NCBI GenBank assembly: GCA_016800925.1
Contig: JABCPU010000029.1
Span: forward strand, 1-64,000
Direction: 5' to 3'
Length of the DNA: 64,000 nt
Source of the DNA: Suillus spraguei
Lineage: Eukaryota; Basidiomycota; Agaricomycetes; Boletales; Suillaceae
Numbering within the stretch: the stretch's first letter is position 1; each line of letters begins with the position of its first letter. Below are positions 1 through 64,000 of the stretch, piece after piece. Both the position numbers and the translations under genes were made by a program. Under the pieces are notes generated by a model. That model ran no database searches and was not told the origin of the DNA. It saw nothing but the letters and a program-made list of their open reading frames with translations.

Positions 1-2022
1 TGAATATCGAAGGCTGTACAGTGCAGTGAGGCGATGCTATATCCACACGTGATCAAGTGACAAAGCACGCGTCTTTACAGTATTATGTAATGTGAGCTTT
101 CTAGCTGGCTATTATGTAATTCCGCCTGGTTGCCCAACACGTTGCTCGCTGCAGATATAGAACACATTGAAGGTGTCCATACTTTGTGTACCTCCCTTCA
201 TTTTTGGCTTCTACTACTGATCATGATGCTATCATTGCACGATTGGCCGCTGTCTTCTCCGCCCCTTCACTTGGGTGTCTGTATCTCCGCCTCTGGATGA
301 GCTTACCCGCCGCCTTGGAAAAATTGAACTGCGAAGATATCCGCTCATCTATATGCGGTTTGGCTTGCTGTCATCACACACTCCAGTCCCCGTGCCCATC
401 AAAGTCATGCAATAGCCTCGCTCACCATGTCCGTCCTTCGTTTATCCTCCGCTGGCTCCCATGCGTTGTGTGACATATATTCTGGCGCACTTCAAGTCTT
501 CTTTCCCGATTTATGCTCTTTGTTCTGACAGTGCGTCTTCAGTACCATACTTGCACACGAATTCGGGTCGCCCGTTGTTAATGGCATATTGAATTGGTCA
601 GGCGAGTCAGGGATTGGTGCTTGCGCCGGTACGATTCTATGGTTTTGGAAGGATTTTTTTTTTTTCTCTCGATCGGTCTGGCTAATAGGTGAGACTAGTA
701 TCCTCTGCTCTTTCTCTTGTGACATCAGCTACAAAACACAGACCAGAAAATCAAACTTATTGGTAACTCTTATCACAGCGTTCCATGAGCTACTACTAAC
801 CCGGCTACTGTCTACTATAGGAGTGATAGAAGGTGACGCGCAAGGCGATAAGAAGACTGGGTGCGATGATGAACTGTCGGTTGATACCTCAAGCAATTAG
901 ACGTGGGTGAGTTTGGTTCGTCGATGACGACGTTAGTGATGATGTTGGATAGATGTAGGACAAGGATTTGTGGTTTAATATCATCGCTCCATCTCTATGG
1001 AATATCCCATCCAGGAATATCAGCCACCGCTGCGGCATTACCAACCGCTACGGCTCATATCATCGAATGTGTACGACATGATAGTCATACTCCCTGCGTT
1101 TCGTAAAGTGATATAATCTGGTTAATGCACCACTACAACTGACTCGAGTGGCATAGGGCAACGTAGATAATTCTGAGATGCACCAGGAAGTTGCCAGCTG
1201 GTACACAGACCTATCATAGTTGAACGAAAGGGAAAGTCAAACTATGCTCAGATACTGTCTCTCAATCACGCTTCTGACTCTGGAGGCGTGCGGACTGGCT
1301 CTCAACAGCAAGGTGACCATGGAATGATGGTAACTGCCTGCCGCTCGAATAACGTCTGTATGTAATTTGCAGGCGGAATGAAGCAAAGGACTAGACAAAA
1401 GGGTCATAAAGGCGAGGTGTACAATCTATACAGATCTGAGATGGAGAGTCGTATAATGCAATCAGGTCTGTCATTCAGGCTCATAATCGGAACCTACGAG
1501 GCAGAATTCGCGACGGAAGGTGCTGCTGGGGAGTAGGCGCGTATGGCTTGCTGGTGAAGAAAGCCAATGACTATCGCAGTATATGGCCTGAGCATACAGG
1601 ATGCACGAATGATGCCTTGCGTATCTCGTGCTTGAGTGAATCTCCCATAAGCCGGTTGGCATGAGTCAGATGAGAAGACGAGAGTGGGACGCTCAATGAT
1701 CGGAGGCTGCGAGAAGATGAATCGCCGAGAACAGATTGTGAGGAACTGCGGGGGTGTTGGCTCTTGCATGCCCATCTGCCCAAATGGTCGCAGGGGGGAT
1801 TGTCGTCACACAGAAAAAAGAAGGATCAGTGGTTTGGTGCAAGTGTGAGTCAGTAGACATAGGATGTCGGGACGAATCGGTATAGCGAGACATTTCCTAG
1901 TCTTGTCTCCTTGAAATTTACTTCAAATACCAAAAGTAACTCTATGACACAAGTGAGAATAGATAAGGTAAATTCCCCTGCCGGGCCAAAAAGCACCATA
2001 CAACCGATAACTTCATCCAGTA
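1..2022. other. Gene-poor left edge
   Basis: Only short open frames (103 codons or fewer) occur here on either strand. None shows a recognisable domain or a convincing chain of exons. A T-run of about 15 lies near 652-666. I see no tRNA, no clear tandem repeat and no mobile-element termini. The right end abuts the 3' end of the minus-strand membrane gene. Confidence 0.5.
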
Positions 2023-3641
2023 TTACACACTACTATCAGTCGATATATGCACGCGCTCCTGGAAAGCAATAGAGGTCATGCCGGTTGCTGCGTCGGAGTC
2101 GGCCACAAGCTTAGCATGATATTCTCGGACACTAAGGATCAGGCGGGGTCCTAACACAAACATCTGCATGACCTCCAAAATACGAAGCAGGCCACCACAA
2201 ATCTGAGCTCCCACGGGAGATTCGCCCTACAGAAATGATGAATCAGGGTCGCATGCATAGTAAATGAAAGATTCACATACCACTGAGTTTGTCATAGACA
2301 CATTAAGAATGATCTGCAAACAAGAAACAGCAGCAACGCTACCACGTCCAACCCTTCAGTGGACAAGAGGGAACAGTAATCACAATATGAGCTCACGTCA
2401 TAAAGTAAGGCAGGTGAGTTTCCATCAACACCATGAAACAATCCTTGATAGTAGTCCCACCTGTCGATTGTCGTTGGAGTTCACGGAAGTGCCTTACCGC
2501 AATCCAGATTGCGAGACACAATGCAAGAACCTCCCACAGACCAGAGAGTATCGAGTCAATGAACATCAGAAGTGGGACATAATCCTGAAAGTCAAGCCCG
2601 CACTCGTGGGTGCCGGAGAGAATGAGTGCCTCTGGTATTCATCAATGAGATATATACTTTTGTCATCAACAATTAAACGTACCCCCTGACGTATACATCA
2701 TCATCATTATCATTTCCACGCCGGCGAAAATGTTGACGACCAGGAAGGTGACGACGAGAAATATCAGGACCTTTCTGGATTGTTGATACATGGCATTCAA
2801 CCGAGTGATGATGATGACTTGCAGTCAAATCAATATCACTGAAGTCTCGCAAGTGCTAAGCTCACCCCACAGCATAGCACATGCCACAAAACTAATCCAA
2901 TTATACACGATGTATATAACAAAGCCTAATAAATCCAGTCAGTGACCAGCCTCGTGCAGCACACACTCCAAACAGACTCACATCTGTGGTAGCATAGCGT
3001 GCCAGTCATTAGTGAACCAAGAAGTTAGCAAAGAACCGCACCCACTCCTACAGGAAACCATAGTTAGCTGGAGGGGGATATGACCTGTGCAGAATACTCA
3101 CTTTATCTGTTAGCGGGATGGTCGGAAAACCCCCTGTACGGCGTTGGTCAGAGGAAGTAAAGACAGCGAATGTACCAAAACAACATACATATCATGTTCA
3201 GGCTAATTATGAGACGATTAGCGCAACACCGATTGTTTAGCCTTTTGGAACATACGCAGCATAAAAGATTCCAAGATAGCGCACCTAGGATACCTTGAAG
3301 TCAGCACAATGTGGCAACAGCGACAAACAAGCCACATACACCGAGATACATAACTGTCATTAGGGACAAGCGTTGCCTCTGCCGTTGTGTGTGTTCGCAT
3401 GTGTGTACCTCTGACATGAGACACTACTCACCCAGATCAGTTCAACCTATAAAACCATTCTTAGTAAGATGGCTGCTCCGGTCATAGGCATCAACATACC
3501 TCTTGTCCGAATGTAAGTGCTGAAATATTTGTAAGATATCAGCAGTCCTTCCATATTACCATGCTCACCCCAATCATACGTCAGTGCAACAAAGGCGCCG
3601 ACTGCAAAACCGCAGGCGAGATTAAATCGAGACATCAACAT
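2023..3641 (-). CDS. DUF6533-like integral membrane protein (multi-exon)
   Basis: Probable multi-pass membrane protein of the basidiomycete DUF6533 family, whose biochemical role is unknown. Read on the minus strand, consecutive short exons with good GT..AG borders spell the family's N-terminal signature: a hydrophobic stretch ending ALTYDW, then ALTFGQEVELIW spread over three exons (about 3550-3641, 3486-3505, 3431-3445). Next come LSLMTVMYLG and VRYLGIFYAAYV (about 3255-3390). The 3' exon (2023-2218) encodes a last hydrophobic segment, LGPRLILSVREYHAKLVADS, and a polar tail ending STDSSV. Middle exons (about 2290-3120) are tiny and only partly resolved. The ATG at 3641 is the first in frame; an upstream exon cannot be excluded. 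Two relatives of the same family lie at 33-39 kb. The family call is fairly secure; the full exon list and the start are not. Confidence 0.65.
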
Positions 3642-3661
3642 GCGACTACTCTCTACGAACC

Positions 3662-4386
3662 TGTAAAATAGATGCCCAAGATATCTGCTTCAATGGCCGG
3701 CCACAAAGTGGGATCGTTTAAGACTATGGTCATATTGGGGGTGCAGATGAGGGACACACTCAATTGGTGCAAGGCGATGGCATAGTATACAAATTATATA
3801 GACTCACGTAATAAGTTGTGAAATCTGAACAATTATGTCGGCATCGTGATGCCAAGGAAACAAACGGTCAAGTTCTAACACGCCACATCCATGATCTCGT
3901 GCGGTGCATCGGTTCGCACTGCCAGAGATAGCCTAGTTGAGAATTCATCAATGGAGACGGAAGATCCGTGGGCGCAATATTATGACCATCATTGAGCTAT
4001 GCTGATGCTAGGGTAGACAACCGCTTTCATCTTCTGATCATCCTAACATAATTCCTGTGATGCATTCGCCGACAATCAATTGTACTTCCTGGATGGCGGA
4101 TTGCCACAACGACTCACCCGAAGAACTGTAAAACCACAGAGTTGAGCAGGGAAAATATTCTCGGTTGCGTCAAATAACATGGATGGGCTGATCGATGATC
4201 CTTGCAAGGCCGCCAGTCCAGTAACACTCACTTTCCTTTTCTCTAGATGCCCCGGGCCTCAGACAACCGTGACGAGTCTCACTCAATGAAAGGGAGACTT
4301 GCTAGAATCTCACAGTCTGTAAAGAAAACTACTAATTCAGATCTAGCACCCTCATTTGCCCCGTCTTGCTTGTAACGGCGATACCT
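3662..4386. other. Intergenic, nothing recognised
   Basis: This 0.7-kb gap lies between the divergent membrane gene (-) and the BSP-peptidase-like gene (+). It must hold both promoters, but I see no repeat, RNA gene or clear motif in it. Confidence 0.4.
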
Positions 4387-5193
4387 ATGCCTCCCCACGA
4401 TTTCTCACCCCCGTCAACTTGGAAAATACCCAATTTTATGTTGAGGGTGGAGGACTCACGTCCTGGAGCATCGATCTTCTTTGATTGCGTCAAGCCAAAG
4501 GAAGTATTCAAGCTCGCAGTTGAAGCATCTTACACCTGGCTATATACACCACTCATGGCCCCAACCCAGTGAGTACTACGCATTCTCAACTCTCCATAAC
4601 GTGTTGCGAATCATCTGCATTTCAAGCATTACACTCGTTCTCAGATCATTCCATGGCGTGGCATACACTTTTGGCACGCACGAGACGAAAGAGATCAACT
4701 TCTCCCTCGATTGGATCAAATCATTAGAGGCTTGCTCACAAGATGAAATACTAGGCGTGTTGGTTCACGAGGTCGTGCATTGCTATCAGTATAATGCAAA
4801 AAATACATGTCCAGGGGGTCTTATAGAGGGTATTGCAGGTGCGCACGTTTTTATCATTCGTCGAGTTTGGCTTCGAAACTACTGGTAGATATTGTAAGGC
4901 TTAAAGCAAAGCCTGACAAATTCTATCCGCATTTCCACGCTGGTTTTGCACCACCACACTGGAGGCCTATAGCTGCGGAGAAGTGGGACGCAGGGTACGA
5001 TTCCACAGCATAATCCCTCAACTGGATCGAGAAATGCTGTGATGAGGGGACTATCCGAAAACTTAGCGGGTCCATGAACGATTCGAGATACGGAGTAGAA
5101 CTCTTTGAGAAGGTGGCTGGAGAGAGCGTGAGTTCCCTGTATACACTGTATTGTGAACATCTGGAACAGACGAGTAAGATACCTTATACTTGA
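4387..5193 (+). pseudogene. Basic secretory protein (BSP)-family metallopeptidase, interrupted by a stop codon
   Basis: Member of the BSP / peptidase M-type family (Pfam BSP), putative zinc peptidases. Exons: 4387-4568, 4627-4838 and 4889 onward, all with in-phase GT..AG borders. Exon 1 encodes the N-terminal part, with PGASIFFDCV. Exon 2 holds VAYTFGTHETKEINFSLDWI and the zinc motif HEVVHCYQYN (HExxH), followed by PGGLIEGIA. Exon 3 gives DIVRLKA and KWDAGYDSTA. There a TAA (5011-5013) stands where the family has a Tyr codon (TAY-F-L-DWIE). The frame then continues with SLNWIEKC and on to a natural-looking end, TGA at 5191-5193. The metal-binding part survives, but a product would lack about the last 60 residues. 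It is most simply a recent pseudogene; a sequencing error at one base is the alternative. No signal peptide is evident at the ATG used. Confidence 0.75.
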
Positions 5194-6197
5194 ACATTGA
5201 TTGATACTAGTAGCAGTAGAAGCTACTGCAGAGAAATTTCCGCTACGGGTTTTATTGTGTCGTGCTTGAGAAAACCTCATCTTTTCGATTTTGGCAGAGA
5301 AATCCATTCCGGCCCTAAACACGTCTGTTTGTGGTCGGTTCTTTGTTGATTGATACGAGTCTTGATTCGTTCGTGTTGTCTTTTCTGCATGATTACAACG
5401 TCCTGCGTACTATCACCAATCATCGCAGCATGGTTGTAGAGTTCACTTTTTGGCGGGCGCGCGTATCTACCGCCGACAGTTGGTACAATTTCCGACGGAT
5501 CTTTCGACCCGTCTATCTGAGCGGACGCGACGTTGAGCTTGGCTCTTATCGGTCAATCCGAGGTTCGATGGTGCTCGATTCATTCAGCCTTTGGAGACGG
5601 ACGTCACTCGGCTTTCTCGCGCTCATGGTTGGAGCTTCCAGTCCAGAGGTACGTGAAATTATCCAAATCATTTCCATACGTCTAAATCATCATTTATAGA
5701 GAATCTTTCCTCTTCTTCGTCTGCAAGTCAGCTACCCCAAGTGAATTGGCGCTTGCCCACGGCCTTCAAGTAGGCTCCAACTTGTCTATGGAAGATTTAT
5801 GACAGGTTATATCTCACTCTGTGGGTCCAGCTTACCACGAACATTCGAGGGATGTAACTCTGGGAAAAGGTGGACTGACGTGTGTTTCGGCCTGCTTGCA
5901 CCAGAGTCATGACTCGCTTTTAAAAAGTACGGCTCAACAAAGCTGTTCAATTGTATTTGTAACAGTCTGCGATTTGATAATGGCTCGTATATTTGTATCG
6001 CACACTCGAATGCAATGAATGATGCAGCTGACAAACGAGCGGGTTAGTGGATCTTCGCGTTATCGTGTTCAGTGGACAATGAATATGAAATTAGTCAGAA
6101 AATAAACCAAACCTTGAGGCCCCTAATTCTGTCTAGCTACTTCCATTCACGAAGCTTCTGCTGAGGAGAATAACCCCACCACAAGACCGACACATCA
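5194..6197. other. Unassigned spacer with one 122-codon frame
   Basis: A plus-strand open frame at 5331-5699 (122 codons) has no family resemblance that I can see. Its composition (many Arg, Ser and Phe) gives no functional hint, and it lacks convincing flanking exons. The rest of the interval shows nothing. Confidence 0.35.
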
Positions 6198-7319
6198 ATG
6201 TCTCTCATCAATTCGCACTTCTTTCCCATCCACATGCATTACTCTGAGCCACACATCCATCAGCTGCCAGTGGAACTTTTACGGCAAATATTTTTGCTCA
6301 TCGTCGATGACCTCTCAGACTATCCTAGTATTTTCAAATTGATAAATGTCTGCGTCTCGGGAAATTTTTTCACCCCTCCCCTAGTCTTCACCCGCGTGTG
6401 CCACATTTGGCGAGATGTTGCACACTCTACGACAGGGCTTTGATCGCGCCTCCAGGTTACACTTCCCAGTGGAGATGATTTATTGAACCCGTTCCTTTCA
6501 TGTCTGCTCCAGTTTTGGCTCGCCAGCTCTGGTAGTCAACCTCTTACCCTTCGCATCGATCGGATCCGTGCATCATGCCGTCTCCACAGCCTGTCTAAGT
6601 CTGTGAGGTGCAGAGTTATGGATGGTTCCTACATGAAACTTTCGCAGGCAGATTCTCGACTTCTCGAGATTCTTCAGTCCGAAAGCAGGCGGTGGGAAAC
6701 AATAGTTGGTGTGTTGCGTGGAGATGAATGGCCCAGTTCCAAGTTGGATACGCCGCAATTGAGAACCTTGGAATGTAGCTGGTCAGGTCTTAATAGATTC
6801 AATGCACCAAATCTCCATCGGCTACACATCCCAAACGACCCGCAGGGGATACCTGCTCCTATTCCTACCTATAAAAGCTTACGACATCTTCATATCCAAT
6901 ACGCTTTCCCAATGTTCGTCCGCTCCATTTCAGTATCTTTCCCTCTTCTGGAGACATTCGTACTAGTGCGTGTTAGCCATTATGGTAACACTAGAGGCCG
7001 TTCGGCCACGCTTTCTTGTCTCGAATCATTGACTCTCCCTCTTCCCTTGGGTTCGAATAATTTCCACTGGTTTACCGGAATACTCGACGGCCTTCATCTT
7101 CCCGTGCTGCGGAAATTAACACTGGTGGGAGACCCAACCAAATCGGCGGTTGATTGTATCATGGCTGGGTTGGCAGCTACCGCAACTTGCAACTTGCAAG
7201 TCATAGACTTTCAGACGCGTATACCGCAGGATGAAGTCGATGTGGGTGTGGTCGAGCCGTTGCTCTCAGTTGTGAGGGAGATTTCGGTCTCTTCGGTGTT
7301 GCTCCGATGTCGCGATTAG
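6198..7319 (+). pseudogene. F-box-like protein with an in-frame TGA
   Basis: Agaricomycete F-box-like protein, expected to act as a substrate adaptor of an SCF ubiquitin ligase. The N-terminal F-box is clear near residues 16-80: HQLPVELLRQIFLLIVDD, then VCHIWRDVAHSTTGL. At 6441-6443 a TGA stands exactly where the family has Trp (pattern TPGLWSRLQ). The same frame resumes at once with SRLQVTLPSGDD and stays open to the TAG at 7317-7319. The downstream part has loose leucine-rich repeats (LRTLECSW, LRHLHIQYAFP, LESLTLPLPLG, LRKLTLVGD), as usual for these proteins. The region needs no intron, so a single TGG-to-TGA change explains the break. Total length without the stop is about 373 residues, somewhat short for the family. 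It is probably a young pseudogene. Confidence 0.7.
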
Positions 7320-7719
7320 TCGCTTCAGCAATGGCGTGCCACTATCTGGGTGTGTGCCATTCATGGTGTGAGATAGCGTTGCACTTATATGACATACACA
7401 GTTGGAACCATACTTATCCATGTGGAGTTGCAAGCATGAAGCTGTGAGCCGCGAACAAAGACACTTGCCACGGCCCTATTTCTCTGCCGTGCTGCTTTGT
7501 CCACTACCACTCAAATATTCTCATGGAGTGGCGTATTTTCAACACTCCCACTTCAAGTCATCTGATCACAAAATATGCTCTCTTATTCACGCGAGTCAAA
7601 ACAAAACCAAAAACTACAGGTGAGCACGCAGAAGTAATGCATCATCGTCAACTTTCACCAAGCCATTCAAGCCCATACAAAATAGAACTAGTATCGAGCA
7701 AGCAATCCATTCCGTACCT

Positions 7720-8720
7720 CTACCAAAGTATCGAGTTGTATTCGTCAGCCCTCTTGGTAAATCTATGTTTTCACGATAAAATTCAGTTGGTGCAAGATCC
7801 AAAATAGAAAAAGCCTTCTGCCCAACGCAAGCTGACAGGCATCCGAATGACAACAGAAAGTTCCGTGAGTAGCCGACGGTGCAGAAACATTATTCATTCA
7901 TTAGTCAATTGCACTGCAGCTCACATCAGGGAATGTATAATGGACGGCGAACCGACTACGATCAAGTTGATCGATACCCTTGGTCCAGACGATGAGGATG
8001 ACTACTTGTCATTTATCCGTTTCGTTCCTGTTGACATCGACCAGTATGAGATATGTATAGTGAGAAGAACCTCATGAACGCATAATTGAACAAGGAAACG
8101 GGTTCCTGTTCATTTACTCTGCCGAAAATCGCAAGTCGCTTGAGCTGCCGAAAGAGAATTATGGATGGGTCGTGAGGATGAAAAACCATGAACGAGACAA
8201 TGCAACAAATCCTATCCCTGGTATGCTCGTGGCGGTAAGGGTTGAGGACAAATACACAGCGACATGGATGGAAGTGACTTGGAAAGGTAAGACCATCGAA
8301 GTACGCCAAGGTTCTCTAGATGGCTGATAGATGACGTCGAAGAGGGAAACAAACTCACAGAGGAAATGAATTTAGCGTTCATGTAGGTATCACTCAAGAA
8401 CGGACCTAATGTGAAGGCGGTGTTTATCCATATAGCTACATTGATCAAGAAGTACCACGAGAGGGTGACTCAAGAGATTGCTGCATGTAACGTTACTGAC
8501 AACGCATGAACAGAAGAAGCACATTTCGTACATGCATTGGGCTTACTACGACCAGAAGGTACTCGATGACCGTTATGACAAAGCGCAGGTAAGGGTAAGG
8601 GACAAATGCAAGCACAGAGCAACTGCAAAAGAGAGGAAAGAGTTTGGGAAGATTGATTTTGATGCCGAGTCCGCGAAGGAACACCAAACCGGATGCTGCG
8701 CAGGGTGCATAATTGCTTGA
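7720..8720 (+). pseudogene. Degenerate Ras-like small GTPase with CaaX end
   Basis: Ras-superfamily relic or highly divergent member, read through short exons. In order: a P-loop-like VFVSPLGKS (7738-7764) lacking the first Gly of GxxxxGKS; a piece like the effector-loop region (CFHDKIQLVQDP) in a shifted frame; IRECIMDGEPTTIKLIDTLG with the switch-II DTxG (7927-7985); RIIEQGNGFLFIYSAENRKS (from about 8078); and NGPNVKAVFIHIATLIKKYH (about 8395-8457), matching the TSAKTGENVEEAF helix of Ras. The last exon (about 8511-8720) ends GCCAGCIIA, a double Cys followed by a CaaX box, as in palmitoylated and farnesylated Ras. The guanine-specifying NKxD motif is not recognisable. The frames of the 5' pieces do not join cleanly. 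The fold assignment rests on the order of five motifs. The lost P-loop Gly and NKxD argue against a working GTPase. Confidence 0.6.
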
Positions 8721-9468
8721 GGGGGTAAGCGATGTTGACCGTTGTAATTACCGAGTTCTACTGTTGTGGTTCGGAAACCCTGCTGAAGGCGCATAATCGA
8801 AGCAGTACGAGGAACAATGGTGTTTTTTTTTGACGTCTTGCTCTAGATGTCGGCTTGACCTAGAAATTGAGATGTTTGCTCAGTGAACTATGCGGCTTGT
8901 ATCACTGCATGATGGAACAAATTGAGCAACGAGAGGTCACCACAAAGTTACAATCTTTCAGTGGTCTTCCACGCAATAGCCCGATTCTCTGGAGAAAGAA
9001 AGGAATCTGGTTTGGCGACCATCAGACCACGTAAAGAGGTTATCCAGTGTTGTGCAGCTTGAGGTGACCGGCTGAGATAATCGCACGCAGAAAAGGGAAG
9101 TAGCGTCTCCCCTAGCATGAAAGTCCTGGTCAAATTTGCGATATGCCATTGATAGTACAAGAAGCTTGCTAGAAGCCCTTTCTTGCAGCTTGTCATGAAG
9201 AACGAGGTCGACCGGTCAAGCTTCGAGGCTACATCTAGTACTGCGTTCAATGATGTTGCCCAATTCGGGAAAAATTTCGGGCCCCGGCCCATGATGGCCG
9301 AATCAGATTAGATTAGTAATCATTCACGTATAGTGACCGAACTTCTTCCACACTCTACTCAGGTTTACTTATAACACGCTGTTTTCTCGATTCCACTTTC
9401 TGAAAGGCCTACGGGCAATTCCTCTCGCGGCCGCATCTGCTTCCCTTCCGGATCGTACGTACTCAAAA
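8721..9468. other. Spacer with one unassigned minus-strand frame
   Basis: A minus-strand frame at 8948-9292 (114 codons, starting MGRGPKFF) is open and Cys/Leu-rich but matches nothing I recognise. The segment just before 9469 should hold the promoter of the thioredoxin reductase gene; no motif stands out. Confidence 0.35.
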
Positions 9469-10704
<1,236 letters not shown>

Positions 10705-11720
10705 AAGATTAGAAGACTTTGAATGTGTATACCATGCGATAATCTTGTTACTCACTATATCCAAGCAACGGCATTATGGATTTGACAGTGAACACTCGAA
10801 GAAGACTGGCCTTGTCTGCTCTCATTGGGACTCGCAAGTGCTATCACGATGACAATCTCGAAAACGAAAAGTTCTAAATTGTAACATGAGGTACCCTCTG
10901 TTTTAAAGACTAATATGATGTATGGTACATGACAAGCATGGTCACGATCGCGGGAGTAGAGTGAATCAGAGTTATCAATCGATTATGGATTCTCTTGTTT
11001 GCGGAGGCTAGCACCCAGATCCTCAAGTGTCCAAATAGTGTTAGAACGATTCACCCCTCGCTACTACATGTTATGGAAGAATCTCATTTCCGAGTTCATG
11101 ATACGTGAAATATATAAACCTCGTGCGCCACCAACACACTGTGCATGTGATCTGGCAGGAAACCAACGTGAGGCAGGTCCACCTACGCGAGTCACTATGC
11201 TAGTCGAACGAGAAGCAGCTAATTCAGAATCAAAGACGAAACTGTCCTGGTAGTAACCAATGGGCCCACCCTTGCCAGTAGCCCCTGCAACCAAATATTT
11301 GTCCTGCGATGAGAAACATTCATGGTTTGTCGCAACCGTATTATAGGCCCAAATTTTTGATGTATGATTCAAGCCTGTGTATTCTGAACTTGCAAGAGCC
11401 TTGGCAGAATTTAACGTTTTGCATCCTGCAGAAAATCAGCATCAACACTGGGCTTGCTCCCGTGTTTCAAATGTGGAGAATCAAGATCGTTTCGTGCGAA
11501 AGTAATTGCTGACACAACGCTGACTTGTTAGCGGAGTCGCGCTCTTCTACCAGCCGACAACACTATGGAAAGCCGGAGCACCGTGCTCGTTTTGCCAGCG
11601 ACTTTGGTCACATGCAGTTGAGGGACCCCAAACACTGCGTGCAAATAATACTTTGATATAAGCATGTCCAAACAAAACGTGAATCTACAAGCCCCAGCAA
11701 GAAATCTACAAGTCCCAAGA
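10705..11720. other. Intergenic between convergent genes
   Basis: This 1-kb spacer lies between the ends of the thioredoxin reductase (+) and the alpha-kinase (-). No gene-like frame is supportable. One copy of a dispersed repeat with a GAGCAC/GTGCTC inverted core lies at 11564-11598. Confidence 0.4.
11564..11598. repeat. Dispersed repeat, copy 1
   Basis: The core TATGGAAAGCC followed by GAGCACCGTGCTC recurs at 17321-17366 (inverted, two cores) and 36085-36114. GAGCAC and GTGCTC are reverse complements around one base, so each core can form a small hairpin. Confidence 0.5.
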
Positions 11721-14202
11721 TTAATCTGTCTCCGTCTCTGCTTCGTCAATTTCCAACTTTTCGTAAATTTTCAACTTAAAGCCACTCCATTTACAAAACT
11801 TGTTGCAATTGTGCTCCTTCTCGAATGTGCTAACTGCACGTTCGATGTTGCCATCCCCGAAGATATCATCCTTCCCTTTGTTGACCAGGCTATAGTCCCC
11901 AGTTGAGTTACGAGTAATATTTTAAAATGAAATCACGTACGGATGTGTAAGAACTTGAGGGTCAGACAAAATCTCCAATCCACCTTGGTAATCGGAAATG
12001 AAAGCGAGACCGCCGGTTTTGGCAAACTGTATGTGTTGCGTGCAAGCTAGAAATTCGGCGATTTCATAGCCAACCTCGTATGGATCAAGCATAGGGTTGC
12101 AATCCATATTATGGATATATTTGATGAAATCATCGGTGATCAACTCTTCGACGAGGTACCCAGCCCGAGGCATGGTCAGTGACTTTGATTTGTGGCCAGG
12201 TTGTGTGTGATCGTGTGACAATGCGAGACCGGCCTCGACAAAACGCAAGCGAGGGATGTGAAAGGGCGGAGTGTCGGATGAATTAGCAACACAATGGTCT
12301 ATGTATTCATATGCAAATGTGAGCAATGAGCGTGCCCAGTACAAGACATTGGCTTCTCTGAACAGCTTTGGAAGCTCGTCACTTATCGTATAGCGTCCAA
12401 TCGAAAAATTGATCGGGTTTGTGCTGCTGCCTGGAGGGTACTTCTTGTAAAATGGTCGCTTGACAGCGACCTTCTGGCGTGGGCGTGAACCTAAAGGAAT
12501 TTCGGGGGCTGATAAAAGCGTCAAGAACCCAGGATGGGCCGTCTTGAAGCCTCCAACGCCAAGCATGTCGTCCGTCGAGGTCTGAACTGTAAGTCGGCCG
12601 CTGTGGCTCAATTCGGTGTCCGTGCGGAAGGCAGCATGAAGCTTTGGGTCGTCTAAAATGACTGATAGCGGGCGTGTTGGGATGGGGAAGAATTCAATAT
12701 TCTCGTGCTGTATAGTGAGCACTAGGAGGTGTGATGTCAGAGAAGGACTAAGAGTAATAGCACGTACTTACTTTGTCGGACATCTATGTCTGTAGTCCCA
12801 CCAGACTGCAAAACTTCCCGCAGCTGTTCTCGATCTGGAGAACGGAAACCAACATTGGCAGATGCCATTTTCTTGAGGGGAGGCGAGGATGGGACACTCG
12901 CAATCTCACGCTGAAACGGCCGCTTGACTGGCGCTTTGGACAGTGCCGCTTCAGATGGTGCTTCGACTGATGAGATAGTCAACGAATCAGCCTGAGTGCC
13001 AGCCACAGCCAGCGCGCTTGAATGGATGCTCCTTGTCGCAGAAGGTAGAAAGAGCGGCTCAGAAGCCACAGCCAGCGCGCTTGATTGGACGCTTGAATGG
13101 ATGCTCCTTGTCGCAGAAGGTAGAAAGAGTGGCTCAGACTGTGAACCCATGCTGAATCGTTCCTAAGGGTATAGATTTTTTGGTAAGTATGTACCGGCAT
13201 CGTATAATTGAAAAATACAAACCTCTTCAGCTTTTTCAAGCCACGTTTCGTAGTCCTCCCATTGAGCCGTGGGCACAACGACATACAATAAAAAAATTTT
13301 CGACTTGAATGTCATAGCGCGCAAGCCTTTGCGAGTTGCCTGCGTGCATTGGGAGTAAAAATAAGGCTGACGTGGCGGATGGGTTGATAAATCAACCCAT
13401 CCACCATCTCGAATGACGAATTGGTCCTGGCGCCATGGAAAGCCTGTCGCAAAAGCTTGGATCTTCGGCAAGATGGTATCCAGCGAAAGTGTGATGAGTC
13501 CGGGTGCGTCAATGCGTGCATCAACGTCTTTTCGGCCCTCACATATGTTCTGAAATTCAGAATTCAGAGTTGTCAGTATGCGATAGATGTAGCAGAATCC
13601 ATCTACGTACTCCAAAAGGTATACCACGAGCGCCCTTCCTTCTATTTCCACCTTCCCGAACAGCGGTAATTTCCAAGCTAATAGTCTCCGCTGGGGGTAC
13701 AGCATATGCTTGCTTAGCCCAGCGTTCTCGTTCGGCACCGTATTGTGCATGGTTTACTGAGTAGCCAGGCTGAGCCCAGCTAGAAGGGACAGCTATATCT
13801 GGCCCAGCACTAGTAGCCACTACACGTGGTGGCGGCTGCTGAGCTACCGCTGAGAGATCACATCAGTAAATGTAAAATGGACGCGAGTATGAAATCAATC
13901 AAACCTGGTCTCCATGCAGCATTGATATTTTGCCGGATAACTTGAGCATTGCCTTGAGGGTTCGGACGCTGAGGGTTCGGACGTTGAGCAGTGGGCCTCA
14001 TTGATGTTGCTGCTTTGCCTTGATAGTGCCGGTGACAAGTTGCGCAAACAAAGCGCCCGCGCTGGCCAATGACGATTGTCGCAATGTAGAAACATGGATC
14101 TCCCTTCAAAATCTTTGCAGCACAGGCAGAACGTTCACAAATGAGATCTTCTTTGGCAAACGCATCTTCAGTGAACTGTGACGCAAGTTCGTAGGAGGCC
14201 AT
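11721..14202 (-). CDS. Alpha-type protein kinase
   Basis: Atypical alpha-kinase family protein of the kind expanded in agaricomycetes; expected to phosphorylate Ser/Thr in protein substrates, target unknown. Six exons on the minus strand join exactly in phase: 14202-13905, 13849-13611, 13549-13223, 13162-12772, 12721-11941, 11889-11721 (734 residues). Residues about 20-60 form a Cys-rich zinc module (CERSAC, then GRFVCATCHRHY). Residues about 180-290 carry the family's middle domain (CEGRKDVDARIDAPGL, GGWVDLS, FYSQCTQATRKG). A Ser-rich linker holds a duplicated 20-odd-residue segment. The kinase domain (about 419-715) has VGGFKTAHPGF, VAVKRPF (ATP-binding Lys), FREANVLYWARSLL, LVEELI, AEFLACTQHIQFAKTGGLAF, ISDYQGG, and the closing zinc motif EHNCNKFCKW. 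The last 51-nt intron is easily missed because its stop-containing read-through mimics a truncated protein. It appears intact. Confidence 0.9.
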
Positions 14203-14360
14203 GAATGTTGAAGGTGTGAGACGAGGACAGACACGATGAAGGTGCGAGAAACAATATATTTCAATGCAGGATTAAATACGGTCAGTCGCTCAGAACGAGC
14301 GGTCAGAGCCTCTGTGGCCATACTACCTAGTTAGCAAAATGAGAGCACATCTACCGGACC

Positions 14361-14475
14361 GTCAGTAACTCAGAATGAGCATCCAGATGGTGAACGGACC
14401 GTCAGTAACTCAGAATGAGCATCCAGATGGTGAACGGACCGTCAGTAACTCAGAATGAGCATTCAGATGGTGAAC
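14361..14475. repeat. 40-bp tandem repeat, about 2.9 copies
   Basis: Three adjacent units begin GTCAGTAACTCAGAATGAGC at 14361, 14401 and 14441. Units one and two are identical; the third has one change and is cut short. They lie 160 bp upstream of the alpha-kinase start. Confidence 0.9.
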
Positions 14476-14639
14476 AAGTTACTCGGAATGAGTGAGACTA
14501 AGCTAGAGCACCAACAGAATGAGTGAGTGAGACTAAGCTAGAGCGCCAAGTGAGAACACGTACTGGAGCCTCTGAGCATGTGGTGAAGCCGGAGTGGTGA
14601 AGCCCGAGGTTGTTTGCGGCATCAATGGGGCGATTTGCA

Positions 14640-14705
14640 TGGGAGGATTGAAAGAGGGAGGATTGAAAGAGGGAGGATGATGAATTGAAAGAGGGAGGAT
14701 GAAAG
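14640..14705. repeat. Short GGGAGGATTGAAAGA repeats
   Basis: Purine-rich direct repeats (GGGAGGATTGAAAGA and GGGAGGATGA variants, four units) form a small low-complexity tract. Confidence 0.75.
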
Positions 14706-14759
14706 AGCGCCATAAACCTCTGTGATTTGATGAACGAAAGAGGCGAGGCATGTAAGTGG

Positions 14760-15140
14760 TGTGAGGTTTGCGGCATGAAAGAGGCGATCTGCAGTTTGCG
14801 GCATGCACCAGCACAGCTTGCACAATATGAAAGGGGCGATCTAACACCAATGAAAGGCATGGAAGTGCGGCATGAAAGAGGCGATGCGCAATGCGCATGT
14901 AATCCGGCGATCTAACACCAATGAAAGGCACATGGAAGTGCGGCATGAAAGAGGCGATGCGCAGTGCGCAATGCGCATGTGATCCGAGGAGTCGGCGAGG
15001 ACCTTAACTGCACAACTTGAAGTCAGAACAAGGTAAGTCTTTTACAGTACCTATGGACATACCTTGCAAGTTGAGTGATATCCGAGGACCTTAACCAGTG
15101 CGCAAGTCAGAACTTCATCAGAAGTTCAGAACAAGGTAAG
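14760..15140. repeat. Degenerate direct repeats upstream of the integrase gene
   Basis: Two 70-80 bp units (about 14838-14908 and 14909-14990) share GATCTAACACCAATGAAAGG, TGCGGCATGAAAGAGGCGAT and an ATGCGCAT palindrome. Diverged pieces occur from 14760. A second pair shares GAGGACCTTAAC ... CAGAACAAGGTAAGTC (about 14997-15038 and 15084-15143). No coding frame fits this region. Confidence 0.8.
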
Positions 15141-15223
15141 TCGGAGGCTTTACTGTGACTTTACGGAGATAATAAATATAACAGCATCGTAAAGTGGGAC
15201 CATACCGTCCTGCACCCCTTATC

Positions 15224-17160
15224 ATGCCCAACCAGCATAAACCAACACGTAAGTGTGGCGCATTCGCTTCAATACCACTCCCTGACTTTGATCTTCATCC
15301 TAGCCCCCTTAGATGAACTCGCGCCTCATATACTACGCTATTGGAAGACACGGCTCAACGACAAAGAAATCGTCCAGGCCTTACAAAAACATTTCAATAC
15401 AGAACGCTACGGTATCGGGTACGTATACGATATTTATGATTAGCTGACTTAATTGCTCATAACTATCCTAGACTCACAAAGTTTCGTCAAATCCGTGTGG
15501 ACATGGGCCTTGAACGGTCTCGCCGGCAGGGTCACACTATAGAAACAATCCACGAAGCTGTGACGGATCTTCGCAAGATGTACCCTCACGCCGGAACACG
15601 AGAGATGATCAGTCTGCTCTTTCACGAAAAGAGTATGAGTGTATCTAGGTAATTTTGTCAAGTTGATCTGTTTGTCAAAGACTGACATCGCAACCGTGAC
15701 TATAATAGATCAGTCATGATGTCTTACTTCGCTGCCTATGAACCAGAACTCGTGCGACAACGTAAGGCCAGAAAATTGAAACGAAAGCGCTTCTGGGCAG
15801 CTGGCGTTAACGATCTCTTTGCCGTTGACCAGCACGACAAATGGCTCAGATTTGGGCTCGGTCTTCACACTGGAATCGAGCCGTTTTCAGGGCGGATAAT
15901 GTGGATCCGAGTTTGGCATTCTAACAGAAACCCACAGTTAATCCTCAACTACTATCTCGACACAATCGCAGAACTTGGCCGTGAGTGATATGCCATTTGT
16001 AAATACTTCACTGACGCAAGTGCTAGATATGCCGCTGATCACTCAATCCGATTTAGGGTCCGAAAATTATGGCATTGCGAACGCGCAGACGCTTCTTCGC
16101 CAGCGCTATGACCCAACCCTGCAAGGAACTCTGCAACATCGTTGGATGCGCACGAAGAAAAACGTAATGCCGGAAATCACTTGGTCACAACTCCGGCGTA
16201 GGTTCACACCTGGCTTCGAGAATTTGCTGGACGAAGGTGTCATTGAGGGTTGGTACGACTCAGCGGATACTCTCCAAATGTACGTAGCGCTTGTCTTATG
16301 GTCCTATGCCCTTATATGTCTTGTTGTCTTCTAGGATGATTTTTCGTTGGGTTTTTATACCCTGGCTGCAGCAGGAGCTTGACGCTTATAGAGACCGAGT
16401 GAACAATTCCGCCAAGAGGCGTGACCGCAACAAGGTATCTACTTATTTCTGTCTCATTAAAATGTGTGCTTACAATCCCCCTAGGTACTCCCACACGGTG
16501 TCCCAACTCTTATCTACCATTCTCCCGAAGATTTCGGAGCATTGGATTTCAAGGTATTCATTTGCACAAGTGACCGCACACAAAGGCTTACTTGACTATG
16601 CCAACTAGGTTTCTATAGATCGCGAGGGCATCGACTACGTTCGCAATGTCTATATCGATGCTTCCAACCCGGTATTCGACCTTGTCCCACCTATGCTTGG
16701 CAACTTTATCGAGCATTGTTATGATGCAATGGGGCGCCCTGCAGTGACTCGGTCATCAGTTTGGACTGTATATAGGAATGTGCTGTCTGCTGTACAGCTT
16801 GCAGAGAACCCACATCCCAACTTACTACTGACTCGGACGGAAAATGAAGGTGCCGCCACCGGTGCATTGACATTGATCAGTGGCCATGCCGATTTACCTT
16901 TCAACGAGGAACCGGATGACATGTATTACATGGGTGGCGTGCGTGGAGGATTGGGCCTAGGTACGACGCAAATCTCCTTTAATCAATTATATACTGACGA
17001 GGCCAAAGGTGATTCTCACGTCCACAACTTAAACGCTCTAGCCGAGCTGGATGAACCTGATGTTCCATTGGATGGCAGTTCTGCGGGTGTTGGACCCTTA
17101 ATTGTTTGGCAATTTTCGAGTGATGAGTCAGAGAATGATGGCGCAGTGGATGAATGGTGA
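15224..17160 (+). CDS. Integrase-core (rve-type) domain protein
   Basis: Transposon-derived protein with a DDE integrase core, of the type carried as single-copy-like host genes in many agaricomycetes. Eight exons join in phase (15224-15248, 15304-15418, 15472-15648, 15709-15980, 16027-16279, 16335-16434, 16485-16553, 16609-17160), giving 520 residues. The N-terminal part (about 10-100) looks like a DNA-binding helical module with a Clr5-like look: LDELAPHILRYWKTRLNDKE, then LRKMYPHAGTREMISLL. The catalytic core follows: VNDLFAVDQHDKW (first Asp), TQSDLGSENYG (second Asp), then MRTKKNVMPEITWSQLRRRF, which contains the candidate Glu. A basic RQRKARKLKRKRF stretch precedes the core. The C-terminal 180 residues are acidic and not recognisable. 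No stop or frameshift is present and no terminal repeats flank it, which favours a domesticated gene over an active element. A TGA ends it at 17158-17160. Confidence 0.85.
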
Positions 17161-18784
17161 TATTCGAATTGTGTTAGTGTACTTCGTGACTGGACCGTCG
17201 TTTTTCGAGGTTGAAATTATACTTCGTAGTCACTTGTTTTACTAGGTGCAAATACTGGGTTGGCTCCAAGGCGTGTCTGGAGTCCCGTCGAAACTTTTTG
17301 CCTAATAAGGCAATGCACGTGAGCACGGTGCTCTGGCAAATGAGCACGGTGCTCTGGCTTTCCATACAACACTGCATAATACCGCTCAGACTCACGCTGA
17401 TAAGTATATAATCGTGCGTTTTGTCATCATAAACGTCCGCGCAGGACAACCGGATTTAAGCTCATTCAACACGCTACCCTCAGAAGTAGTACCGAGTAGG
17501 CCTTGCCTCAGACGTACGCAACTTAGCAGCTGTGGAGGCTCTGCCTAATACAGAAGGAACGACTGTCTTCCTTCTATTAGGTTCTGGGTAAGGATTATTG
17601 AAGGCTTCATATGTTCAAGGTAAATCAATCATGCATGCCTCCAGGCGTGAACTGAAATTGCTGACTTTATCCTCCATCAGGCTCAAGGACACAATTCTTA
17701 TACGTCTTGCTAGCCCACATCTATGTCACGTCGCAGCGGAAACACGGTCACCGATATCATTGATAAAAATTTCACTGGTCAGTGTGTGCTTTACCAACGA
17801 TCTTACCGAATGGTGTGTGAGGTGTTAGATCAACACTCTAGTTATCTAGCAGGGGTGGCATGATGAGTGCGTGTATGATCCAGATTTCATGTGTGTGTGC
17901 TCAGGGTCGGTCAGTTATAATCAACTGCGGCAATACACTTAGTAATGAATTGAATTCATCTGGATATCGATATCCCTTTTTCGGATCTGCCAGCATGGCT
18001 CGAAGAACACTTTCGTCAGTATTGTTATCGCAGGCTGCTATTTGTATCTCATGTGGGCGCGTTGTAATCCTCAGCATCCAATAGCAGGGGATGTACCTCG
18101 TGTCAGAGACTTCCCTGATCGGTGTCTTCTATTCAGTGAGTCATAATACGTACTTTTGACGCAAATTTGATTCTTTCGGGATATTTATGATCCTTCATTT
18201 CCTGTCCTATGGATCGAACACCCCAATTGTGTGTGTTAGTCCAGGGTAATTATGTTGGCTTTGAACAGCATATGCACAGTAGGCCGTGTATTGGCGTCCT
18301 TGTACATCAGCCGATCTATTTAGATGACCCCAGAGACCTTATACCGGTGTTATCATTTCACGCACAGTGATCAGCACATCACTCGGAATGGGATCTTATG
18401 CGGAAGAACAATGCCCCCCTTGTTGTTCTCGTAACAGATCAGAAGGTCTGATGTTGATGTTATGGAGTTTATCGCTGGAATGGAGGTTGATTGAGGAATG
18501 CGGAAGCCGAATATTCAAAACTAGTAAGCGCTAAGTTGTACAGAAGTTGACGCACCTTGATAATCAAACTCCACAGTAGACGGTCCATCAAACCTTCATG
18601 CCTGCAGGCATGATCTTATTGAGTTCTTCAAGCACACGCTCATGTACAGCCTTAATTATCGTATCGATTACACGCCTCCAACAGCATGCTGATCCCTCTG
18701 TGACTTTTCAGAACGAGCGCTTAGGGAGCCTTATTAGCCTGGCTGAATTTTATCGTCACTGCACTCTTCTTTCATCCTCACAAC
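17161..18784. other. 1.6-kb spacer with possible relic exons
   Basis: No complete gene. Between about 17940 and 18370 (+) there are short frames with coding-like composition (for example LPAWLEEHFRQYCYRRLLF near 17975-18045 and VLVQGNYVGFEQHMHSRP near 18232-18285). They are split by stops and do not join into anything I recognise. An inverted copy of the dispersed GAGCAC/GTGCTC repeat lies at 17321-17366. Confidence 0.35.
17321..17366. repeat. Dispersed repeat, copy 2 (double core, inverted)
   Basis: Two cores GAGCACGGTGCTCTGG stand 21 bp apart, followed by CTTTCCATAC. On the minus strand this matches the copies at 11564-11598 and 36085-36114. Confidence 0.55.
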
Positions 18785-21700
18785 ATGTCTGAGCATTCAG
18801 AGAAACAATCTAGTCTGGAATACGTCATCAATCATGTTTTTTGTCCCCTCAGATTACCGCAAGCAAGCGACTATACTGTTCAGAACGAATTGGCCTTATC
18901 TCAGGTGGTATTGGAAGCTGCTCAAGCCTTCAATGACCAGCTGCCGTCTGATAAGCAGCAGCTTTGGACGAGCAGTTCTGAAATGCTTCAAAACCTTCAT
19001 GATTCTATCAGATTCAGCGTGATGTCCCTCGACGAAGTTCAATTTCAGATCAATGCCATGGACAACAATGGTTTGTTATTTTACCTAAATCAAAAATCTG
19101 CCCTTGGACTAAGTATCATTTTAAAGACATCCTGGTATTTATGATTCGCGCGCAAAATGCTGCGGTGGTCATGAGAAAACTTCAATCTGAGACCATATTC
19201 GAATCGTTCGAGATCTCTCCTGACCCCACCGCAGTGATGGGTGTGAAAGGAAAGCTGATCTGTTCGTATCCTGGACCTGCTATCACGGTTCCAGACACGA
19301 TTGCCAATGACGCTACCTTTCATGCCGAGCTGGCGAATTTTCTCGTGTGCATGGATCGTGATGTCCTTGATGCGACCGCGATGAGGAGAAAAGCTGATTC
19401 CACTGTTCCCGAAGATAGGGATACAGCTCATCCCCGGTATATCACTGAACTCCTGACTGGTATACTCCGTGGCCTCGGGAGTATCGCTGATGTACCTCGC
19501 ATCCGCAAGCGCATCGGAGATGACGTATTGTGGGACAATGCGAAACTGCCGTGGAGGCGGTCTTCGCTTTGGCTTGTCATACGCGTTGCTTTACAGACGA
19601 CTCTGGAGCGCAATGCTCTCGGACGAACGACATATAAATCATTCATGCTGTTCTTAATGGCGAGGGTCACGACCCTCGCTATCAACCATAACTATCACTT
19701 GTCAAATGATGTCCTACACTTTATGTCGGCAAAGATTGCACGCCGTCTTTTCAAGCTCGGAACCTCTACTTCTCTGGAGTTATCGCAGATGGTTGTTATG
19801 GCTACGAGTGACGTTAAGAGTGTCTTAGAGAGAAGATGGAAATCTGTTCAAGACGATCAGACCTCACCTCCTTGGGCTCCCGAGACCCTCTCAGTCTTGC
19901 AGCATACTCACCTTTCCTTGGACACAAGTCGAGGGTACATACGCCAAGCTTTGCTGGACCAGCACTCGTCTCCCCCATCAACCCCGTTCAGCCCCAGCCA
20001 CCGCGCACGCGGGACGATCGATGATTTCCTTGACGCTGATGCTAGCTTCTTGATAGCTGCTCATGCTGCAGAACCATCCCTTCAACAATACCGTAAATGC
20101 CATCCAAGGCAAAGGCTAACTTTGGCGTCAAATACCAAATCCTTTACTACGTCCCATTATCGCTACCAAAGTGTTCCCACTGTGGCCGACCGCATCTGTG
20201 TTAACAATGGTCTCGCATTTCAGCCCTTTGATATAACCACAGAGGCATGGATTTCGGACGCACTACTGCACTGTGATTCTAGCGAACTTTGCACTTTCCT
20301 TCTTCCCAAGGGACCGTACTATGATTTGCAGCAGTACCTTGCAGGAACGTCACATACTTCAAACGAGGTCATCGCCAATCAAGCGGATTGTCACAATGAT
20401 ATAACCCTTCACGAATTCATCGCCTTTGGAACATTACGAAGTGGACCTCTACTGCAATGGATGAATGTGCTACGGGAACTCCGTGCGAGGACACTCAATT
20501 TTCGATGCGAGGAAGTCCATCTGTTATTAGCGCAAGCCGTTTCACAGGTTGGCTCGTTTGACGAAAATCTTTTGTGGCATGAGGAGTTGAATAGCATAGC
20601 CTTCCTTAGCGCACTGCTCGGAGAGCTGGAGTCCTTGATGGCAAGCGTCGAAGAAAATTGGTTGGAAGGTATCACGATAAGCACTATCATCATGATTGTG
20701 TGCCGTGTCTTGTCCTCGACACAGGAAGAGAGTATCAAAAGCGAGGGATTTTTGTTGCTTCAAAGGATACGAGCAACGACCTTTGCGTTGCTGGGGCAAC
20801 TTTCTCGGAAAATGCAAGCCAGCGTCGACGAGAAGGCAAGTCGGGATTTGCAAGGACGTCTTCGCGATATGGCTGCCACCTGTCGGAGCACTTTTGATGT
20901 TGACGGAGATCCTTCGCTGCTCTTGAAATCCAATGACGACATCAAGATATTCGCGTACTGTGCGGTCATGATTTACGACAATACTCCAAGTCAACTGGGC
21001 AATCTGCCACAACATTCCAAGCTACTGCTAGAACGAGACAAGAGATGTTGTCACGCATTAGAAGGTGCTGTTCGTCGATATGTAGAGATTCATAGGGAGG
21101 GCCTCGATTGTGCAGTAGAAAAAGTATGGGGCAGTTACAGACGAGGAACTCGTTGGAGGGCCCTGCCGGCTCCGAGTTCTCGTTGGCTTGTGACGGAGAC
21201 TGCACCTTCCGATTCTCAATTGCCGCAAACTGTGTACTATAACTTAATTGACGGGAGTCTGCTTGTTGATGGGAAGCCGCTGGGCAGGCTTCCATCGAGT
21301 ATAGTGCAACATCCCACCTACCGGGCAATTTTCGGTGATGTTAGTTTTTGAAAGTTGCGACTCTGTTGGTGCACGCTGACTCATTAATTAAAGCAAATTC
21401 TAGACATCGTTCCAGCCGATATTCCTGGAATGGAGTATGCGACACGCGGGAACCCCCATGGCTATCAGGTTAGTCACCCTCGTTGTCATCACTCAGCAGA
21501 TAAAATGATATACTCACCTGTCAATGAAGGTGTCTTTTGTTCTCCGTGACCCAGATGATCTCATCATCCGTGTGAAGCATATCGAACAACGCTCGCCTAT
21601 CCTTCAACTCATTCCAAGCCAGAAATTTGTGGGGGACCTACCGATGACCTTGATAGTAAACCATACTCATTGGCTCAACCTGGATACAGAGGAAATAGAG

Positions 21701-24700
21701 ATTCGACCAGTGGAAAATGCTTGGCAGTCTTCACCTGAAAATTGGATTCTGCGATTTGCTGTTTCAGGCCATTGGACGCTGCAGAATGCCGGTGGTGCCA
21801 CCCTTGTCGACATACGTAGCCACACTTGGGACATGATCTCCAAGAGGATGAGTCCTCTGGAGGATGCCCACTACATCATGGTTACATGGAACACAGATTC
21901 CGGTAACGCTCCTTTGTTGAAGGTCAATTTACCTCGATATGGTCTGGAATTCTTCATCGACGAGGATAGGGAACTACAGTCGCGTAACATGCGCAACATG
22001 GTCGTTGATGAAACCCAGTCTACTGGAACAATGTTGGGATTAGTCAATCAACTCATCATGCGTCCGAAGTCCCAAATCACGGACGAGCATCCCCGCACCG
22101 TCATTATCCCGGATGGTCGTATCTCATATGCTGTTGATAAGCATCACATCCGGGTTACTATTACTACTGAAGGTGCACGAGTGGCGTACCGCTTGTACAG
22201 AGTTGATACAGATCTACACTGTCTCACTGGGCGTGTGGGCCTGACGAACAAGCTCTATCAAGCACTCCTTCACGCTGTTACCAGCGGCTGTCTACCTGAT
22301 CCTCTGACAGGTCGAACAGGGACAGAGGAAGCGCTACATCTCATGCATTCTGCAGCTTGCCGGTCTTTCATGAAACTTCGCCCTCGCGATACAGATCTTT
22401 GCGGGAAATCAGCTCATTATCAACCATGCGTGTCTGGTATCCTGCACATCTTGAGAAGATGCAGCAAGTTTCATGGTCGTGTCTTGCACCACTCGCACAA
22501 CATCACGGTTTCCATCCAGTTGCAAAATCTATTATGGACTACGGCATGCAGCTTTCAACTTTCTCAGAAGGATCTTCGGACCTTACGTTTGATCTTCCGC
22601 CATTCACCGACCACCTTCTTGAACGCGCGTCCATTCGTGCCTCTGCGGTCTACCCTGACCAGTTTTCTCTCCCACTGCTGCCTGGTGACACAGATGTCAA
22701 TTATGCTTCGCGCGATGTACCCGATAGGGACACTGAAGAGAAGGCATTTCACACTGCCTTTATGGTACACCAGTGGCCAACACGGCTTCCAGTGCAACAA
22801 AATATTCTCAGTTTGCTTACTCGCTGGAAGAATGTCCAGGGTATTGGTAAATCATCGCTTAGCTTGCGATACTCCAAATCCTGGCTTCGACCATTTCATG
22901 ACATCTTCCTTTCTGCGTATGACTGCTGTCGTATTGCTATGAAACAAGACACATTCCAGCTCGTCTTCACCCTGGCTTCAGTATCGTATGGCTCGTCGAA
23001 TGACTTTTCGCTCGTCCCGACACTCCTAGCCTTCGCCACAATTTCCGAAATTGGCACCCTGGATAACCCACCGGAGTTCGCGTCATATGATCTCTCAGAT
23101 GGTTTCATGCCTTCCAGTGAGGTGTTGGAGGACATTATCAGTTCATGCGTCAAAGATTTTGAAATCAGCCAGGAGAGATATCTACCTGCAAGGAGGTCGG
23201 AAGATGAAAAGGCTCTTGGGAGGCGTCGTTATCAAGCCTTTGAAGATAGGTGTTGCTCTGAAAAGTGTCTCATTCTCAGCAGAGTTCAGGATGCTTGGCC
23301 ATGCAAAGATGCTCCGGCACTGAATAGGCTGAAAGTGAACTGCTACCATCTCAACGAACTCTCGGAAAAACTTCGCCCAGTATTTCGCAGCTGTTGGGCA
23401 AACCATTGTCTGAAGCAACATTTGGACGACTTGCAGGAGATTCTCAACCGGTTCCATACCATTCATCCTCCGTCGAAACTACCCTCACAATATGATCTCG
23501 ATTTTCGCCTTGAAGACTGGGAGGCTGCTTCACCAGCCTCGTCCGTTGATGATAAGTACCTCTTCGCTAGAAATCCACCTTTTATACACATGAATAGGCA
23601 TGTTCTGCCCAAATCCGATCAGAGAGACTTGGTATCTCCGGACACCATAGTCACAGCGAAGTTGCAACAGCTCATCAAAGACTTTGGTGACCAAGGAAGT
23701 AACAAGTTCCGCCGTAACTACGCCGATGACCTAGACCGGAGCAGATCGACGTTCTGCAAAGAGAAGCCTGTTGTCTTGCCAAATTTGGCGCCATACACGA
23801 AGGAAGTATTACTGGAGTACAATTCTCTTCATAGTCGACAATTTCAAGATACACTCGCATCTATCGTACACGTCCTCTCTCCTATCTCTGTTGCCGAGGA
23901 AGCGTTGTGTAATGCTGGGTTGTGGCCTCGAGTCACACCAAATCTTCTCTTCACTCGGATGGCTTCTGCATCAGGAAATCGTTTGGAGAAGGCGTGGCGT
24001 ACAGCTCTTGTCAGTCTATCGCAGATACTTTTGCAACTGCAACGCTCGCGAAGGCTGTCTATGTTTGCCAATAGCGAAAACTGGGGAGAGTTCTTCAAGG
24101 AAATGGAAAATGAAGAATGCGAGCAGTCTGATTCGGAGCTGTACCCTGATTGGCTTTTAATACAGGTACGTTTCAGAGAGAAGTTATTTGTTCACAATTA
24201 TCGATGATAAGCGTTACAGATTGAAAGTCACTTCTTGGCACGGCCTGTCCAATTAAAGGTTGCGCGGGAGATGATGTCACCTTCCAGTAGGGAAAATACT
24301 TCTCTCCAGCTCAACATGGGCGAAGGCAAATCCTACGTGATCGTTCCTCTCGCAGCAGCTGCACTTTCCGACGGCCACAAACTGGTTCGGGTAATCGTGC
24401 TGAAGTCATTGTCTGCTCAGATGTTCCAGCTCCTAGTTGAACGACTAAGCGGCCTTGCACAGAGGCGCATTTTCTATGTTCCCTTCTCCCCCACTCTTTC
24501 TGTCAACTCATCGCAGGTAAAAATGTATCGTGACCTGATGCAAGAATGCATGAAAACCAAGGGCATCTTGGTCGTGCAACCGGATCATATTTTGTCGTTC
24601 CAGCTCATGGCTGTCGACCGTCAGCTGCTCCCTCAGTCTGAAGCTGCTGAAGATATACTGCAGACTCAGTTGTGGCTCGATGATCATACACGCGACATCC

Positions 24701-27420
24701 TGGACGAAAGTGATGAAATCTTGCACGTTCGCTACCAACTGGTGTACACCATCGGCCTCCAGAAGTCACTTCAGGGTCATCCTGATAGGTGGACGACTAC
24801 ACAACAAGTTTTGAGTCTCGTCGCCAAGTACGCTACTCAGCTCACGAACGAATTTCCCTCTCACTCAGAAGTGTCTATTCGCCCGTGCGGAGTATTCCCC
24901 TTCATTCGAGTTTTGCACCCCACAGCAGGTGAAAAATTAGTCCAATGGATCGCACAGGATATCATTAGCGGGGCACTTGAAAACATCAGCTTCGATCAAG
25001 CATCTCGCTGCGTCAAGGAAGCAGTCCACCAGTTCATCACAACTGAGAATATATCCGGCACTTGTACCAGTTTGGTAGAGGAGCACTATAAAGACACCAC
25101 CGTCTGGCCTGGCCTTCTAGTCTTGCGTGGACTACTGGCATGTGGTATCTTAGTGTACGCCCTTAAAGAACGTCGCTGGCGCGTGGACTATGGTCTCGCC
25201 CCGAAACGAACGATGTTAGCTGTTCCATTCCGTGCTAAAGACATGCCTTCTCTGCGGGCAGAGTTTGGCCATCCGGACGTTGCTATCATGCTCACGTGCA
25301 TGTCATACTACTATGCGGGCCTCACGCTCCAGCAGCTGATGTTATGCTTCGAGCTCCTGCTGAAGCAGGATAATCCTGCCCTCGAGTATGAATCCTGGGT
25401 GCTGGGACTTCAGTCTGTCCCAGAAAGTCTGCAGCGCCTTAACGGAATCAACACAGAATCCGCAGACCAGTTCGGCGACCTTCAGCGGTTGTTCGCATCC
25501 AATAAGGCAGTCGTAGATTTCTACCTGTCTCGAGTTGTTTTCCCCAAGCAAGCCAAGGGATTCCCAAGCAAACTCACCTGCTCCGGATGGGATCTTGCTC
25601 AAGAAAAGAATCATCTCACAACCGGCTTTTCTGGTACAAACGACAATCGATATCTACTACCGAGCTCAATTGTGCAGCACGACCTCGACTACCAACGCAG
25701 CACGAATGCCCGAGTCCTAGCCTTTCTTCTGCGTCCGGAAAACAATTTCTACAGACGTATACCACCCAGCCAAAAGGTGCACGACTTCATTGATTCTCTC
25801 GTCAAAGAAACCCCAGAGGTCCGCGTGCTCCTAGACGTGGGAGCGCAGATGCTGGAATTGAGGAATCAGGAATTGGCCGAAGCATGGCTTCAAGCCACGT
25901 CCAACGTCCAAGCAGCAGTCTTCGTAAATGACGATGACGAACTCGTTGTTGTCAGTTGGGATGGAAAAATTGAGCTCCTTGTATCATCCCCCTTCGCACA
26001 GCAGCTTGACCAATGCGTGGTGTATTTAGACGACGCCCATACGAGGGGAACAGATGTCAAGCTGCCTTACGGTTTCCGAGCTGCTGTCACACTTGGTCCC
26101 AAAGTCACGAAGGATCGTTTAGTGCAAGGTTCGTGATTCCAGGGTTTGTGCATGTCAGTCTTGATATTAACCGACGGCAAAGGATGCATGCGAATGCGCA
26201 AGCTGGGAAATGGGCAATCGGTAATGTTCTTCGCTCCAGCTGAAGTAGACCAAAACATTCGTTTGGTAACCCGGAAGGTTGGTGATCTCGATGTGTCAGA
26301 TATCTTGCACTGGGCGATGCTTGAAACTTGCAACGATATCGAGATGCGCGCATTATCTTGGATCCAACAGCGATCAGATTTTTATACCCGACATACCGCA
26401 TGGACTCAATTCTCGCACTCCCCTAGCACTTCAATTTCTACCCTGACGACAGCCTGGTTGCAGCCAGAGGAACGTTCATTAGAGGAATTGTACGCGCCAC
26501 GCAGTTCTTCAGAGGTGCCCCAGGTTTTCGATCCAGTCATTCAGATAAAATGCAAGGAGCTCGGAATTCTATCAGCTCCAGAGAGGAGGATGGACGAGGA
26601 ACAAGAAAGGGAGGTGATCCACGAGGTAGAGAGAGAACATCAATTGGAAAGACCAACCAAGGTAGAACCTGCAGCCCAGAAGGTGCATGTGCACGTTCGT
26701 CGATTCGTGAAGTCCGGCCGGATTGCCGCGGGTTCTTCCGCGTTCATTCAAGTGCTATCCAGCCTTGTCGACACTAGTGCTGAATTTGATGAGTGCGATC
26801 ATTGGGCACAGAATGTTCTAGTCACCCGCGACTTCGCTCGTACGGTGGGGACTAGTATCTATGATATCGATGATTATCTGCGGCCCGTCAATTGGATTGT
26901 ATCCAGTGACATTGACCGCCAAATGCTGGTAGTCATGAGCCCTAATGAAGTTGACGCACTACTACCTGATATCCGCACGAGCAAGGTAGTTCACCTGTGC
27001 ATATACACTCCTCGCATCATACAAACAATGCAGGCATGCGACAACCTTCGATTCTACTGCGTTCCTTCAGCCCCACGATCGACACCAGACTCGCTGATTT
27101 GCCAGCTCAACCTTTTTGCGGCCCAACTTTATTTCTCCAATTATAATATGTATCTGCAGACTTGCAGGTTCTTAGGACTCAACGCGCCGGATTTGGAGGG
27201 AGAGGACTTGGTAGCCGACAATGATGGGTTCATCAAGATGGAGAATCGCCCTTCTGCGAGAGCATCATGCATGTTCAAGCGATCCCAGCTTCCTCCACTA
27301 AAAGAGTTGTTCGGAATGAGAAGGAAAGGCATGAGATATCTACCAACTCATCTCGGGAAGATGCTCAACGGCCGCATTCTGACTGAGAAGGACTTCTCAA
27401 ACGAACCCCAGGTCTTTTAG
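18785..27420 (+). CDS. Giant DUF6606-DUF3638-DUF3645 protein (helicase-like core), one frameshift
   Basis: Very large fungal protein of the DUF6606/DUF3638/DUF3645 family, often labelled 'ubiquitinyl hydrolase' in databases without experiment. Exons: 18785-19070, 19127-21339, 21394-21468, 21530-24165, 24220-26128, 26183-27420. The DUF6606-like N-terminus has the IRAQNAAVVMRKL segment. GMEYATRGNPHGYQVSFVLR spans two introns. The DUF3638 core (from about residue 1740) has a Walker-A-like LNMGEGKSYVIVPL and an acidic ILDESDEIL, reminiscent of the SecA-type GEGKT/DExD pair. The DUF3645-like part follows, then YLDDAHTRGTDVKLP and GCMRMRKLGNGQSVMFFAP. All introns are in phase. Within exon 4 the frame shifts by one base at about 22397-22400 (CTTT, where CTTTT would keep frame). 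Corrected length is about 2,785 residues. The rest is uninterrupted, so either an assembly error or a very young lesion is likely. A 50-nt GT..AG stretch around the site could also restore frame, at the cost of conserved residues. Confidence 0.85.
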
Positions 27421-28130
27421 TGAGTTTTGGCGTTTCTCTGCCAAGAACCTAACTGATTGTAGTTCTCGTCAATAGCGAGTCAGGGACTAAATAGTGAAGC
27501 ATGAACACCGACCTTGTTGCAATATTAGTATTTGTAGTTGAATCTGATAACCCTCGTATTTTGTTGCTTCAAAAGAATACTGGCAAGTTAATCGCAACAG
27601 AGCACCAGTCCAGCAATAGCATTGAGAAAACAACGTTTACAAGACTGATTCTTCCTGTAGCAGCTGTCCAGAAGACCTTGCCGAGTGTAGACTTTCCGGA
27701 GTATCGTTGTGGTTACTACGTGGCACGGTTATCAAAGAAGCTTGGAGGTACTTGAAGAACGACGGTCCTCGAATTTCAACTACGAGACACCAAATATTTA
27801 AGTTGCCCAATTGACTGGTTGAAAATTAACGTTGAAGTCACTAGTAGATAGTACGTAGCAGGGCGACAGTAGCACGGAGCTTGAAAGTGTTGATTTTTCA
27901 AATCTGTGTTTTATTCAGTGAAAAACTATCTACGAATTATATTATACCAAGCTCATTTGCAACTATCATGGGCAGGAACAGTATGCAAGGCACTCCATAC
28001 TTTTGTTTTCTCATCTGATGGCCTACAGAATCCCAGAAATCATTAGTACCGCAAAAATCCAGTTAGTCCCCATTCAAATTTCTCCGGCACCCATTGCAGA
28101 AAGAATAAACATTGATCTTGTGCACCAGAG
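27421..28130. other. Spacer with one small unassigned frame
   Basis: A plus-strand frame at 27501-27755 (84 codons, starting MNTDLVAILVFVV) follows the giant gene. I do not recognise it and see no partner exons. The remainder should contain the missing 5' end of the nucleolar GTPase gene, but no Lys/Arg-rich exon can be found. Confidence 0.4.
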
Positions 28131-29992
28131 CTCAAGAAAGATCCTGGAGTACCAAGGCTTCCTCAACTAAAGGTTCGGAATGCGGAGAAGCGGAAATCTA
28201 GCTCTGTATGTTGCGTTCAAGTCTTAATTGTCACTGCTAGATCTTTGATTGCTGTTCTTCATAGCCTACAATTCCCCGGCGCGATGATCCAGATACCTAT
28301 ATGGCCGCTGAACCTACCCTGTCTTCACTTGCAGCTCTCGTTTCAGAGACCCAGGAGGCTGTAGACCAAAGTACCTCGTGTTATGCGGGTTCCTTACAGA
28401 AGACAAAGGAGCAAATTCGCCGCCACTATGTACGTATGCTACACAAAGTAATCGATCAAAGTGACATCATCATTCTTGTGCTCGACGCTCGCGATCCGGA
28501 GGGATGTAGGAGTCGACTAGTCGAAGAAGAGGTAAGACGAAGGGAAAGTGAAGGGAAGAAGCTTGTGTTTGTACTGAATAAAATCGGTATGAATATCGAT
28601 TTTATTTGGTCTTTACACTCTTCCTTACCGTGTGCTGTGGGCAAAGATTTAGTTTCAAAAGAGAATGCTCAGCAGTGGCTGCGATACTTGCGACATTCCA
28701 CACCAACACTCCCATTCCGTTCTGCATCCTCTAGTCAACGTTCTAATCTCAGCTCTACGACGGCACCTGGACTTATGCGCCTTCTTAAAGCATTCAAGCC
28801 TAGTTCACAAAGTATCACCGTTGGTGTTGTTGGTTTTCCGAATGTCGGTAAAAGCAGCCTCATCAATTCTTTGAAGCGATCAAAGGTCTTGATCTGCTTT
28901 CTACCGTACTACTCGTACTGAATGTCTTATATGTTATGTGAGTTTAGGCTTGTGCAGTGGCTGCACAGCCAGGTCACACGAAAGACCTTCAATCTGTACA
29001 ACTGGAGCGAGGCATCAAAATCGTCGATTCACCCGGTGTAGTCTTTGATGAAGATGAATCAAGTGATGCTAGTCAAAAGGGTAGCATTCTCCTGCGAAAT
29101 GTAGTCAAAGTAGAGGACATAGAAGATCCCATCGCTGTCGGTGCGTTTCTTAGCACGAGCTCAGTTCCTGATGGATGGAGTGCTAATCTCACTGTTTCAG
29201 TGGAAGAGATCCTTGCGCGGACGGAACACGAGACACTCCAAAAACTATATAATCTCCCTCAATTTTCAAGTACGCTGGAGTTTCTCACCATGCTTGCACT
29301 CAACAGCGGACGGCTGCTTAAGGTCAGCTTTATTTTTTGAGTTCTGACACGTCACACAACAATTACATCCACAGGGAGGTACCCCCGACCTGCTTTCAGC
29401 CGCACGCCACGTTCTCATGGACTGGAATCACCAAAAAATCCCCTATTTCTCTATCCCGCCCGCCATTCATCCTTCGTCGATGCCTTCTGCCACAACAGGC
29501 GCAGAAACCGTCGGACAGGCGCAAATCCTTAACTCATTCTCCAAACCGTTCGAGCTCGCAGGTTTGTTTGGCACAGCGGACGCTGGTGCGTTCAATGAAG
29601 ATGCACCGATGCAGGAGGAGGTAGCTATGGATGATGGTCAAGTCAATGATGACATTGCTGCACAGGAACTTGGCATGATAGTCGATGACGGCATGACTTC
29701 GTCTGCACTATCACTCCCGTCATCCCGCAAGCGTATTCGTTCGCCCTCGCTGGTCACACAGACAGGAGCTGTCGAGTCTTCGGTACAACTGCGCATACCG
29801 AAGCGGTTGCGTCGCGCGAAGGACCTTTCTGCATACGAAGAAGCTGCTACGCGGAGCCAGAGCCGTGCGATGAATAGGCGGTCGCTGAAGCAGGACCGCA
29901 AGCGCGCACGAAGGGCTGCTAATAAGTTGACGAAGCCTGAGTCGGGGATGGAGGTTGATGGACTACAGGAAACATTCATTGCTGATGTGTAG
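28131..29992 (+). CDS. Nug1/GNL3-like nucleolar GTPase, 5' end missing
   Basis: Circularly permuted GTPase of the Nug1/Grn1/GNL3 family, which acts in nucleolar assembly and export of the 60S ribosomal subunit. Exons: about 28131-28205, 28265-28586, 28647-28885, 28948-29140, 29201-29322, 29375-29992, all in phase. The permuted motif order is seen: DARDP (G5), NKID (G4, across an intron), GFPNVGKSSLINS (G1 P-loop), AAQPGHTKD (G2), IVDSPG (G3). The C-terminal tail has an acidic part and then a basic KQDRKRARRAANK stretch. The first recognisable exon starts KKDPGVPRLPQLKVRNAEKR. In relatives this is preceded by a Lys/Arg-rich N-terminal nucleolar-targeting region (GN3L_Grn1), and no such exon exists in the 700 bp upstream. 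In its own frame a TGA lies at 28113. So either the first exon is very divergent or far away, or this is a 5'-truncated copy. The ATG at 28301 would leave a 486-residue GTPase without that region. Confidence 0.8.
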
Positions 29993-30424
29993 GGGTAAAT
30001 CACTATTCTTTCTCCATGTCATGGCATTTTGGTTTTGTGCAACGTCATCTCTGACTCTAGGAAGTGTTGCCTGCCAGAAGCCCAGCCAAAAATCGCTGTG
30101 TGAAGTTTCGCTTGAGCTATCATTGTTGCGATGACTGTTGCTGATGTAAACTAAAACATATTCAATCCACCGTGTTGCTGTTCATCTGGTTTGCGCCTGG
30201 ACACAAAATACATGTCAACTGGAATTCTGTAGGATCAGGCAAAGCGGCAAGTGCGTCAATTTACCTGAGCACTACCAAACTATGAAGTAGTTGTGTGCGA
30301 TTTGTTTACACCTTGATGCTCGCATTCCACGGTCATATAACAGTAAGTATGAGTCGCTGTTCTCCAGCAACAATTTATTACTTCTATATGAACTTACACG
30401 TCTTCTATCATACAACGGCGTGCG
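29993..30424. other. Short spacer between convergent genes
   Basis: This is the 3' meeting point of the nucleolar GTPase (+) and glutathione synthetase (-). No separate gene or repeat is visible; shared terminator/poly-A signals would be expected here. Confidence 0.4.
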
Positions 30425-32257
30425 TCAAACAAGCACTACGCTATCCAATACCGAAAACCCAGCCGCAACCCCGCCCTCATTACTCTCTGTTCCCTTGGTC
30501 CTCACGAGCCACCCTACCCCTTTCTCTAGCACCTCTCCCTCTCCAAACAACGCGTACCCAAAAATTCCTAGCTCAGAAATAACCTCTGTGCGTATGACTT
30601 TCTTCTCTGTGCTCCCGTTGTCCGTATCTGAACTCGACGGAGATGCACGCACGAGGTAACCGCTTACCCCACGAGGCGTCTCGATCATTTCCATTGCGAT
30701 CCAGGCTTCACGCTCTTCAGCGGGAAGAGCATCTAGAAACGCGGGAATAGCCTCGCGGTAGACATTGTTCCCACCTCCCTCACGCTGGGGCTTTAACACG
30801 AGTGACGGGGCCTTAAGGCGCGCAAGACGTGTTCCCGACGGTACATGTCTTTGTCCTTGTCCTAAAGCCGGAAGATGATCAAGCGCAGCGGCGATATCTG
30901 CATCTTCCGAGTCGAGCGCCCACATACCCATCCAGGTGGCCCGGATGTCTGCTGCGTACGCTGTGAGATCGAGAGCGCGTGTGCCCCATTTCGCGCCTTC
31001 GTTACTGAGGAAGCGCTCCAGTACCCCGGGGCGCGTGAGTGCTTCTTGAACTTTCTTCCCACCTGCAAGTTGAAGGGGAAGGGAGGGACATTTGATGGCG
31101 CGGCTGCGTTCCAGGAGGAAACGCGTGTCGTAGTAGGAGGGAGATGGGAAGTCGGAGGGAGTGTAAGATGCGCGGAAATAGATCGTGGATATTTCATATG
31201 GTGAGATATTGGTTAGGGACGGGATGGTGATTGTGAGTGCGTGCGTGGAGGGGTCAATGGATGCGGAGGCGGCTAGATCGGCAAGTGTTTGACGAACGAC
31301 GTGGATTTGATGTCTGCCCTGCTGGGTTAGTATATGGATGGATGGAGAGATGGTTATATACTTCTCGAGTAATTCATACTCTAGCCATCGTTGGTCAAAA
31401 ACATTGCGTTCGTTGGGTTGCACGACAAACAGGATGCGCGCGCTGGATCGATGTGAGAATACATGCCTACTTGAACGACGTTGAAACTGACCCTCGAACA
31501 CCATACGCTTCGTGAGCCTTTGCAAGACCTTCAGCGAGACCAGAAGTGGTGTTGTTCTCTGGGAAATTGTCTGCAGTGAGATGTGGAGATGCAGAAAAGT
31601 AGGAGGTAGAGGCCAGGATGTGTCTATTGCACATCAGTCTGCGAAAAAATATCCATAATGTAACTAAACGGACACACCTGTGCATAGAAGCCGCACGCTC
31701 AGAAAGCGGACCAAAGGACGAAGATATAGTATTAAATTCGACCTGTTTCAGCGCAAGTCTATCTTCCACAGCATGCAACAGATAATCGGATCTAAACAGT
31801 CCGAGATGCAATGGCTAGGTGTTATCAACGTCTGCTATGCGACGGAAAAAATAAATCTCAAACCCACTTGTGCCAGCACACCCTGCTCCCTGATCCTCTT
31901 CCAACCCCTCCACAGCGTCCCAGTGAACTCATCTGCCTTGCCTACACCTTCCTCGGCGCCCATAACAGTATCCAAGAATTGGGTGTCCATCGCGATGCGT
32001 GCGTAGAGCACGTTATATATGCTCTGTAGCCCTCTTGCAGCCTGGAACTGCGCACGGGGAAAGGGCGCGGGAATGAGTGAGATGGGGGCATGGATTGCAT
32101 CGGTCGGTATGCGTGGTCGGGTATTGGATGGTGATTGGGAAGGTGGAAGGTATAGTAATCCGTGCGAGAGTGCGTATGTTGTTGCAGCAAACGTCAGAGC
32201 TTCCAATTGCTCTGGAGTTAGCTGTGGAGGCCAGGTAGAGAAGTTGAAGGAGGCCAT
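30425..32257 (-). CDS. gsh2: Glutathione synthetase
   Basis: Eukaryotic-type glutathione synthetase: joins gamma-glutamylcysteine and glycine with ATP, the second step of glutathione synthesis, in the cytosol as a homodimer. Five minus-strand exons join in phase: 32257-31868, 31814-31678, 31638-31492, 31442-31362, 31313-30425 (547 residues). Signatures: LHLGLFRSDYLLH, LKQVEFNTISSSFGPLSER, FVVQPNERNVFDQRWLEYEL, the ATP-binding glycine-rich LKPQREGGGNNVY, MEMIETPRG, SELGIFGYALFG and RTKGTESNEGGVAAGF near the C-terminus. All substrate and ATP motifs are intact. The start is the ATG at 32257 (MASFNFSTWPPQLTPEQ); an upstream in-frame ATG at 32338 adds an unrelated 27 residues. One intron is only 39 nt, short for this window. 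Together with trr1, the window holds genes of both thiol-redox systems, but 20 kb apart and with no sign of linkage. Confidence 0.95.
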
Positions 32258-33153
32258 TAAATGAACGGAGTTACGTACCGTCGAATTACAAGCGAGATAA
32301 CAGTGTCCACGTGCCCAAACCAAAGTTGTGTAACTCACCCTTGCTTCTTCTGCCGCCTACCCGCACTCTCAAGTGCTCAGGTTCACGAAAGCCTACTACC
32401 ATGATGTCCCTATAAGTTAGGGAAAACTTGAATACATATCGTGCGCCAACAAGAGAAAACACCAGCACCGGTTCAGTTATGTGCACAGTCACAATGGGAC
32501 GATATTCGGCTTCTCTAGTACCAACTCACTCAGCCCGATGGGAAGCAACCAGTTCAGCAAAGACAGAATTGTCGTGCAATCTAGAGGTAGGCCAATTTAA
32601 TTTATGCTGGGCTCGACCAACTTGCTCACGGCAACGAGAAGCAGTGAGTTCGGCGACAGAACTTCGACGCAGACTTCGAAAAGCGAATACGCCGTCATCG
32701 ATGGCAATGAAACTTACATAAAATACTTCCATTAGGTGTGCTATTATGTTTTGGGCGCTCATGTTGCAATCTTATTTGTTGGCAGGAGGTTAGGTAAAAA
32801 CCCGCTAACACGAAGTAGTGGGTTTGTACTCCCACAAAATATAGCATCTGAGTTTAAGACTAGATCCTGACTCTACCTTACTTACTCGCAGGTTGCAGGT
32901 AAGCCACTGAAGGCAATGCGGTGGCGTTTCATAGTAGCACATCATGAATAATGATTGTTGATCCCCTGCTAGTACAGCCTTGTCATTCATGTCGCCCCTT
33001 GATCGCTCCACTAGTACGTGTTTGCGTGTCTTGGCATGACAGTGATGTAAACATTGTAACACAGCCGTCGGTTGTGGGTGCTTAAATGGTGGGCTTAGTA
33101 CGCGTAACGCACAACGAGAAGCGTTGGTCTGCTTTCCACAAACTTGAAGCTTG
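32258..33153. other. Spacer with the left anchor of a segmental duplication
   Basis: This is the shared upstream region of glutathione synthetase (-) and a DUF6533 gene (+). 32339-32408 (starting near CTTGCTTCTTCTGCCGCCTA) recurs at 35930-36010. From about 33018 the sequence is repeated at about 37562 onward. No gene is seen. Confidence 0.5.
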
Positions 33154-34856
33154 ATGAGTCACCCTACTGCTTTGTACGTCGATGCTGGCCTTCAGGCATC
33201 TAAGGTGCGCAACAAGTAGAACTCTAAACAACTCTGATAAATTCTTTACCCGCCCAGTACTTTAATGGTACTGTTCTCATATGATATTTGTATGAATACT
33301 GTGACTGACTAAAATACCCAGTCGGAATGTTTGCTGTTTTAGTGAGTGTATTCGCTAACGTGAACTCGGCGGCATGTAATGTTGATGTTCTTACTTAGAT
33401 TTTTGACTATTTCATTACCCTAGAGGCAGAGGTGTGTGCAGTGCGCTAATCACTAAATTATTCGATGACCGTCCCAAAGTCACAGTGGATCTGGCACCGC
33501 AAATGGACGTTTGTACGATTTATATTCACTGTATCACGATACTTGCCGTTTTTTGGTATTGGGATGACATTCACTGGTGAGCTACACGTGTTTCTCACTT
33601 GCTTTTTTCCTCAATAGATGATGAATAGGTGCGCTTCGAACACAATACTATCCTGGTGAAAGCGTGAGTGGCTACACCCCTTCAACGCCCCAATATTCAT
33701 GGCAACCGTGTAGTGTGTTAGATTTGGGCAAGCGTCTAACGGTTAGTGTGCACAGCCAATGTTATATTACCTTTCTCATCTGCCCTTTACGTAGTGTTGC
33801 ACATCATTTGCATCATAGCCGCAGAAGGTATGTCATATTTGAGATGAGCTGCCGAAATTGACATTTTCCCTCCAGGCTTGCTAATAACGAGGATTTACGC
33901 TTCCTGGGACAGTAAGCGTCTACTGACGTTCCTTTTGGTTTTTCCCGTCGTATGTTTTTTTCGTTCACCTTTCACCATAGCTAAGGCTTGATGCTGAACT
34001 ACTACCAGGTTTGTTTTGTGGTCTCTTATCTCATTTCGGACACTCCCCTAGTTTTCAATTCCAAAAACACAACCCCGATTAATATACGTTTGTGATGCGG
34101 TCATTGATTTTCGTAGCAATCATGCTCATGGAGGTAGACAGCGGATCCAGGTAACTGTCTTTTCTTGGGTGGGAGGAATAACGTCTTCGAGTACGCCGCT
34201 CTGTTACTCTATGAACTAGGTCAGTCGTCTTGCCTCTCGAGAAGATTTTTAGACTTATGCATGAATCAGTCCTCTTGTGCTTGCTGTTGTACATTAGATT
34301 CAGCAAGTACAGCAATACCGTCGGACAACTTCAAGAAACGTTTTTCAACGACTCGGTGGGATATATAATGTGCATCATGAGTAAGATGGCTCTTCGCACA
34401 AACTGGCCGGCATACTGACTTCCTACTGTTTACCAAGTCGTATCTTCGTTCAGCATAATATTGACTATGGTTCCTCCGGTGCGTCGCAGTACGTCTGGCT
34501 GGCCATTCATGCGCTTATCTTGAATGCAGATTACATGGGTATCAATCACAGACTCGTGAGTATATCGACTTGCACGACCACATCACCAACTGATCATGTA
34601 TCCCGTCACCAGTCCGCAAATTGTCATCCACAGTGTTCTAGCTTCTCGGATCCTTTTCAACCTACGAGCAAGTGAAGGACGGTCCCAGATTCCCACAACA
34701 TTGGCGGATGTATCTGAGATACGGTTTGGAGGAGGCCAAATTTCAACGGCGGCATATGATGTTTAATTGATGTTATTTGTGCAGTGCGGGGCTGGTCCTA
34801 CTGTGTATGTATCTCATGTCGCGTGCCAATTGTACTTACGAATTGTGATGTCACTC
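33018..34856 (+). repeat. Segmental duplication, copy A
   Basis: About 1.8 kb is repeated in direct orientation at 37562-39353 with a few percent differences and small indels. Homology starts near CGTGTCTTGGCATGACAGTG and stops after TTGTGATGTCACTC. It carries one whole DUF6533-type gene. Confidence 0.95.
33154..34766 (+). CDS. DUF6533-domain integral membrane protein, copy A
   Basis: Basidiomycete-specific multi-pass membrane protein (DUF6533 family, function unknown, sometimes compared with seven-helix receptors). Very short exons with in-phase GT..AG borders can be followed: 33154-33204, 33258-33267, 33322-33341, 33399-33431, 33480-33576. They spell MSHPTALYVDAGLQASK, YFN, VGMFAVL, IFDYFITLEAEV and QWIWHRKWTFVRFIFTVSRY, the classic DUF6533 opening. 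Later exons give GALRTQYYPGES, VLHIICIIAAEG, LLITRIYASWD with KRLLTFLLVFPV, FEYAALLLYEL, FFNDSVGYIMCIM and VSSFSIILTMVPP. The last exon has ASRILFNLRASEG and ends STAAYDV with TAA at 34764-34766. At least five hydrophobic segments are seen. Some middle borders are uncertain. No definite lesion is found in this copy, unlike copy B. Confidence 0.75.
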
Positions 34857-35929
34857 CAAAGTTGTGTAACTCAGATTCCGGTCTGTTATCAGTCGGACCT
34901 TACTCGGTTCTTTCGAGTTTCTCCAAACCCTGCACAGAAAAAGTCCGAACACCCTCGCGGCATTCACAACGAAAAGACCCCAGACTCTGCAGGATATGTT
35001 CGCTTCAGTTTATCTGTTGCAGCTATTATCGAGCGGTATATGATGGCCTCACCATATAACAACCTCCCCGTATAGTAGCCTCACCGACGTTAATAATGAA
35101 AATATCATGAATATTTCTCTGAAGAGATGAAGTCCGGTAGTCCTACAGCTTCCAAATCATGATAGAGAATGACCACTCCGACACTTATATCAAGGTTTCT
35201 ACCCAACGCGAATATCTCTTTGGGAACATCTGATCGACTTTCTGTGGTTCCGTCACATTTATCTTCTGGCTCGAGCGCATCTTATGCCTGGTCTTACGCT
35301 CACCAATGAATTCGTCAGCCGCGACTCAGATGAGGGTATGCATACTGACTTTGCTTGCTTGCTCTTTAGCCACCTTAAGTATCGTCCGCAATCCGTGAGT
35401 TCTGTGACTGATTGATACACACTGCACACAATTATATCGTTGCATGCTGAGCGCTGAGTTGTGACCAGCGTGTTCGACGACAACTCGCTAATTCCGTTCC
35501 ACCTCACCCATGTTCGTATCTCGCAGTTCAGTACTCTTGATGGTGCGTTTTGTGGATGAGTACTTAGATTGAATATAATATAACATACCACAACCTCGTT
35601 GTTTCAACCGCTGTGCCTAGGCGCCACCTCAACCAATCCAACCGACAACAAGACACTTTGACCCATTTTACGACTACTAGCAGGCTTCGCAAGGGGTTGA
35701 ACTTCAAGTTCAAGATACATTCATCGGTGTCGGTACTGCATAGTACTATGATATAAATGACACAATGTCTGAAGACCAAATACCATGTCAGCAATGAGAG
35801 CGATGTGGGAAAAGTACTAAGACATTCATGAGCGAAAGACGATGACAACAGAAGATCAGGGAGAAACTCGAAAGAACCGAGTATACTCCGACTGATAACA
35901 GGATACCATGAACTTCTCAGATTCGGCCT
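34857..35929. other. Spacer between duplication copies
   Basis: A stretch near 35190-35340 (+) reads as an open, coding-like segment ([19 protein letters not shown]), but no family is recognised and the frame breaks after about 50 codons. No other gene, RNA or repeat is visible. Confidence 0.35.
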
Positions 35930-36010
35930 TGCTTCTTCTGCCGCCTACCTGTATCCTCAAGTGCTCAGGTTCAATTTATTTGCGAAGGCCTACTACTACC
36001 ATGATGTCCC
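35930..36010. repeat. Right copy of the 70-bp duplication anchor
   Basis: Similar to 32339-32408: both run CTTGCTTCTTCTGCCGCCTA ... CAAGTGCTCAGGTTCA ... CCTACTACCATGATGTCCCT, with a small insertion here. It marks the left part of the second duplication copy. Confidence 0.85.
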
Positions 36011-36084
36011 TCAGATCTATGTTTGGACTCGTCTTGACAGACAGCTTGAGAGCGATGCTTTTGGGATAGTCCAGGGACACTCTC

Positions 36085-36114
36085 GTATGGAAAGCCAGAC
36101 CACCGTGCTCTACT
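36085..36114. repeat. Dispersed repeat, copy 3
   Basis: TATGGAAAGCCAGACCACCGTGCTC resembles the cores at 11564-11598 and 17321-17366; one base of the inverted core differs. Confidence 0.45.
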
Positions 36115-36275
36115 TCCAAGGCTTCTACTTCTCAGAACCTTCCTAGTGAGGTAAGTAGCTTCTATTGGCCTCCGAACACCTTGTGCAACTCGCAACCGTT
36201 CGAAATTTCTTGATAAGTTAAGATGAATCTCTAAGTAAACCACCCATGAGTGAATGTCAAGGTGTGTTCTGATAG

Positions 36276-36350
36276 AAAAATACGTTGCAGGTTTCGAACC
36301 TACACAGTCCAAGATAAACAGATTTTGATTCTATCAGGCTAAGATCAGTT
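36276..36350 (-). tRNA. tRNA-like unit 1 (degenerate, CAA anticodon loop)
   Basis: T-arm GTAGG/CCTGC with loop TTCGAAA; anticodon stem ATAGA/TCTGT with loop ATCAAAA (CAA at positions 34-36, Leu). Most of the D-arm is deleted and the acceptor arms do not pair, so this is probably a pseudo-tRNA. A T-run follows. Confidence 0.35.
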
Positions 36351-36404
36351 ATGTGAACTTCTAAAGAAACCATCACGAGTGAATATCAAGGTGTCTTCCG
36401 ATAG

Positions 36405-36487
36405 GAAAAAACATGTTGTCGATAGGTTTCGAACCTAAGAGAAACAGATTTTGATTCTGTTGTGGCAACCAACCTGGCTAAGACAAG
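36405..36487 (-). tRNA. tRNA-like unit 2 (CAA anticodon loop)
   Basis: D-arm-like TTAGCCAGGTTGGTTGCC, anticodon stem ACAGA/TCTGT with loop ATCAAAA, box B GGTTCGAAACC, then TTTTTT. Acceptor sides CTTGTCT and CGACAAC pair at five of seven positions, the best of the four. A Leu(CAA)-type identity is suggested by the loop only; the variable region is short for Leu. Confidence 0.45.
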
Positions 36488-36550
36488 TTGCGGTGAAATT
36501 CTAAAACATCCATCCATGAATAAATATCAAGGTGCATTCCGATAAAGAGA

Positions 36551-36635
36551 AAAAAACCTTGTCGTCGGCAGGTTTCAAACCTGCACAGTCCACAGATTTT
36601 GACTCTGTTGTGGTAACCACCTGGCTAAGACCAGT
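36551..36635 (-). tRNA. tRNA-like unit 3 (CAA anticodon loop)
   Basis: D-arm-like TTAGCCAGGTGGTTACC, anticodon stem ACAGA/TCTGT with loop GTCAAAA, perfect T-stem GCAGG/CCTGC with loop TTTGAAA (C56 changed to T), then TTTTTT. Acceptor arms pair at about four of seven positions. It is probably a decayed copy. Confidence 0.4.
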
Positions 36636-36694
36636 TACGATGAGCTTCTAAAGAAACCATCCATGAATGAATGCCAAAGTGTGTTCCGATAGAA

Positions 36695-36790
36695 AGAAAA
36701 AAGTAGTTCAGCAGGTTTCGAACCTTCGTACTCCACGAGAGACAGATTTTTATTCTGTTGTGGTAACCACACTGGCCAGGCTAAAGTCTT
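36695..36790 (-). tRNA. tRNA-like unit 4 (AAA in anticodon position, long variable arm)
   Basis: The anticodon loop is ATAAAAA instead of ATCAAAA. The variable region CTCTCGTGGAG can form a short hairpin, as in class II (Leu/Ser) tRNAs, which hints at the ancestry of the array. Box B GGTTCGAAACC and a TTTTTT terminator are present. The acceptor arms do not pair. Confidence 0.4.
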
Positions 36791-36795
36791 TAATT

Positions 36796-37561
36796 TTTCC
36801 ACTTGACGACTCACGAAAGTTGCAAAATTATGGGGCCCCTGATTACATAACACGGCCCGAAAAAGATGACATGGACAAGTCTGACTGTCTGAACGTCTAC
36901 GAGACAATAAAATTGTCCCGACGAGGGACGAAGACTGAGATAATTCTAATTTACCATCATTAGCAGTAAGTTCGATACCACTAAGTATACGTGGAGTTTC
37001 TAGAAACACAGAAGGAGATCAGCAGATACTGAAAAACGAGGACAATGAGACACTGTCACCACTTTGAAGGCCAGACATAGAGGATTGGAGACGGGAGTTT
37101 CATCTTCCACAAAACGGTGGCCACGCAGTAATCCAGTTCATCCCAAACATAACATCGAGACCACACGCGACCTTGAACTCGACATCGGTAGCGAGAGCAT
37201 GGCAATGAATCACTAAGGCCATGGGATTTCAGGGAAACGCGAACTTGGGCACAAATGGCCGAGCGAACGAGCAATCGAAGAAGAATACGATTCAAGGTCA
37301 AAAGCAACAGACGCAGGAAGACGATCGATTTGAACGAGGTCCCAGTGGTATAACTCACTCCCTTATGGTAGCGGGAATAAAACATGACACGTTAGAATGG
37401 TCGCACAGGGTGTTCGGAGGTCAATGGAAGCACTTACTTTATTAGGAAAGTTCTGAGAAGTGGAAGCGTTGGAAGTAGAGCGCGGGTGGTCTGGACTCTC
37501 GTACACCTTGCAACCATACTCTTTTTGGTATTTATGACTCTCGGAAATGCCGTGCGCCAAT
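36796..37561. other. Spacer, nothing recognised
   Basis: Between the tRNA-like array and duplication copy B. Open frames of 110-124 codons here overlap each other on both strands and overlap array sequence. None resembles a known family. Confidence 0.35.
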
Positions 37562-39353
37562 ACGTGTCTTGGCATGACAGTGATGTGGGTGCTTAGATGG
37601 TGGGCTTAGTACGCGTAACGCACAACGCTTCGCGTTGATCTGCTTTCCACAAACTTGAAGCTTGATGACTCACCCTACTGCTTTGTACGTCGATGCTGAC
37701 CTTCAGGCATCTAAGGTGCGCAACAAGTAGAACTCTAAACAACTCTGATTAATTCTTTACCTGCCCAGTACTTTAATGGTACTGTTCTCATATGATATTT
37801 GTATGAATACTGTGACTGACTAAAATACCCAGTCGGAATGTTTGCTGTTTTAGTGAGTGTATTCGCTAACGTGAACTCGGCGGCATGTAATGTTGATGTT
37901 CTTACTTAGATTTTTGACTATTTCATTACCCTAGAGGCAGAGGTGTGTGCAGTGCGCTAATCACTAAATTATTCGATGACCGTCCCAAAGTCACAGTGGA
38001 TCTGGCACCGCAAATGGACGTTTGTACGATTTATATTCACTGTATCACGATACTTGCCGTTTTTTGGTATTGGGATGTCATTCACTGGTGAGCTACACGT
38101 ATTTCTCACTTGCTTTTTTCCTCAATAGATGATGAATAGGTGCGCTTCGAACACAATACTACCCTGGTGAAAGCGTGAGTGACTATACCCCTTCAACGCC
38201 CCAATATTCATGGCAATCGTGTAGTGTGTTAGATTTGGGCAAGCGTCTAACGGTTAGTGTGCACAGCCAATGTTATATTACCTTTCTCATCTGCCCCTTG
38301 AGTAGTGTTGCACATCATTTGCATCATAGCCGCAGAAGGTATGTCATATTTGAGATGAGCTGCCGAAATTGACATTTTCCCTCCAGGCTTGCTAATAACG
38401 AGGATTTACGCTTCCTGGAACAGTAAGCGTCTACTGACGTTCCTTTTGGTTTTTCCCGTCGTATGTTTTTTCGTTCACCTTTCACCATAGTTAAGGCTTG
38501 ATGCTGAACTACTACCAGGTTTGTTTTGTGGTCTCTTATCTCATTTCGGACACTCCCCTAGTTTTCAATTCCAAAAACACAACCCCAATTAATATACGTT
38601 TGTGATGTGGTTTTTGATTGTTGTAGCAATCACGCTCATGGAGTAGACAGCGAATCCAGGTAGCTGTCTTTTCTTGGGTGAGAGGAATAACGTCTTTGAG
38701 TACGCTGCTCTGTTGCTCTATGAACTGGTCAGTCGTCTTGCCTCTCGAGAAGATTTTTAGACTTATGCATGAATCAGTCCTCTTGTGCTTGCTGTTGTAC
38801 ATTAGATTCAGCAAGTACAGCAATACCGTCGGACAACTTCAAGAAACGTTTTTCAACGACTCGGTGGGATATATGATGTGCATCATGAGTAAGATGACTC
38901 TTCGCACAAACTGGCCCGCGTGCTGACTTCCTACTGTTTACCAAGTCGTATCTTCGTTCAGCATAATTTCACCATGGTTCCTCCGGTGCGTCGCAGTACA
39001 TCTGGCTAGCCATTCACGCGCTTATCTTGAATGCAGATTACATGGGTATCAATCACAGACTCGTGAGTATATCGACTTGCACGACCACATCACTAACTGA
39101 TCATGTATCCCGTCTCGTCATCCACAGTATTCTAGCTTCTCGGATCCTTTTCAACCTACGAGCAAGTGAAGGACAGTCCCAGATTCCACAACGTTGGCGG
39201 ATGTATCTGAGATACGGTTTGGAGAAAGCCAAATTGTGACGGCGGCAAATGATGTTTAGTTGATGTTATTTGCGCAGTGCGGGGCTGGTCCTACTGTGTA
39301 TGTATCTCATGTCGCGTGCCAATTGCACTTACAAATTGTGATGTCACTCGGAA
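37562..39353 (+). repeat. Segmental duplication, copy B
   Basis: Direct repeat of 33018-34856. Relative to copy A it lacks a 25-bp piece near its start and has scattered substitutions and small indels, some of them in the gene. Confidence 0.95.
37665..39239 (+). pseudogene. DUF6533-domain membrane protein, copy B (3' frameshift)
   Basis: Near-identical to copy A, with the same chain of tiny exons from MTHPTALYVDA onward. In the last exon copy A has CAGATTCCCACAACATTGG and copy B CAGATTCCACAACGTTGG. The missing C (near 39187) shifts the frame, so the C-terminus becomes MYLRYGLEKAKL and stops at 39239 instead of the STAAYDV-type end. A codon-level change also occurs at the donor after LLLYEL. 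The transmembrane part could still be made. It is therefore a copy with an altered tail, either decaying or changed. Confidence 0.65.
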
Positions 39354-39443
39354 TCATGGGGCTGAACAGTATAAGAGAAAACAGGTTCATATTGAGCCTC
39401 TTATTTGCTGGCCTGGGAGCCTACAAGCGGTAGTGTACTTCGT

Positions 39444-42400
39444 TTAAGGCTCAAGGAAGTATCCGAGTTCCTCGATGAGTGCGGTCAGTCGATCAGCCTC
39501 ATACACTGCGAGCTCCCAATCCTCGTCATAGACAATAGCTTCCGTCAGGCCTGGTAGTGTCGTTGGTGCATACCCTGTTCAAAATAATGAGCTAGACTGC
39601 ACAGCAGTACCACAGAGTGGTTTACCGAGGTGTTTCCCGGGAGCAACGCCCAAATGTCTGTACCATTCCCTATCCTTAATACCATCCTCGGACAAAAATC
39701 CACGTTCAAATGCCATAAGTTTTTGATTGACGGCTCTGACTCTCTTAGCGGCCCGTATGAAATCACCTAGAGGGCCCTTGCCATGCGACTTGCAAATATC
39801 CGTTTCCGAGAATCCTGACTCTGTTACGGACGACATCCATTTGAGTGCGTCAAACTTCAGGTCTTGGACCTCCTGTGTACCAATACCGAGATGCTCCTTG
39901 ATCCATCGGATGATCCGCCGGACAATGCGGGGTTTGCGAATACGACTGACTTCCTTTAAAGCCTCATGGAAAGCCTTCTCGGCAGCAACTTTCTCCTCGT
40001 CAAGCTTAAAGCTTGCGTTCTGCAAGTTTGCAATAGCCGTCCTGAGAGGGAATAGATCCGGCAGATACTCTTCACGGTAAGTGGACTGGATGAGGCTGGA
40101 AAGGATTAGCGAGGTATATAATGCGATCGCATTTGGAGACACTCACGTGTCGACGTAGGAGTCGAGCTCGAGCGCATATTGTGTGGTGTTCAGAGGAAGG
40201 ATTATGGAATCTGTCAGACGCAATGTCATCAGACCCAAATTCTGCGCGACGGCAACCTAGTTACGTGTAAGATCAGCGAACACGAGGAAGAGGATGAATG
40301 TGTGATAACAAACATGTTTGTGGAAACCGGGATCTGCGTACACCTCTTGCCACATCTGCGAGTCATAGATAGAGTGGTAGTGGTATGGCGCATCTGTCGG
40401 AGTATTACCAAAGCCCTGGTCGGAGCTGGCAACCTACGATGACACATTGAGTTGAGTGCTCTACAAGAGTATAAGATAAGAGACGGACACCAAGTCTCTG
40501 CAGGAAGACTGTGTAATCACTTCCTGATCCAAGTGGGCCGATTCGTGGTTCATTTGAGGTCTTTTCGTCCCACATGCGAGCAAATTCAGCATCCATGGGG
40601 CCTTCATAAGGACCAAAGTCAAAATGAGCATCCCACAGGGTCTTTTTTGAATCAGTAGGGTGGGGGACGTCTTGCGCGGAACGCTGGATGAGGTGAACGA
40701 GGGAAGGAGAAGCAGAAGTGTGCCAGCGAGAACCAGAAACCGATACGTCTGTCACCGACTCTAAGCAGACAACACATACGCAATATGGACAAACAACATA
40801 CCGACGTTGACGTAAGAGACTACATGCTTCTGGATCCAGTCGGCGAAGTCCTCACCCCACTCAGTGCTTCCGATGAGACCGTACTGTAGCAATCATGGAT
40901 AAGGAAAGCTGTTGATAATGACTAATCGCACTGACCTCCTCAGCATCCCAGCTGGCAATGACAATGGTACGCAGTGGTTTCCATCCACGCTTGTAAAGAG
41001 CTCCGAGTCCGCGAACGACTTCATGGAGAGAGACAGTGCCGGATGTGGGATCTGCAGCGCCCATAACCCAAGCTACGTCAAAGTATGAGGTATATACTAC
41101 ACAGGGAAATCGCACAACTGACCATCACGGTGGCATCCAAGGACAACGACTTCGTCTTTGATGTGGCCAGGAATTGCAGCCATGGTGTTCCAGATGGGTG
41201 TGACCTTGGTGTCCACTGCACGACCATGCTTAGTGCGATGCAATTGGTAAATGCAATTATTTACCATCATTAACCATTCTAACTTTTCGGCTTCCAACTC
41301 TCCCGTTCAACTTGGTACCCTCAGGGACACCACCGAGCTCCTCCTCAAAAAGAAGTTTGGCGTTGGCCCAGGAAAGTGGCAAGCTCGGAATATTTGGAAC
41401 GTTAGTTGCCTCGGTGCGAGTTGCATTCTCATATGCAGGGTAGCCTGACGTGGTGGGGTCACCTGGGTAGATCGAGAGGTACATAACTGAGCCACGTTGG
41501 ATGGATGTAGGATTTCTGGCAGGACCAGCGGGATATGGCTCGTATCCGTTATCTACGGTGACACTCCCGTCGTCTTGAGGGTCGGAGTAAATTAGGACAC
41601 CAACTGCCCCGCGCTCTGCTGCGCCTTGAACCTTGTTTCCTGACATCAGTAATTCATCATAGCATTACCACACGGCTCACTTTAAGACCACGGAAATTAG
41701 CACCATAGCGAGCCAGGATGACCTTGCCAGTGAGGTTAACTCCAGCACCAACAAGCTTGTCATAGTCATCATGGGTCCCATAGTTGGCATACACCAGATT
41801 ACCGATAGCCTCGCCAGCAGCGCTGAGACCGTGGAAGGGTGGAATGGAATCCTTGTACTTAGCAGCGGTCTCGTCACGAGGGTCACCATCCTCAAGCAAG
41901 TCGGCTTTCCAGATGGGCTGGTCACTCTCACCGAGCAGCTCTACAACCATGCCATCTGCATTCCCTGTATTCATAACTGGGTAATAGATATCAACCCATG
42001 CAGCCGGTTTGGTAAGCTTAGAAGATGCGCTGAGAGTTGCCTCGCGGGACTCAGAGGAGCCTGCAGGGTAGATGGGCTCGGTAGAAGGCGTAGGGATACC
42101 AAACTCGGACTGGAAGAGGGCAAGGATATCCTTTGCGTCCTGGAAGTCTTCCACTGCACCAGCCAAATGTGGGTGTGTAGCATAGTTGCGCGAGGCTGCG
42201 AGTGCAGATTCCGTGGATGGAACGGCACTGCAGACCACAATGAACTAAGCCCTAGATGTGTAGTACACATCATGAAGTTTATACTCACAGATAACCCTCC
42301 TCGATACGCTTTATGTAACTGTCATAGGATTCAGAATACTTCTCATCCTTCTTAAAAGCAACGAAGCAGGAGATATGGTGAGCCTTGGAAAGTAGGAAAA

Positions 42401-42548
42401 ATATAAGGATAGAGCTTCCGATAACCAGAAACTTGCGGTAGACAGTCCCTCTCGAATGCCTCTGGACTTGAACTAGACCTGGAGGGTGCGGAAGTAGTTC
42501 CTTAGAAGGTTGATAGAAACCCTCATTCTCACTCTTCTCTGTATTCAT
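39444..42548 (-). CDS. Glutamate carboxypeptidase II-like M28 metallopeptidase
   Basis: Membrane-anchored M28 peptidase of the glutamate-carboxypeptidase/PSMA family (yeast Vps70/Tre1 relatives); expected to face the vacuole lumen or outside and cleave peptides. Eleven exons join in phase: 42548-42289, 42227-41681, 41631-41265, 41215-41123, 41072-40936, 40883-40802, 40760-40489, 40433-40314, 40256-40147, 40095-39626, 39574-39444 (862 residues). Residues about 40-54 form one signal-anchor helix (LVIGSSILIFFLL). A PA domain follows (ARYGANFRGLKVQGAAERGA, IYSDP). The peptidase core has the two-zinc ligands in CHRDAWVMGAADPTSG and SWDAEEYGLIGSTEW, then GSGSDYTVFLQRLG, YHYHSIYDS and the His/Tyr-containing segments. 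The C-terminal helical dimerisation-type domain closes with DWELAVYEADRL. All catalytic motifs are kept and no lesion is found. Confidence 0.93.
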
Positions 42549-44536
42549 CCTGGAGATGGATGAAAGGACGTGAGAGATTCTGAATCATTATCATCATGTG
42601 TTTATAAATGATTCCGCTCGTAAATGATATAAGCGGGTAGCTAATATGCTTCAGTAAGTATTTGATCACAGGGCTGGCGAAGCTCCGCTCCTATCATGAT
42701 AAACTATCATCAGACATAGTTTAAAAACTCGAGATAAGTTTGTTCGAAATTGTCCTCCCAAATGGCGAGTACTGGTGAGAGTTCAACAAGAGAGTATCCG
42801 ATACCCTGTTACTACTCCGCCACCCTCAGAAACCTTGTCGGCTCCGATAATTAGACGTTACTATTGCTTTCAATTACACGCTGTTGCACGAGATTTCTCA
42901 ACAAGTTGACGCTTTGCACTGAAACTTGAAGAGCCTCAGCAGCGTCACGAGTACGTACGAGTGTCCTCAAAGTGTGGTGACAATAATGTTCATTACTGTG
43001 TTGAGACGTTGAAGCTTAATTACAAGTTTCAATTACGTGGTAACTGGTTGTTCGGATTACTTTCTTGATTGACTCGTCCAGTGAGGCTTTCCTTATATAC
43101 CACTATCTTGCTCGCCTGTATCACGCTATCAATTTCACAGGAAGGAAGTCATTAGAGGAAAGGAGTGGAATTCAGAATGTACATGTGATCTTAGAGTGAT
43201 CGATGAATCTTTGCGGAGTGGTGGAAAACAGTGTAACTTGTCGGCACAAGAAGGTTTGAATCCGCCGCAGGGTTCCGTCCATGTGAGGATCTGTCGCCAT
43301 GTTTACAGTTTGACTGTGAAAAGCTGAGTCTTTTGCCTGTCTTTGCATCCCGGCAGATCTTGCTGTATTCTTGTTGTATCTGTTCGTCACAAATCTTGTT
43401 GAGTCAGGCGACTCGCGAGTACATCGCCGCAAACACAGACATATTTTTTGCCAGTCTTGAATAAACCAAGGACGCATTCGCCGCACTGGACGTTCACATT
43501 CTTTTCAAGGAATCAGGTCTCACTCAGTATTCACTACCATCGGCACTTCAAGAAAATACCCTACAAGTTGAGTGTATTCCTATCCATTCGATGATGACCT
43601 TACCAGTATCACGGCCCACAACCACACTATTCCATTATCACTTCCGCTCGCAATAGTGAACGGTTTCCCAATGTTATGGTCATCACAATGGCAGCTTCGT
43701 CCCTCTGGTTCTTCCAGTCGTTGCTTATTTGTGCACCAGGAGCGTGTAATGATGCGCCGTACAATGGGAAAGTGTACATCACATTGTCAGTATGGCCTTG
43801 CATCATCTGGCAGGGTTCGCGTGGCGTCCGTTGTATGTCCCAAAGCTCATAAAAATGGTGAATCACGTATAACCTCTGGACAGGTTAATCGACAAAAAAT
43901 GTGAGTCGACGATCTTATCTTTTTTAATTTTAGGGATCCTGACTCATAGGATGTTTTACTCAGTCAGCAGTATTCAAGCGAACTCAGCATTCCAATCACC
44001 AGTGAGAGGCACCGGCTATAAGTTGAGCCGGTGGATATTCGGTTTTGAGGGTCGAAGTTACATAGTACAAGTTCATTCGTATACGTTGTTGACCAAGGTG
44101 CGTCCAATTATGACACCCTGTATTCCTTTCAGCAGGCAACATCTTGACACAAACGGCAACAAGTACATTGTCTCTCCCATCTCCTCCCTTTGATGTTCTA
44201 AGCTCTTGCCACTCGCTCAACACTCTACACTGCACCCTTTGACCGTGATTTGATGTATATATATCTGCCATCTCTCGTGTAATTGAGTTATTCCCAAACA
44301 TTCTACCCCTTACATCAAGTTTGAAAGTTTCGCCACTGAGTCCAGTCAATCTCATTCTATTCATAGGGTGACATAGCTTCTACAAACCCTATCATTTGAT
44401 CACCCACAATATATTGTCGGCCAAACTTGTTGTTTAGGTATGAAATCACTACTTTTATCGTTGCGCACTTCATAATTAACTTATACACTGAAGCCATAAC
44501 AACTCGCTCTAATCCAACCTCGACTAAAGCTGATCG
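42549..44536. other. 2-kb spacer with a WD40 remnant
   Basis: Apart from the WD-repeat fragment listed separately, no gene is supportable. Open frames of about 100-120 codons at 43172-43486 and 43996-44364 (both minus) have no recognisable domain. Confidence 0.4.
43600..43870 (-). pseudogene. WD40-repeat relic
   Basis: Two WD-repeat pieces are seen on the minus strand in different frames: YELWDIQR followed by GHTDNV (about 43780-43850) and IASGSDNGIVWLWAV (about 43610-43655). Spacing suits adjacent WD repeats, but the frame changes between them and no further repeats or exons can be joined. It is probably a fragment of a decayed WD40 protein. Confidence 0.4.
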
Positions 44537-45923
44537 ATGGACAATTGTATGGTTCCACCATGCTCGTGCTCCGAGTTCCCGGAGGATGTGCAGACCGTGC
44601 CATCTAAGAGTATTCTGCAAGGCCACGTACAACTGGCAACAGATTACACCGTAGACGCAGACCCTGCGATTCTGGAAATTCAGAGCGTAGCTGCACCTGA
44701 CAGTCCCGATGGCCATGACACCGATGGGGGTAAAAAGCTACCCCAACAGTATCTGGAAACCATCTTGAGCACAAGGTACGGCATAAAACCTTGCTCGGAG
44801 TCGGTTTTGAAGTCTCTTTCGGGCGACAAGGGTGGTGTGCATGATGATGGCACGATACCCGCCGTCTCTGAAGCGCATATGTATATGGCGGAAAGACATG
44901 TCCAGTTACAACAGGAAGACCACGCGGCATCTATTCGGTATATATTCATGCATGTAAAAGAGAGCACCCTCATACCCCCCGCACTATGGGACCTGCATGA
45001 TTCCAATGTTTCTCTGAAGAAAGTCTCATATGCCTTCAGATTCGTCTACAAAGCCAAATTCAGACCGCCTGTCTACTGGATCATCCCCTTGGACGGACGT
45101 TACGTCCGGCCATGGATTCTCGTCGTCCCTCACGCCACAACAGTCCTTCAAGCCATTAGGAACAACTGGGGACCATCGTTGGAAGACCTCACCGGAAAAT
45201 TTGTCAATTTAGGGATCCCGTTCTCCACCCTACAGCTGTCTCTTAGTCTTCCTCGCAGACAGCCCCGCCCTAAGACTGTATTCGAAGATTTCAATCAACC
45301 ATCTTCATTTCAGCCCAACGCACATACCTACAAAATATACGAACTACGACGTGAAGGTTTCCTTCGGCATCCCCATGCGCGCGCTGCGCTTCTCAAGGGT
45401 GGCATCCTGTGGCGGTTATGCAAAGCATCTTTTGAAGAACGTATAGGCCTCGTCAACGGACCGTCCTCAGATGTGAAGATTTTCGGTGAGGCTAGACGGT
45501 TTTACTCGCCCGTCGACAATGTAGAAATAACCTGGACTGCTTGGGACGACATCCTTACCGATGATGAAGTGGACTTGATCTGTGGTGTATATCACGTTGC
45601 AGGTAAACCTCTAAATTTCATACGCGAACACTGAACTCATTCTGACCTCTCGATCAGTTGATGGACGAAACCAGTGGACGACGCTGTCATGGTGGCCACG
45701 GCCTAATGTATTCGATAAATGCAGCCTGTGGACGGGCTACTGGAATACTTCATGCGAGTCCTGGTTCCAGGAGCGTCTCGGTTTAATTCGTTGTGGGAAA
45801 GCTAAAATGTATAACACAAGAGATTGGAGGAGCAAGTTGAGGTTCTATCGAAGCAAGACGAAGCAGCTCTGTGACCTCACGGAGGAGGCAAGCGCTCGGT
45901 TCATTGGTGAGGTTCTTGGTTAA
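44537..45923 (+). CDS. Unrecognised 443-residue protein
   Basis: Two exons, 44537-45602 and 45658-45923, join in phase (g|tt giving Val) and encode 443 residues. I do not recognise a named domain. Visible features: a Cys-containing N-terminus, a long hydrophilic middle, an aromatic/Pro-rich block (FRPPVYWIIPLDGRYVRPW) followed by WGPSLEDLTGKFVNLGIPF, and Trp-rich stretches around the intron (EITWTAWDDILTDDEVDLIC, then WTTLSWWPRPN and LWTGYWN). The pattern recalls large uncharacterised agaricomycete families found in many copies near transposons, but that is an impression. The open length, one clean intron and the lack of lesions support a real gene. Confidence 0.65.
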
Positions 45924-46217
45924 GCTCACTAGTTGTCGTGCCTCCAATTGGTGTTTGTGCTCGTTACGCGCTACATTCGGTGACATAAATCAAGGGTAAA
46001 TTATTTAATTATGTAATACAGGCAAGGTTTTCTTGATGAGGCTGCAAGTAACTTGCGCAAATGAACGTCGGACTCATGTGGCACCAATTAACACTCATTA
46101 GTCATTTCGACCACGAGGCTGGGGCATTGGGCGTTTAAACTTTGAGCTCCTCTACTAAGCAATTTCCTGGGCAGGTGTTAGTATAAGTAGCACAGTGTTC
46201 GTTCTCTGAGCCTTACA

Positions 46218-47615
46218 ATGACTCGCATCAAGAACCAACATACATACAGACTAAAAAACTGTCAGGGAGGCACTGCTATTGACCTCGCGGGTCATGATAA
46301 CCACTCCAGTAAGCCTCATTCCTAGTATTTCAGCCTTCAAGAGTATCTTAAGCCTACGTTAATATTGCCTTAACTTAGTCTTCGGTTTTCGTCCCCACCA
46401 TGGCTCCAACCAGGCGGTAATACATTTACTTGCCATCCCACTGCGGACAGACCGTACTGATTAACTTCTCGGTTCTTAGTGGATCTTCCAGCAGGATGAT
46501 GACCAAGCTGGGTGGTTCATAAAGTCTGCTCGCACTGGGCAATACCTTGGAATTGAAGGCAACGCCGGTGTTGGCACCGAGGTCGTCGCTGTTCTGTTCC
46601 CTTTCAAGTGGGATATCAGAGACTCTGACGTCAAGAGCGCTAAAGGCGTCAGGTGCGCATGTCTTTCATGTCACGAATGTCTGGTTGTGAATCGATTCTT
46701 ATCGTTTTTTATTCGATAGGATATTAGCCCATGGCACAAATTTCAGCTTGGACCTTGACTGCGGAAGTTCGGCAAACCTCACTAAAATTAAGCTTTGGCG
46801 AAGCTGGCCTGGCCCCAATCAGATTTGGTCATTTACCGAGCGGATTTTCATTGAGGATGAGCATGCTTACAGCCTCAGAAATTGTCAGGGAGGCATGGCT
46901 GTCAACCTTTCAGGTGATGATAACCACTCCAGTAAGCATCATACTTGCTTTAGAAGTATCCCAAGCTAGCGCTAATATTTTCTTAACCTAGTCGACGGTT
47001 CTCGCCCCCATGATGACTACAGCCAGACGGTAATACGCTTACTTGCCACTCCACTGCAAACAGGTCGTACTAATTATCTTCTCGGTTCTTAGTGGATCTT
47101 CCAGCGGAATGATGACCAGAATGGGTGGTTCATAAAGTCTTCTCGCACTGGACAATACCTTGGAATTGAAGGCAATGTCCGTAATGGCACCAGGGTCGTT
47201 GCTGTTCCGTCCCCTTTCAAGTGGGATGTTAGAGGTTCCGACATGGAAAGTGCTGGAGGCATTAGGTGTGCATGTCTTTCATACTGCGCATATCTGGTCG
47301 TGAATTGATTCTTATTATTTCTTGTTCGGCAGGATATTGGCCCATGGCACGAATTTCAGCTTAGACCTCGACTATGAAAATCTGGCAAACCACGCGAAAA
47401 TTCAGCTCTGGGAAAGTTGGTCGGGCCCCAATCAAATTTGGGCATTTACTGAGCGGGTTTCCATTGAGGATCGACACACTTATAGCCTCAGAAATCGTCA
47501 GGGAGGTACCGGGGACCAAGACACCGATTTAAAGGCATGTTTCCATCCTAGGCTCGTATATTGTAATACAAACATACTCCATGCAGATCCTCCCCATCAC
47601 TACGACTGTCCGTGA
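46218..47615 (+). CDS. Double beta-trefoil (ricin B-type) lectin, probably N-terminal part of the TPR-HET gene
   Basis: Ricin B-like beta-trefoil sugar-binding protein. Seven exons join in phase: 46218-46308, 46379-46416, 46480-46652, 46720-46931, 46992-47029, 47093-47265, 47333-47615. Two full trefoil modules are seen. Each opens with YRLKNCQGGTAIDL or YSLRNCQGGMAVNL and has three QxW-type turns (NQ.WIFQ or SQTWIFQ; PFKWDIR or PFKWDVR; NQIWSFTER or NQIWAFTER). The intron positions are the same in both modules, so the gene arose by internal duplication. A third module starts (YSLRNRQGGTG) and stops. Read straight on, the frame ends at TGA 47613-47615, overlapping the first exon of the TPR-HET frame by 35 nt. 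Alternatively a 52-nt intron 47535-47586 (GC..AG) joins residue 309 in phase to the TPR-HET frame. No signal peptide is seen, so a cytoplasmic lectin is expected. Confidence 0.85.
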
Positions 47616-50600
47616 AGCATTGATTGTGGGGGACTTGTCGACAGCTGAAAAGCTACTCACCCAAGATATCAATACCGATTCCAACGACTATACTTCCTAC
47701 TCCCATCGCTCATTCGTTATGGCCCGACAACACGACTGGGATCATGCCCTTCAGGATGCAATCAAGGTGAGATTCATCGACTCATCATCGCCCCCTGACA
47801 AAAGTCTGATTCCATAATGACACAGTCCATCAGTATCCAGCCCTCGTTGACAGGCTATATCTCCAAGGGCTTTGCCCTCTGCGGAAAAGGTCATGTTCGG
47901 GGCGCGAGGGCAGCATTTGATGTTGCATCAATGTATACAGACCAGAATTTGCAGAGCACTCATTTTTTGCTCTTAATCAAGGTATATTAAAGTTGCACTC
48001 CATACTACCTACTTCATTCTGTGTTCCAGGCTATCGCTCTTTCCAGTGCCGATCGACATGACGAGGCAAACCTGCTTTTCAAAGAACTCACTATTGGTTG
48101 TCCGAACGTCGATACTCGCGCATGTCATATCGTGGAAGTAAGTGTCATGCAGTAGTGCTGGATTACGAACACTAATCTTTGCGACTTGTACATCAGACAT
48201 ATCTATGTGTTCAACTCGGAGTCAAAGCCTTGGAAGGCGCACATTATAGCGAGGCCGCTGAGCATTTCGCAACCGCTGTCAACTACAGCGCTTCATCATC
48301 GACATTGGTCATCTATGATATATACGAGGACTTGGTAGTGGTACGTTAACACACATCCGAAATTCTTTTCATGACTGAGTCCCTTGTCCAGCTCTTTGGC
48401 TGGGATCTCAAATTGCTGTGGCTCACTGCACACCAGAAACGGTGTGATACACTCCTTCGGGCAGGTAGACTTCAAGATGCCGTGGAATCGTATCGATACA
48501 TGATGGATACGAGTGATGATATTACAAAAGACAACTGCCTTGACTGGTCTAATGGCAAGTTTAGAGTTGGTAACAATATGCAGGCTACAATTCTCACCGC
48601 ATTTCACCCAGCTTTCACGGAAGAATGCAGCGCGCCCTTTCTTACTGATGGAGATGCTGCCCTTTCTGCAAACGATTATGACAGGGCTATTGAACTATAC
48701 TCGGCGGTGATTGACCTGGATTGTACATCCGATGTCGTCTTTGCGAATCGCAGCAAGGCAATGTTAGGCAAAATGCTATGGGAAGATGCGCTCCTGGACG
48801 CGCAAAAGGTGCAATGGCTTCTACGCTCCATAGCCATGCTGACATCTGAGATGCATAGGTCGTCGAACTCAATCCTTCGTCTTATGTTGGATACCAGTTG
48901 AGTCATACAGCGCTGCGTGGCGCACAAAGTTACGACAAAGCTATCGACGCTTTCACAACCATGCTGTCCAAGTTGGACGGTGCTCCCGAAGTGCAGATAC
49001 GAGGTAAGCCATGGAACACTCCTGCGTCGTCTAGAAATACTCATTTTGCTCTGAAGAACTGCGTCAGCAGTATGTCCATCCATCCAAAGCAAAAGACGAC
49101 ATCCAAAGAGCTGTTCGGAATGAACTCGAAAATGCTCCCCTTCGTCTGCTCAACACTTCTACGGGTCTTTTGTGCGATAGAACGGCACAAGTAAACGCAT
49201 TCAAAATGACTCCGGAGTACAATGAGCTTATTTCATTTCCAACGAAAGATTCGAACCTTCGAACGGAGCGCATCAAAGACGTAGTGGCGACGTACTTCCG
49301 TTGTGTCCTGCTGTCACACAGGTGGGAAGAAACGGAGGCACCGCTGCATGAGATCCAAGATAAAGTCGTGTACGAGTTGAACGGACATGATGGTATCGCG
49401 AAACTGCAGTCGTTCTGCAAAGTTGCTCGTGATGCCGGATATAGATGGGCATGGATGGACACATGCTGCATCGACAAGAGAAACAATACCGAGGTTCAAG
49501 AATCGATTAACTCCATGTTCGTCTGGTACCGTCACTCAGCACTCGTCATCGTCTATCTATGTGATGTCCCTCCTTCATCACAGCCAGGTGCACTAGCGAG
49601 GAGCATTTGGAACGAGCGAGGATGGACTTTTCAAGAATTTGTTGCTCCAAGAGTCGTCATCTTTTACCAGAAAGATTGGTCGTTATATCTTGGCGATATC
49701 TCTCCCAACCACAAAGAGTCGCCTGCAATCCTGAAAGAATTGGAGGATGCGACGGGCATAGATGCAGAGGCACTGGTGAGCTTCCGTCCAGGTATGAGTG
49801 GTGCCCGAGAGAAACTACAATGGGCATCGAAGCGCATCACCACTGTGCAGGAAGACGTTGCATATTCATTATTTGGCATCTTCGGTATCACCCTACCTGT
49901 CATTTATGGCGAGAAGAAGCAAAATGCGCTTGGACGGCTCCTACAGGAGATCGTGGCTCGCTCGGGTGATATCACTGTTCTCGACTGGATCGGACAACCT
50001 TCTGAGTTCAATAGCTGTCTTCCGGCCGATATCAACTCTTACACCACTCCTGCACGCATTCCTCCATCTTTGTCCGAAGATTATATTCACGCACAAATCT
50101 CTTCGCTGCGACAAACTATGCCGACAGATCTAGCATTGAAAATTTATAACCAGCTTGAAGAGCTGAGGGCTCCTCGCTTTGCAAACTGCAGACTTCATCT
50201 GCCCTGCATTTCATTCCGTGTCACGCAAGTCAGACGGAGACACGGTCTAGACCAGAATATCCCCATCACGTATGACATCAAGGCAGACGGACTTCACGAG
50301 CTGCTGATCACCGCTAAAGAGACCCTAGTTCAGTTCTTGCGGGCAAAGCCCGCTCGGCAGACGTTATTACTTGTCCGTCCATGGGATCGGCATCTCCTCG
50401 CTGACTATGCAGAGCAGCCTGACTTCACAGACGATACGGAGAGTATAGGAGATGAGACTGAGCCCAAGTCCCCGATGGATAACTCCCAGATGGACGAATC
50501 TGACAAGTCATCCGGCGGTTTACCTGTTGAAGAAGAACGTGGCTCACGAGCGTTGCGATTGATGGTTCGCCTCCAACAGCCTTTCGACGCATTTTTACTA

Positions 50601-50681
50601 GTGCGGCAGGGTGTTGGAGAATACAAAAGGGTTGCGTCGGACATAACATCATGCACACATCAGGGACATTGCTTCCGTTGA
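47581..50681 (+). CDS. TPR-HET domain protein, copy 1 (3' frameshift)
   Basis: HET (heterokaryon-incompatibility) domain protein with TPR-like repeats, a putative non-self-recognition effector. Exons: 47581-47766, 47826-47981, 48030-48137, 48197-48340, 48392-48554, 48612-48808, 48859-49003, 49057-50681, all in phase (907 residues). Residues 1-370 hold TPR-like helices (ALIVGDLSTAEKLLTQD; DGDAALSANDYDRAIELYSA; NPSSYVGYQLSHTALRGAQS). The intron after 48554 begins GCAAGT (GC..AG). The HET domain (about 445-640) has FRCVLLSHRWEE, YRWAWMDTCCIDK, ESINSMFVWYRHS, NERGWTFQEFVAP and DVAYSLFGIFGITLPVIYGE. The last part has SSGGLPVEEERGSRALRLM and ends CTHQGHCFR. Against copy 2 it lacks two bases near 50645-50655, so about the last 25 residues are in a different frame. 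The HET domain itself is intact, and this copy may still work. It may be one polypeptide with the upstream lectin. Confidence 0.88.
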
Positions 50682-51658
50682 TCACATGGACGTGGTACGG
50701 TAGAAATACTCTAGCTGTATTTTGAAGGCCAGTCATCTCTGACTGGTATTTGTTTATGCTTGGATGATCAAGCTTGCGTTGTTACATATAGCTCATGTGT
50801 AGATATCCATACCTTCAAAGAATATTGAGACCTATCCATTAGCACTACCTTCTCCTCAGCACCGTCATTCCGCGCTGTGCAGATTCATAACCAGGTCACT
50901 GGATTAAATTTCTTTGTAAGGCTAGTGTGAGTTCGAAGGGGAAAGTGAATAGAACGACTTACGAGAGACATGCTAGATGAGTAAAAAGTGATAGCGACAA
51001 GGAACAGATCAACGTAGTTAGGATACCAGTAGGGCCAGACTTTCGAGACTTTCGTAGGAGCATTCTGACGTGCTTTGAGCGGGGAATTCAAGGTGTAGGA
51101 GTCTTCCGTATTCCCACAAGGCTTGAGTAGGGACTGTACATGAGCCACTTATACTACGACCCTCATGGATAGGATGAACGATGATGTGAAAACGGCAGGC
51201 CATACTGTCCTATTCGTGCATGATACAACTAGGATTGTAGTACTGTAGCCATGCATGTTTTTACTGTAGTGAGCCCTCAGTAGGATCACAGATAGAACAA
51301 TGATATGGTGGTGAGCAGGAATGTGCTGGGGGGTAGTGTGGGAAATGTTAGAATCCAGGAGATGACCGGAAATGGCTATGTTTTGAGTGTAGTGACAAAG
51401 TTCCCACAAGTCAAAAAATGCGCCATGCAAGGCATGGTCATCATGCATGACCTGTGACTAACATGTGAGTAAAATAATAGAGCATGACTATGTGTACATC
51501 ATGATTACTGACTAGGATAGCAGTAGAACATGCTCTACACACTAGCGGAAGACGCTCAGTAAATCATATAGAACAATACTATATTGGTATGTAGCTACCT
51601 AGCGGAGGATGCTAGGGCACATCAGTAAGAATCGAGTACAAGTAGCAAGAATGTCTAC

Positions 51659-51695
51659 ACACCTCAGTAAGTCATGTAGAACAATACTGAGGTGT
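51659..51695. repeat. 11-bp perfect inverted repeat
   Basis: ACACCTCAGTA and TACTGAGGTGT face each other across a 15-nt loop. A related but non-palindromic copy of the loop (TAGAACAATACT) lies about 110 bp upstream. Role unknown. Confidence 0.7.
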
Positions 51696-52149
51696 TTGTA
51701 TGAGCGGCGCGAACTAAATACGGTGGGCATCAAGATAACGGAGAAATGATGTGCGGAGTTGTTCGCGTGGCCAGGAAGTAAGAAGAGGAAACGTAGCATA
51801 TGGTGTTGATGCTGATAACGTAATACAATGTCTAAAGGTAAAAGTCAGAATGTCCAACACATGCATGAGGTCTAGACTACAGTGACAGTAATATCATGCA
51901 TGAGTACCACAGCAGCAGGTGTATCAGTTCCACATTGGATAGCTCATCACCCGGCGTCAGTGGACTATAGCGAAGTTTCTCTGTTCAAACTTAAACTTTC
52001 AAGTCCATTGGTGTCTCAAGTGCTTGGGTGGCTTCAGCAGCTCAAATGGAGTCTCGCCAGTCAGCTATTTTGTGTGGCTTAAGGCACAGTGTAACCATGT
52101 CTTGTACTTGACGTCGTAAGAATTGAGCACGCCTAATTGAGCAACCAAG

Positions 52150-52415
52150 GTCCTCTAATTATAGGGCTTAGGAGTCACAGGTGGTAATGAAGGCGGGTAC
52201 AATCGGTGTCTATGACTAATAAGTCATTCTAGCTAACCTTGCGACTAACCTCCGGTCCACAGGCACCTCTAATTATGGGGCTTACGTGGGAGTCCCTGGC
52301 GAGAGAAGTAGAGGATGAAGGCAGGTGTCCTAATCGGTGTCTGTGACCAAGTCATTCTAGGTGTAATTACTGCTTCTACCGCGACCTATTCAACTTGCGA
52401 CTAACCTACGGCTCA
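52150..52415. repeat. Two-unit imperfect direct repeat
   Basis: The units (about 52152-52257 and 52267-52415) share CTCTAATTATRGGGCTTA, GATGAAGGC-type, ATCGGTGTCT, AAGTCATTCTAG and CTTGCGACTAACCT blocks in the same order. They end just before the second lectin start. Confidence 0.75.
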
Positions 52416-52437
52416 ACCTAGTGATTCTAGCACTACA

Positions 52438-53754
52438 ATGGCTCACATCAAGAACCAACACACGTACAGACTTAAAAACTATCAGGGAAGCACTGCTCTC
52501 GACCTCGCGGCTAATGATTCTAAACACTCCGGTAAGCATCATCTCCAGTGCTTCAGGAGTATCCTAAGCCAGCACTAATATTACCTTAACTTAGTTGTCG
52601 GTTTTCGCCCCCACTATGGCTCCAACCAGGCGGTAATGCGCTTGCTTGCCCATCCCACTGCGGACACGCCGTACTGATTAGCTTCTCGGTTCTAGTGGAT
52701 CTTCCAGCAGGATGACGACCAAGATGGGTGGTTCATAAAGTGCTCTCGCACTGGAGAATACCTTGGAATTGAAGGCAACGTCCGCAATGGCACCAGGGTT
52801 ATTGCTGTTCCGTCCCCTTTCAAGTGGGATGTCAGAGACTCCGACGTCGAAAGTGCTGAAGGCATTAGGTGAGCATGTCTGGTCGTGATTTAAGTCTTAT
52901 TTTAATATTATTCGGCAGGATATTGGTCCATGGCACGAATTTCAGCTTAGACCTCAGCTATGGAAATTCGGAAAGCCACACGAGAATTCAGCTTTGGAGA
53001 AGTTGGCCTGGCCCCAATCAGATTTGGGCACTTACCGAGCGGGTTTCCATTGAGGCTGAGCATGCTTACAGCCTCAGAAATTGTCAGAGAGGCACGGCTG
53101 TTAACCTTTCGGGTGATGACGACCACTCCAGTAAGCATCATACCTGCTTCAAAAGTATCCCAAGCTAGTGCTAATATTTACTTAACTTAGTCGACGGTTA
53201 TCGCCCCACGATGACTACAGCCAGGCGGTAATGCGCTTTCTTGCCATTTCACTACGGACAGGTCGTACTGATTAGCTTCTTGGTTTTAGTGGATCTTCCA
53301 GCAGGATGACGACCAGGATGGGTGGTCCATAAAGTCTTCTCGCACTGGAGAATACCTTGGAGTTGAAGGTGACGTCCGCAATGGCGTGAGGGTCGTTGCT
53401 GTTCCGTCTCTTTCAAGTGGGATGTTAGAGACACCGACAATGAAATTGTTGAAGGTATTATGTATGCATGTCTTTCATACCGCGCGTGTCTGGTCGTGAG
53501 TTCTTATTGTTTTTTTGTTCGGCAGGATATTGGTCCATGGCACAAATTTTAGCTTAGAACTCGATGACGGACATTCAGCAAACCACGCGAAAATTCAGCT
53601 CTGGGAATGTTGGTCTGGCCTCAATCAGATTTGGGTATTTACTGAGCGGGTTTCCACTGATGATCGGTACACTTACAGCCCCAGAAATCGTCAGGGAGGT
53701 ACTGGGGACCGAGATACCGGTTCAAAGGCATGTTTCCACCCTAGGTTTGTATAG
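52438..53754 (+). pseudogene. Double beta-trefoil lectin, copy 2 (second module frameshifted)
   Basis: Same layout as copy 1: exons 52438-52531, 52595-52632, 52696-52868, 52919-53130, about 53191-53227, about 53291-53463, 53527-53754. Module 1 is intact (YRLKNYQGSTALDL, NQAWIFQQDDD, PFKWDVR, NQIWALTER). In module 2 the short exon lost one C of a C-run (about 53203-53209; 37 nt instead of 38). The next exon lost another base (CCGTCTCTTTCAAG against CCGTCCCCTTTCAAG, about 53404-53415), and its donor moved from AG|GTGTGC to AT|GTATGC. The frame then stays open to TAG at 53752-53754. The same candidate 52-nt GC..AG intron (about 53728-53779) that would join it to the TPR-HET frame is kept. It is probably a decaying copy, with only the first trefoil intact. 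Confidence 0.8.
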
Positions 53755-53773
53755 TGTTATGCGAATATACTTC

Positions 53774-56700
53774 ATGCAGATCCTGCCCATCACTACGACT
53801 GTCCGCGAAGCATTGATCATGGGGGACTTGTCGACAGCTGAAAAGCTACTCACCCAAGATATCAACGCCGATTCCAACGACTATACTTCCTACTCCCATC
53901 GCTCATTCATTATGGCCCGACAACACGACTGGGATCATGCCCTTCAGGATGCAATCAAGGTGAGATTCATTGACTCATCATCGCCCCCTGACAAAGTCTG
54001 ACTTCATAATGACACAGTCCATCAGTATCCAGCCCTCGTTGACAGGCTATATCTCCAAGGGGTTTGCCCTCTGCGGAACGGGCCATGTTCGGGGCGCGAG
54101 GGCAGCATTTGATGTTGCATCAATGTATACAGACCAAAATTTGCAGAACACTCATTTTTTGCTCTTAATCAAGGTACATCACAGTTGCTTTGCATACTAT
54201 CTACTTCATTCCGTGTTTCAGGCTATTGCTCTCTACGGCGCCGATCAACATGAGGAGGCAGACCTGCTCCTCGAAGAACTCGCCATTGGTTGTTTGAACG
54301 CCAATACTCGCGCATGTCATATCGCGGAAGTAAGTATCGTGCGGTCACGCTGGATTATTAACACTAATCTTTGCGACTTGCACATTAGGCATATCTACGT
54401 GTTCAACTTGGAGTCAAAGCCTCAGAAGGCAAACATCACAGCGAAGCCGCAGAGCATTTCACTACCGCTGTCAACTGCAGCGCTTTATCATCGACATTGG
54501 GCACTCATGATGTATATGAGGACTTGATAGTTGTACGTCAATACACATCCGAAATTCTTTTCATAACTGAGTTCCTTGTCCAGCTCCTCGGCTGGGATCT
54601 CAAATCGTTATGGCTCACTGCACACCAAAAACGGTGTGATGCACTGCTTCTAGCAGGTAGACCTCAAGATGCTGTGAAATCGTACCGATTCATGATGGAT
54701 ACGAGTGATATTACAAAAGACAGTTGCCTTGACTGGTCCAACGGCAAGTCTAGAATTCGGAATGTCACGCAGGCTACGATCCTCACCGCATTTCTCCCAG
54801 CTTTCACGAAAGAATGCAGCACGCCCTTGCTTACTGATGGAGATGCTGCCCTTTCTGCAAACAATTATGACAGGGCTATTGAACTATACTCGGCGGTGAT
54901 CAAGCTGGATTGTACATCTTATGTCGTCTTTACGAATCGCAGCAAGGCAAACTTAGGTAAAGCGCTATGGGAAGATGCGCTCCGTGACGCGCAAAAGGTG
55001 CAATGGCTTCTACGTTTTCGTAGCTCATGTTGACTTCAGCGATGCCTAGGTCATCGAACTTAATCCTTCGTCTTATGTTGGATACCAGTTGAGTCATGCA
55101 GCGCTGCTTGGCGCACAACGTTACGAGAAAGCTATCGACGCTTTCACAACCATGTTGTCCAAGTTGGACGATGCTCCCGAAGCGCAGATACGAGGTAAGC
55201 CATGGAACTTTCCTGCATCGTCTCGAAATGCCTATCTCGTTCTGCAGATCTGCGTCAGCAGTATGTCAATCCATCCAAAGCAGAAGACGAGATTGAAAGA
55301 GCTGTTGGGACTGAACTCGAAAACGCTCCCCTACGTTTACTCAACACTTTCACGGGTTTTCTGTGCAATAGAGCGGCACAAAGAAATGCCTTCAAAACGA
55401 GTCCGGAGTATAATGAGCTTATTTCATTTCCAACGAAAGATTCGAACCATCGAACGGAGCGCATCAAGGACATAGTGGCGAAGTACTTCCGCTGTGTCCT
55501 GCTATCACACAGGTGGGAAAAAACAGAGGCGCTACTGCACGACATCCAAGACAAAGTTGTGTACGACTGAATGGACATGATGGTATCGCGAAACTGCAGT
55601 CATTTTGCAAAGTCGCTCGTGATGCCGGATTTAGATGGGCATGGATGGACACGTGCTGCATCGACAAGAAGGACCACACCGAGGTTCAAAAATCGATTAA
55701 CTCCATGTTCGTCTGGTACCGCCACTCAGCGCTCACCATCGTCTATCTATGCGATGTTCCTCCTTCATCCCAACCAGGTGCACTGACAAGAAGTGTTTGG
55801 AATGAGCGAGGATGGACTTTTCAAGAACTTGTCGCTCCAAAAGTTGTTATCTTTTATCAGAAAGATTGGTCGTTATATCTCGGCGATCTCTCTCCAAACC
55901 ACAAAGAGTCCACTGATATCATGGAGGAGTTAAAGGATGGGACGGGCATAGATGCACAGGCCCTGAAGACCTTCCATGCAGGTATGAGCGGCGCTCGAGA
56001 GAAATTGCAATGGGCATCGAAGCGCGTCGTCACTGAGCAGGAAGACGTTGCGTATTCATTATTTGGCATCTTCGGTATCACCCTACCTGTCATTTATGGT
56101 GAGAACAAGCAGAATGCGCTTGGGCGGCTCCTGCAGGAGATCGTAGCTCGCTCGGGCGACATCACTGTTCTAGACTGGATCGGACAATCTTCCGAGTTCA
56201 ATAGCTGTCTTCCAGCCCATATCACCTCTTACACCACTCCTCCGCGTATCCTTGCATCTTTGTCTGAAGACGATATTCACACAAAAGTCTCTTCGTTGCG
56301 ACAAATTATGCCTACAGATCTAGCATTGAAAATTTATAACCAGCTTGAAGAGCTGAGAGCTCCTCGCTTCGCAAACTGCAGACTTCATCTGCCTTGCATT
56401 TCATTCCGTGTCACGCAAGTCAGACGGAGGAGCGATCTAGCACAGGAGACTCCCATCACGTATGACATCAAGGCAGATGGACTTCACGACCTGCCGATCA
56501 CCGCTAAAGAGACCCTAGTTCAGTTCTTGCGGACAAAACCCGCTCGGCAGACGTTATTACTTGTCCGTCCATGGGATCGGCATCTCCTCGCTGACTATGC
56601 AGAGCAGCTTGACTTTACAGACGATACGGAGAGCATAGGAGATGAGACTGAGCCAACTCTCCGATGGGTAACTCCCAGATGGACGAATCTGACAAGTCAT

Positions 56701-56906
56701 CCGGCGGTTTACCTGTTGAAGAGGAACGTGGCTCACGAGCGTTGCGATTGATGGTTCGCCTCCAACAGCCTTTCGACGCATTTTTACTAGTGCAGCAGGG
56801 TGTTGGAGAATACAAAAGGGTTGCGTCGGACTATAACATTGTTGCACAAATCAAGGACATTGCTTCCGTTGATCACATGGACGTGGGTACGGTAGAAATA
56901 CTCTAG
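53774..56906 (+). pseudogene. TPR-HET domain protein, copy 2 (two frameshifts)
   Basis: Exons match copy 1: 53774-53959, 54018-54173, 54222-54329, 54389-54532, 54584-54743, 54801-54997, 55050-55194, 55248 onward. The TPR-like part is open and the GC..AG intron after 54743 is conserved. In the HET domain one base is missing at about 55566 (GTGTACGACTGAATGG against GTGTACGAGTTGAACGG), giving a stop at 55568-55570 just after the SHRW motif. The shifted frame then carries the rest of the HET domain (WAWMDTCCIDKKDHTEVQ, NERGWTFQELVAP, YSLFGIFGITLPVIYGEN) to a second one-base loss at about 56653-56660. After it the ancestral frame continues as SSGGLPVEEERGSRALRLM and ends GTVEIL at 56904-56906. That terminal segment is better kept here than in copy 1. 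As written, no full HET domain can be made. Confidence 0.85.
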
Positions 56907-56925
56907 CTGTATTTTTAAGGCCGGC

Positions 56926-57704
56926 ATCAGCCAACCAGTGAAGAAAGTAGAAGGCCATATATCACAATAATTAGTATAATTCTGTTATCGAAGATTACAT
57001 CGTCATCTTTGCCCTTGTAAAGGAAAGGAGGTTTTCTAATTTCGCTATAAAACTTGAAGATCAGGAAACAGTGCCAATATCGCTCGAACTGAAAACTGGA
57101 GGGAAGGTGGAACAAAAGCTAATGATTGACCGACATGAGTCAAAACTGTCATACTGTGGGTAAGGTTCACAATATCCAAGCTAAGACTAAAAGCCCGTAA
57201 CTTTCAAGGGTACGAGGATATGTCAACCCAGCGGGAGACATACATGCGCGTCTTCTGCTAAGGTATGGCTCATGCACTTTCCGCTAACGTGTGATGACAT
57301 GTGACACTATGTGACTAGCTGTGACCCGAAACACTAGTACTAGTATTGTGTATCAGGCTATAGTGTCAATATGATATATCATTTTACTGGCTTTGGAGCG
57401 CATCCATGATATATCCCTGCCTTTGGCTTAAAAGCACAGGGCAGTGATATATCACCTGTGCGACTCATTACCTACTGGGTTATTCTTAGCCCGTACCCTG
57501 GTCAGGTCCGATTTGGGATTTGGGCAGCTTGGTTTTTTTGGAAATAGTGGGTTCTCAAAGTTAACTTCGTATAGAAATTTCAAACGTTGAGCATTTTGGA
57601 ATTTGCCGGTTAATTGAGGCTCCGACGCTGACACATTAACCCTAACCTTATACTCAGACCGTCATCATCTACTGCAGTCTGCGACACCATCTTTCAATAT
57701 CATT
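56926..57704. other. Spacer upstream of the transposase relic
   Basis: No gene. Three GATATATC motifs lie at about 57377-57450, and a GT/AC-rich stretch near 57300. If the Harbinger-like element has a left terminal repeat it should lie between here and 57705, but I could not define one. Confidence 0.4.
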
Positions 57705-59338
57705 ATGCCTCGGGAATCCGATCGTTCAAGGCTCCTTCGCAGCCTCAAACAAACTAGTCATGACCTTACTATCGCGCGATACATGGAGTTAGTTGAGTTT
57801 ATGGTAGATGAACTACTAGTAGATGAGGAGGAGGACTCATCAGAGATCAGCGACACTGCCAGTGGTCATAGTGGGTCTGATATCAGCACACGGACAGCAT
57901 CACCAGCATGGCCTGAATCCCCTACCTCATCGTCACATCTGCCTCGTCAATCAATTCCCTTGTATCACTCTCAACAGCATATTCGAGCGTCCTATCACAC
58001 GATATCCCAGACATGTGTGAATGAGTTTTTACACAGTTCATTGACGCAATCGGTGCATTGCATGATGAGGTGGAGAAATGTCGGGTCCTTACTGTCCATC
58101 CATGTCTGAGTCGCGCTCCTCAGCTACACTTGCTGGAGGAGTGGGCTCTGTTCTCAACTGACAAATTTCGACGCAAGCTTCGCATTGATGCAGACATATT
58201 TGCTGAACTTACGAAGTTAATCCAAGGGCACCCTATCTTCCATAACAACTCAAACAATCCCCAACTTCCCGTCGCAGTTCAGCTTGCTGTCTTTCTCAAT
58301 GGTGTCGGCCATTATGGCAATGCAGCAACTACTGAAGACATTTCTGACTGGGCCGGAGTGTCCGTAGGGACCGTCTATAACTGCTACAAACACGTGATGA
58401 TTGCGCTGTTGCAGCTTCATGACCGAGCCATTCATTTTGATCCGCTTGACCACGAGGACCAAATTGAATGAGAGCAAGCAAAAGCCTATGTAGAAAGAAA
58501 AACATGTCGTGAGTGGCATGGAGGTTTTCTTTGTGTAGATGGGACTCCATCCCCCTTACATGAAAAACCTGGTTGGCATGGGGAGGGTTTCTTTGACAAA
58601 AATTCGGACTACTCTTTGACAGCACAGGTAAGTATCAGTTCGGTGTGCAGCACAGTAACTTACAATTTAAAAGGTCGTTATATTCCCTCATAACCTTCGT
58701 ATTGTGGACTATGTCATTGGCGTACCTGGAAGTCTTCATGACTCGAATGTATTTGCACGAACGAGGGTTTCCTGGAACCCTGAGTCGTTTTTTGGTGCAG
58801 GAGAGTGGTTGTGGGCTGACTCGGCATATGCTGCATGAACCTGGTGTGTGCCACCATACAAATGGCCACCAGGAGGGAGCTTGACGCCAGACCAAAAGAT
58901 ATTCAATACTAACCTGTCGACGGTGAGTATCAATGGCAATATATATTAGTAGTCCTCACCCAATGTCTAGGTTTGTGTTCGTTCAGAACATTTTTTCGGC
59001 TCTATCAAAGGCCGGTTTCAATCCCTGCGGGAGCTTTGCATCCCAATCCAAAGCCAGAAGGACCTGACTACGCAAACATGTGGATCCGTTCATGCTTCGT
59101 TCTGCACAATTTAATCGTCGAAATTGAGGAAAAATCAAACCATGAGAACTCAAATGTCCGCTTCTATGAAGAACCTTGGAGGCCAAGGCAAACTGGTGCT
59201 GACGCTGATGCAGGAGAGGATGATCAGCGAGAGGGCGGTGGTGCAGTAGGTGATCAAACTTACATTGGAAGTGTGGGGCAGGATTTTCGCAACACGTTAA
59301 AGACATGGTTGCTTTCCTCGTTGGCGCAAAGGAATTAG
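57705..59338 (+). pseudogene. DDE_Tnp_4 (Harbinger/PIF-type) transposase, multiply broken
   Basis: The N-terminal part has LTIARYMELVEFMVDELL and an acidic/Ser-rich stretch. After a frame change near 58015-58040 come APQLHLLEEWALF, FRRKLRIDADIF, NNSNNPQLPVAVQLAVFLN and DWAGVSVGTVYNC. The DDE triad segments are FLCVDGTPSPL (Asp), WLWADSAYAA (Asp) and VRSEHFFGSIKGRFQSLREL (Glu). Introns are 58628-58673 and 58923-58970. Lesions: TGA at 58469-58471 after DQIE, TGA at 58836-58838 before TWCVPPYK, the N-terminal frame change, and another frame change near 59055-59070 before ANMWIRSCFVLHNLI. Both stops fit G:C to A:T transitions, as expected from deamination or RIP-like mutation. It is inactive. Confidence 0.85.
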
Positions 59339-59350
59339 CAAGTATATATG

Positions 59351-59580
59351 GCGCAAACCTGTAGCATTTAGGATTGTCAATTAGAAGCTCTTCCTCTTCT
59401 TTAGTACCCAACGAGGGAAATTTGCGCAAACCTGTAGTATTTATGGTCATCAATTAGAAGCTCTTCCTCTTCTTTAGTACCCAATGAGGGAAATTTGTGC
59501 AAACCTGTAGTATTTATGGTCGTCAATTAGAAGCTCTTCATCTTCTTTAGTACCCAATGAGGGAAATTTGCGCAAACCTA
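59351..59580. repeat. 73-bp minisatellite, three units plus a partial
   Basis: Units start GCGCAAACCT (or GTGC) at 59351, 59424, 59497 and 59570 (partial) and share CAATTAGAAGCTCTTC and TTCTTTAGTACCCAA. The three full units are exactly 73 bp, with few changes. They lie between the stop codons of the two convergent transposon genes. Confidence 0.95.
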
Positions 59581-59666
59581 TAGCAATCATGCTTGACATT
59601 TTCTCGAGAAAGTACCACTCATATTTCTAAATGAACAGTTGCATGATGACACGGTACGAACCTACT

Positions 59667-61284
59667 TCAGCTTTGATCAAAACCACGCTCCATTGCAATA
59701 CGACGAATCCGAGCCTCCTCCTCTTCTCGATGTGCATGAGACAGCTCGAGTTCAATTCTTGCAATCTCCATTTGCCGAGTCATCCTCTCCTGTTGGTGGT
59801 GATGATCTTGTTCAGCAAGACACATTGCATGCTCCCGCTCATCACGAGCACTGCGGGCCTTGAGATCACGAGCCCATATTTCGCTCTCGAGCTTCATGCG
59901 TTTATAGCGTTCATGCTCAGCACAAACCTCATGTTTGCTATCAAGGTGCAGCATCAGAGATTCTGCCGTTTGGGACATCCTTTCTGTGGTCTGGTCAAGA
60001 GTACTGCTGCCAGGGCGTTTGCGTGATGATGAGGGGGGACACTGAGATGCACTTGAAGGAGATGGACGAGACTGTTTTGTAGCAAGAGAAGGTGAACTTT
60101 CACGACTTCCCTTGAGTGAACTGACACGAAGAGACTGTAGTGCTCGGCTGGCACCAATATCTGAGTCCTCTGAGTCAATGGGCATAGACTGACGACTGGG
60201 TGAAGACTCCTTGTAATCGGAAAAAAAGACAGTGAATTGTCGACTGGGTTTTTTTTTGGCTACTGGCGAGTGTTCAGGAGAGTTTAATGATATCATGCCT
60301 GGGCCAAGTGCGTCAGAGGTTGAGATGGGAGGGAGCTGGGGTTGTTGGTACCACTGTGGCAATGGAACCAGTGAGAATGAATCTGGCATGTTGCTAGGAC
60401 TATGGTCCGAAGGTAATAGTGGCGATGGCTGGAGTGATGCTATGCAGGGGGGCTGGTCAACAATCATATCATCTGTCACACCATTGTCCATAGTGTGACT
60501 ATTAATCTCAACTATTTCTCCATCCTCAGGATCATCGTCTGCATGAGCATCATCGTCACCTGTAGCCGGTGGTTTTGAAATATTAAAATGTTCCAATGCA
60601 GCAGAGGCAAAGTCTTGCCCTGCATCTGCAGTAGAGAAGGCATGATTGAAGGCTGGATTGGTCTGCCACCAGCCATGAAGCTCAGGCCACCAGGGAAATT
60701 TCTCAAGCCTTGTATCTGATGGAGACATGATTAAGACATGCGCAAATCAACGCAGCAGAGACTTACCGATCAACGACTTCATCTTTGGATCCTCTTGAAG
60801 CTCTGCATATGTCTTTCCTGCTCCTGACTGCTTGAGGTCCTTATTAAACTCATTGTATTTTTTCCGGAGTCTGAAACATCTTATCAGTGATTCTAGTAGA
60901 CAGATGATGCAAGAACTGAATACTTATGTGCCAAAACGAGTTGAGACAGGTTTGATAAATGCCTTAGGGTCCTCCTTGAAGAGTCATTGAACCTCTGGAT
61001 CTTCATCATTTGAAAATACAGCTTGTGCAACCTGCAAATAGACACATCTCTTGAACTACCACTCTGCTTCTTCTTCCGACCTTGCTCCTTGGCATCCTTT
61101 GCTGAATCAGAGAAAAGCTTGATGCGGGCATCTTCATTTTCCTTGCACCAGGCAAGTAAGCGTTCAGTACGAGCACCATGGACCCCCTCCCAATGAATAG
61201 TACATTTCTTCCCAGTGTCCACACTAGTGGATGTATTGCCTTGGACTCCACCACCTCGACCTCTTTGACTTGTGCGTGACATGA
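59667..61284 (-). CDS. SANT/Myb-like partner gene of the Harbinger-type element
   Basis: Minus-strand gene, N-terminal exon from ATG at about 61282 (MSRTSQRGRGGG). It has a trihelix/Myb-like start (IHWEGVHGARTERLLAWCKE, LFSDSAKDAKEQGRKKK), the usual DNA-binding partner of Harbinger transposases. The following segment (VFSNDEDPEV, then LFKEDPKAFIKPVSTRFGT) lies in another frame with a TGA between its halves (about 60983-60985), so the 5' part is damaged. The large 3' exon (59667-60728) is open for 353 codons: FPWWPELHGWWQTNPAFNHA, a long Pro/Ser-rich acidic linker, then a C-terminal coiled coil rich in Arg/Glu/Gln (about the last 90 residues). Relatives are found next to DDE_Tnp_4 genes across agaricomycetes. 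The 3' part looks well kept, while the 5' part would not give a complete protein as written. Confidence 0.65.
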
Positions 61285-62262
61285 TACAGGGTGTTCTTAA
61301 CACAGCGATTAAGGATCAGATTGGAGCTTGACCACCATCGACGCCAATGACAACAACAAGCAGGCAGGGCATACTGGAGTTCGAAAGCTGCCGTACCGGC
61401 AGCATCCGAATTCGCAAATTTTGGCTGAGAATTTCTTTCTAGGTTTGACTTTGAGAACCGTTAATCTGCGGAAATCTAGATCTCCATCTTGTCTCTGCAT
61501 AGCCACGTGCTGCTCACTCCATGACATAGTAAGGCACGAGCGAAGTTTGGTCTTTATTGACGAGCGGAACATGCCGGCGTCTCTTGTTTCCGCTCCTCCA
61601 CTTCGACGCGTCTTGTTGTCGAGCTCTTTCCTTTCCCCACTCCCTGTTCACCATCACTCTACCACGTTTCGTGGTGCGCCTCGCATTATGCCCAAGCCGC
61701 TCCTGTAGACGTGACCAACATAATCTCCCTACCTAGATTCATGTGAGGAATCATAGCTCACCTCTTGGGTAGATCTCCGATCAGGGTTAGATAGTGTTTC
61801 GTCCCCCATTCTCTTAGTTCTCGTACTCTCCACTTTGTAGCCCCATCCCAATATACATTTTGCATTCAATTTTTTTTTTCAAATCACGTGATGTTTTGTT
61901 CGACTTCGTTGATTTTCACTGTTCAGTGACTTCAGTCTCAGGCAACAAAGTCCGAATCACGTGACTTTGGTTCGTTGATTTCAGCCAGACTCAGGCAAAG
62001 TACTGTCCAACTCACGTGATCTCTAGTTCAACTCTGTATGCTCAAGGTGAATTCACAAGATTTTGACCAGGTAACATCAACTTGACATTGAGCATTAAGT
62101 AAAAAATTGTTGTCGCAATAACTACATGGTTTAAACTGTAAAATAGGACACGAAGACATTAGAGTATCGAGGCATATGTACTGCAAGAAATGTGATTATT
62201 TTTTAGACCTGCACAGATTGATGTTTAGCGTGATAAAATGGACAGAACATTGAAACACGTAC
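61285..62262. other. Spacer with an E-box repeat cluster
   Basis: A plus-strand frame at 61328-61708 (126 codons) has no recognisable family. Degenerate direct repeats at about 61880-62025 each carry CACGTGA. A T-run lies at 61869-61879. Nothing else is seen. Confidence 0.45.
61885..62018. promoter_or_regulatory. Three CACGTGA E-boxes in degenerate direct repeats
   Basis: CACGTG occurs at 61885-61890, 61958-61963 and 62013-62018, each preceded by ATC or CTC and followed by A. GTTCGTTGATTT- and CAGACTCAGGCAA-like blocks repeat between them. This suits a bHLH (Cbf1/Pho4-type) site cluster, or may be a by-product of tandem duplication. Confidence 0.45.
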
Positions 62263-62387
62263 TTTTTCGCAGCGACTGCATGGGCTGTGGAACCTGCCGT
62301 CACACCTTTGCGCTTGCGTTTGGAAGTGATGGGTTTGGCATTATCACCGATCTTGTTGGCATCTTCAGCTCTTGTTGATGGTTGTGT
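62263..62387 (-). CDS. Isolated minus-strand exon with a basic nuclear-type segment
   Basis: A 125-nt open stretch bounded by an acceptor (GTAACAG) and a strong donor (GTACGTG) on the minus strand encodes STRAEDANKIGDNAKPITSK followed by KRKRKGVTAGSTAHAVAAKK, a likely nuclear-localisation segment. It may be a 3' exon of the orphan gene to its right. The connection was not traced. Confidence 0.35.
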
Positions 62388-62894
62388 CTGTTACAGTCGT
62401 ACGTGCCCCTATTCATTTTCTCCTTGTCTCCTTTACTTGTATTACATAACATGACTCTGACTCATATGCTCAACGCATCTGTACTATAATTGCCTTCCTT
62501 CTTTGGATACGCACTTACGGTCTCACGTCTCTCTTGGTCCATGCGCACATATTGACCTATTTAAGCACGTTGTATTACACTTGTATACTTTACTTTAATC
62601 TTACTGGGTTTTACCTGGAACATCCTTCGCTTAGGTCTCCAACCTAAGTCGTCTTGAATCGTCTCTAAGTCTAAGCACTCCTTAGCCTTAGTCTCTATTC
62701 TCGTAGAACCTCTTAGACTCGTCTTTGAGGCTGAACCCTTGATAGTACTCGGAACACATTCCTTGTACTTTCACCTTGTCCTCTTCTGGACGTTGTAGAA
62801 CTTCCCAGCAGACCGTCTGTGTCTTTTCACTGTCGCTGGTGATGCCACCCCAGTTCGTAACAGTGTCATACACACAGAGCATCTTCCAGGAGCA
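62388..62894. other. Spacer, nothing recognised
   Basis: Pyrimidine-rich on the plus strand, with a minus-strand frame of 64 codons (62688-62882) that has no resemblance to a known protein. Confidence 0.35.
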
Positions 62895-63963
62895 CTAGAA
62901 GTGGGTGGAACACTTCCTGTATGGAGCAAGGCGTCCGCACAGTGGGAATAGCAGTGGTGTCTGTGAGAGGTATAGGTATGCCAAAAACAGATGGAAGAGT
63001 ATCTGAGTTGGCGGTGGCTGGAGTGGAATGTTCCAGTAAATTGCTGACAACCGCTGCTGGAGGTGATTGAGAGATATGCGTGGCTGGTAGAGTCGATTGA
63101 GAGATGTGCGCTGCTGGTAGACTATGTCGTCAGTGTTAGCCTTGTGAAGGGCGTCCGGATAGGAGAGGAAGGTCGAGGGAGACATAGAAAAAGGTGATGG
63201 GAAGGCATTCAAGGTGGTCTGCAAATATGGGGTGGGGTGGACGAATGGCTCCCCAATGAGTTGTTCTGGCTCTGCATGGGCAACTCGATGGATGGTCCAG
63301 CCTCAGCCAGAGGAGGGTTTATGAGTGGCGGTGCAGCCATTTGCATGTCCTGGCTTTGGCTGTGCCACCATTGATCACCTGTGCTATCAACTGTCAGTGG
63401 ACAATCAAAGTAATGAATGCTCAATATCAGCCTCAGAGACCGGAAAATTGGGGTCCATCAGAGAGGCATGAGGGAAGGTGTGCATTCCAGAAAAATTGGG
63501 ACCTGCATTGAGGTCGCTGTTGGCTTCAACAGAGGAAGGTAATTCTTCTGAGTTGTTCTGGGCGTTCGGTGATGCAGAGTCATAAGGTACTGGCAACATG
63601 GATTTGAAATTGATGAAGAGGAAGATGACTCCACTGAAGGTTGACCAAATATGGTTCTGAGATGCTTTTCAAATGGCGCAAGGTACTGCTCGTGGAAGTT
63701 TGGGTTAGAAGCCTTGAAGCTGAGACCATTGTGACCTTTGCCATAGTGGAAACTGTAGGAGTAAGATGAGAGCAAGTTTGGCACTGATATTGATGTCCAA
63801 GAACATACCTTAGAGTCATGATATCCCCTTGGCACATGGGGTCAGGACCCCCCATAATGAGGGTATAATGCCAACCCCCCTCAGTACGCCAGGTCTTCGC
63901 AAATCTGTCCCAAGACAATGGGCAGCTCCTGAATAGCACTGATCGACATGGATCAATGCTCAA
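62895..63963 (-). CDS. Partial orphan-family gene, 5' end beyond the window
   Basis: Recurrent agaricomycete orphan family of unknown function, often found beside transposons (family placement from memory of its central motif). Minus-strand exons: about 63963-63812 (LSWDRFAKTWRTEGGWHYTL, MGGPDP, QGDIMTLR), then after a 56-nt intron FHYGKGHNGLSFKASNPNFH, EQYLAPFEKHLRTIF, then after a probable 57-nt intron PYDSASPNAQNN and a Ser/Pro-rich tail. Further pieces to 62895 are Pro/Ser-rich and only loosely joined. The first in-window ATG (63963) is probably not the true start: an acceptor-like AG lies nearby and the family has more N-terminal sequence. The product is therefore truncated by the window edge. 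Confidence 0.5.
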
Positions 63964-64000
63964 TCAACATTCACTGATGGAAAATAACAAAAAACAAACA

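Follow-up and report, generated by a model that had tools for sequence, protein, structure and literature searches.

A tandem locus of ricin-B lectin, TPR and HET parts in Suillus spraguei and its relation to a WD40-TPR-HET family

Fungal cell-death receptors are usually described as having a nucleotide-binding domain followed by a sensor of WD40, TPR or ankyrin type. In the Suillus spraguei genome, a stretch of 64,000 nucleotides (hereafter, the window) holds a cassette in which lectin repeats are followed by TPR-like repeats and a HET domain. This raises the question of whether lectin and HET belong to one protein and, if so, which place the lectin occupies in it.

The two copies and their parts

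The first-pass annotation had proposed two like, direct copies of about 4.5 kb within 46213..56925. The locus is real, with the gene parts refined to 46218 to 56906, and copies A and B are indeed direct repeats of ~4.5 kb each, with 87.7% identity over 4540 columns (blastn); the repeat families in the window are spaced by ~6190 bp. The layout (two ricin-B trefoils, TPRs and a HET domain) is common to both, but copy B is broken, and the conserved C-terminal tail is missing from copy A. The features are the following.

46218..50681, + strand: copy A, gene with lectin (two trefoils), TPR and HET parts (spliced alignment, Pfam, public family models)
46218..46843, + strand: beta-trefoil 1, residues 1-142 (alignment with MpL)
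46844..47459, + strand: beta-trefoil 2, residues 143-284 (alignment with MpL sites)
47460..47534, + strand: beginning of a third, truncated trefoil with linker GDQDTDLK, up to the conserved intron
47535..47586, + strand: phase-0 GC-AG intron (GCATGT...ATGCAG) from lectin to TPR, homologous to the pre-TPR intron of WD40-type paralogues
47587..49056, + strand: TPR region with introns, including a second GC-AG intron at 48555-48611 (Pfam, spliced alignment)
49296..49748, + strand: region of TIR-like alpha/beta fold (predicted model, about residues 80-230 of window:49059-50678)
49308..49577, + strand: HET domain (PF06985 positions 3-92)
49635..49637, + strand: Glu codon of the RGWTFQE stretch (invariant column in a 66-row alignment)
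50642..50681, + strand: altered C-terminal end of copy A (comparison with copy B and P0001)
52438..56906, + strand: copy B, laid out as copy A, frame-broken

In the preferred model, copy A comprises 15 exons and 14 introns of 48-70 nt (12 GT-AG and two GC-AG) with 1214 codons; the spliced alignment contained zero frameshifts and zero stops, the frame being open over more than 1200 codons. An alternative with 14 exons and 1233 codons, in which the in-frame 57-nt GC-AG intron 48555-48611 was kept in, was dropped because the public models of the family omit this stretch, which can be read as a GC-AG intron. Both P0001 and the sequence of copy B contain the conserved tail with its final EIL, whereas in copy A this tail is out of frame. 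Publicly, copy A is annotated as a 194-aa lectin alone (P0129), in a model in which the GC-AG intron is translated and three lectin exons are left out. When public proteins were searched with a 1207-aa query close to the earlier model with a 130-nt junction intron (see below) and devoid of the linker and the incomplete third trefoil, the best protein of 664-2112 aa among the 120 of 222 matches listed did not exceed 76%, so the TPR-HET part of copy A is seemingly unannotated as a long protein.

With regard to copy B, the lectin exon 53191-53227 is short by 1 nt, the GT donor after 53462 is absent and 1-nt deletions are found near 55566 and 56652. A full lectin-TPR-HET protein cannot come from this copy, which is a decaying example; copy A may still work or may have been damaged recently. 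A DNA search for a second haplotype of the locus gave no second match for 44000-46150, and 59600-62000 was mostly repeat and hence uninformative in this respect. The neighbouring ORF 44537-45634 had no Pfam match, and a sigma-70 promoter scan was discarded as meaningless for a fungus.

The lectin array contains two units of ~142 aa each and breaks off ~25 residues into a third, in line with the double beta-trefoil initially described. The lectin model of copy A (335 aa, to its stop) matched RicinB_lectin_2 (PF14200) above the Pfam cut-off (95.2 bits, 4e-27), and trefoil 1 matched the MpL structure (PDB 4ion) over nearly its whole length (1.5e-27), with Asp22 aligned to MpL Asp22 and GSNQ to MpL GKNQ. 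By trefoil match and sugar-site Asp, this is a ricin-B lectin of the MpL/CNL type. The putative sugar-site residues of trefoil 1 were retained in all three loci compared; in trefoil 2, the alpha-site Asp is replaced by Asn and the LDL Asp of the gamma site is retained. The lectin match of P0003 fell just below the Pfam cut-off (24.8 bits vs. 25.6). A PF14200 search over the genome gave three matches elsewhere (two in C483, one in C874) and none in the window, probably owing to its short exons.

The TPR-like repeats and HET domain noted after the lectin were confirmed by Pfam in the 926-aa TPR-HET model of copy A, with TPR_2 above its cut-off (7.8e-11) and HET (5.1e-11) at 43.6 bits against a cut-off of 22.5, which makes copy A a PF06985 member. 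TPR helices were confident in the predicted model of paralogue P0001. The HET part yielded 0 matches up to E=1 in a sequence search of the PDB; its predicted model showed a weak fold match to TIR domains, and the Glu of RGWTFQE is a candidate counterpart of the TIR catalytic Glu.

The lectin-TPR junction

The intron 47535-47586 has 52 nt and is in phase 0, with lectin and TPR in frame across the splice. The stop reached by reading through from the lectin (47615) falls inside the first TPR exon (47587-47766), which bears out the earlier remark that no usable promoter gap separates the two parts. A previous model, in which the fusion ran via a 130-nt GTTTCC...AG intron (47457-47586), was abandoned because the 52-nt GC-AG intron is common to the WD40 paralogues and is used in public models: those of P0001 and P0151 splice there, and P0001, P0002 and P0003 are single lectin-TPR-HET chains. 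In C400, lectin and TPR lie in a single uninterrupted frame without the intron. Likewise, P0133 is an intron-free lectin-TPR ORF in which DPK is joined to ILPVTT, exactly as predicted; it belongs to a HET-less subtype, and no transcript-like sequence of the full lectin-TPR-HET form was therefore seen. Among 13 distinct pre-TPR junctions, found with a pattern search for GC or GT donors only, all six of the lectin type had GC, and the seven of the WD40 or linker type comprised five GC and two GT.

Taken separately, a stand-alone lectin ending at 47615 and a TPR-HET gene starting downstream (e.g., at the MARQ codon) would be close merely through tandem arrangement. P0129 is exactly such a read-through lectin, the same tail occurs in six of 32 lectin matches (P0123, P0124, P0126, P0129, P0131, P0135), and for P0012, P0017 and P0036 the annotated start is an internal MARK. 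However, this tail is the translated intron common to WD40-TPR genes, and the junction intron differs between lectin loci (51 vs. 52 nt), as non-coding DNA may. On the basis of such intron-derived tails, lectin-TPR junctions are also predicted for S. subaureus, S. cothurnatus, S. americanus and S. plorans. Given, in addition, the fusion in C400, P0133 and the P0001 and P0151 models, we regard two genes as quite improbable. The single gene proposed at the outset is upheld by several sequence lines, namely the splice frame, C400, P0133 and the public fused models.

The Suillus family and the constraint on its parts

Eight lectin arrays followed by TPR were found in the genome, five of them with HET (broken copy B included) and three without it. 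This same order at eight arrays indicates that the lectin-TPR adjacency is not due to chance. The union of Ricin_B_lectin, TPR and HET in one chain, which the first-pass annotation had named as a check, is seen in P0001, P0002 and P0003.

Of the homologues scanned (38 of 120 listed), all 38 carried HET, 30 WD40 and four a lectin, and thus, as judged from sequence, WD40-TPR-HET is the usual form of the family. Copy A belongs to this family by its TPR-HET backbone, with aligned relatives 57-82% identical to its last exon, and by the phase-0 intron before the TPR that it has in common with the Suillus WD40-TPR-HET proteins (P0005, P0004, P0105). In contrast to these, whose sensor part is an N-terminal WD40 propeller, copy A has the lectin. 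Since the intron is common to both types, the lectin replaced the propeller upstream of an old intron, and the view that it takes the sensor place holds in this sense. Rhizopogon salebrosus P0088 (lectin-WD40-TPR-HET), whose architecture is known from the public model only, also bears an N-terminal ricin-B trefoil on a TPR-HET protein; however, it has a single trefoil before a retained partial WD40 propeller, whereas copy A has tandem trefoils and no propeller, and it is probably a separate joining event.

Pairwise dN/dS was 0.17-0.23 for HET and 0.73-0.95 for lectin trefoil 2, with a bootstrap overlap between trefoil 2 and HET-to-end of at most 0.0022. The coding sequences used differ from public P0001 and P0003 only by a few residues at one splice in the TPR part, with lectin and HET the same; C534 values were left out because its model contains a stop and misaligned stretches. 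Effector and sensor parts evolve differently, and relaxed constraint also fits a lectin dN/dS near 1. This latter value, together with the at least four disabling differences of copy B, the altered tail of copy A and the three loci lacking HET, could speak for the cassette (C469) being a pseudogene pair, and for lectin-TPR-HET as a transient by-product, not selected for any function, of gene turnover in a large HET family. Such a relic is unlikely in our view: HET is under strong constraint in copy A, C578 and C400 (pairwise comparison), copy A keeps its long open frame, and S. decipiens has lectins of both the A-like and the B-like kind, on contigs of equal length that are presumably one.

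Proposed function and comparison with described systems

The reading that we consider reasonably probable is that copy A is a member of the Suillus sensor-TPR-HET family in which a lectin was swapped for WD40 and which triggers HET cell death upon ligand binding. The sequence comparisons show that, in this lineage, the usual N-terminal propeller was replaced by tandem MpL-type ricin-B trefoils upstream of the conserved phase-0 intron, and that the gene has multiplied to about six loci. The protein would be cytosolic, and its TPR array would connect the sensor with HET; the ligand of the lectin part may be a glycoconjugate that is foreign or out of its usual place or else, as in het-B, a polymorphic partner protein; binding would change or cluster the protein, and the TIR-like HET domain would then start local cell death.

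A broader version, which we put forward tentatively and hold to be possible rather than probable, is that Suillus possesses swappable sensors. Here, a lectin cassette (trefoils, GC-AG intron and the first half of TPR exon 1) would recombine between TPR backbones with or without HET, replacing WD40 and giving cytosolic glycan receptors that lead to HET-driven death; GC-AG splicing or retention could decide between free lectin and full receptor. If true, the lectins would detect glycans that are wrongly in the cytosol through damage or invasion.

MpL/CNL-type lectins are proposed defence proteins, and fungal lectins fused to a second acting part exist. A chimerolectin whose lectin targets glycans of fungus-eating animals and whose TPR-HET part is toxic in the eater is nevertheless very improbable, because the TPR-HET relatives mostly carry WD40 instead, which fits an intracellular sensor-effector role, and because the HET domain, an inducer of fungal cell death, acts within the fungus in published cases.

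Returning to the sensor-effector reading of copy A, the nearest described systems differ from it in distinct ways. MpL/CNL lectins, with which trefoil 1 shares Asp22 and the NQ motif, are stand-alone proteins of ~140 aa, whereas the lectin of copy A is tandem and fused to TPR-HET. The HNWD proteins HET-E/D/R likewise combine a HET effector with a variable beta-rich sensor part; however, they are NLRs with NACHT, an N-terminal HET and WD40 repeats, and copy A has a lectin and no NACHT. As claimed initially, Pfam scans of copy A, P0001 and P0003 contained no nucleotide-binding (oligomerisation) domain, the defining part of fungal NLRs; for P0088, this check covered 25 of 37 families, those listed. 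The NLR-like layout suggested before therefore stands as a likeness in logic and no further: the family norm, WD40-TPR-HET, is itself without such a domain, so the part lost here is the propeller.

The architecture had also been taken to match no described system, which does not hold as such, since HET with a lectin fold is already known from Podospora anserina het-B, whose BH protein comprises HET, HAD and an FB-lectin fold that sets recognition specificity and is its most divergent part (PMC10890737). Like copy A, BH joins HET and a lectin fold in one chain without a nucleotide-binding domain. In BH, though, HET is N-terminal and the FB-lectin (actinoporin-like) C-terminal, whereas in copy A ricin-B trefoils (PF14200, PDB 4ion), an unrelated fold, are N-terminal and HET follows the TPR array, a part not mentioned for BH; BH is from an ascomycete and has an adjacent PII-like partner gene, and copy A is from a basidiomycete. 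In open-licence literature searches, no description of a ricin-B-TPR-HET protein was found. Besides het-B, a second, unrelated lectin fold is coupled to HET, which suggests that lectins were recruited more than once. Here the sensor place is held by a defined family of lectins whose structures have been solved and whose sugar sites are known, and the joining intron is still visible. Whether HET-coupled lectins target sugars or proteins becomes testable, because one known substitution inactivates MpL-type sites, D22R in the alpha site of MpL.

The lectin-TPR joint in the tandem copies

The two direct copies of about 4.5 kb described in the first-pass annotation were borne out by alignment (87.7% identity over 4540 columns), with an offset from copy A to copy B of about 6.19 kb by repeat spacing. 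They lie within contig C469 of an 86-Mb assembly of 1256 contigs, among the following features:

44537-45634: 365-aa ORF directly upstream of copy A, for which neither a second DNA match in the genome nor a Pfam match was found
46218-50681: copy A, lectin-TPR-HET
47535-47586: 52-nt intron at the lectin-TPR joint of copy A
48555-48611: second GC-AG intron, in the TPR part of copy A
52438-56906: copy B, lectin-TPR-HET
57705-58471: ORFs just downstream of copy B, which we take to resemble a Harbinger-type transposase
59353-59591: 73-nt unit in three tandem copies
59600-61466: repeat with at least 23 further near-full-length genome copies (94-98% identity), likely a mobile element

Six introns were placed in the copy A lectin and six, in the first model, in its TPR-HET part, all GT-AG and of 48-70 nt. 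At the joint, the lectin frame (...QGGTGDQDTDLK) was followed by GCATGT...ATGCAG and then by ILPITTTVREAL in the TPR frame; if these 52 nt are removed as a GC-AG intron in phase 0, a single frame stays open over 1233 codons, free of stops and frameshifts. The apparent TPR start ATG lies within the final bases of this intron. The second GC-AG intron agreed with the family's public models, and its removal left 1214 codons in 15 exons.

In copy B, lectin exon 53191-53227 was short by one base, GT was absent after 53462, and one-base deletions occurred near 55566 and near 56652. The copy A frame shifts from about 50642, whereby the conserved tail is replaced. Since copy B is broken and the copy A tail altered, the case for a family rests mainly on the arrays in contigs C578 and C400 rather than solely on the window.

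A pattern search over a set of loci, which required a TPR-like start after the intron, returned 13 distinct junctions, six of lectin type and seven of WD40 or linker type. In the latter, words such as ISEWAVPHPK precede the intron and words such as ILAITT follow it. With only GC or GT donors allowed, GC was found at all six lectin-type junctions and at five of the seven others, the remaining two having GT. Mapping also gave a GC donor at the junction intron of P0105 (WD40-TPR-HET), P0001 (lectin-TPR-HET) and P0151 (lectin-TPR). The GT donors belonged to two paralogues, L016 and L030, all other junctions found having GC; with the second GC-AG intron of copy A, these donors provide a small natural set of cases for following the switch between GC and GT donors.

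In C400 (public model P0003) the joint intron is missing and lectin continues into TPR in one frame. P0133, a 401-aa intron-free ORF of the type without HET on a 2179-nt contig (source 'lgn'), likewise ran from trefoil through DPK to ILPVTT without a break; we infer that it is transcript-derived, because the genomic relatives read have introns at the same places. The public model of copy A, P0129, speaks against the joint: it is a 194-aa single-trefoil lectin in which three exons are skipped and the intron is read through to a stop at 47615. This tail recurred in five other Suillus lectins (P0123, P0124, P0126, P0131, P0135), giving 6 of 32 lectin matches with P0129 included, while two (P0133, P0151) continued into TPR. 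Our reading is that a GC donor was overlooked in these gene models, in which case the tails would hint at this joint in S. plorans, S. subaureus, S. cothurnatus and S. americanus as well. Also on the contrary side, among the best 120 of 222 matches listed for the size range 664-2112 aa, none matched copy A at more than 76%.

Recurrence and origin of the lectin cassette

A genome search returned 55 lectin matches spread over eight contigs. TPR followed lectin in eight arrays (A, B, C400, C556, C999, C311, C578 and C1224), and HET followed TPR in five of these, broken copy B counted. In C556, C999 and C311 (L070, L071, L072), a HET match was absent from the stretch read, and such lectin-TPR proteins lacking an effector are perhaps partners or decoys. 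The lectin of these three is a three-trefoil one, and P0151, from C311, stops soon after its TPRs. Three consecutive lectin matches with no TPR match were found at C364:45500-54500 (L075), possibly stand-alone donor lectins. Over long matching pieces, C556 and C999 were 99.0% identical and C578 and C1224 96-99% identical; these pairs may be alleles, which would leave about six loci. The whole genome (G000) holds a large HET repertoire, with at least 150 matches (150 of 204 candidates scored).

The proposed pairing of lectin and HET recurred beyond the window, in C578, C1224 and C400 of S. spraguei and in P0088 of Rhizopogon salebrosus. Four proteins of 664-2112 aa carried this lectin at E<=0.001, three from S. 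spraguei plus P0088, in which a single trefoil stands ahead of a retained WD40 propeller; this looks like an independent acquisition of a lectin outside Suillus. P0088 is annotated as one lectin-WD40-TPR-HET chain. S. decipiens has two such lectins on contigs of equal length, P0128, which is nearer to copy A (91%, against 76% to B), and P0136, which is nearer to copy B (95%, against 74% to A). As both presumably share one contig, the tandem pair is probably older than the split of the two species. The best 120 of 222 matches listed for the copy A protein included none from S. decipiens.

WD40-TPR-HET is the usual family architecture: among 38 scanned homologues taken from those 120, four of them lectin-bearing, HET was found in 38, TPR_2 in 37 and WD40 in 30. 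DNA similarity of lectin-free paralogues to copy A mostly started no more than about 15 bases before the intron. Between copy A and C311, identity was 76-82% over trefoil 2, the intron and the first half of TPR exon 1, and 55-70% beyond. Against C534, of WD40 type, copy A showed 63% identity over the intron, 74% over the same half-exon and 75-83% further on. In the few loci compared, this pattern fits the transfer of a lectin cassette from one TPR backbone to another, the crossover lying within TPR exon 1. The architecture is a real and recurrent single-gene one, a HET protein whose WD40 sensor has been swapped for ricin-B lectins in tandem; its mechanism is one that we infer, and its function is putative.

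Selection and comparison with known systems

Pairwise dN/dS (Nei-Gojobori; A-C578, A-C400 and C578-C400, in this order) was 0.17, 0.17 and 0.23 in the HET region, 0.23, 0.27 and 0.34 from HET to the end, 0.54, 0.45 and 0.81 in the TPRs, and 0.83, 0.73 and 0.95 in trefoil 2. For C578 and C400, the coding sequences used match the public proteins except at a few TPR residues. Trefoil 2 was at or below HET-to-end in a share of 0, 0.0022 and 0.0005 of the bootstrap draws. As no lectin interval lay wholly above 1 among the pairs compared, these ratios point to an effector that is conserved and a sensor that is either fast-evolving or relaxed, and are not proof of diversifying selection.

The first-pass annotation had proposed an NLR-like layout without a nucleotide-binding domain; such a domain was indeed not found in the Pfam scans of copy A, P0001 and P0003, and for that reason the protein is not an NLR. 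Podospora het-B is described as combining HET with a HET-associated domain and, at the C-terminus, an FB-lectin fold. Its lectin part sets specificity against a PII-like protein, and 5-10% of Sordariales HET proteins carry this fold (PMC10890737). Although not a het-B member, because its lectin has another fold and lies at the opposite protein end with TPRs in between, the Suillus protein would resemble het-B in the outline of its working.
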